From the NCBI GenBank assembly GCA_021798635.1, contig JAJZGH010000015.1, positions 1-33,793 on the forward strand: a stretch of 33,793 nucleotides of DNA. The letters are read 5' to 3'. Of this stretch, positions 1-33,793 are shown piece by piece. Position 1 is the first letter of the stretch; the number at the start of each line of letters is the position of its first letter. The position numbers and the translations under genes are program-made. The notes beneath the pieces were generated by a model. It saw only the letters and a list, made by a program, of their open reading frames with translations, made no database searches and was not told the origin of the DNA. The stretch is from Planctomycetota bacterium (lineage in GTDB: Bacteria; Planctomycetota; Phycisphaerae; WQYP01).

Positions 1-1314
1 CGGTATCCGTTTGGCTATCGTTATCCGGATCGGGTGAAAATTGAATTTCTGAAATTTAATCGCGATGCGGTGTTAGCCAAACTCAAACCCACGATCAAAG
101 ATATTCAAGCGGCGTATGCCTATTATGAGGCCAATCTGGATAATTTTGAAATTACACCCCCGGACACATCCACGGCGCCGGCGACCGCGCCTAAACCCAA
201 GTACAAGACGTTTGATCAGGTGCGGCAGAAGTTGATCCGGCGGCAACTTATTAAGCGTGTGAACCTGATGTTCCATCGCATGTTAAATCAGGCGGGGCAT
301 ATCGCGGATAAGCCCTGGAGCACGGTGGATATTAACGGTTATCATCACGCCATACCGCAGGCGAAGTGGGTGTCTTACAGCACGCTGGCGGCCGATCTGG
401 GAAAACAATATGGGTATACGCCGGTGGTGGGGCGGTGGAATCATTGGTTGAACAGCAGTGACCTTGCCGGCTTAAAGGGCATTGGCGATGCCACAACGGA
501 GGAGGCCGGATTATCGCAGGCGTTAGGATTAAGCGTGCTGGCGATGAAGGTACATGCGTTGGATCCGCATTCAAAAAATATCGGGTTGCTGCTGCATCTG
601 CAGGTGGGTTATGACGGCCCGGTGTTGACCGATTCGCATGGCAACATGTATCTGTATCGTGTTATTGCGGTCAGCAAGGCGCATAATCCTGCGACGCTGG
701 CGCAGGTGCGTTCGGCTGTGGTGCACGATGCGAAACTGCTGGCGGCCTATCGTGCGGATAAGAAAAATGGTCAGGCATTAGCGGCTGAGGCGGGGCGCAT
801 CGGATTGCCGGCAGCCGCGAAAAAATATCATCTTGCGGTCTTCAGCCCGTCGTCATTTAAGGCGCTGGAGAATCAGTTGGTGGGAATGACGCCGGACGGG
901 CAGCCGCAATATCAGTTGGCTCCCGGCCACCTGCCGGGCGTGCAGGTTCGCAGCACCAAACTGATGCAGGCGGCATTTTTATTGGCGCATCAGGCTTTGG
1001 GCCGGGCAACTCCATCGCATACACCCGGCGCGACTCATAGCGTGGCCGAACATAAGTCTTCGGGCAACGGACAAGCTGCGGCCCAGTTAGTTCTCACGCA
1101 TCCGTGTACAAGTGTGGCGCTGGATTCGCAGTTGGAAGTATTTGTCATGCAGTTGGTCACCGCCAAGCCGGTGCCGGTAAATATCCTGCACAACCCGACG
1201 GATTTGGCCGGTGTGGGGCGGTATCTGATGGGGCATTTGAATCAGCGCCTATTGGCCCAATGGTTCAGCTATGGGGCCGTTACCAAACGCCTGGGCTTTG
1301 TGGCCAGCAATTGA
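1..1314 (+). CDS. PpiD/SurA-like periplasmic folding factor, 3' part (5' end outside window)
   Basis: The frame is open from the first base, so this is the C-terminal 437 residues of a longer protein. The first GTG at 34 is probably internal. The visible start (PDRVKIEFLKFNRDAV, then a YYEANLDNF segment) and the following YKTFDQVRQKLIRRQL helix resemble the region after the chaperone domain of PpiD/SurA-type peptidyl-prolyl isomerases, where a DRVKVEY-like strand precedes an ayYe.n...f helix. A later stretch (TDSHGNMYLYRVIAV, then a helix rich in Ala/Lys) fits the C-terminal helical part of PpiD-like proteins. I do not see a clear intact parvulin rotamase core, so catalytic activity is uncertain. 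The protein would act outside the inner membrane on folding proteins. The MFS gene follows after 9 nt and is probably co-transcribed. The family call is an inference from sequence pattern only. Confidence 0.6.
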   Translation, partial: RYPFGYRYPDRVKIEFLKFNRDAVLAKLKPTIKDIQAAYAYYEANLDNFEITPPDTSTAPATAPKPKYKTFDQVRQKLIRRQLIKRVNLMFHRMLNQAGHIADKPWSTVDINGYHHAIPQAKWVSYSTLAADLGKQYGYTPVVGRWNHWLNSSDLAGLKGIGDATTEEAGLSQALGLSVLAMKVHALDPHSKNIGLLLHLQVGYDGPVLTDSHGNMYLYRVIAVSKAHNPATLAQVRSAVVHDAKLLAAYRADKKNGQALAAEAGRIGLPAAAKKYHLAVFSPSSFKALENQLVGMTPDGQPQYQLAPGHLPGVQVRSTKLMQAAFLLAHQALGRATPSHTPGATHSVAEHKSSGNGQAAAQLVLTHPCTSVALDSQLEVFVMQLVTAKPVPVNILHNPTDLAGVGRYLMGHLNQRLLAQWFSYGAVTKRLGFVASN

Positions 1315-1323
1315 GCCGTCATC

Positions 1324-2682
1324 ATGAGTCGAATTGATAAAATTTTCTGGGATACGCTGCGCGGCCCGAGGCAATGGATCTCATCATGGTTTGCGGCGTA
1401 TGCGCTGGTGGGGGCGGTATCATCGGGGCTGATTCCCATTCTGCTGCCGTTAATGATGGTGGAGCTTCTGCCACACGAGTTGGCGGCGGTAGGGTATGTG
1501 ATGGGGGCGTTTAATCTGGGGGCATTAAGCTCGCCCTTGTGGGGCAATCTGGCGGATGAGAAGAAGGCGTATCGGCTGGTTTTTTGCGGCGGTCTGCTGC
1601 TGGAACTTGCGGCCATGAGTGTGTTTCCGCTGGCGGCGAATCTGGGGGCGTGGCTGGGTTTGGCGCTGTTGATGGGAGCCGGGAGCGCCGCGGTAAGCAC
1701 GTGCGCGACGTTGTTAATTGTTGATTTTTATCCGCATAAAGAATGGACGAGCCGCATTGGATGGTTGCAGACGTTTAATGGCGGCGGTCAGGTTATTGGG
1801 CTGTTGTTGGCCGGTGCATTTGCTGCCATTGGATACCGCTTCGGTTTATGGATGGGGGCGGGGTTGCTGGGGGCAGCCGTGGTGGCAGGTTTAATACTTC
1901 TGCCGCGAGCATCCAAGGCGGAAAGCTCCATCCGGGAGCTTAGCCGGGCAGGGCTGGGCCTGGATTTTGAAGCCTTATCGCGTTTTGCCCGCGTGGAACT
2001 GATCGGTGGCGGGTTGCTTAAGCACTTTCATCTGGTGAATATCGCCGGATTAAAAAATATTCCCAAACTGTTGCCAACGCGCTTCGGCCGATTTTTGATG
2101 TCATGGTTTTTCGTGTTTTTAGGCGTGTCGGGCTTTTTTGCGTATTTTCCGATTTTTCTCAAACAGAGTTTTGGCGTTCTGCCCGCAACAACCTCGCTGA
2201 CCTACGCTTTGGCCGCCGGCATTGGTATAGCCCTGTACAATTTGTCGGGCGTCTGGGCGCAGAAACTCGGCGCGCAGAAAATTTATTTCTATGGGCGGAT
2301 TCTTCGGCTCAGCGGTTTTATATTACTATTACTGCCGCTGCTTTTGCGTCACATTCCTGGAGACAATATCATTGCCCTTGTGGGGTTTGCGGTAGTGGTA
2401 TTAGCGTGGCCGGTATTAAGTGTCACCGGCACGGAATTAACCTCAGAGCTAAGCCCCATAAGCCAAGGGGCAGCGCAGGGGTTAAACAACGCCGCCAACG
2501 GCGTAGGTACGGTTGCGGGCACGTATATGGCAGGCTGGTTGGTACACGTGGTGGGATATGACTGCATCCCGATTATGGCGCTGGTTGGATTGGCGCTATC
2601 CATTGTGACGGATACATCATTCCATCAAACTAAGCAGCCGATTGCGGATTCAGGATTGGGGCAGCAGGCAGCAGTCAGTTAG
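1324..2682 (+). CDS. MFS transporter, substrate unknown
   Basis: A 452-residue integral membrane protein of the major facilitator superfamily. About twelve hydrophobic segments are visible, in two halves separated by a charged cytoplasmic stretch at roughly residues 197-255. The loop after the second segment reads GNLADEKKAYR, a relaxed form of the MFS G-x-x-x-D-R/K signature. The N-terminus is short and basic (MSRIDKIFWDTL) before the first segment, which supports the ATG at 1324. It starts 9 nt after the stop of the upstream folding-factor-like gene. No strong Shine-Dalgarno is visible, so translation may depend on the upstream gene. The substrate cannot be told from the sequence. After its stop comes a short non-coding gap and then a methyltransferase relic, so the transcription unit probably ends here. 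Confidence 0.8.
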   Translation: MSRIDKIFWDTLRGPRQWISSWFAAYALVGAVSSGLIPILLPLMMVELLPHELAAVGYVMGAFNLGALSSPLWGNLADEKKAYRLVFCGGLLLELAAMSVFPLAANLGAWLGLALLMGAGSAAVSTCATLLIVDFYPHKEWTSRIGWLQTFNGGGQVIGLLLAGAFAAIGYRFGLWMGAGLLGAAVVAGLILLPRASKAESSIRELSRAGLGLDFEALSRFARVELIGGGLLKHFHLVNIAGLKNIPKLLPTRFGRFLMSWFFVFLGVSGFFAYFPIFLKQSFGVLPATTSLTYALAAGIGIALYNLSGVWAQKLGAQKIYFYGRILRLSGFILLLLPLLLRHIPGDNIIALVGFAVVVLAWPVLSVTGTELTSELSPISQGAAQGLNNAANGVGTVAGTYMAGWLVHVVGYDCIPIMALVGLALSIVTDTSFHQTKQPIADSGLGQQAAVS

Positions 2683-2778
2683 ACGTTAGAAGCTACGCCT
2701 TAGAAGCCGGGGCGGTTGCCAATGCCAGACTCGAATAAATGGAATTATTCCATACGGCGGGTTAAACTTGTAGGATAA

Positions 2779-3204
2779 GGGTGGGACACTATCCGCCGCG
2801 TGGAACAAGTAAGCGAACGGCATGAAATTGCGGCCAAAACCATGATCGCCGGCCGAAATGTTTCCTACGCGACAGCGTTCCGGCGGGTTCGTCACGGGCG
2901 ATCGATGGCCGAATTGCGTACTGACGGATTGGCGGGATGCCTGCGCACGCCCCGCGGAGGCAGCGGGCGGCAAATTCTGTTCAAGGCCGGCAAAGGACGG
3001 TATCAGGTGCGATTGTTGACCGCACGCGAATGTGCGCGATTGCAGGGTGCTCCGGACGATTTCAAAATTTCCGTGCCCCTGAATCAGGCTCTTTTCGGGT
3101 TCGGCGATGCGGTGTGCGTTCCAGTCGTTGAGTGGATCGCGAAATATTATCTGCGTCCACTGCTTAATGCACGTGCTGCAAGGCCGACGGAGGCAGCTGC
3201 TTGA
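2779..3204 (+). pseudogene. C-terminal fragment of a cytosine-5 DNA methyltransferase
   Basis: The frame opens just after a TAA at 2776-2778 and runs 141 codons to a TGA at 3204. It contains the end of the target-recognition region and motifs IX-X of Dcm-type cytosine-5 methyltransferases: a LRTDGLAGCLRTPRGGSGRQ block, then RLLTARECARLQGAPDDFKI, then NQALFGFGDAVCVPVVEWIA. The N-terminal two thirds, with the SAM-binding motif I and the Pro-Cys catalytic motif IV, are absent upstream. No start codon with a ribosome binding site is evident; GTG at 2800 is only the first possible one. I read it as a dead remnant of a restriction-modification or orphan methyltransferase gene. It lies beside a transposase relic, which fits a decayed mobile segment. 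Confidence 0.8.
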
Positions 3205-3213
3205 ACTCCACCG

Positions 3214-3354
3214 ATGTCATTACGCGTCCCTATCGAAATGTCCGTTGGGCAGCAGCAGCAATTTGTATCGACGCTTGCTGATATACTCAAGCGGTACAAC
3301 CGCCGCTTGGAGTCTGTGGAAACGGATATGTCCTTGAAGATAGAAATTCAATGA
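3214..3354 (+). CDS. Small ORF of 46 residues, unrecognised
   Basis: ATG at 3214, TGA at 3352-3354. The peptide is amphipathic: MSLRVPIEMSVGQQQQFVS, then a helix-like stretch with ADILKRYNRRLES and a C-terminal DMSLKIEIQ. It begins 9 nt after the methyltransferase fragment. There is no good ribosome binding site. It could be a tiny real gene, or the truncated start of a gene once linked to the methyltransferase. I do not recognise a family. Confidence 0.3.
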   Translation: MSLRVPIEMSVGQQQQFVSTLADILKRYNRRLESVETDMSLKIEIQ

Positions 3355-3427
3355 GGGCGGCCGTGGCGGGTAAAGGTCTGCACTGTGAAGCGGTCTGCAA
3401 CTCAGGGGCGTGGAACCTGGCGCGAGG

Positions 3428-3535
3428 ATGCAGGTGCGGCAATGGGCAGAGCAGATCTTCGGGGCAGTTGGTACGGGGAAGAACTGCGGATTGTGCGGAT
3501 ATGGGAGGAATTGGCTTGGAATCTTGCTGTGATGT
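3428..3535 (+). pseudogene. Probable IS4/Tn5-type transposase N-terminal relic, frameshifted
   Basis: From ATG 3428 the frame reads MQVRQWAEQIFGAVGTGK. This resembles the N-terminal DNA-binding domain of Tn5/IS4-family transposases, which begin with a W-A-x-x-x-F-G pattern followed by LGD-x-RR-x-x-RL. One base-shift later the next frame continues ELRIVRIWEELAWNLA, matching the expected helix that ends in a ...eLa.NP pattern. The homology then stops where the regulator gene on the other strand begins. I read this as a short, frameshifted leftover of an insertion sequence. The match is to a remembered family pattern over about 35 residues, so it is tentative. Confidence 0.4.
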
Positions 3536-4712
3536 TTAGCACAGTGTTCGGCGGATGGCTCCGGGGGTCATGCCGGTGCGGGCTTTGAAGAGGGAAATGA
3601 GCTGTTCGGTGCGGCGCAGGCCGACGAGTCGGGCGATTTGGCCCAGGGGGATAGGTGGTCTCCAGCAGCAGATGGCGGGCGCGGTTTACGCGTTCATTGA
3701 GAATTTCGTCTTTGGGTGAGCGTCCCAGCAGTTCGGTGAAGCGTCGCTCCAAGGTGCTGCGGGAAACGCGCACATCCTGGGCTGCGAGATGGTCCAGAAC
3801 ATTTTCCACGGTAATGCCATCGGAAACGTGATCACGAATGTACCGAACGGCCTTGGAAACCACCGGTGAATCCGTTGCGACAATATCGGTGGATAACCGG
3901 CGAATAACTCCCATGGGATCTACGCGTGTTTCCATGCGATCCGGCGCTTGGCCAGCCATCATGCGCGCCAGCAGGGCGGCGGCGTCATATCCGATTTTTT
4001 CGGTGGGCAGCGCGATACTGGTCAGCGGTGGATCGGCCAATTCGCAAAGCACTTCGTCATCATCGACGCCAATGACCGCGATTTCTTCGGGAACCGGTAT
4101 CTGACATACCCGGCAGGCATTGAGTAGCTGTCGGCCGCAGATGTCGTTGCACGCCATAATACCGCAGGGCCGGGGCAGATCGCTTAGCCAGCGGCTTAAA
4201 TCCGCTTCGTGCATGAGCGCTGAAGATTCGACATTGCTGGTATTGTTGCGGCGCAGGGACGTTCGCAGTTGATAGCTGCCACTGATGTGGTGCATTGTCA
4301 GCAGGTAACCGGCAAAGGCACCCTGCCGCCGCAGAGAATACTCCGCACCGGCAAAACCGCAGAACGCGAAATGGCGGAACCCGCGCTCCAGCAGATGATC
4401 GGCAGCCATTTTAGCTACACTGTCATCATTGACCATGATCCGCGGAATCCCGGCAGCCGTGTGCAGGCCGCGCAAATCAACGGTGGGAATGCCCTGTTTC
4501 AGGATCAACTCCATGGCCGAGGCTTGCTCAATCCGGGCGATCAGGCCATCGCACATCCCGGCCCGCAACCAGGGCGGAGGTGCATCGGCCAGAGATCGCT
4601 CCTGATGCACAATGGACCATCCGCGATGCGCTCGCACATACCGCGCTACGCCGCGCAGCAGTCCGCGGCCATATCCGCGCGAGGATTCCACTAATAATCC
4701 GACAATCTTCAT
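3536..4712 (-). CDS. XylR-like sugar-responsive regulator (LacI-type sensor plus AraC HTH), frameshifted near the C-terminus
   Basis: Translation from ATG 4712 gives MKIVGLLVESSRGYGRGLLR, the usual opening of XylR-family activators. It continues through a periplasmic-binding-protein-like sensor (about residues 1-270) and an AraC-type helix-turn-helix region (about 285 to the end, with LAAQDVRVSRSTLERRFTEL). The frame then breaks in a run of five G on the + strand at 3646-3650. As read, the protein runs on to 3402 with a Pro/Arg-rich nonsense tail. Removing one base restores LGQIARLVGLRRTEQLISLF and ends at a TAA at 3536-3538, giving 391 residues, close to E. coli XylR (392). The disrupted part is the second DNA-binding helix, so the gene as read should not bind DNA normally. 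A sequencing or assembly error is an alternative. An earlier in-frame start at 4754 lies inside the upstream terminator and is unlikely. The exported mutarotase upstream suggests a sugar-related role. Confidence 0.75.
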
Positions 4713-4752
4713 TGAGAGGCGATTGTAGCGGGGTATGGCCTGTTCGGATAGC

Positions 4753-4784
4753 AAAAAAAGCCGATCAGGAGTCCTGATCGGCTT
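4753..4784 (-). terminator. Intrinsic terminator of the aldose 1-epimerase gene
   Basis: An 11-bp perfect stem (AGCCGATCAGG / CCTGATCGGCT at 4759-4769 and 4773-4783) has a 3-nt loop. On the minus strand it is followed by seven T (4753-4759). It lies 35 nt past the mutarotase stop and separates that gene from the downstream regulator. Confidence 0.85.
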
Positions 4785-4818
4785 AATGAATAAATGTTTA
4801 TATGTCAGCAGCGCTATA

Positions 4819-6042
4819 TTACATGGTGCTGAACTTGTAAACCGTCCGCTGGAAGAATGCTTCCCCGGGATTTAAAACCGTGGACGGAAAATTCGGCTGA
4901 TTGGGCGAATTGGGATAATGCTGGGTTTCCAAAGTGATCGCTCCATGGTACGGATAATGACCGCCGATGCCTTTGATTTTTCCATTCAGGAAGTTTCCGG
5001 TATAAACCTGAATTCCGGGTTGCGTGGTGTAGCAGTCCAGCACGCGACCGGTTTTGGCTTCCTGAATTCGAGCGGCGAACGCGAGCTTGGTTTCATCCTG
5101 ATTGTTCAGGCACCAGTTCATATCATAGCCGTAGGGGACTTCATCAAATGCGATGTTGGATGTTCCATGGTATGCGGGTTTTAACCGCGTGGATAGCAGC
5201 ACGGGTTTGCGGAAGTCATAGGGTGTACCGGCCACCGGCGCTATCTTGCCGGTCGGGATCAACAAGTTGTTGGTCGGCGTGTAATGATCGGCATTAATGG
5301 TGACAACATGATCCAGAACGCGGGTGCCGGGTTTATTCAAATTGAAGTAGGCATGATTGCACATATTGATAACTGTTGGTGCATCGGCATTGGCGCGGAA
5401 GTGAACGTGCAATTCATTTTTTTCATTGAGCGTGTAGGTCGCCGCGACTTCCACATCACCAGGAAATCCATTTTCCATCGCCGGGCTGAAAAGATTAAAG
5501 CGCACGCCCGGTGCGCCAAGTTCGGTGACTTCCGTGGCCGTCCAGACTTTCTGATCCCAGGAATGGGGGCCGCCGTGCAGCGTGTTGGGATATGGCGCAT
5601 CGTTGATCGGCAGGTGATAGGTCGTGCCGTTGAGTGTGAATTTGCCGTTGGCGATGCGATTGGCATAACGGCCGATGGTGGCGCCAAAGTAGGGGTCCAT
5701 GGCGTGATGCGTGGCATAAGAAGGCAGATTATCAAAACCGAGGATAACATCCCCCGGTGTGCCGTTGCGGTCGGCCGCTTGAATACGCTGCAGACGCGCG
5801 CCGTAAGTGATGAGTTGCACAATCATCCCATTGGAATTGGTCAGCGTATACTGATACACCTTCTGACCATCCGGCAGTGTGCCGAAAAGTGCTTTGTACA
5901 TGGCGCTTTTTTTAGGCAGGCTGCTGACATCCGTTCCGGACATGCTCTTACAGCCGGTTATGGCCCAGGCTGCGGCGACGCCTGAGGCGGCCAAAAAGGT
6001 TCGACGAGAGAGTTTCCGTACACTGTTGAGTTGCTGTGGCAT
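4819..6042 (-). CDS. Aldose 1-epimerase (galactose mutarotase), Tat-exported lipoprotein
   Basis: A 407-residue GalM-family enzyme that interconverts alpha and beta anomers of aldohexoses. Family landmarks are in order: GATIGRYANRIANGKF at about 120, LHGG with His156, CNHAYFNL with the catalytic acid His230, VYTGNFL near 347, and LETQHYPNSPNQPNFP with the catalytic base Glu372. The N-terminus carries a twin-arginine motif (SRRTFLAASG, Arg13-Arg14), a hydrophobic stretch and a lipobox ending in AITGC (Cys31). It is therefore predicted to be exported folded and lipid-anchored, unlike the usual cytosolic GalM. The ATG at 6042 is preceded by a good ribosome binding site (GGAGG, 10 nt upstream). 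It has its own promoter and terminator. Placement next to a XylR-like regulator suggests a role in extracytoplasmic sugar use. Confidence 0.92.
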   Translation of the reverse strand: MPQQLNSVRKLSRRTFLAASGVAAAWAITGCKSMSGTDVSSLPKKSAMYKALFGTLPDGQKVYQYTLTNSNGMIVQLITYGARLQRIQAADRNGTPGDVILGFDNLPSYATHHAMDPYFGATIGRYANRIANGKFTLNGTTYHLPINDAPYPNTLHGGPHSWDQKVWTATEVTELGAPGVRFNLFSPAMENGFPGDVEVAATYTLNEKNELHVHFRANADAPTVINMCNHAYFNLNKPGTRVLDHVVTINADHYTPTNNLLIPTGKIAPVAGTPYDFRKPVLLSTRLKPAYHGTSNIAFDEVPYGYDMNWCLNNQDETKLAFAARIQEAKTGRVLDCYTTQPGIQVYTGNFLNGKIKGIGGHYPYHGAITLETQHYPNSPNQPNFPSTVLNPGEAFFQRTVYKFSTM

Positions 6043-6088
6043 CGGTGGATACCTCCGTATATGAAACTAAACAAATACCAATGCGGAA

Positions 6089-6117
6089 AATATATGCCGG
6101 GAATGAAGTTTCGGCAA
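6089..6117 (-). promoter_or_regulatory. Sigma70-type promoter of the mutarotase gene
   Basis: On the minus strand there is a -35 TTGCCG (6112-6117), a 17-nt spacer and a -10 TATATT (6089-6094). The predicted start is about 40 nt before the ATG. The spacer is flanked by a TGCCG/CGGCA inverted repeat that could be an operator. Confidence 0.55.
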
Positions 6118-6245
6118 GCCTGCGAAAATTCGAGCTGGGATATTTCACGTCCTGAGGATGGCATTAATAAGCCGTGACACCTGTGTTTCAGCTTGCGCGG
6201 TGCCGGACTTATCCGCCCCCGGCGACGTGCGGCCTGCGACAGGTA

Positions 6246-6273
6246 TTTACAGCCGGACTGGTTTTGTTATAAT
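6246..6273 (+). promoter_or_regulatory. Sigma70-type promoter of tRNA-Gly
   Basis: A -35 TTTACA (6246-6251), 16-nt spacer and perfect -10 TATAAT (6268-6273) lie 14 nt upstream of the mature tRNA 5' end. Confidence 0.65.
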
Positions 6274-6287
6274 TCGTAACTCGATAT

Positions 6288-6359
6288 GCGGGCGTAGCTC
6301 AGTGGTAGAGCGTCACGTTGCCAACGTGAATGTCGAGGGTTCAAATCCCTTCGCCCGCT
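6288..6359 (+). tRNA. tRNA-Gly (anticodon GCC)
   Basis: A 72-nt cloverleaf. The acceptor stem is GCGGGCG (6288-6294) with CGCCCGC (6352-6358) and discriminator T at 6359. The D arm GCTC/GAGC has loop AGTGGTA. The anticodon stem TCACG/CGTGA has loop TTGCCAA, giving anticodon GCC. The T arm is GAGGG/CCCTT with loop TTCAAAT. CCA is not encoded. It is convergent with aroC, whose stop lies only 3 nt beyond the 3' end, so the mature 3' end is made within the tail of an antiparallel transcription unit. Confidence 0.97.
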
Positions 6360-6362
6360 TTT

Positions 6363-7523
6363 TCAGGTTCCAAGTTGTCGCGCGGCGGCCAAAAACTGGT
6401 CGTAATTCTGACGCATTTCACGCATGGAGTCCCCGGCGAATTTCTCCACCATGGCGCGGGCGATTTCAAAAGCAATAACATTTTCCACTACTACCGCTGC
6501 CGCGGAAACCGCGCAAACATCACTGCGTTCATAATCCGCTTTGCCGGCTTGTTTACTGTTCAAATCCACGCTGGGCATCGCTTTTTTCAAAAGCGTACTG
6601 ATTGGTTTCATGGCCGCCCGAACTACTATCGCTTCCCCGTTGGTCATGCCGCCTTCCAAACCGCCGGCGTTATTGGTGGGGCGGTTGAAGCCGAGTTTCG
6701 GCGTATCGCGCAAAGCCGGATCATATTCTATCGGATCATGCACTTCAGAACCGGGAAGTTCAGCGGTTTTAAAGCCCATGCCGATTTCCACACCCTTAAT
6801 GGCTTGTATGCCCATAACTTCGGCAGCAATTCGACTGTCGAGCTTCCAATCCCACTGAGCGCAGCTGCCCAGGCCTATCGGGCAACCTATCACGCGGGTT
6901 TCAACGATTCCGCCGAGCGTATCGCCTTGAATTTTTGCAGCTTTGATCTGCTCAATCATGGCAGCGGATGCGGCGGCATCGGGGCAGTAAACTTCACTGG
7001 AGGTGATTTGCCGCCGCAACTGGTCCAGAGGGGCATCCGCGGCGACGGCGGCTTTAGCGGAACCAATCTGCACGACAAACCCGACAACCTCAATGCCAAA
7101 TTGCCGCAGGAGGCACCGGGCGATGGCGCCCACCGCCACACGATTAGCGGTTTCCCGGGCACTGGCGCGCTCCAGTGTTTCTCGGCAATCGGTGGTAAGC
7201 CATTTGGTGGCCCCGGCCAAATCCGCATGGCCGGGCCGCGGCTTGACTAAGGCGGGGGCATCATCAAGCCGGCTATCTTTGTTGGGTATTTCCAGCACTA
7301 ACGGAGAACCAATGGTTTTACCCCGGCGAAATCCGGTACGGAAATTGACCGCATCGGTTTCGATGCGTTGCCTCCCGCCCCGGCCATAGCCACCTTGGCG
7401 GCGGCGTAATTCGCCGTTGATAAACTCAATATCCAAGTCCAATCCGGCCGGCAGACCCTCAATAATGCTCACCAGAGCCGGACCATGTGATTCACCCGCT
7501 GTACGATAAGTCAATGTTGCCAT
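6363..7523 (-). CDS. aroC: Chorismate synthase
   Basis: Converts 5-enolpyruvylshikimate-3-phosphate to chorismate, the last step of the shikimate pathway, using reduced FMN. The ATG at 7523 gives MATLTYRTAGESHGPALVSI, the canonical start with the GESHG signature. An upstream in-frame start at 7613 would add 30 unconserved residues. Further landmarks are RRRQGGYGRGGRQ, the PRPGHADLAGA block, a GMTNGEAIVVRAAMKPISTL segment and the C-terminal RSDVCAVSAAAVVVENV signature. Length is 386 residues, typical of bacterial AroC. There is no clear Shine-Dalgarno before 7523. The gene is convergent with tRNA-Gly and divergent from mraZ, with 454 nt between the two starts. Confidence 0.96.
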   Translation of the reverse strand: MATLTYRTAGESHGPALVSIIEGLPAGLDLDIEFINGELRRRQGGYGRGGRQRIETDAVNFRTGFRRGKTIGSPLVLEIPNKDSRLDDAPALVKPRPGHADLAGATKWLTTDCRETLERASARETANRVAVGAIARCLLRQFGIEVVGFVVQIGSAKAAVAADAPLDQLRRQITSSEVYCPDAAASAAMIEQIKAAKIQGDTLGGIVETRVIGCPIGLGSCAQWDWKLDSRIAAEVMGIQAIKGVEIGMGFKTAELPGSEVHDPIEYDPALRDTPKLGFNRPTNNAGGLEGGMTNGEAIVVRAAMKPISTLLKKAMPSVDLNSKQAGKADYERSDVCAVSAAAVVVENVIAFEIARAMVEKFAGDSMREMRQNYDQFLAAARQLGT

Positions 7524-7734
7524 AGGTGGGGAATTGTAACGTTTGTCAGCCTCTGCGGCTAATGGGTTTGAAATTTGCCGTTGGATGTGCTGTTTTGCCA
7601 TGGCCTGGATCAACTGGAATGTTGATACGATTCAATTTCATGCCGCCAAACATGCTTCCGTCGAGGGCGGAGAGGGTTCGGTGCAGGAGTTGGCATTTGC
7701 CAAGAGGTAAATCTGCTGGACGTTTTTTGAGGAG

Positions 7735-7759
7735 TGGGGAAATGTGGAGGAGCATGAAA
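7735..7759 (+). promoter_or_regulatory. 10-bp-spaced TGGGG/TGGAG/TGAAA repeat, possible MraZ-type boxes
   Basis: TGGGG (7735-7739), TGGAG (7745-7749) and TGAAA (7755-7759) are each separated by exactly 5 nt. Known MraZ operators are direct TGGGN repeats with 5-nt spacers upstream of mraZ. The first repeat matches well and the last poorly. They lie 220-240 nt before mraZ, farther than usual. Confidence 0.3.
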
Positions 7760-7861
7760 AAATATTTTGTGGCATAAAAATTTTCAAAATGTCCACTAAT
7801 AGTGTTGTATCCATATTTTTCGCTATATATTGTGTCAACTGGTTTGTGCTCTTTTATCTAT

Positions 7862-7907
7862 TCCCATGTTTTCCCCTAATGTGGAGCAAAAAGTATTGAC
7901 TTTCCCA
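7862..7907 (-). promoter_or_regulatory. TGGGA/GGGGA repeats overlapping the mraZ promoter, candidate MraZ operator
   Basis: On the minus strand TGGGA (7862-7866) and GGGGA (7872-7876) are separated by 5 nt, the spacing of known MraZ boxes. A third TGGGA (7903-7907) sits between the -35 and -10 elements of the mraZ promoter, about three helical turns away. Orientation is opposite to the E. coli arrangement. Autorepression by MraZ is the inferred role. Confidence 0.35.
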
Positions 7908-7923
7908 AAAGTTTTTGTATCCT
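7896..7923 (+). promoter_or_regulatory. Promoter of mraZ
   Basis: A -35 TTGACT (7896-7901), 16-nt spacer and -10 TATCCT (7918-7923) lie about 55 nt upstream of the mraZ ATG. The 454-nt aroC-mraZ gap is AT-rich around it (7780-7930) and otherwise holds no gene that I can support. Confidence 0.6.
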
Positions 7924-7977
7924 ATAAACCGATGAAGAGAACAGCAGGATTTAAGTGTGTTTGAAGGTTGAGCTTGG

Positions 7978-8460
7978 ATGTATCTGGTAGGGTCATACGA
8001 GCACGTCATCGATGCCAAGAATCGCTTGGCAATTCCTTCCGCACATCGGCAGGAAGTGCCTGAATCCCCATCTGGAAAAAAGCGATTCTATGCTCGCCCG
8101 GTCCAGATGCCCGAAGCCAACGGCGAAAAGCGACGTTTTGTTGAACTGATTCCGGAGCCGGTTTTTTTATCGCTGGCGGAGAAGGAAAAAAAAGAGGATA
8201 GCCTGGAAATGGCAGTTGACGAACAGGATCGTCAGTTAAGTCTGTTTGCGGGCGTCAAGATTCTGGAAATTGATGAGCAGGGTCGCGTTGTAATGCCGGA
8301 TGATTTTCTGGATCGTCCCGAAAAGAAGGCCAGCCGATTCGCAATCAATATTCTGGGAAGAGATGTGGTACTTGCGGGAGTTGGTTCCCGTCTGCAGGTT
8401 TGGAACGCCGAGGAATATCACCGCCGTTTTGATGGAGCCGGCAGAGTCCGGGCGGTGTAA
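7978..8460 (+). CDS. mraZ: Transcriptional regulator MraZ
   Basis: A 160-residue protein with two SpoVT/AbrB-like swapped-hairpin repeats typical of MraZ. The first starts YLVGSYEHVIDAKNRLAIPS (family form: GEYEHtiDaKGRlaIPa). The second contains EIDEQGRVVMPDDFLDRP and ends with a VVLAGVGSRLQVWNAEEYHR segment. MraZ is the first gene of the division/cell-wall cluster and in other bacteria represses that cluster by binding its own promoter; candidate boxes are present upstream. It is somewhat longer than E. coli MraZ (152) because of a charged insertion around residues 60-80 (EKEKKEDS). The ATG at 7978 has a weak ribosome binding site (GAAGG, 10 nt upstream). Downstream there is an unusual structured RNA region instead of an immediate rsmH start. 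Confidence 0.94.
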   Translation: MYLVGSYEHVIDAKNRLAIPSAHRQEVPESPSGKKRFYARPVQMPEANGEKRRFVELIPEPVFLSLAEKEKKEDSLEMAVDEQDRQLSLFAGVKILEIDEQGRVVMPDDFLDRPEKKASRFAINILGRDVVLAGVGSRLQVWNAEEYHRRFDGAGRVRAV

Positions 8461-8470
8461 AAAATACAAT

Positions 8471-8803
8471 CAGGAGCAAATCTTCCAGCCAAGGATGGTC
8501 GCGAAGGTAAAGCTCCCCACGCAAGGACGCGTGCGTACGTAAGGCTTCTGCTGTCGCAGGGACGTGACATAAAAGAAGCCGACACAGGGCGAATAGCGGT
8601 ACAGGCACTTCATGGACGAAATGTCTGTACCGCCGCCCCCGAACAACGGCCTAGTGCGACTGAACAGGACGTTCAGTTTCCGCTCGCCAGGAACTCAAAG
8701 GACTGAGGCTTTGGCGTCGCTGAATTTCACGGACGAACATGCTCGGGCCATGGAAGGCATGGCGGGGACACGTACCGGCCAGTCGTGTCCCTGTCTTTTT
8801 TTT
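8471..8803 (+). ncRNA. Candidate CsrB/RsmZ-like small RNA: multi-hairpin region with A(N)GGA loops
   Basis: No protein is needed to explain this stretch. It folds by eye into serial hairpins whose loops repeat the CsrA/RsmA recognition motif. Loops and stems: AAGGAT at 8491-8496 (3-bp stem); AAGGAC at 8523-8528 (CACGC/GCGTG); AGGGAC at 8558-8563 (TGTCGC/GTGACA inside GGCTTCT/AGAAGCC 8543-8580); ATGGAC at 8612-8617, on a long helix 8587-8638 with GCGGTACAG/CTGTACCGC; AGGAC at 8666-8670 (ACTGAAC/GTTCAGT); AAGGAC at 8698-8703 (CTCA/TGAG inside CGCCA/TGGCG); ACGGAC at 8729-8734 and ATGGAA at 8750-8755 (3-bp stems). Two further AGGA lie unpaired at 8472 and 8689. It ends in an intrinsic terminator. 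A TACAAT (8465-8470) could be a -10, but no good -35 is seen, so it may instead be processed from the mraZ transcript. Function as a CsrA sponge is inferred. Confidence 0.6.
8765..8803 (+). terminator. Intrinsic terminator between mraZ and rsmH
   Basis: GGGACACG (8765-8772) pairs with CGTGTCCC (8784-8791) around an 11-nt loop. Four bases later there are eight T (8796-8803). It ends the structured RNA 84 nt before the rsmH ATG, so rsmH needs readthrough or its own promoter. Confidence 0.8.
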
Positions 8804-8862
8804 AATTTTTCTGCCGGGCCGTGGCCGTTCCACGTCCCCGCTTTAATGTTATCGGGTTTGGG

Positions 8863-8885
8863 GCTGCGGCGTAAGCCGTTGCAGC
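8863..8885 (+). promoter_or_regulatory. Hairpin with GTAA loop directly before the rsmH start codon
   Basis: GCTGC-GGC (8863-8870) pairs with GCC and GCAGC (8875-8877, 8881-8885) around a GTAA tetraloop with a GTT bulge. It ends 2 nt before the ATG. No Shine-Dalgarno is visible here, so the hairpin may limit or shape rsmH translation. Role unproven. Confidence 0.3.
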
Positions 8886-8887
8886 AC

Positions 8888-9793
8888 ATGGATACGGCCC
8901 AGCATGGTCATGAACCCGTCCTGCTTAATGAAGCATTGGAATTACTGTCGGCGCAAAGCGGCGAAACAATTCTTGATTGCACCACCGGACGAGGGGGGCA
9001 CGCTTTGGCCCTGGCGAAGAAGATTGGAAAATCCGGTACCCTGGTGTGTCTGGATGTCGATCCGGGCAACCTGGAATTCGCCCGAGAACGGCTAAAAGAC
9101 GCTGCCCCTCATTGCCGGTTCTTTCAGGCAAATTTCGCGCAATTGGGCGATGTCCTGGATGCGGCAGATATTCCCGCCGTGGATGTGATTCTCGCGGATC
9201 TTGGAGTGTCGACCAATCAGATGTTGTCTGAACAGTATGGTCTGAGTTTTACGGTTGACGGCCCCCTGGATATGCGACTTGATCCACGTTTAGAGCATAC
9301 CGCGGAGGAACTGGTAAACGGCTTGCCTGAAAAGCAGCTCGCGGATCTGATATTTAACAATGCGCAGGATCGTCTTTCCCGGCGAATTGCCCGGAGCATT
9401 GTTCAGGCGCGGCGCGTAAAAAAAATTACGACAACCGCGCAACTGGCAGCCCTGGTAAGAGCGGCCGTGCCGTATACACGTTTTGGCCAGATTGATCCAG
9501 CGACTCGCACGTTTCAGGCCTTACGCATGGAAGTGAATCATGAAATGGAGAATCTTTCCGAGTTGTTAAAAGCCGCTCAATCCCGGCTGAAGCCCGGTGG
9601 ACGAATCGGGATTATCAGTTTCCATTCCGGAGAGGACCGAGTAGTAAAACAGATGTTCAGGCAATGGGCCTCCGACAACCGGTGTGACGTATTAACATCC
9701 AAGCCCATTGTTCCGACGGAATTTGAAATGGCGTCCAATCCACGGAGCCGAAGCGCTAAAATGCGGGTTGCTCGAATGCGGATGGATGAGTAA
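8888..9793 (+). CDS. rsmH: 16S rRNA (cytosine-1402-N4)-methyltransferase RsmH
   Basis: SAM-dependent methylation of the 16S rRNA decoding-centre base C1402. The ATG at 8888 gives MDTAQHGHEPVLLNEALELL, the expected HxPVLLxE opening, and a 301-residue protein of normal length. The SAM-binding segment is ILDCTTGRGGHALAL, followed by VCLDVDP. Further landmarks are ILADLGVSTNQ, GPLDMRLDP, the RIARSIVQARRVKKITTTAQ helix, RTFQALRMEVNHE, GRIGIISFHSGEDRVVK and the C-terminal NPRSRSAKMRVARM. An open frame back to 8612 runs through the structured RNA and terminator and is not coding in appearance. ATG 8846 is a possible alternative start. No ribosome binding site is obvious at either. The usual next genes ftsL and ftsI are missing; a LysM protein follows instead. 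Confidence 0.95.
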   Translation: MDTAQHGHEPVLLNEALELLSAQSGETILDCTTGRGGHALALAKKIGKSGTLVCLDVDPGNLEFARERLKDAAPHCRFFQANFAQLGDVLDAADIPAVDVILADLGVSTNQMLSEQYGLSFTVDGPLDMRLDPRLEHTAEELVNGLPEKQLADLIFNNAQDRLSRRIARSIVQARRVKKITTTAQLAALVRAAVPYTRFGQIDPATRTFQALRMEVNHEMENLSELLKAAQSRLKPGGRIGIISFHSGEDRVVKQMFRQWASDNRCDVLTSKPIVPTEFEMASNPRSRSAKMRVARMRMDE

Positions 9794-9850
9794 CAGCACG
9801 GGTGATGGGCAGTAACGTGTTGCGGTCAACTCTATGGGAGCTAAGCCACT

Positions 9851-10747
9851 ATGAACAAAGAGACAAAAATCGGGCTGGTAACCGGCGTGACATTGATCGT
9901 CCTTATTGGGGCAATGTTGTCAAGCTATTTAAGCGGGCCGCGTGACAGCGTTGGCGATCTGGCGGTGGCCGGGCAAGGGTGGGGCCTGCGCAAGCAGATC
10001 AGCAATCCGGTGGGAATTGCGCAGGTGCCGGTTCCGCAAAATGTACCCGTGAACCCGGTTCAAACCGTGGCCACCGCGCCGGTGCGCCCTGTCAGCTCGC
10101 CGTCCTCGGTGGCAGTTTCCACGCCGTATAATCAGGTAACACAGTTGCCTTACGGCACGGCAGCCGCTCCAACCTCATCGGTTGCATCTTTAACGCCCGC
10201 CGCCGCTATTATTACGCCGCAGGTTGTATCCGTGGTGGCGACGCAACAACCCGTTTCAAACACGGCAGCCCCTGCTGACAACACCTCGGACACGGGGCAG
10301 ACGGCCACGTATATTGTGCGGCCCGGCGATACACTGGGCAAAATTGCCTGGCACTTCTATCACGATAGTGGCCCGCTGGCGGTGCGACGAATTGTCCATG
10401 CCAATGCCTCCAAATTAAGCAGCGCCCGGGCTACGATCCGAGTCGGCGAAACGCTTACTATTCCTGCCGCTCAACAGTCCGGAACATCATCCGTGCATCT
10501 GCTGACCATGGCGGCTCAAAGCACCGGCAGTTCCTACGGTAGTCAATATTCCACGCGTCAAGTAGCGCCGACATCTAATAGTTCGGTACACACTTACCGC
10601 GTTCAAAGCGGCGATACGCTATGGGGCATTGCCCGGAAAACCATGGGGGCAGGCACCGATGCTAATGTGCATCGCATCATGTCGTTAAATCATATTCGCG
10701 ATGCCCGAACCATTGCAGCGGGACAGGTGCTCAAGATTCCATCCTAA
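9851..10747 (+). CDS. Membrane-anchored protein with two LysM domains
   Basis: A 298-residue protein. Residues 8-28 form one transmembrane segment (GLVTGVTLIVLIGAMLSSYL) after a short charged N-terminus. A Pro/Val/Ser/Thr-rich low-complexity linker follows at about 50-150. LysM 1 is about 153-206 (TYIVRPGDTLGKIAWHFY ... VGETLTIP) and LysM 2 about 248-298 (HTYRVQSGDTLWGIARKT ... AGQVLKIPS), both with the Y-x-V-x-x-GDTL hallmark. LysM modules bind N-acetylglucosamine-containing glycans such as peptidoglycan, so the protein probably tethers the inner membrane to the wall. It takes the position after rsmH that ftsL/ftsI hold in most bacteria. The ATG at 9851 has a GGGAG about 10 nt upstream, 57 nt after the rsmH stop. 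A direct division role is speculation. Confidence 0.85.
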   Translation: MNKETKIGLVTGVTLIVLIGAMLSSYLSGPRDSVGDLAVAGQGWGLRKQISNPVGIAQVPVPQNVPVNPVQTVATAPVRPVSSPSSVAVSTPYNQVTQLPYGTAAAPTSSVASLTPAAAIITPQVVSVVATQQPVSNTAAPADNTSDTGQTATYIVRPGDTLGKIAWHFYHDSGPLAVRRIVHANASKLSSARATIRVGETLTIPAAQQSGTSSVHLLTMAAQSTGSSYGSQYSTRQVAPTSNSSVHTYRVQSGDTLWGIARKTMGAGTDANVHRIMSLNHIRDARTIAAGQVLKIPS

Positions 10748-10802
10748 GCGCCAGTGGCGACGGGTTGGAACGTATTGTGTCATCAAACCCCATTTCGCCG
10801 CC

Positions 10803-10826
10803 AGCTCAACGCTTCCGCATTGATCT
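10803..10826 (+). repeat. Short palindromic intergenic repeat, copy A
   Basis: AGCTCAACGC, loop TTCC, GCATTGATCT. It shares a block of about 28 nt (one mismatch) with 28147-28170 and extends to a common TAATG. It lies in the 134-nt gap between convergent genes, which otherwise shows nothing I can name. Confidence 0.6.
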
Positions 10827-10881
10827 AATGCCGCGCGTTGGCTTTCGCATAGACGCCAGGTTCCGGACGCTTTGCCCTCCC

Positions 10882-12717
10882 TTATTGCGGTGGACCGGCT
10901 CCCTGGCCGGCTTGCATGGACTGCATTTCCATCATCATCGCCAGCGGCAGCAGGGCGTGAATACGCGTGGAGAGTTGCTCCAAATTCTTCATGGGCATGC
11001 GCCACTGCCCCGTTAAGCTGTTATGGTGCGTTGCCAGGCTCATGGACATTGGCTCGGTAGCCGGTAACTTCATTATCGGGCTGTTCATATTAGCCATGGC
11101 TTCAAGTCGCTGGGTGATGGCCGCAATAATCGGCGACGGATCGACATACATAACCATTGAAGCATGCGGAAGTATATGGCTCTTAGCGGCAACGATCCCG
11201 GGATTAGAATCCAGGGCATCGGAGCCTGCCGCAGCCGCTTTGACTGACTCGGCAAGGAATTTATGACTGCAGTTACCGCCCACAATCAGTTGATTGCTGT
11301 TGCTGCCTATTAAATAAGTCTGTGTGCTAATTCCCAGCAGATTTTGCTGCATTTTCATCGCGCTGCGGATGGCATCGTTCTGGGGCGTGCCGGCCGCCGG
11401 TAAAACCATAGATTGAGTGACGGTGGTGAAAGGTATTGAACCAACGGTAACTTTCTCAGGTGCGACAGCCATGTCGTATTTCACGTTGGTTCCCATGCTC
11501 AATTGAAAATGTGAGAGCCAACGCCCCTCACTGGCCAACAGGTGCACCATCAATGCGGCGGTGGCGGCCGGCGTTGTGGACTTGGCTAATCCGACGCTGG
11601 ACATAACAGGACCCTTGGTCTTGGAAGAGTCAATAACCAGCGTGTTGCACTGCGAGAGCGGTTGTATAAGTGCGGCAATTTGCCTGATTATCTTAGGAAG
11701 CTGTACATGACTGCCAGTGCCCGACGCTGCGGCTTTGGGAAGTTCCCCCGCCCAATGATTCAACATTTTTGCGGCCATCGCACCGTCAATATTATTGGCC
11801 ACCGCCTCGAAAAACTGGGCGGAGTCCGGCAGTCCCGCCAGCGGCTTTTCCGCCAGTGGCCTCAGGCATTTCAGGGCTTGGGCAATCTCCGATCCGGATT
11901 TTTCATCTGAAACCATCGACAGTGTCAGCGCACTGGAGGTAATCCGCAATCCAAGCAGTGCGGAATGTGTATCATCCGCCAAACGCATGGCGACTTTCCG
12001 GCCAATGGTTTTCAGTTCCGATCCATGGGTAGCTTTACCGCCGGCATTGGTTTGGTCCGCCGCGGTTGGGCCGGTTCTATGAAGGGCTTCTTCCAGAGGT
12101 TTACGAAGCTGGGGAATATTCACCAGCACATAAACATCGGACTTCTCGGCCAGAGGTTGTTCGGATTCCGTGAGCATAGGGGTTATGGCTGTGCCGACGG
12201 TTTTGCATTGCAACAAGGCTCCATGATGTTGTGAAACCATAATGCAATGTTTGCCCGCGACGGCATAAATATTCTGGCCATTGGCGGTTTGGCCGTGCTC
12301 CACGCCATCGGTGCCGGTGGAAAAATTCATATTGCCAATGGCGGCCGCGGGGTCCTTGGCGGGCAGAATCATAACAGCGTGGCCCGGGCCTCCCGTAGCG
12401 CTGTTGGGAATGACCACGATTGCTGCCGTGCCATGGGCCGTGATTCCACGCGGCAAATTCAACGATTTTTCGATGTGCCGTAAGGATGGCGGCAATACCG
12501 GAATTTTCAGATTTTGGGCCAGCATTGCGACTTTTTTATCCAAGGCCGCCATGTCATGAATAATTATCACCGCCTGTGCGGTGGCGGGAATATTAGCGAG
12601 GATCTTGGCGTCAGCGGCGGAATTTCCTGGGTTCGTACCGGCGGCCAGTATGGGGGCGCCACCAAGTAGCAGGCATGCTATCGCGGCTGCTTTAAGTAGG
12701 TTCGTGCGGTTCAACAT
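10882..12717 (-). CDS. Exported protein of unknown function (tandem relative of the upstream gene)
   Basis: A 611-residue protein with a Sec signal peptide (MLNRTNLLKAAAIACLLLGG, then a hydrophobic stretch and AAG near residue 27). The mature part opens with an ILANIPATAQAVIIIHDMAA segment, a P-x-x-A-x-x-V-V-x-x-x-D pattern. It also appears, in looser form, in the neighbouring upstream protein (LPSTSALCVICNNVAQLDQR). It is Ala/Gly-rich with alternating strands and helices, no transmembrane segment apart from the signal, and a Met/Gln-rich C-terminus. I do not recognise a catalytic motif. The ATG at 12717 has AGGAG about 9 nt upstream. The gene follows the 562-residue protein after 45 nt and is very likely in the same operon. 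It could be a DUF3352-like exported protein, but that is a guess. Confidence 0.7.
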   Translation of the reverse strand: MLNRTNLLKAAAIACLLLGGAPILAAGTNPGNSAADAKILANIPATAQAVIIIHDMAALDKKVAMLAQNLKIPVLPPSLRHIEKSLNLPRGITAHGTAAIVVIPNSATGGPGHAVMILPAKDPAAAIGNMNFSTGTDGVEHGQTANGQNIYAVAGKHCIMVSQHHGALLQCKTVGTAITPMLTESEQPLAEKSDVYVLVNIPQLRKPLEEALHRTGPTAADQTNAGGKATHGSELKTIGRKVAMRLADDTHSALLGLRITSSALTLSMVSDEKSGSEIAQALKCLRPLAEKPLAGLPDSAQFFEAVANNIDGAMAAKMLNHWAGELPKAAASGTGSHVQLPKIIRQIAALIQPLSQCNTLVIDSSKTKGPVMSSVGLAKSTTPAATAALMVHLLASEGRWLSHFQLSMGTNVKYDMAVAPEKVTVGSIPFTTVTQSMVLPAAGTPQNDAIRSAMKMQQNLLGISTQTYLIGSNSNQLIVGGNCSHKFLAESVKAAAAGSDALDSNPGIVAAKSHILPHASMVMYVDPSPIIAAITQRLEAMANMNSPIMKLPATEPMSMSLATHHNSLTGQWRMPMKNLEQLSTRIHALLPLAMMMEMQSMQAGQGAGPPQ

Positions 12718-12762
12718 CTGAAAAATCTCCTAAGGTAAGAGGAACACTAAATCGGGCATTCA

Positions 12763-14451
12763 TTAGAATAGTGCGCCAGCAGGATTGCCGGACAAACTTT
12801 GCTCCAACGTTGCCACGGGTATATATACTTGGATAACTAACGATTTTCCGCCGGCCCCCACGCTGACCACCGCCGGCGGCGGGGGAAGCCCCAAGGCAAG
12901 CGCATTGGCGGCCTTCGAGGTGGGGACCGCATTTTGTTGCTGCGTCCAGCGGGCGATGGGCAAATACGCAACCAAGAAGCTTCCGGGTACCACTCGCGCT
13001 AAGGTCTGCGTTAAACCGGGCCGCTTCATGACGGCTGTAAGATTGTTACCGGCGGCGGTAACGGCTGATTTTAATAATGGATGCGGGACACCCACGCACA
13101 GCAGCACGCCATGAGTCCTCATATTGATTAGCTCAACAGTAGGCGAGGTTCTTATGGGCTTTTGTGTCGGCCCGACAATGCGGATCACCTGATAGCCCAT
13201 GAGGGTGCTATGGGTAAGATTCTTATCATCCGGTGGAGCGGTTTTAGTCCGCACATACGCTAGGTGGCTAAAATAACCCGCCAGGTCGTGCATTTCTGTT
13301 GTAGGATGTTTACAGTGCATAATGATTATCGCGGGGCCTGAACCCCAATGATTTAGCGGCCCTCGGCCCGCGCTCGAGGGCGTTGAGGGTGGCAGCCCGA
13401 TCGCGGCAGCGCCGGTGTGATCCGCGACGGCGGCCAAAATCTGAGGAAATTCCTGGATTGCGGTGGAGCGCTTATGCCTTGGAGAGCCTGGGCTGTTTTC
13501 TACTTTGGCGGGCAGCAAGGTTTTCAACCATTTGGCAACCGACGGCCCATCGATGCTGTCGGCATAGAGCGAAAAATAACGCTGATCTGGCAGCCCGGCG
13601 AGGGCGTGGGCCGGCAGAGGTGGCTGCGCGGCAACTAGTTGAGCCATGGGAGAATGTGCATGAAAAGCATTGGTCAAATTAACAATCAAAGCCTGTCGGC
13701 CAAAATGCAGCGTTAACAGGCTTCGGTTTAGGTCGGTGCTCAATTGTTTGCTTAATTTATTTCCTATCTGCTGCAGCAGCGATTTGAGAGCGGGACTGCC
13801 AACTGGCAACGGATTACCGGGCATCGCTGAAAATAACATGGCCTTTGACGGATCGACTAACTCTTTTCGTATGGCGTGCGTATCGGCTTCCACGGCGATA
13901 TCTGCATGGCGTAGCGCCACAGGCAGATGGCCAGGCAGCGTCAGGTGGGATTTTGCTTGCAGATACATTTTTAATGCTGAACGCGAGGCGGAAATAAACG
14001 TCCATACTCCGCGCGTTGCGATAAAGGCGGGAGTGCCTTCAATGCGTGCCGGTGTTATTCCGCCCCGGGCGGCACCATTTTTGAGGCTGGCGATAAATTT
14101 TGCGGTGTTGGTCGTTTGCAGAATCACCACGGACTGGCGCAATTCGAGGATTTTTCCTTTGGCCGGTGATGGCATCACCCAGGCCATTGGAGCGGAGATA
14201 TTCCAATAAGGCCCCAGAACCATTTTCAGGGCGGTAAATTCATCAAATTGCGGTTGCCGGCCCGTGATGCGCCGTTCAAGCCGGGTAATGCGTTGATCGA
14301 GCTGTGCCACATTGTTGCAGATCACACACAAGGCGCTGGTTGAAGGAAGTTCGCGGATAATCGAGCTTGTTGGAGCGCCGGCTCCGTGGGCGCAAATAGT
14401 CACTCCCAACAACGGCCATGCAGCGGCGGCAGCCCGGCGGCGAAATTGCAT
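12763..14451 (-). CDS. Exported protein of unknown function, first of a tandem pair
   Basis: A 562-residue protein starting MQFRRRAAAAAWPLLGVTIC, a signal-peptide-like N-terminus with a probable cleavage after CAHGAGA. The next segment (SIIRELPSTSALCVICNN) matches the opening of the mature downstream protein in pattern. A short coiled stretch (AQLDQRITRLERRITGRQ) follows. The C-terminal third contains a VVPGSFLVAYLPIARWTQQQ segment and a strand-rich end. No catalytic motif was recognised. The ATG at 14451 is preceded by a strong GGAGG with a short 4-nt spacer. It is the promoter-proximal gene of a two-gene minus-strand operon with the 611-residue relative, so the two products probably work together in the periplasm or at the cell surface. 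Confidence 0.7.
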   Translation of the reverse strand: MQFRRRAAAAAWPLLGVTICAHGAGAPTSSIIRELPSTSALCVICNNVAQLDQRITRLERRITGRQPQFDEFTALKMVLGPYWNISAPMAWVMPSPAKGKILELRQSVVILQTTNTAKFIASLKNGAARGGITPARIEGTPAFIATRGVWTFISASRSALKMYLQAKSHLTLPGHLPVALRHADIAVEADTHAIRKELVDPSKAMLFSAMPGNPLPVGSPALKSLLQQIGNKLSKQLSTDLNRSLLTLHFGRQALIVNLTNAFHAHSPMAQLVAAQPPLPAHALAGLPDQRYFSLYADSIDGPSVAKWLKTLLPAKVENSPGSPRHKRSTAIQEFPQILAAVADHTGAAAIGLPPSTPSSAGRGPLNHWGSGPAIIIMHCKHPTTEMHDLAGYFSHLAYVRTKTAPPDDKNLTHSTLMGYQVIRIVGPTQKPIRTSPTVELINMRTHGVLLCVGVPHPLLKSAVTAAGNNLTAVMKRPGLTQTLARVVPGSFLVAYLPIARWTQQQNAVPTSKAANALALGLPPPPAVVSVGAGGKSLVIQVYIPVATLEQSLSGNPAGALF

Positions 14452-14700
14452 AAAGCCTCCAACAGCGCAACGAACAATTTAATTTTAGATCGCCCACGCT
14501 ATGGTTTCAAAAACCAATAACATGATTGTAACTATGCCCCGTTATTTTCGCCAATCAGTCGCATTTTTGCTCATTTGCGATCCGCTACGCGCGGCTACCG
14601 GTTTGACGATTGACGCCAAAACTGCTAAATTGCCGCACATAATTAAGAACTGTCGTGCGTATGCAGTTGATGAATAAATTAGATGGAATCGAGCGATATT
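14452..14700. other. Intergenic region, nothing recognised
   Basis: About 250 nt upstream of the minus-strand pair and of the Lys-rich micro-ORF. It should hold their promoters, but I see no clear -35/-10 pair, repeat or structured RNA. Confidence 0.5.
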
Positions 14701-14760
14701 ATGAAAAAGAAAAAAGTCAAAAAGAAATACGGTAAGAAAAAATTCGGCAAGTGCAGCTAA
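14701..14760 (+). CDS. Lys-rich micro-ORF of 19 residues
   Basis: ATG at 14701, TAA at 14758-14760. The peptide is MKKKKVKKKYGKKKFGKCS: eleven of nineteen residues are Lys, with two aromatic-Gly-Lys repeats (YGK, FGK) and a C-terminal Cys. The composition suggests an RNA- or ribosome-binding microprotein, but it is too short to assign. No strong Shine-Dalgarno; a GAGCG lies about 5 nt upstream. It could be a chance A-rich stretch, although poly-A codon use this dense is unlike the surrounding sequence. The remaining 150 nt before the next gene show nothing I can name. Confidence 0.35.
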   Translation: MKKKKVKKKYGKKKFGKCS

Positions 14761-14911
14761 GCGCAGCGGTGGCGGGGGGGCGGTCTAATTGTCCGGCGAA
14801 TGCCATCATAAATGTTCATAAAAATCATTTGGCAGCGCGCCGTACCTGCGCGCTTGCTGACGCACTGGGGTATTGCGCCCACGCCAATGAAAAAGACGGA
14901 TTCCCTTGCAC

Positions 14912-15463
14912 TTACGGCTGTTTATGCCAATGCGTTTCCGGCTGCCCATCGAGTTTATTGGCTAATCGCGCGAGAACAAAAAGCAGATCACTTAGTCGAT
15001 TAAGATAAACCAGTGGAGCCTCGCCCGTGGGTTGCTGCCGCATGAGTTCCACCAGATGGCGTTCCGCCCGCCGGCATACGGTTCGTGCTATATGCAGGTG
15101 AGAGGCCAGCGGGGAACCGCCGGGCAGAATAAATTCTTTCAGCGCGGGAAGTTCCGCGGTAGCAGCATCGATATGCATTTCCAAATCCGCCGCGTGCTGC
15201 GTGTTAATACGATTCACCCGTGAACTGTTGGGCGAATCAATCGGCGTAGCCAAATCCGCACCCAGATCAAATAATTGATGCTGCAATTGGTTCAGCAATT
15301 GGCGCAGTTGTTCATGGCGGCAAATGCCGGTCGCCATCCCCAGCCAGGAGTTTAATTCATCCACGGTGCCGTAGGTGGCCAGCCGCATATCGTCTTTACT
15401 TACACGCGTGCCATCAAACAAACTGGTTTGGCCTTGATCCCCCTGGCGGGTATAAATGCGCAT
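14912..15463 (-). CDS. PduO-type ATP:cob(I)alamin adenosyltransferase
   Basis: Transfers the adenosyl group of ATP to cob(I)alamin to form coenzyme B12. The ATG at 15463 gives MRIYTRQGDQGQTSLFDGTR, the conserved ATP-binding N-terminus of this family. It continues YGTVDELNSWLGMA and the central FILPGGSPLASHLHIARTVC with RRAER, which holds the conserved Arg residues. The length of 183 residues is normal. AGGAG lies 6 nt upstream of 15463, which decides this start over an in-frame one at 15541. It is divergent from nadD with a 77-nt gap. No other B12 gene is nearby, so it probably serves B12-dependent enzymes encoded elsewhere. Confidence 0.93.
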   Translation of the reverse strand: MRIYTRQGDQGQTSLFDGTRVSKDDMRLATYGTVDELNSWLGMATGICRHEQLRQLLNQLQHQLFDLGADLATPIDSPNSSRVNRINTQHAADLEMHIDAATAELPALKEFILPGGSPLASHLHIARTVCRRAERHLVELMRQQPTGEAPLVYLNRLSDLLFVLARLANKLDGQPETHWHKQP

Positions 15464-15540
15464 CGGCAACTCCTGAAAAATCCCTCCGGCCCAGGCCGGA
15501 AGTTGTGCTGACAGTTTAGGAGTTGCACGCAACATGAGCA

Positions 15541-16158
15541 ATGACTATGGCGAAACTATTAATTTTTGGCGGCACATTTGATCCCGTGCATAACGGACAT
15601 CTGCTTACGGCCCGGGCGGCGCTTAACATATTGCAAGCTCAGCGTGTCGTGTTTGTGCCGGCCAATACCTCCCCGCATAAATTGTCAACGCCGCATTCTG
15701 CAGCGCTGCCACAACATCGCCTGGCCATGCTGCAACTGGCCGTTGGAGATGATCCCGCTATGGAGGTATCGGCCGTGGAACTGCTGCGGCCGGCACCAAG
15801 CTACACCATTGATACCTTGGCGATCCTGCGCCGCGATCGACCGGGCGATACGCTGATTTTATTAGTCGGTGCGGATCAATTACCGGCGTTAAACACCTGG
15901 AAAGAAATTGATACGATTCTGGCCACCACGCCCATTGCCGTGTTGCCGCGCCCGGATTTTGACGTGCCGGAAAAACCACCCGGAAATATCGCCGAGTATC
16001 TATGGAAAAAAGTAATAGACGGAGTGCTCCAAATTCCGCAATACAGTATTTCCGCAACCGCCATTCGCCGGGCCATTGCGCAAGGCCAACCGGTATCGGA
16101 CCAGATTCCAGAAGCAGTTATGGTATATATCCGTAAGCATGGCCTGTATCAGAAATAA
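15541..16158 (+). CDS. nadD: Nicotinate-nucleotide adenylyltransferase
   Basis: Adenylates nicotinate mononucleotide to deamido-NAD in NAD biosynthesis. It has the nucleotidyltransferase signature LIFGGTFDPVHNGHLLTA (GxFDPxHxGH) at the N-terminus, FVPANTSPHK, a LLVGADQLPALNTWKEID block and the C-terminal YSISATAIRRAI (ISST-x-IR type) motif. It is 205 residues from ATG 15541. The alternative ATG 15547 (MAKLLIFGG) is equally plausible, since an AGGAG at 15518-15522 is too far from both to decide. It is convergent with nothing and is followed after 40 nt by the halogenase-like gene on the same strand, which may be read from the same transcript. Confidence 0.94.
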   Translation: MTMAKLLIFGGTFDPVHNGHLLTARAALNILQAQRVVFVPANTSPHKLSTPHSAALPQHRLAMLQLAVGDDPAMEVSAVELLRPAPSYTIDTLAILRRDRPGDTLILLVGADQLPALNTWKEIDTILATTPIAVLPRPDFDVPEKPPGNIAEYLWKKVIDGVLQIPQYSISATAIRRAIAQGQPVSDQIPEAVMVYIRKHGLYQK

Positions 16159-16198
16159 GTCGCTTGCTTAAGCCCTGCGATACGCGGAAAATGGGGAT

Positions 16199-17494
16199 AT
16201 GAAAAATCACAGTGATATTGCCATTATTGGTTGCGGCCCGGCCGGGGCGGTGGCCGGGGCGTTGCTGGCTGGCAAGGGATATTCCGTTGCCATTTTTGAT
16301 CGTGATTCTCATCCGCGGCATCATGTCGGTGAATCGCTGCTGCCCGCGAGCATGAGCATTTTGCAAAGCATCGGCATGGATAGCCAGTACATGCAGGCCC
16401 ATCATCAGGGGAAATATGGGGCGCGGTTTTTCGATCCGGTTGTTAATCGACTTGAAGTATTCGGATTCGCGCTACCGGATCAGGGTGTCCCCCCTCCCAC
16501 ATTCAACGTCATACGTGAAACCTTTGACATCCAACTGCGCGATATGGCGCGCCAACGCGGATGCATCATTCACGAAAATATGGCGATTGCCGCGGTGGAA
16601 GAAGAACAATCGCCGGTGCAACTTCACAGCGAATCAGGTCAAACGTATTGCTGCAATTTTCTCCTGGATGCCACCGGGGCGTCGGCCATGTTGGCGAGAA
16701 AAAATCGCTGCCGGGAAGTGCTTCCAGATTTTGGCCGCCTGGCTATTTACAATTATTTTAGGAATATTCCCGCACCGCCATCCGCGGATCCGTTTGAACG
16801 TCAGTATTTAACCATGCACCTCATTGAAGGCGGATGGATCTGGTTTATTCCGCTGCGTGACGGCAGCACGAGTGTTGGCGTGGTATTAAAACGCGAAACT
16901 ATTAAAAAGGATGTTGAATTGGCGGGGCAGTTCTGGGCGGCGGTGAAACAATCGCCGATTTTATTTGATCGACTTTCAAAGGCCACACCGATAGCTGCGT
17001 ATCGACCGGCCAGTGATTACAGTTATCACTGCGACCGAAAAATCGGCCCGCATCATGTGCTGATTGGCGATGCGGCGGGTTTTCTTGATCCCATATTTTC
17101 CAGCGGGGTGCATCTGGCAGTTACTTCCGCAGCGCGGGCGGCGGATGGAGTCGATGCACTATTGCGCGGCGGGGAAAAGCTTGCTCTGCAGCAATATCAG
17201 GCGGATATGGACGCGGGCCTGGGGGTATTTCAGGCGTTTGTGGAACGGTTTTATCAGCGCGATCTTGTGCGGAATCTCTTTTTTTCCGCAGATAAAAATC
17301 CCGAGATGCGAGCCGCTATTATTAACATTCTTGCAGGCCATGTCTGGGATATGTCCAATCCGCTTATTGCAATGCTGCAGTCAAATAAGCCGACGAATGT
17401 AAGCCGGGCCGCCTCTGCAGGTCCGACCACGCTGGAAGAGTTGCAGGCCGCATCTTCGGCCTCTTGCATGGCGACAAATGTTACAGCTTTATAA
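16199..17494 (+). CDS. Flavin-dependent halogenase-like oxidoreductase
   Basis: A 431-residue FAD protein. The FAD-binding GxGxxG is at residues 11-16 (IIGCGPAGAVAGALLAGKGY), followed by the VGESLLP motif (43-49) common in the tryptophan-halogenase/geranylgeranyl-reductase group. A second FAD motif, LIGDAAGFLDPIFSSGVHLA, lies near residue 290. Two features point to the halogenase branch: the WxWxIP motif (Trp213-Ile-Trp-Phe-Ile-Pro218) and a Lys72 in HHQGKYGARFF, at the place of the catalytic Lys of flavin halogenases. Real halogenation is not proven, since homologues with this annotation include other oxidoreductases. It is followed after 18 nt by a ketosynthase and then a chain-length-factor-like protein, so its substrate is probably a carrier-bound polyketide or polyene. 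Confidence 0.8.
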   Translation: MKNHSDIAIIGCGPAGAVAGALLAGKGYSVAIFDRDSHPRHHVGESLLPASMSILQSIGMDSQYMQAHHQGKYGARFFDPVVNRLEVFGFALPDQGVPPPTFNVIRETFDIQLRDMARQRGCIIHENMAIAAVEEEQSPVQLHSESGQTYCCNFLLDATGASAMLARKNRCREVLPDFGRLAIYNYFRNIPAPPSADPFERQYLTMHLIEGGWIWFIPLRDGSTSVGVVLKRETIKKDVELAGQFWAAVKQSPILFDRLSKATPIAAYRPASDYSYHCDRKIGPHHVLIGDAAGFLDPIFSSGVHLAVTSAARAADGVDALLRGGEKLALQQYQADMDAGLGVFQAFVERFYQRDLVRNLFFSADKNPEMRAAIINILAGHVWDMSNPLIAMLQSNKPTNVSRAASAGPTTLEELQAASSASCMATNVTAL

Positions 17495-17512
17495 AACATC
17501 ATATTCCGGAAA

Positions 17513-18775
17513 TTGATGAATTCAGTAGCACATATTAAACCCATCGCAGTAACCGGCATCGGTATGATTACCGCCCAGGGAAATAGTACGGCAGAATCCT
17601 GGCGCGGAATTAGTTCTGGTGCCGATGTACTTAAGCCGTGGGATGGACCTTTGCCCGCGGCACTGCGGCAGATAAAAGTTGCCGCGTGCACCAACTTAAT
17701 CCGGCCGGTGGATTTGCCGCCGCGTTTATGGAACAAGCTTTCGCGCACGCAGCAACTCGCTTGCATCAGCACGGATGAGGCCTTGCAAAGCGCCGGCTTC
17801 CCGCGCCGCCAAATAGCCACGAATCCGCCCATCGGATGTTTTGTTGCCACGACCGTTTGCGGGATGGATTTATCGGAGCGGTACTATCAGCAATATCGTC
17901 TCAACGCTGACGCCGCGGATGTCAATCTCATGCGCCGCATGCAGCCCTACGAAGTGCTTTCCCTGTTATCCCGTCGGCATCGTTTTGCCGGGCCCGGATA
18001 TATGAATCTTACAACATGTGTCGGTTCCGCCATGGCCATTGGTGCGGCATGTGATGCCATTCGCGCCGGCCGCTGTGAAGTGGCCGTTGCCGGGGGAACC
18101 GAGGCCCTCTGCCAATTGTTGATATCCGGATTTAATTCCCTGCGGCTGGTGTCACCCGATGGCTGTCGCCCTTTTGATCGGAATCGACCGGGCATCACGG
18201 TCGGCGAAGGCTCGGCTATGCTGCTGCTGGAATCCGTGGATAGTGCGCGGCAGCGTGGTGTTCAGCCGGTAGGTTATATCACAGGCTTTTCCGCCACCTG
18301 CGATGCCTATCATATTACCAAGCCCGAACCAAATGGAGCGGCCGCAGCGCAGGCCATCCGGCAGGCCCTGCAGGAAGCGGGCTTAACCAAGTCCAGTATT
18401 AATTACATTAACGCCCATGGCACCGGCACGCATGACAATGACATCACGGAGGCTGCCGCTCTCGCCATGGTATTTGATTCCAGCTCGGGTATCCCGCCCG
18501 TAAGTTCAACCAAGCGGCTGACCGGTCACACGTTTGGCGCTGCGGGGGCCATAGAAGCGGCCATTTGTATCCTGGCGTTGCAGCACGGCGTTCTACCGCC
18601 CAATGCGGGTTCAGTAGATCCTGATCCGCAGTGTGCGTTGCCACTGGTACGCTCCGCGACGGCAAAACCTCTTGCCACAGCGTTATCCTGTAATCTGGCG
18701 TTTGGGGGAAATAACACCGCAATGGTATTTTCGCGCGAACTGCCAGCGGACAATCAGAGGGAGGCTGATGCATGA
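17513..18775 (+). CDS. Beta-ketoacyl-ACP synthase (KAS II / KS-alpha type)
   Basis: A 420-residue condensing enzyme of the FabF fold. It extends an acyl chain on acyl carrier protein by decarboxylative Claisen condensation. The thiolase-fold triad is complete: nucleophile Cys169 (NLTTCVGSAMAIG), His302 (INAHGTGTHDND) and His339 with Lys334 (STKRLTGHTFGAAGA). AGGTEA at 193-198 and the Gly-rich C-terminal LAFGGNNTAM are also present. The start MMNSVAHIKPIAVTGIGMIT is normal. Its stop overlaps the start of the next gene by 4 nt (ATGA), as in KS-alpha/KS-beta pairs of type II polyketide and aryl-polyene clusters. The halogenase-like gene is directly upstream. No acyl carrier protein, ketoreductase or dehydratase is in the window, so those partners must be encoded elsewhere. 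Confidence 0.88.
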   Translation: MMNSVAHIKPIAVTGIGMITAQGNSTAESWRGISSGADVLKPWDGPLPAALRQIKVAACTNLIRPVDLPPRLWNKLSRTQQLACISTDEALQSAGFPRRQIATNPPIGCFVATTVCGMDLSERYYQQYRLNADAADVNLMRRMQPYEVLSLLSRRHRFAGPGYMNLTTCVGSAMAIGAACDAIRAGRCEVAVAGGTEALCQLLISGFNSLRLVSPDGCRPFDRNRPGITVGEGSAMLLLESVDSARQRGVQPVGYITGFSATCDAYHITKPEPNGAAAAQAIRQALQEAGLTKSSINYINAHGTGTHDNDITEAAALAMVFDSSSGIPPVSSTKRLTGHTFGAAGAIEAAICILALQHGVLPPNAGSVDPDPQCALPLVRSATAKPLATALSCNLAFGGNNTAMVFSRELPADNQREADA

Positions 18776-19668
18776 CTGTATCGAAACTAGCGGTGTATAG
18801 CTGGGGAGTTTACACAGACCAATTCGCAAATGCCGCGGCTTTGACCGCCGCAGTGAAAGCACAGTCAGGCGTTCCGGTAAGCTTGAATTGCGCAGTTGCT
18901 GATAGTGCCCAAACGACCGATCCAGACCTGGATTCAGCCCTGCAAGGCTTGGATAGTATTAATCAATATGCTTTTCGTGCCTTCCAAGACGCCCTGGCGG
19001 GTCGTGATCGTGCCATGTTGAATCGTGCGGCTTTGCTGCTTTTATCAACCTGGGGACCGATGGACAATACCATAAGCTTTCTCGACAGCATGTTGGAAGC
19101 ACAGGGGCGATACGCATCGCCCCGGCATTTTACGCGATCGGTCTATTCGACCGTGGCTTCCCATGCCGCGATTTATTTTAATATTCATGGCCCGTGTGAA
19201 ACCTTGACGCATGGGCAATGGCCGGTTTGCAGCGTACTGGATCGCGCCGCGGATTTACTGGCGTCGCGTCGGGTGGATCACGTCATTGCGTGTTGGGCGG
19301 ATCAGTCGTCCAAAATAGCCGAAGATTTGTGCCGCCGCGGGGTGACGGCCCTGCACCGCCCTGAATTTTCCCGATTCACCTCCGATCAAACGGGTTACGG
19401 AGCCGTGGCTCTGGTATTAAAGCGGCACCAAGATGCGACACCATCGGATGTCCTATTGGAACTTCCGGATACCAATACCGGCGGGGCTTCTGCCTCCCCA
19501 ACACTAAACATCCACAGTTTTCCCACCGACGGTGCCGTCCACCTGGCCGCAGCCATCGCCGCCGCCAATCCTGTATCCGGAAAATCGCCAATGTGTTTCA
19601 CCGAAACTGACCCGCGCGGCCAATCGCGCATTGTGCACGTAACGCCCAAGCAGCGACATCCCCCGTAG
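18772..19668 (+). CDS. Ketosynthase-like chain-length-factor protein (KS-beta-like)
   Basis: A 298-residue protein with the N-terminal thiolase-fold pattern of ketosynthases but without the nucleophilic Cys. Aligned by eye on the upstream KS, the GP that precedes the nucleophile by 8 residues (Pro161 to Cys169) corresponds to Pro141 to Gln149 (GPCETLTHGQWPVC). Gln therefore stands in the Cys position, as in KS-beta/chain-length factors. A Cys at 153 is four residues off. It is shorter than a full KS (about 400) and lacks the C-terminal His motifs, which also fits the short ketoacyl-synthase-like proteins of aryl-polyene clusters. Its ATG overlaps the upstream stop, indicating translational coupling and probable heterodimer formation. 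The role in setting chain length is inferred. Confidence 0.7.
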   Translation: MTVSKLAVYSWGVYTDQFANAAALTAAVKAQSGVPVSLNCAVADSAQTTDPDLDSALQGLDSINQYAFRAFQDALAGRDRAMLNRAALLLLSTWGPMDNTISFLDSMLEAQGRYASPRHFTRSVYSTVASHAAIYFNIHGPCETLTHGQWPVCSVLDRAADLLASRRVDHVIACWADQSSKIAEDLCRRGVTALHRPEFSRFTSDQTGYGAVALVLKRHQDATPSDVLLELPDTNTGGASASPTLNIHSFPTDGAVHLAAAIAAANPVSGKSPMCFTETDPRGQSRIVHVTPKQRHPP

Positions 19669-19690
19669 CTCAATGCGGCAGCGTTGAGTT
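19667..19690 (+). repeat. Short palindromic repeat, copy B, starting at the upstream stop codon
   Basis: AGCTCAATGC, loop GGCA, GCGTTGAGTT; it begins within the TAG of the KS-beta-like gene. It shows the same AGCTCAA-stem family as 10803 and 28147 but with a GGCA loop. A related shorter hairpin (GACGC-GGCA-GCGTC, 28021-28034) follows the TAG of the copper ATPase. Confidence 0.5.
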
Positions 19691-19742
19691 CTACGCGGAA
19701 CTGCGGCTTCATTTAACGGTGCGTTTTCCACCGTTGCGACTG

Positions 19743-19793
19743 AAAAAAGGTGTCAGGTACCTTTTTTTGTAAAAGGTACCTGACGCCTTTTTT
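19743..19793. repeat. 23-bp palindrome (GGTGTCAGGTACC type), possible bidirectional terminator or REP/MITE-like element
   Basis: The arms at 19743-19765 and 19771-19793 pair over 23 bp with one G-T wobble, around a 5-nt loop. The core is GGTGTCAGGTACC, with A runs outside and T runs inside. Such GGTGTCAGGTACC palindromes are known as dispersed repeats next to Y1/IS200-like transposases; no transposase is nearby here. On the + strand it can also terminate the KS operon. The rest of the 262-nt gap to ispF shows nothing else. Confidence 0.7.
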
Positions 19794-19930
19794 ACTTCGG
19801 CCGCGCAATCAGGACCGCGCAGTCAGGAATTTGCCACCATTTGGCAGCTTCGGTTACTATTTTTAATTCGTGCTGTTGGGTGGCGCGGATGGCGCGAGGT
19901 TTTTACTCGCGGAAGATGATTGGATAATCA

Positions 19931-20416
19931 ATGATGGAATACCGTATTGGACTCGGCTATGACCTGCATCGGACGCAAGCGGGCAGGCCGCTGGTTCTGG
20001 GAAATATCACCATTCCTCACACCTTCGGGCTGCTGGGGCACTCGGATGCGGATGTGGTCATTCACGCGTTGATTGATGCTATAACTGGGGCAGCCGGTTT
20101 GCCGGATGTAGGTCAGTTGTTTCCGAATTCTGATCCGCAATATCAAGGCATTGACTCCGCGCGTTTGCTGGAACACACGATAGCGGAACTTAAGAAAACG
20201 CACTGGATGATCAACAATGTGGATGTCGTGATTATTGCCCAAAGCCCCAAAATTTCTCCGCACAAGGCTGCCATGCAGCAGCGGCTGGCTGAATTGCTGG
20301 GCATTTCGCGGGAGTTGGTTAATATCAAAGGGAAGACTAACGAATCGGTGGATGCGGTGGGGATGGACCAGGCCATTGCGTGCCATTGTGTGGCGCTGCT
20401 GAAACGACCGGCTTAA
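19931..20416 (+). CDS. ispF: 2-C-methyl-D-erythritol 2,4-cyclodiphosphate synthase
   Basis: Cyclises CDP-ME 2-phosphate to MEcPP in the MEP isoprenoid pathway. It is 161 residues, the family length. Signature elements: RIGLGYDLHR with the metal-binding Asp and His at the N-terminus; GLLGHSDADVVIHALIDAIT with the second metal His; GLPDVGQLFPNSDP; and the C-terminal KTNESVDAVG. ATG 19931 and ATG 19934 are adjacent; either could start. The gene heads a same-strand run with ruvC (63 nt later) and rmuC. The KS pair upstream is separated by a strong palindrome, so ispF is probably transcribed independently of it. Confidence 0.95.
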   Translation: MMEYRIGLGYDLHRTQAGRPLVLGNITIPHTFGLLGHSDADVVIHALIDAITGAAGLPDVGQLFPNSDPQYQGIDSARLLEHTIAELKKTHWMINNVDVVIIAQSPKISPHKAAMQQRLAELLGISRELVNIKGKTNESVDAVGMDQAIACHCVALLKRPA

Positions 20417-20479
20417 GAGCCTGCCCGAGTAATGGCTGGGATTGAGTTGCGGCAAGCCGTGCGGCGCACTGGAGCATTC

Positions 20480-20965
20480 ATGCGAATATTGGGTATTGAT
20501 CCGGGGTTGCATCTCACGGGCTATGCCGTGGTGGAAGCTAAGCGCTTTAAGCCCACGCTTACCGAGGCGGGGGTGATTCGATTAAACCCCCGCATGGATG
20601 CATCCAAGCGCTTGGTGGAATTGCACCAGCAGGTCGCAGAACTGTTGAAGGAATTTGCGATTGATCAAATGGGAGTAGAGCAGCTTTACGCCCACTATAA
20701 GCATCCGCGCACCGCGATTCTCATGGGGCACGCCCGCGGTGTGATTTTATTGGCCGCATCCCAGGTCCAGGTGCCCATTACGCATTTGCCCAGCACCTTG
20801 GTAAAAAAAATGATTACCGGTAATGGCCATGCGGGCAAGGCGCAAATTCAGAAATCAGTCATGATGTTATGTCATTTACCCAAACCGCCAACGCCGGCGG
20901 ATACGGCAGATGCCATCGCAATCGCGTGGGTGCTGGCGAACCGGCTGATGCGAATCGGAGTCTGA
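20480..20965 (+). CDS. ruvC: Holliday junction resolvase RuvC
   Basis: Endonuclease that cuts four-way DNA junctions during recombination, normally with RuvAB (not in this window). ATG 20480 has GGAG 5 nt upstream and gives MRILGIDPGLHLTGYAVVEA; the open frame back to 20432 adds 16 unconserved residues and is rejected. The four acidic catalytic residues are present: Asp7, Glu67 (GVEQLYAHYKHPRTAILMG), Asp141 and Asp144 (TPADTADAIAIAW). The usual His after the last motif is Trp here, which is within variation I would accept. Length is 161 residues. rmuC starts 23 nt downstream, so the two recombination genes are probably co-transcribed. Confidence 0.92.
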   Translation: MRILGIDPGLHLTGYAVVEAKRFKPTLTEAGVIRLNPRMDASKRLVELHQQVAELLKEFAIDQMGVEQLYAHYKHPRTAILMGHARGVILLAASQVQVPITHLPSTLVKKMITGNGHAGKAQIQKSVMMLCHLPKPPTPADTADAIAIAWVLANRLMRIGV

Positions 20966-20988
20966 AACGTCGAATCAATGGAGATGTG

Positions 20989-22263
20989 ATGCTGATACTG
21001 TCGGTTTTAATTCTCGTTGTGCTGCTGGCAGTAGCCGCCATGCAAGCCATGTTGCTGCTGCGGCAAAGCGGTGTGGCCCTTAAAGTTCACGTGGAGAATC
21101 TCGAAAAGTCCCAGGAAAAAATGGAACGTTCCATTCGTGATGACTTGGCCCGCAACCGCGAAGAAAACACCACGGCCTCGCAGAAGGCGCGGGAAGAATT
21201 GGCGGCGAGTCTGAAAAATGTGGGAGACAGTTTAAATAAGCAAATCACCGCCATGACGCTTTCCACGGAACAGCGCCTGGACGCCGTGCGCCAAGCCGTG
21301 GAGCAGCGCTTAACCGCCATGCAAACCGATAACGCCCTGAAGCTTGAACAGATGCGGGCCACGGTGGATGAAAAACTGCAAAGCACCTTGGAAAAGCGGC
21401 TGGGCGAATCGTTCAAACAGGTCTCCGACCGCTTGGAGCAGGTCCACAAGGGCTTGGGAGAAATGCAGAATCTGGCCGTGAACGTGGGCGATCTTAAACG
21501 TGTGATGACCAATGTAAAAACACGTGGAACCTGGGGCGAGGTCCTGGTGGAGAATCTGTTATCCCAGATTTTAAGTCCCGGTCAGTTTGAAAAGAACTTC
21601 AAGCCCCGGGAGTCCGGCGGGGAAGTTGTGGAGTTTGCCATTAAGTTGCCAGGCCGGACCGAGGATGGACAAGAGTCCGTCTGGCTACCCATCGACTCAA
21701 AATTTCCAAAAGAAGATTACGAAGCCATCGGTGCAGCGCAGGATCGAGCCGATACGGCGGCGATGGAAGCGGCGGGACGGTCCCTGGAGGCACGCATCAA
21801 GCTTTTTGCCCAGGATATATCCACTAAATACCTTAATCCGCCGCGGACGACGGATTTTGGGATCATGTTTTTGCCCAGCGAGGGACTGTACGCCCAGGTC
21901 ATCAGTCGCGTGGCACTTGTGGAGCAGATTCAGCGTGATTACCGCGTCGTCATTGCCGGGCCGACCACGTTGGCGGCCCTGCTTAACAGCCTGCAAATGG
22001 GATTTCGCACCTTGGCCATTCAGCAGCGTTCCAGCGAAGTATGGAAGGTTCTGGGAGCGGTAAAAACCGAATTCGGAAAATTTGGCGATCTGCTGGATGG
22101 GGTAAAAAAGAAACTGGATCAGGCCTCCAACACCCTTGATGATACCGCGCGAAAATCCCGCACCATCAGCGCCAAGCTTCGCAGTGTGCAGGAATTGCCC
22201 GCGCAGGAGGCAGGGACTTTGCTGAATCTGGACAGCCCGGACAGCGGCGACGCCACAGAATAA
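20989..22263 (+). CDS. rmuC: DNA recombination protein RmuC
   Basis: A 424-residue protein. One N-terminal membrane segment (MLILSVLILVVLLAVAAMQA) is followed by a long coiled coil (about residues 30-185, Glu/Lys/Gln-rich heptads). The conserved RmuC nuclease-like domain follows (about 190-390), with TRGTWGEVLVENLLSQIL, LPIDSKFPKEDYEA, GIMFLPSEGLYAQVI and GPTTLAALLNSLQMGFRTLA. In E. coli RmuC limits inversions between short inverted repeats; its biochemistry is poorly known. ATG 20989 is supported by GGAG 5 nt upstream. The frame is open back to 20869, inside ruvC, but that part is out-of-frame ruvC sequence. It ends 30 nt from the convergent SppA-like gene. Confidence 0.93.
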   Translation: MLILSVLILVVLLAVAAMQAMLLLRQSGVALKVHVENLEKSQEKMERSIRDDLARNREENTTASQKAREELAASLKNVGDSLNKQITAMTLSTEQRLDAVRQAVEQRLTAMQTDNALKLEQMRATVDEKLQSTLEKRLGESFKQVSDRLEQVHKGLGEMQNLAVNVGDLKRVMTNVKTRGTWGEVLVENLLSQILSPGQFEKNFKPRESGGEVVEFAIKLPGRTEDGQESVWLPIDSKFPKEDYEAIGAAQDRADTAAMEAAGRSLEARIKLFAQDISTKYLNPPRTTDFGIMFLPSEGLYAQVISRVALVEQIQRDYRVVIAGPTTLAALLNSLQMGFRTLAIQQRSSEVWKVLGAVKTEFGKFGDLLDGVKKKLDQASNTLDDTARKSRTISAKLRSVQELPAQEAGTLLNLDSPDSGDATE

Positions 22264-22293
22264 TGGTTCACCTCCGCAGTAGCCGCCGCAATA

Positions 22294-23337
22294 TTATTGC
22301 CACATATATAAGAAATTGGGATGCAGCAGGGTACTGACATCCGCACCGCCCAAATTGAGATTCATTAAATTGACCTGTCGGCTCTGCGGCGACGGCATTT
22401 CGCTGCGGGCGTAAATGGAGCCGCTGGATTGGCTGTAACGCCGGTACAGCACCACATTGGCGTGGTGAATATGAGCCATCTTTTTTGCCAACTTGATCGC
22501 GGATTCCAGTCCGCCAAGCCCATTGATCAGATGATCATGAAACGCGTCTTCACCGGTGACGGGGCGTCCGTCCGTAAGCTTGGGCCAATTCTTGGGATTC
22601 ACCTGGGGGTGTGAGGTTTTTACGATATTGAGGAATCGTGCGTAGAACTGCGTGACAAAGCCTTGGATAATTTTTTTGTTTTCCGGCGTCATGGCATGAA
22701 AGGGCGAAGCGGTATCTTTATTGGGGCCGCTGACAAAAACCGGGGCCTGCACGCCAAGATAACGCAAGGCACGGTGAAAATTAAACAACTGCACGATCAC
22801 CCCGATGGACCCGGTAATGGTTGTCGGATAGGCCATTTGATAATCGGCGGCACACGATACATAGTATCCGCCGCTGGCACACACATCCATCATGGAGGCA
22901 ATCACAGGCAGGTGTGTTTTACGCTTAAAAGCTAGGATTTCATGATACATCATGGCGCTGGAAGTCACCGTCCCGCCGGGCGTATTCATCCGAAGCACCA
23001 CCGCTTTCACGCGTGGATCGCGCTGGATATTGGCAAGCGTTTGCTTGAGATCACTGACCGGATTATGTCCGTTGCCAAATAGTCCGCCCGCTGTGCCGTC
23101 CATGAGCATGCCGCTGATATTAACAATGGCGATTCGATTACTGACAAACCAGTGCGCGCTTTTTTGCACTATCCGGGGATGAATGCCTCCATGCGTCGGC
23201 ACCAGACTGATCTGCACGGTGCGGTCGCTGCATCCGGCGAGTGTCGCAAGCAAGACAAGCATACCGGCCGCCAAAAAGCGGCGAGCGAAGAGAGAAGACC
23301 CATTCCGCATACCTGAAAGGTTACAGCTTTGCCGCAT
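22294..23337 (-). CDS. SppA-like signal peptide peptidase, predicted lipoprotein
   Basis: A 347-residue S49-family serine peptidase. The N-terminus has a hydrophobic signal with a lipobox (LATLAGC, Cys36), so it is probably lipid-anchored rather than spanning the membrane as classical SppA does. The Ser/Lys dyad is visible: Ser155 in DVCASGGYYVSCAAD and Lys207 in SGPNKDTASPF. The 52-residue spacing is the same as in the Bacillus enzyme. The TITGSIGVI strand and the MNTPGG loop are also present. SppA enzymes degrade cleaved signal peptides and other membrane-proximal peptides. The ATG at 23337 has AGGA 8-10 nt upstream. It is the last gene of the minus-strand ilvC-VOC-sppA run. A 47-nt gap precedes it. 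Confidence 0.88.
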   Translation of the reverse strand: MRQSCNLSGMRNGSSLFARRFLAAGMLVLLATLAGCSDRTVQISLVPTHGGIHPRIVQKSAHWFVSNRIAIVNISGMLMDGTAGGLFGNGHNPVSDLKQTLANIQRDPRVKAVVLRMNTPGGTVTSSAMMYHEILAFKRKTHLPVIASMMDVCASGGYYVSCAADYQMAYPTTITGSIGVIVQLFNFHRALRYLGVQAPVFVSGPNKDTASPFHAMTPENKKIIQGFVTQFYARFLNIVKTSHPQVNPKNWPKLTDGRPVTGEDAFHDHLINGLGGLESAIKLAKKMAHIHHANVVLYRRYSQSSGSIYARSEMPSPQSRQVNLMNLNLGGADVSTLLHPNFLYMWQ

Positions 23338-23384
23338 AAATTTAATTCCTGGTAAGGGTGTCCGATGCAGGTTTGCGGTTACAG

Positions 23385-23810
23385 TCAGGGCTTTTTACGT
23401 TCCACAATCTGCGTGAGATTGCCTTCGCAATCGACAAATGAAATCAATCGCCCGCCGCCAACTGCTCCAACGACCGATCCGACAAAGCCCACGCCCTGCC
23501 CGGCGAGATGCGCATAGGCCTCATCAAAATCCTCCACCATCCATGCAATATGGCTGATGCCGGGATCATGACTTTCACGGGGGCGGCGCACATGTTCATT
23601 ACGGGGCATGACTTCAAGCATCATGCCGCCAAAGGCGTCGTCGCATGTCGGCGGACCAATGAGGTAGGTTCGCTGGCCGGAGCTTTCCATAGGTTCGGTT
23701 TGTGCGATAATGACCATGCCCAGCATTCGGCTGTACCATTGCACGACCTGCTCGGTATTGTCCGCAGCAATTGCCACATGATCCAGACCACTGGTTAATT
23801 TGATTGTCAC
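23385..23810 (-). CDS. VOC-superfamily (glyoxalase-like) protein
   Basis: A 141-residue protein with the two beta-alpha-beta-beta-beta modules of the vicinal oxygen chelate fold. Likely metal ligands are His in SGLDHVAIAA, Glu in GGMMLEVMP, His in PGISHIAWMV and a C-terminal Glu/Gln in GNLTQIVER. Substrate unknown; it resembles lactoylglutathione-lyase/methylmalonyl-CoA-epimerase-like members only at fold level. The GTG at 23810 has GGAG 8 nt upstream and gives MTIKLTSGLDHVAI. The in-frame TTG at 23840 lacks such support. It lies 46 nt behind ilvC and 47 nt before the SppA-like gene. Confidence 0.82.
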   Translation of the reverse strand: MTIKLTSGLDHVAIAADNTEQVVQWYSRMLGMVIIAQTEPMESSGQRTYLIGPPTCDDAFGGMMLEVMPRNEHVRRPRESHDPGISHIAWMVEDFDEAYAHLAGQGVGFVGSVVGAVGGGRLISFVDCEGNLTQIVERKKP

Positions 23811-23856
23811 CCTTTGCGCTCCGTGTGTCAGTTCAGGCAAATATGATGCGACCGTG

Positions 23857-24879
23857 TTAATCCACTTCCTTGGAGTTGATCCAACGCATCATTTTACGCA
23901 ATTTTCGACCCGTGACTTCCACGGGATGTTTGGCATCCGCTTCGTAAAGAGCTTTAAATTTTGGCTTGCCGGCACGGTGCTCAGCCATCCATTCCGCGGC
24001 GAACTTGCCCGAGGTAATTTCATCGAGAATCTTCTGCATTTCTTTCTTGGTTTCTTCGGTAACGATGCGCGGGCCGCGGGTAAGATCGCCATATTCCGCG
24101 GTGTTGCTGATGCTGTAACGCATATAGTTCAGGCCGCCCTGATAAATCAGGTCAACGATCAATTTGACTTCATGCACGCATTCAAAGTAGGCCATTTCCG
24201 GTGGGTAGCCGTTTTTGATCAGCGTTTCAAACCCCGCCTTGATGAGGGCCGAAAGTCCGCCGCACAGCACGGCCTGCTCACCGAACAAATCCGTTTCACA
24301 TTCATTCTTAAAACTTGTTTCAATAATGCCGGCTCGGGCACCGCCCACGCCGTTGCCCCACGCCAGAGCTGTTTTCATGGCCTGCCCGCTGGCGTTCTGA
24401 TGCACGGCTACCAGACAGGGCACGCCGCCGCCTTTGACATACTCGCTGCGCACCAGATGGCCCGGGCCTTTGGGGGCAATCATGACGACATCCACGTCCT
24501 TGGAAGGGACGATTTGTTTAAAGTGAATTCCGAAGCCGTGCGTGGCGCCGAATGTTTTGCCGGCTTTCAGATGCGGCCCGATATCCCGGATGTAAATATC
24601 CGGCTGCAATTCATCCGGGAGCGTGGCGATAATCAGATCCGCGGCCTTGACCGCGTCGGGAATCGGCATGGGGTCAAACCCGTGTTCGATCGCCAGTTTG
24701 CCATTGGCGGAATCGCGCCGATTGGCCACGATGACCTTCACGCCGCTGTCACGCAGGTTCTGGGCGTGGGCATGGCCCTGCGAGCCATAACCCAGAACCG
24801 CCACGGTTTTCCCGTTCAGACCGGAAATAGGTGCTTCATTCTCGTAATAAATCTTAAGTGTGGTTTCGTTTCCTGCCAT
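23857..24879 (-). CDS. ilvC: Ketol-acid reductoisomerase (class I)
   Basis: Second common step of valine, leucine and isoleucine synthesis: isomerises and reduces acetolactate or acetohydroxybutyrate with NAD(P)H and two Mg2+. The Rossmann motif is AVLGYGSQGHAHAQNLRDSG, followed by the cofactor loop ANRRDSANGK, whose Arg residues suggest NADPH. The metal/active-site segments are ETDLFGEQAVLCGGLSALI (Asp and Glu) and ECVHEVKLIVDLIYQGG (Glu). Length is 340 residues, normal for class I. The ATG at 24879 has AAAGG about 10 nt upstream. No acetolactate synthase gene (ilvB/ilvH) is adjacent. The first gene of the minus-strand run with the VOC and SppA-like genes. A large open frame on the opposite strand (23800-24921) is its shadow. 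Confidence 0.96.
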   Translation of the reverse strand: MAGNETTLKIYYENEAPISGLNGKTVAVLGYGSQGHAHAQNLRDSGVKVIVANRRDSANGKLAIEHGFDPMPIPDAVKAADLIIATLPDELQPDIYIRDIGPHLKAGKTFGATHGFGIHFKQIVPSKDVDVVMIAPKGPGHLVRSEYVKGGGVPCLVAVHQNASGQAMKTALAWGNGVGGARAGIIETSFKNECETDLFGEQAVLCGGLSALIKAGFETLIKNGYPPEMAYFECVHEVKLIVDLIYQGGLNYMRYSISNTAEYGDLTRGPRIVTEETKKEMQKILDEITSGKFAAEWMAEHRAGKPKFKALYEADAKHPVEVTGRKLRKMMRWINSKEVD

Positions 24880-25046
24880 CTGTTTTACCTTTTACTATTA
24901 AAGCCTGTTACTGTAACGTAACTACAACAAAATCAACCAAGCCATAAGAATAGGGGATCAACCGCAGGGGGTCAAATAAATGATGGGCCAGAGATCGGCG
25001 AACCGCTAAAATTTGCTTCCCGTTGCCCCGGTGGCTAAGATGAATC

Positions 25047-25067
25047 ATATACCCCTTGGGGGTATAT
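25047..25067 (+). promoter_or_regulatory. CsoR-type operator
   Basis: A 9-bp perfect inverted repeat, ATATACCCC-TTG-GGGGTATAT, lies 18 nt before the csoR ATG. It matches the TACCC...GGGTA pattern of CsoR boxes. A possible -35 TTGCCC (25024-25029) and a TATAAA (25065-25070) flank or overlap it, consistent with repression by promoter occlusion and autoregulation. Confidence 0.8.
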
Positions 25068-25085
25068 AAAATGGAGTATCGGCTT

Positions 25086-25478
25086 ATGTCGAAGAAATTA
25101 AAACAACGGACCTCAAAGCCACGGACGCCCGGTCAACACGGCAGGTCCGCTGATCAGGATTTGCTGGGGTTACAACAGTTTGGCCCGGGCGGGAAAGCTC
25201 TCGCGGTGGATGCGGATAAAAAAAGGGCCAACCTCCATCGCCTTAGAAGAATTGAAGGTCAAATTCGCGGCTTGCATGATATGGTGCAACAGGATCGCTA
25301 CTGTGCTGATATTCTGATCCAGATCGCTGCCGTGCAAAAGTCCCTCTCGGGTGTTGCACGGCAATTGCTGGGCAATCATGTCAAGCATTGTGTCGCGCAT
25401 GGTATCCGAGCCGGCGGTGCGCAGGCTGAGGCTGCCTGCGATGAACTTCTGAAACTCGTATCTCATCTGGACCATTAA
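25086..25478 (+). CDS. csoR: CsoR-family copper-sensing repressor
   Basis: A 130-residue all-helical repressor. The core begins at about residue 47 (RANLHRLRRIEGQIRGLHDM). The Cu(I) ligands of CsoR are in register: Cys73 (DRYCADIL), His98 and Cys102 (GNHVKHC). The 25- and 4-residue spacings match Mycobacterium CsoR (36/61/65). The first 45 residues are a basic, low-complexity extension that classical CsoR lacks. ATG 25086 has GGAG 9 nt upstream; an earlier ATG at 25071 and a TTG at 25056 fall on or inside the operator. It should repress itself and the copper ATPase 16 nt downstream, and release DNA on binding Cu(I). Confidence 0.88.
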   Translation: MSKKLKQRTSKPRTPGQHGRSADQDLLGLQQFGPGGKALAVDADKKRANLHRLRRIEGQIRGLHDMVQQDRYCADILIQIAAVQKSLSGVARQLLGNHVKHCVAHGIRAGGAQAEAACDELLKLVSHLDH

Positions 25479-25494
25479 GTGGAAGAATTAAACT

Positions 25495-28017
25495 ATGAAT
25501 ATCGTGAATATTAAACCTGATCCGTCATCGCATGGGACCGAGACGGTTGATCCTGTATGCGGCATGAAGGTTGCTCCGGAAACGGCGCGGGGAAAATGGG
25601 ATCACCGTGGCGTTACCTATTATTTTTGCTGCCAAGGCTGTTTAGAAAAATTTCAGAGCGATCCGGAAAAATATCTCAATAAGCAGCCCTTGAAGCCGGG
25701 GACTGGCGGCTTGGTGCAACTCGGGATTTCAAAAAAAGCGACGACGATCACGGCCACGGCTGCCAGTCCGGCAGTGCCGATTGCGACCGCGAAACGCAAA
25801 TACATCTGTCCCATGGATCCGGAAATCAGCAGTGATAACCCGGGAGCGTGCCCCAAGTGCGGCATGGCCCTGGAACTCGATGTGTCATCACCGCCTGCCC
25901 GCAAGGCAACGCGGTATACCTGCCCGATGGATCCGGAAATTATTCGTGATCAGCCCGGTGCGTGCCCCAAGTGCGGTATGGCTCTGGAGCCGATGGAAGC
26001 TCAATCGATGGGCGATCCGGAGAATCCGGAATTAGTGGATATGTCCCAGCGCTTCCGCATTGGTCTGGCGCTGACGGTGCCGGTGTTTATCTTATCCATG
26101 CTGGCGGATTTTAATGTCGCCCATCTCAATGCCTCCGCATGGGTAAACTGGGTCAACCTTGTGCTCGCTACGCCGGTGGTGTTCTGGTGCGGCATGCCCT
26201 TTTTTGTACGAGGGTGGGGCTCTATTAAAACGTGGCATCTCAACATGTTTACGCTGATCGCTCTGGGCGTGGGCGTGGCGTACGTGTATAGCTTTGTTGC
26301 CACGCTGGCACCCCAAATCTTTCCCCCGGCATTTCAAGTCCATCCCGGCCTGGTGGCGACATACTTTGAAGCTGCTGCGGTGATTGTCGTGTTGGTGCTG
26401 CTAGGACAAACGCTGGAACTGCGGGCACGCGGCAAAACCGGTGCGGCCATCCGCGAACTATTGGATTTATCACCCAAACATGCCCGGCGTATTTCCGCCG
26501 ATGGCAATCAACACGATGTGCCGCTGGAACAGATTGCGGTGGGGGATAAACTCCAAGTGCGTCCCGGGGAAAGACTTCCCGTTGATGGGATCGTACTGGA
26601 AGGCGCCAGTACCGTCGATGAATCGATGATTTCCGGGGAACCCATTCCCGTGCTCAAGGCGGCGGGCGATAAAGTCATTGGCGGCACGGTGAATGGTACC
26701 GGCGGCCTGATAATGGAGGCGCAAAAGGTCGGAGCCGATACGCTATTAGCGCAAATTGTGGCTTTGGTTTCGCAGGCCCAGCGCAGCCGTGCGGCGATTC
26801 AACGTCTGGCTGATAAAGTTGCCGGAATCTTTGTGCCCGCTGTGGTTGCCTCAGCGGTTCTGACGTTTATTTTGTGGTCCATCTTTGGCCCCGCTCCGGC
26901 GATGGCTTATGCGCTGGTGAATGCTGTGGCGGTAGTGATGATCGCCTGCCCCTGCGCCTTAGGATTAGCCACGCCGATGTCCATCATGGTGGGTGTTGGC
27001 CGGGCGGCCCAATCCGGTGTGCTGATAAAAAACGCGGAAGTTCTTGAGGTGATGGAAAAAATTGACACCATCGCTCTGGATAAAACCGGCACACTGACAC
27101 AAGGCCATCCGAAAGTAGTAACACTTCAGCCGCAGCCGGCCGTTTCGGCCGATGATTTACTGCAGTTGGCCGCTTCATTGGAGCGTGGCAGCGAGCATCC
27201 TCTGGCGGCGGCCATTGTTTCCGCCGCCCAGGAGCAGCGCATCGCCCTGCTGCCGGTACAAGAATTTCAATCCACCAGCGGACAGGGAGTCCACGGTAAA
27301 ATTAATGGTCGGAATGTGGCCATCGGCAATGCGGCCTTGATGCGGCAACTGCAGATTGCTATTGAACCTATGGCACAACAAGCGGAAGCTCTGCGCAGCC
27401 GCGGGCAGACCATTATGTATGTGGCGGCGGACGAAAAATTTATGGGTCTTCTGGGTACGGAAGACCCGATTCGTCCCGGCGCGGCGGAAATGGTTAAGCG
27501 TATAAAGTCTCTGGGCTTGTCTGTGGTTATGATCACCGGCGATAACGAGGCTACGGCCACGGTCGTCGCCCGGCGACTGGGCATTGACATGGTCGAAGCC
27601 AATACTTTGCCGCAGCAAAAAGCCGAGGCTGTGCGCCGCCTGCAAAGTCAGGGACGAAAAGTCGCCCTGGCGGGCGATGGCATTAATGACGCGCCAGCCC
27701 TGGCGCAGGCGGATGTGGGCATTGCCATGGGTACCGGTACGGATGTCGCCATCGCCAGTGCCGGTGTGACATTACTGCACGGAGATTTAGCCGGCATTCT
27801 CCAGGCGCGGCACATAAGCATCGCGACCATGCGTAATATCCGTCAGAATCTTTTATGGGCCTTTGGTTATAACATTTTGGGGATACCGATTGCCGCGGGC
27901 ATTTTGTATCCATTTTTTGGCATTCTGCTAAGCCCAATGATAGCCGCCGCGGCGATGAGCTTCAGCAGCGTATCAGTTATTGCCAATTCTCTGCGGCTGC
28001 GAAAACTGAAACTGTAG
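25495..28017 (+). CDS. copA: Copper-translocating P1B-type ATPase with YHS and two HMBD motifs
   Basis: An 840-residue P-type ATPase exporting Cu(I) from the cytosol. N-terminal order: YHS domain (about 19-64, VDPVCGMKV ... [12 protein letters not shown]), then two near-identical heavy-metal-binding motifs (about 103-127 and 141-165, each CPMDPEI ... [11 protein letters not shown]), instead of the CxxC ferredoxin-like domains of E. coli CopA. The core has the TGE-type ISGEPIPV, the metal-site CPC (Cys485-Pro-Cys487, [11 protein letters not shown]), the phosphorylation site Asp529 in DKTGTLTQG, a TGDNEATA segment and [23 protein letters not shown] indicates Cu(I)/Ag(I). The HMBD repeat looks like a recent tandem duplication even at DNA level. 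It follows csoR by 16 nt and shares its copper-controlled promoter. Silver or related CopA-like specificity is possible. Confidence 0.93.
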
Positions 28018-28020
28018 CCC

Positions 28021-28170
28021 GACGCGGCAGCGTCATGGTTGGATGCGGGATGGGGTGGCGGAAAAAGCCGCACTCCAATTTGGCACGCATTGCGCCAATC
28101 GTGACGAGGGAACGGCACTGTGTTATGGAAACTGCATTCCGCATCAAGCTCAACGCTTCCGCATTGAGCT
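28021..28170 (+). repeat. Palindromic repeats after the copper ATPase, including copy C
   Basis: A GACGC-GGCA-GCGTC hairpin (28021-28034) starts 3 nt after the ATPase TAG. AGCTCAACGC-TTCC-GCATTGAGCT (28147-28170) is a near-copy of 10803-10826, followed in both by AATG. The rest of this 190-nt gap between convergent genes shows no gene. Confidence 0.6.
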
Positions 28171-28208
28171 AATGGCACGGAATGGTTCGACTGGACCTCG
28201 CCAGCCGT

Positions 28209-29612
28209 TTATCGTTCCTGCGCTAATGATTTATTGGTCGTATCGATACGAAACAGCCAGGTTGTCACGCCGCCTAAAACCGACCCTGCGGCCAGCACCA
28301 GCAGCAGTTTTGGCGTGCCGATCGCCTTGCCCAACACGGGCAGAAAAAACGTGCTCGCTACGGCTCCCAAGCGGGAAAAGGCAGTCGCAAAGCCATGACC
28401 AGCAGCGCGCACGTCGGTGGGGTAGACTTCCGCCGCCAGAACATACGTGGTATTGCCCGGACCAAACGCGTTAAATGCCTGCGAGAGCATCATTCCCAGA
28501 AACACCATGGCCAACGCCAGCGTGCTATATTGCAGCACCCATTGCGGATGGCCATGTTTCATTACCTGGTGGGCGGGAACGTTCATGGCGGTGACAGCTA
28601 CCAGTACCAGCGCCGCCGCGCTGCCCACAAAGCCAATAATCTGCGGCCAGATGCGCCCGATGCGGTCCACCGTTAATGCCAAAGGCACATAACCGACCAA
28701 AAACGTGACCGACAGTATCGCCGAACCCAGTATCTGCTGGTGTGCGGTCTTAAACCCGAGATGGCCTAGAATCAGCGGCGTATAAATGGTCAGGTAATAA
28801 CCCACCAGATCCATGATAAACCATGGAATGCACACCAGCAGCGTGGCGCGAATATAGCGCTTTTGAAATAATACACGCCATGGCGTTCTGGGTGCCACGG
28901 CCCGCTTTTGCTCCGCCGCCAAGATGGCCGTGAGATCGGCCGGTGTAATAGTGGGATCAACACGCGCTAAAACCGCCGCCGCTTTTTCCGCCTGCCCATG
29001 CCGCAGGTACCACCTTGGCGACTCCGGCAAATTACGCCGTAACCCGATGACAAATAACGCCGGGACTGCGCCAATCAGCAACATAATCCGCCAGGCGATC
29101 GGGCCAAATGATAGCAGGCTGTATGCCACCAAACCGGCGACAATAGCCCCTCCCGTCCACAGGCCGAAGGTCCAGGTAATTACGCCGCCGCGTTTGTTTT
29201 TAGGCATGAACTCGGCCATGTACGTGGCGCTGATAGGATAGTCAGCGCCGATGCCCATACCCAGCACAAAGCGAAACACTACCAGAGACTCAATATTCCA
29301 CGCCGCACTGCAAAGGACAGCCGCGAAGAAAAATGTGATCAAATCAATAAGGTAAATGGCCTTGCGCCCATAGCGATCCGCCACGTGCCCGCCGATCAGC
29401 GCTCCAAGAAACGCCCCTGCCAATGCGGAGGTGCCCACCCAGCGATATTGTGACGGCCCAAGATGCCATTGTCGGGCCAGAAGTACCAGCACCGCACCGA
29501 CAATAATCGTGTCATAGCCGTCGAGAAATATGCCCAGCCCCGCTGCCCAGGCCAATCGCCGATGCAAGGGAGTCATCGGGGCATTATCCATTTTTTCCAG
29601 CAGGCTATTCAC
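28209..29612 (-). CDS. MFS transporter, phosphate:H+ symporter-like
   Basis: A 467-residue MFS protein with about twelve membrane segments. The classical signatures are GGHVADRYGRKAIYL after segment 2 and LPESPRWYLRHG before the central loop. The segment GMGIGADYPISATYMAEFMP resembles the GIGIGGDYPLSATIMSE signature of the PHS/Pho84 phosphate porters. The neighbouring gene encodes an exported phosphoesterase, which fits uptake of released phosphate, but an organic anion or sugar cannot be excluded. GTG 29612 is supported by GGAG 8 nt upstream, inside the end of the upstream gene; the two are 3 nt apart and probably translationally coupled. Confidence 0.85.
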   Translation of the reverse strand: MNSLLEKMDNAPMTPLHRRLAWAAGLGIFLDGYDTIIVGAVLVLLARQWHLGPSQYRWVGTSALAGAFLGALIGGHVADRYGRKAIYLIDLITFFFAAVLCSAAWNIESLVVFRFVLGMGIGADYPISATYMAEFMPKNKRGGVITWTFGLWTGGAIVAGLVAYSLLSFGPIAWRIMLLIGAVPALFVIGLRRNLPESPRWYLRHGQAEKAAAVLARVDPTITPADLTAILAAEQKRAVAPRTPWRVLFQKRYIRATLLVCIPWFIMDLVGYYLTIYTPLILGHLGFKTAHQQILGSAILSVTFLVGYVPLALTVDRIGRIWPQIIGFVGSAAALVLVAVTAMNVPAHQVMKHGHPQWVLQYSTLALAMVFLGMMLSQAFNAFGPGNTTYVLAAEVYPTDVRAAGHGFATAFSRLGAVASTFFLPVLGKAIGTPKLLLVLAAGSVLGGVTTWLFRIDTTNKSLAQER

Positions 29613-29615
29613 CCA

Positions 29616-32543
29616 TTAATCTCCATCCGCCGGGCCGTCGCCGGCATCACTGGCAATGTAATGGGTCAGCGGCTGATCTTGCGTTTTGGCCAAATGACGC
29701 AGGTACGCCATCACACGCCTGTAGGATGCCTTCCCTTTTACCGCGATCCATTCCTGCCGCATCTGCTCGGGGCCGGGAACTTTCATCAACTCTGTAGGCG
29801 TAAACATGGTGTGGCCGATTTTGGCTACTGCAGCCCCGTGCGTTTTTAGCCAATGGGGCGAAAGCCAATGACCCGTTTTGCCGGCCTTACGCCGCAGTTG
29901 TTCGCCCTGCCACATTTTTCCGGGATTATATCCCACCGGTACGCGAATCGGTTGCACATCATACGGAGCAAAATCCGGATGGCGTGTCCAGATTCCGGAA
30001 AGCACCTGGGCGTTGGCATCCCATTGGGACATGGGCGGTACATCCGTGATGGCTTCAATGGTGCGCAGCAGATTCACCTGGGAATAACGGTGCGTAATTA
30101 ACATGCCCGGCCTTATCCATGGGCTGACGATGACGGCAAAAGACCGATGGGCGTCAATATGGTCCGCCCCGGATTGCGCATCATCTTCGGTGATAAATAT
30201 CGCCATGTGCTTCCATTGCGGGGTGCGGCTTAATTCCGCAACAATCCGCCCCGTCGCCAGATCATTGTTGGCCACGTAATACTGCGGCGTGTAATAGCCG
30301 GGTGATCGGCCGGCGGTGTGATCATCCGGCAGCCAGACATACATAAAGTGCGGTGGATTGTTTTTATGAGCGGCAAGGAATTCATGCACCACACGCGCCC
30401 GGTCGGTATCCAGAATAAAGCGATTCCATTCCGGGTACGGCTTCCCAATGTGCTGGACCATGGCCGCGCTGATTTTTCCCGCCTGATTTCGCGCGACAAA
30501 TTCCCCAAAGTTTATGAACGAAACGTGGTTGGTCAGCAGATCATTAAAAACAAACATCCCGCCGGGATAGGAAATCCACGGATTGGACCAGTGTTTTAAT
30601 CGACTTAAGTTGATGTCCTCAGGATACGGATTATCGCCGCCGCTAAAGCCGGTTTTAGCGCTGTAACCCGCCGGGCGCAGGTCTTGCGTCCATCCCGGAC
30701 TTGACGCTATGCCGCGACCGGAATAATACATCGGCCAGGTGCGCTGGACATAATCGGAATCCTCCGCGGCGGTTGTCCATTGGTGACCCTGCGCGGTGAC
30801 TTCGCCATCCATATAGAAATTCACGCACAATCCGAATCGATCGGCCATGGCGTAAAGATTCGGCAGTTCTGTGCGGTTGTAAAGATCCAAGTGTGGATCA
30901 GCCCATTTACCGGCCCGCTGGTACGCCCCAAATTCTTCATCAAAGGTCTTATTTTCCCGCAGAATAAACACCACATATCGGATATGGCGGCGGATAACCT
31001 TGGTGGCACTGGCGTTTTGCCGAGCCAACTTCGCCCTCTGGTCCCGGGAAAAGCCGTTATTTGCCAAAGCGGTATGGGTCCACTGGGCAAGGTGCGCTGA
31101 CAAATCATCGAGGGCGATGCGTTGGACCGTGCCGGGCATGGAATCGCCAACCCATTGATGTTGTAAATCGGGTGTGGACCCCAGTCCTTTCGCGGAAACC
31201 ACATACAATGCGTGCTGATAAATACATAGGTTAGTGGGATACCAGCCCGTGGGAATTAATCCTTCCGGCTTGCCCGTGGCGGCGTTAAATACCGCCACGT
31301 CATCATTGCCCGCGTTGCCCGCGAACACCTTGCCGTCCGCTGCCGCCAGCGCGTCGGGAAATGATCCCGGCGGGGCATCGCGGTAGGGGCGATCCATGGC
31401 CATGCCGACAATGGCCAAATGTGCGGCATTAATTTCGGTAAGAATATCCGCGTTGGCGCAGGCCACCCAGACGGTTGCGGAATTGCCCACCGCCGCCAAC
31501 GCCGTCGGATGTACACCGGGCAGGCGATTATCGGGGCCGGTAGGCGCGCCTATGCGGATAAAACCCAACGGTTGCATGGTCCGGGCGTCAAGAATCGTTA
31601 CACGATTTGCTCCCCAATCGCTTACCACCAGCCGCCGGCCATGATCGCAGACAACTACCTGGAAGGGCATGGCGCCGGCATTGGCGTAACGGGTATGGCC
31701 TGTTTTAATATTAATGCGCGCCACGCTGTTGCTTAACAGCCCGGTAGTGAATATATGGATGCCACGCAATCCTACCGCGACGGAATCGGGATAAAAATTC
31801 CAGGCGCTATGCCGACGCTTGGGTTGTGAAATAATTTTTCCCTCAGTGACTGGTCCGTTGCGGCTTTTCAAACCTGTTTGTCGCCCCTGGTATTGATACG
31901 GATATTGCGTCTTTGGAAAGGCCTGAAACGCCAGGGGATATTGGCGAATTAATTTCATTTTGCCGCCGGGCTGTATCCGCAATGCCAGCACGTTGTTGGA
32001 AACTCCGCCGGCGGCATAAATCATACCATGCGGCCCGGCGGCCACCCCTTGAAACAGGCTCTGCTTGGATATGCCGGAAATCAACTTACCGTGCCCCGGT
32101 TTACCCTTCAGAAAGCCCAGTTGTGATTCTTCGGACAGATCCCCTGGATTCAACACCGTCAGCGTTTGGCGAAATGCCGCGCCCGATGCTTCCACTACCA
32201 CATGGTTGCCGGTGCCGACAACACCAATCGCAAAATTCGGCGTCATGGCCACCGTGCCCACCGGATTGATGATCCGATCCGTCGCGGTTTTATGGATGAC
32301 CTGTGCATTCGTTTGCGCTCTGAGAGCGGATATGCCCGAGATCAGCATCGCATACGCCACGATCATGACCAGCCAATACCGCGAAGTTCCTCGGCCGGGT
32401 GTCGTGCCGGCTTGTTCAGCGGAACATTGATTCGTTATTCCCCCGCCGATGCTTGTCCATTGGTGAAGCACCGTACCCACTGAAAACTTTCTGGTACCGC
32501 CGCGTCTATGCAGCACTCCTCTGATCCGCGAATATTTTTTCAT
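29616..32543 (-). CDS. Exported beta-propeller plus phosphoesterase-domain protein
   Basis: About 975 residues. After a hydrophobic export segment (LVMIVAYAMLISGISALRAQ, about residues 58-77) come repeated propeller-like blades (about 100-500), such as VSDWGANRVTILDARTMQPL and GNAGNDDVAVFNAATGKPEG, of YVTN/NHL type. From about 515 a phosphoesterase-family domain (acid phosphatase/phospholipase C-like) follows: IRYVVFILRENKTFDEEFGA, MDGEVTAQGHQW, YVWLPDDHTAG, AIFITEDDAQSGADHIDAHR and SFAVIVSPWIRPGMLITHRY, with the Asn/Glu/Asp/His metal ligands expected. It would cleave phosphate esters outside the inner membrane. The start is uncertain: ATG 32543 is chosen, but a long basic N-terminus precedes the signal, and ATG 32366 or TTG 32567 are possible. 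It is coupled to the downstream MFS gene. Confidence 0.82.
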   Translation of the reverse strand: MKKYSRIRGVLHRRGGTRKFSVGTVLHQWTSIGGGITNQCSAEQAGTTPGRGTSRYWLVMIVAYAMLISGISALRAQTNAQVIHKTATDRIINPVGTVAMTPNFAIGVVGTGNHVVVEASGAAFRQTLTVLNPGDLSEESQLGFLKGKPGHGKLISGISKQSLFQGVAAGPHGMIYAAGGVSNNVLALRIQPGGKMKLIRQYPLAFQAFPKTQYPYQYQGRQTGLKSRNGPVTEGKIISQPKRRHSAWNFYPDSVAVGLRGIHIFTTGLLSNSVARINIKTGHTRYANAGAMPFQVVVCDHGRRLVVSDWGANRVTILDARTMQPLGFIRIGAPTGPDNRLPGVHPTALAAVGNSATVWVACANADILTEINAAHLAIVGMAMDRPYRDAPPGSFPDALAAADGKVFAGNAGNDDVAVFNAATGKPEGLIPTGWYPTNLCIYQHALYVVSAKGLGSTPDLQHQWVGDSMPGTVQRIALDDLSAHLAQWTHTALANNGFSRDQRAKLARQNASATKVIRRHIRYVVFILRENKTFDEEFGAYQRAGKWADPHLDLYNRTELPNLYAMADRFGLCVNFYMDGEVTAQGHQWTTAAEDSDYVQRTWPMYYSGRGIASSPGWTQDLRPAGYSAKTGFSGGDNPYPEDINLSRLKHWSNPWISYPGGMFVFNDLLTNHVSFINFGEFVARNQAGKISAAMVQHIGKPYPEWNRFILDTDRARVVHEFLAAHKNNPPHFMYVWLPDDHTAGRSPGYYTPQYYVANNDLATGRIVAELSRTPQWKHMAIFITEDDAQSGADHIDAHRSFAVIVSPWIRPGMLITHRYSQVNLLRTIEAITDVPPMSQWDANAQVLSGIWTRHPDFAPYDVQPIRVPVGYNPGKMWQGEQLRRKAGKTGHWLSPHWLKTHGAAVAKIGHTMFTPTELMKVPGPEQMRQEWIAVKGKASYRRVMAYLRHLAKTQDQPLTHYIASDAGDGPADGD

Positions 32544-32688
32544 CACAATGAAGCCTTTCGTAGCCAAACATACTCACCGGCATGCCGATGCCTCGTGAAA
32601 CCGACCATCCAAATGATCGAACACCGGGCCACGACAGCTTTGGCGCTGTGTTAGAATTATCGTAACCGTTCACGGAGTTCCGGTCGAA

Positions 32689-32703
32689 CAGGCTGGAAGC
32701 CTG
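32689..32703. repeat. Short CAGGCT-GGA-AGCCTG palindrome
   Basis: A 6-bp stem with a 3-nt loop in the 190-nt gap between the PEP-CTERM fragment and the phosphoesterase gene. No T run follows, so it is a repeat-like palindrome rather than a convincing terminator. I see no clear promoter in this gap. Confidence 0.35.
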
Positions 32704-32729
32704 CACCACAATGTGGAATTACGTTGCGG

Positions 32730-33128
32730 TTAAGCCCGCGCCTTACGCTTCCGGCTTGCCAGAAGCAGCCCCAGACCGCCCAGCGCAAAGAGGCCCAGCG
32801 TGGCCGGTTCCGGCACGGCCGTATAGTTGATCGTGCCGGGATCAAACGTGACTGACAGACTGCTGCTCGGATTAAACTCGTTAAACATGAAATCCAGCGC
32901 CCCGCTGGTGATATCGCCGGGGGTTAGAATGTCGCCGAGATTCCAAGTGCCGCCCGGATTGTAATGTCCGCCCGCAGAAGCAGTATAGTACACTCCGTCC
33001 AACGAATCGGGGCCACGGGCACGAGGTCCCGTGGTGTAGTTTGCAAGATCCGTCAGATTCGTGTAGCTCAGTCCGCCAGTCTTGGAAGGCCAATGCAGAT
33101 CCAGGATATTGGCCTTCCTGCCAAAATA
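32730..33128 (-). pseudogene. C-terminal fragment of a PEP-CTERM protein
   Basis: An open frame of 132 residues follows directly, and in the same frame, after the TGA of the next PEP-CTERM gene (33129-33131). It has no ATG and no signal peptide; the first near-start codon is a TTG at 33002. The C-terminus is a full PEP-CTERM sorting signal: AVPEPATLGLFALGGLGLLL followed by ASRKRKARA. The upstream part (ILDLHWPSKTGGLSYTNLTD, DSLDGVYYTASAGG) reads as genuine protein. I infer a truncated gene, perhaps left after recombination between PEP-CTERM genes. Rare readthrough of the TGA would append it to the upstream protein. Confidence 0.65.
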
Positions 33129-33793
33129 TCAGGCTATTCTGCGGCGTTTGAATAGCAGCAATCCCATGCCGCCGACACTCAATAGGCCCAGCGTTAATGG
33201 CTCAGGAACCACCGCCACATCGGCCGCTTGGATGCCGACATTACCAGAAGGGCTTGTTACACCCGTGACGCCGGATATATTGGGGACATCCGTGAATGTC
33301 AGCACGTCCCCGGTGCTACCACCGGTGATCATAAGTGACAGCACAGCATAACCATGGCCCTGCCCACTTCCATTATTAGTAAATGAAGTGCCTGTCGGGG
33401 CGGCGAACACTACTCCATTAGCAGTGTAACTTCCGCTGCCGGAACTTAGCGTCGCCGACAGGTTGGAGGCACTGTTGTATGAAGTCAGGTAAAAATTGAG
33501 CGTCTCCGAGGGTGCCAACAGCGTGGTTGTCAGCGAGTAGCTCCAAGTGGAGCCAGAAGCTCCGGTCCCCCATGTATAAACAAACGCCGTACTCGGTCCC
33601 AACGGGGCGGAAGGAAATGTCAAATTCACGTAACTATTGCCCGCGGGGGCGATGCCAAGTGACGGGCTACCCGTCAAATTTGTGAAATTAGCCGTATTAC
33701 CCGGCGAAAATGTACCCGTGGTAGTTCCGCCATAGCCATAGTAGGCCCATCCCGCTGTGCCGGCACTGATGTCAATGGGATTTGTACTGCTGT
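33129..33793 (-). CDS. PEP-CTERM sorting domain protein, 5' end outside window
   Basis: The frame is open from the right window edge to a TGA at 33129-33131, so this is the last 221 residues of a longer exported protein. The body is Gly/Ser/Thr/Asn-rich with predicted beta strands (YVNLTFPSAPLGPSTAFVYT, STWSYSLTTTLLAPSETLNF), common in surface or extracellular-matrix proteins of this type. The C-terminus is a PEP-CTERM signal: VVPEPLTLGLLSVGGMGLLL and a basic tail FKRRRIA. PEP-CTERM tails direct processing by an exosortase (not in this window). The function is unknown. TTG 33677 is not the real start, since the coding pattern continues upstream of it. Confidence 0.85.
   Translation of the reverse strand, partial: SSTNPIDISAGTAGWAYYGYGGTTTGTFSPGNTANFTNLTGSPSLGIAPAGNSYVNLTFPSAPLGPSTAFVYTWGTGASGSTWSYSLTTTLLAPSETLNFYLTSYNSASNLSATLSSGSGSYTANGVVFAAPTGTSFTNNGSGQGHGYAVLSLMITGGSTGDVLTFTDVPNISGVTGVTSPSGNVGIQAADVAVVPEPLTLGLLSVGGMGLLLFKRRRIA

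Follow-up and report, generated by a model that had tools for sequence, protein, structure and literature searches.

The window, a stretch of 33,793 nucleotides from a Planctomycetota bacterium (contig JAJZGH010000015.1), contains a region of about 330 nt (8471–8803) with a series of GGA-loop hairpins. A preliminary description made from the sequence alone had placed it between mraZ and rsmH, and Pfam matches on both sides agree with this position. The gene following rsmH encodes a LysM protein (Pfam), and the first stem of the RNA starts 12 nt past the mraZ stop codon. For comparison we used a close set of seven genomes, i.e., the window and six Planctomycetota MAGs (L001–L006) with RsmH identity of 80–92%; L007 and L008 (35–37% identity, other phyla by title) were left out. 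As one of the relatives is titled Phycisphaerales, the class is presumably Phycisphaerae. The features of the locus are as follows:

7896–7923, + strand: putative sigma-70-type mraZ promoter, TTGACT-16-TATCCT (consensus scan and conservation)
7978–8460, + strand: mraZ (Pfam MraZ, E 1e-12)
8473–8516, + strand: 5′ domain of the RNA, outer stem 8473–8477/8512–8516 enclosing hairpin 1, loop AAGGAT (consensus fold, covariation, loop GGA invariant in 7/7 genomes)
8518–8533, + strand: hairpin 2, loop AAGGAC (detector, close-genome alignment, covariation)
8552–8569, + strand: hairpin 3, loop AGGGAC (detector, close-genome alignment, covariation)
8587–8638, + strand: long hairpin 4, loop ATGGAC at 8612 (fold, detector, two-sided changes in four pairs)
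8658–8678, + strand: hairpin 5, loop AGGAC (detector, close-genome alignment, covariation)
8694–8707, + strand: hairpin 6, loop AAGGAC (detector, alignment; stem without two-sided change)
8726–8737, + strand: hairpin 7, loop ACGGAC (detector, alignment; invariant 3-bp stem, partly competing fold)
8747–8758, + strand: hairpin 8, GCC[ATGGAA]GGC, adjoining the terminator (detector; 3-bp stem, partly competing fold)
8761–8803, + strand: putative intrinsic terminator, conserved loop GCCAGTC (sequence, conservation, order-wide recurrence)
8888–9793, + strand: rsmH (mraW), the downstream gene (Pfam Methyltransf_5, E 2e-88)

The promoter at 7896–7923 is the probable source of the transcript carrying the RNA. 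Since the consensus scan of 7700–9000 returned two sites against 1.1 in shuffled sequences, the match by itself is weak, and support for it comes from conservation: it is present in all seven close genomes, with an identical −35 element and a −10 element of TATCCT or TATGCT, while the segment just upstream (7760–7890) has diverged (mean difference 0.37). The same scan listed no sigma-70-like promoter in the stretch that separates mraZ from the RNA, where an sRNA of the GacA/UvrY-controlled Csr/Rsm type would have a promoter of its own, and third codon positions at the 3′ end of mraZ were not unusually conserved, giving no hint of a hidden promoter there. Nor did it list a separate promoter for rsmH downstream of the terminator, which may thus serve that gene. 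Immediately upstream of the mraZ −35 element, at 7860–7895, blocks of TCCCA and TTTCCC/TTGCCC are kept by eye in the seven close genomes. They resemble NGGGN repeats spaced by 10, which we take to be the form of MraZ operators, and the transcript carrying the RNA may thus be MraZ-autoregulated.

The intrinsic terminator proposed earlier corresponds to a 12-bp stem (8761–8772/8784–8795) followed by eight T residues, with a core dG of −15.9; it was not among the features listed by the consensus scan of 7700–9000. Across the seven genomes, 93% of the columns of 8764–8803 are invariant. The terminator loop (8773–8783) carries a conserved GCCAGYC-like sequence, found also in many loci of the order, which exceeds what a terminator needs. 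Elsewhere in the window, two large ORFs of 611 and 562 aa on the − strand (10882–12717 and 12763–14451) gave no Pfam hit at an E limit of 0.001.

The hairpin array and its controls

All ten A(N)GGA motifs reported in the preliminary description are present in 8471–8803. It had assigned eight of them to hairpin loops, and a detector that looks for [N]A[N]GGAN[N] loops closed by three or more contiguous pairs returned exactly eight hairpins, hairpin 1 at 8488–8499, hairpin 4 at 8609–8620 and the others at the coordinates listed above; its rule was drawn up after the finding was known, and the minimum stem was cut from four to three pairs after the first run. The remaining two motifs, at 8473 and 8690, look like non-sites: the former is buried in a stem in the structural ensemble (probability of being unpaired 0.00–0.01), and the GGA of the latter is lost in 4/7 close genomes. 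The region 8440–8810 folds far better than its shuffles (z = −6.46). In the ensemble six of the loops are mostly open (probability unpaired 0.72–1.00); the loops at 8731 and 8752 are open in part (0.38–0.66), which is a weak point of the array.

Against eight hairpins in 8471–8803, 5000 dinucleotide shuffles gave a mean of 0.34 and a maximum of 3, and the remaining 333-nt windows, scanned on both strands in 20-nt steps, a maximum of 3. When the loop core was replaced by each of the other 63 trinucleotides, the mean was 0.46 and the maximum 4, for AGG, which overlaps the motif; GGA is thus the commonest core in loops among the 64. As shuffles, other cores and other windows reach at most 3–4, the eight-hairpin array is not a product of chance. 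A further weak point is that four of the eight stems have just three contiguous pairs; with a minimum of four pairs the detector found four hairpins, vs. a maximum of two in 2000 shuffles.

Conservation in close relatives and in the order

By BLAST, the RNA is present in all six nearest relatives, in one copy each. Each of the eight loop GGAs is kept in 7/7 genomes, while the preceding N differs among the genomes in four loops and the following base in seven, in agreement with the selection on the loop that had been proposed. The mean difference among the seven genomes was 0.10 for the RNA and 0.036 for the terminator, compared with 0.17 for the spacer before rsmH, 0.18 for rsmH and 0.10–0.11 for mraZ. 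Indels of 1–2 nt occur within the RNA among these genomes, which indicates that the region is non-coding. An open frame running from 8612 into rsmH (8612–9793) was considered as an rsmH extension and ruled out by the same indels.

To examine covariation, we used an alignment of eight rows, consisting of the seven close sequences and the more distant A3, under its own consensus fold, in which two short hairpins were placed by hand instead of long-range pairs. Under this structure 97.2% of alignment cells pair, a percentage biased by the structure being drawn from the same alignment; counts of compensatory changes are the better evidence. Two-sided changes were found in 15/91 pairs vs. 4.9 in shuffles (0/500 as high) and 1–3 in slid controls. 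The number of further pair types (41) was not clearly above that of the shuffles (37.8; 33/500 as high), and hairpins 6, 7, and 8 showed no two-sided change in their own stems in the eight-row alignment. Overall, the loops are kept and the stems covary, as the preliminary description had anticipated for this RNA.

A model of the RNA (R1) matched 17/28 genomes of the window's order at E up to 1, the weakest match being G007 (0.017), and all 11 hits outside the training genomes sit between mraZ and rsmH. Under stricter filters it matched 14/150 class genomes, all members of the same order. Because R1 found members of this order only, we extended the survey by running the hairpin detector on the sequence preceding rsmH. 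For the order, we collected 26 rsmH loci from 25/28 genomes, of which 24, from 24 genomes, have mraZ upstream. These genomes are draft MAGs, so contamination is possible for single cases, e.g., G007 with two rsmH genes. In all 24 mraZ-linked loci the gap holds 3–8 GGA hairpins, on average 6.1, compared with 0.12 on the reverse strand and 0.42 in shuffles, and 23/24 are significant at p ≤ 0.01. In the two loci that lack mraZ, the last 500 nt contain 0 and 2 hairpins. On visual comparison, stems vary from one subgroup to another; in most loci the last hairpin is akin to hairpin 8. A terminator-like hairpin is present in 23/24 linked loci vs. 3.2 expected from shuffles, and in 22/24 at a stricter setting.

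Hairpins, CsrA and FliW across the class and phylum

Among 150 class genomes, 145 had an rsmH match, and 109 further loci, mostly better-scoring ones, were taken from the matches listed. One was too short; of the 108 examined, 76 have mraZ. Outside the order, at least three hairpins were found in 36/76 linked loci, compared with 0/76 on the reverse strand, and 29/76 were significant at p ≤ 0.01 (200 shuffles each). The 32 class loci without mraZ had 0–2 hairpins in the last 500 nt. The phylum sample comprised 119 genomes, 112 with a match, from which 40 loci were picked for their RsmH score and the quality of their contigs; of the 39 examined, 34 have mraZ, and the sample may contain some class members. 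Here at least three hairpins were seen in 2/34 linked loci (mean 0.38 vs. 0.31 in shuffles) and none was significant at p ≤ 0.01; the gap measures at least 150 nt in just 22/34, and the other 12 could hardly hold an array. A search of 20 phylum loci against Rfam gave nothing at gathering score. Two gaps of this sample, L175 and L178, with three GGA hairpins each, share a block of about 230 nt that is nearly identical by eye, while much of the remaining gap differs. This block may represent a distant second form of the RNA.

Class loci outside the order differ in architecture. Among the 75 linked loci whose gap measures at least 150 nt, the terminator signal is near chance (18/75 vs. 11.7 expected), and in 39/75 a family of small ORFs of about 80 aa (e.g., L107, L101, L106) provides the longest reading frame of the mraZ–rsmH gap; for one example, a Pfam search with an E limit of 0.1 gave no match. 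The terminator signal was detected in 8/39 loci with the small ORF vs. 5.6 expected and in 10/36 without it vs. 6.1. For 16 small-ORF loci the start could be placed: 13 have an AAAGGA ribosome site, and their leaders hold 0–4 GGA hairpins, with at least one in 11/16. The family occurs in 14 of the 36 class loci with at least three hairpins. With the first possible codon taken as the start, 26 of the 54 hairpins of these 14 loci lie before the ORF, 18 inside and 10 after it, so that these loci are not clean leaders. In the order, the small ORF is the longest one in 0/24 loci, and the array is longer and terminator-capped. We read this as a putative CsrA-controlled leader in part of the class vs. 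a terminated sponge in the order, and the change would have run from leader to sponge.

As CsrA is the candidate ligand, its distribution is relevant to the function of the array. Among relatives of the window's genome, csrA is present in 6/6 nearest genomes and 27/28 of the order, and further in 140/150 class genomes. Two or three csrA matches were found in 22/28 order genomes; beside a protein scoring near 90 bits, most have a second CsrA type (about 62–69 bits, e.g., L015, L014), and the RNA might serve one paralogue only. Residues L4, R6, V42, and R44, which we take to be the RNA-contact residues of CsrA, are present in one example of each type. One CsrA example matches solved CsrA-family chains including 2jpp, the entry used in the RNA-binding section of PMC7652899. 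Loci from genomes without a csrA match, included as a negative control, did not give a uniform picture. An array is nevertheless present in 4/10 such class genomes (G027, G045, G138, G153), a number for which genome completeness matters. G038 and G073 have one hairpin each, G079 has a linked locus with no hairpin and a second locus without mraZ, and the loci of G047, G055, and G067 fall outside the hairpin count.

FliW, a protein antagonist of CsrA, was detected in 16/28 order genomes, in all 16 encoded upstream of a csrA match, within about 500 nt and on the same strand; the FliW match is weak in 13/16 (28–52 bits), all above the 25-bit cut-off. The array co-occurs with the fliW–csrA pair in 15/16, the exception being G008, which has no mraZ-linked rsmH locus. 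In a 2020 review, FliW and sRNA antagonists of CsrA are called mutually exclusive (PMC7366521), and in PMC7652899 fliW is described as anti-correlated with BarA-UvrY and the joint action of FliW and sRNAs as undetermined. These genomes offer a concrete place to test the joint action of FliW and CsrB-type RNAs.

Function of the array and comparison with known systems

The preliminary description had interpreted the region as a CsrA element, either a titrating RNA or a controlled leader. The conserved loops and covarying stems support this interpretation, in whichever of the two forms. The region is very probably a conserved CsrA-type binding array to which CsrA binds, and we estimate a probability of roughly 0.6 that it acts mainly as a CsrA sponge in trans; in the window's order titration is favored because the array is dense and terminator-capped. 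According to this reading, the structured RNA of about 330 nt, with eight CsrA-type hairpin loops and a terminator-like hairpin at its end, would arise from mraZ transcription as the 3′ portion of a terminated message, whole or processed. The 12-nt spacing from the mraZ stop codon and the lack of an internal consensus promoter are consistent with such a 3′-UTR origin. The RNA would sequester CsrA dimers and thereby free mRNAs otherwise repressed by CsrA, and CsrA activity would track mraZ/dcw transcription.

The main alternative places the array in the untranslated region before rsmH, as a leader or attenuator that responds to CsrA; binding would alter the fold and hence termination near 8796–8803, or the stability of the rsmH mRNA, in cis. 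We consider it unlikely, yet it has several points in its favor: there is no consensus promoter from the terminator to rsmH, the mraZ–rsmH position is kept in all 11 remote model hits, of the 16 placeable small-ORF loci of the class 13 have the AAAGGA site and 11 have 1–4 hairpins in the leader, and the UpsM RNA of R. sphaeroides is described as a dcw leader whose terminator yields an sRNA (PMC5089854). On the other hand, eight sites are in our judgement many for a leader, the consensus folds show no antiterminator pairing, and fewer than half of the hairpins (26/54) precede the small ORF in the class loci rich in them.

Less probable still is a dual-function RNA, i.e., a CsrA-regulated part of an mRNA that also titrates CsrA. 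The flaA leader of Campylobacter jejuni provides a precedent (PMC4894983), and it would suit the gradation across the class, where gaps with few sites stand at one end and the dense, terminated array at the other, but the sequence gives no distinction between this and the sponge reading. A non-CsrA element (a structured RNA of other function, an N-terminal rsmH extension or chance) is very improbable: the open frame from 8612 and the four array-bearing genomes without a csrA match speak for it, whereas the frame-breaking indels, the shuffle, core and window controls, the lead of GGA (8) over AGG (4) among the 64 cores and the presence of csrA in 27/28 order genomes speak against it.

If the sponge reading is true, CsrA is linked to the dcw cluster. 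In a broader scenario, which we offer tentatively, the lineage would control CsrA by both FliW and a CsrB-like RNA, the latter driven by an MraZ-regulated dcw promoter, so that transcription for cell wall and division would set global post-transcriptional control; the sponge would have arisen from a class-wide CsrA-regulated leader. The relatives span few-site gaps to the dense terminated array, and a leader may have become a sponge along this range.

The RNA at 8471–8803 had no match to any Rfam 15 family, CsrB included, at E up to 5; for the whole window, Rfam gave one tRNA at gathering score and three further weak hits at E up to 5, all outside this region. In one of eight order genomes scanned, the relative's RNA matches Rfam CsrB (RF00018) over the whole model with 37.1 bits (E 1.1e-6), below the Rfam cut-off of 71 bits. 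The name of the TwoAYGGAY motif presumably stands for paired AYGGAY loops, a likeness to those of the window. This motif was reported from human gut, gamma-Proteobacteria and Clostridiales, and the mraW RNA motif (RF01746), named after the same gene and without an Rfam match in the window's RNA, from Actinomycetales (PMC2864571). Titles and abstract openings among the open-access matches listed mention no RNA that binds CsrA, be it from Planctomycetota or the mraZ–rsmH gap; the word Planctomycetes is absent from the main text of a study predicting CsrA sRNAs (PMC5568370), and the available passages of PMC9029176 hold nothing on CsrA-sponge RNAs.

Among systems of other bacteria, Xanthomonas RsmU (PMC7694677) is similar in being a CsrA/RsmA-type RNA proposed to derive from an mRNA 3′ UTR. 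In contrast to the window's RNA, known here from sequence, RsmU is reported as experimentally shown, with XC1332 (ComEA) as host gene and four predicted GGA motifs. UpsM of Rhodobacter sphaeroides is likewise an sRNA formed by a terminator in a dcw untranslated region, but it precedes mraZ, and its abstract makes no link to CsrA (PMC5089854). The flaA leader of C. jejuni is similar to what is proposed here in its mRNA-borne titration of CsrA, described as occurring jointly with FliW, in a genome with fliW; unlike the array, it is the leader of a translated mRNA and has two GGA hexaloops (PMC4894983). The CsrB family is described as widespread in Gammaproteobacteria (PMC7652899). The RNA of the window resembles CsrB/RsmB (RF00018), CsrC, and RsmY/RsmZ in its many A(N)GGA loops on differing stems, its putative intrinsic terminator and the csrA genes of related genomes, and, without matching RF00018, it appears to act in the manner of CsrB/RsmZ. 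It differs from gammaproteobacterial CsrB in its Planctomycetota host, in following mraZ and in having no promoter of its own in the scanned region, from E. coli CsrB in having eight sites vs. 22 GGA motifs (PMC7652899), and from the gammaproteobacterial RNAs in that 15 order genomes carry both the array and fliW.
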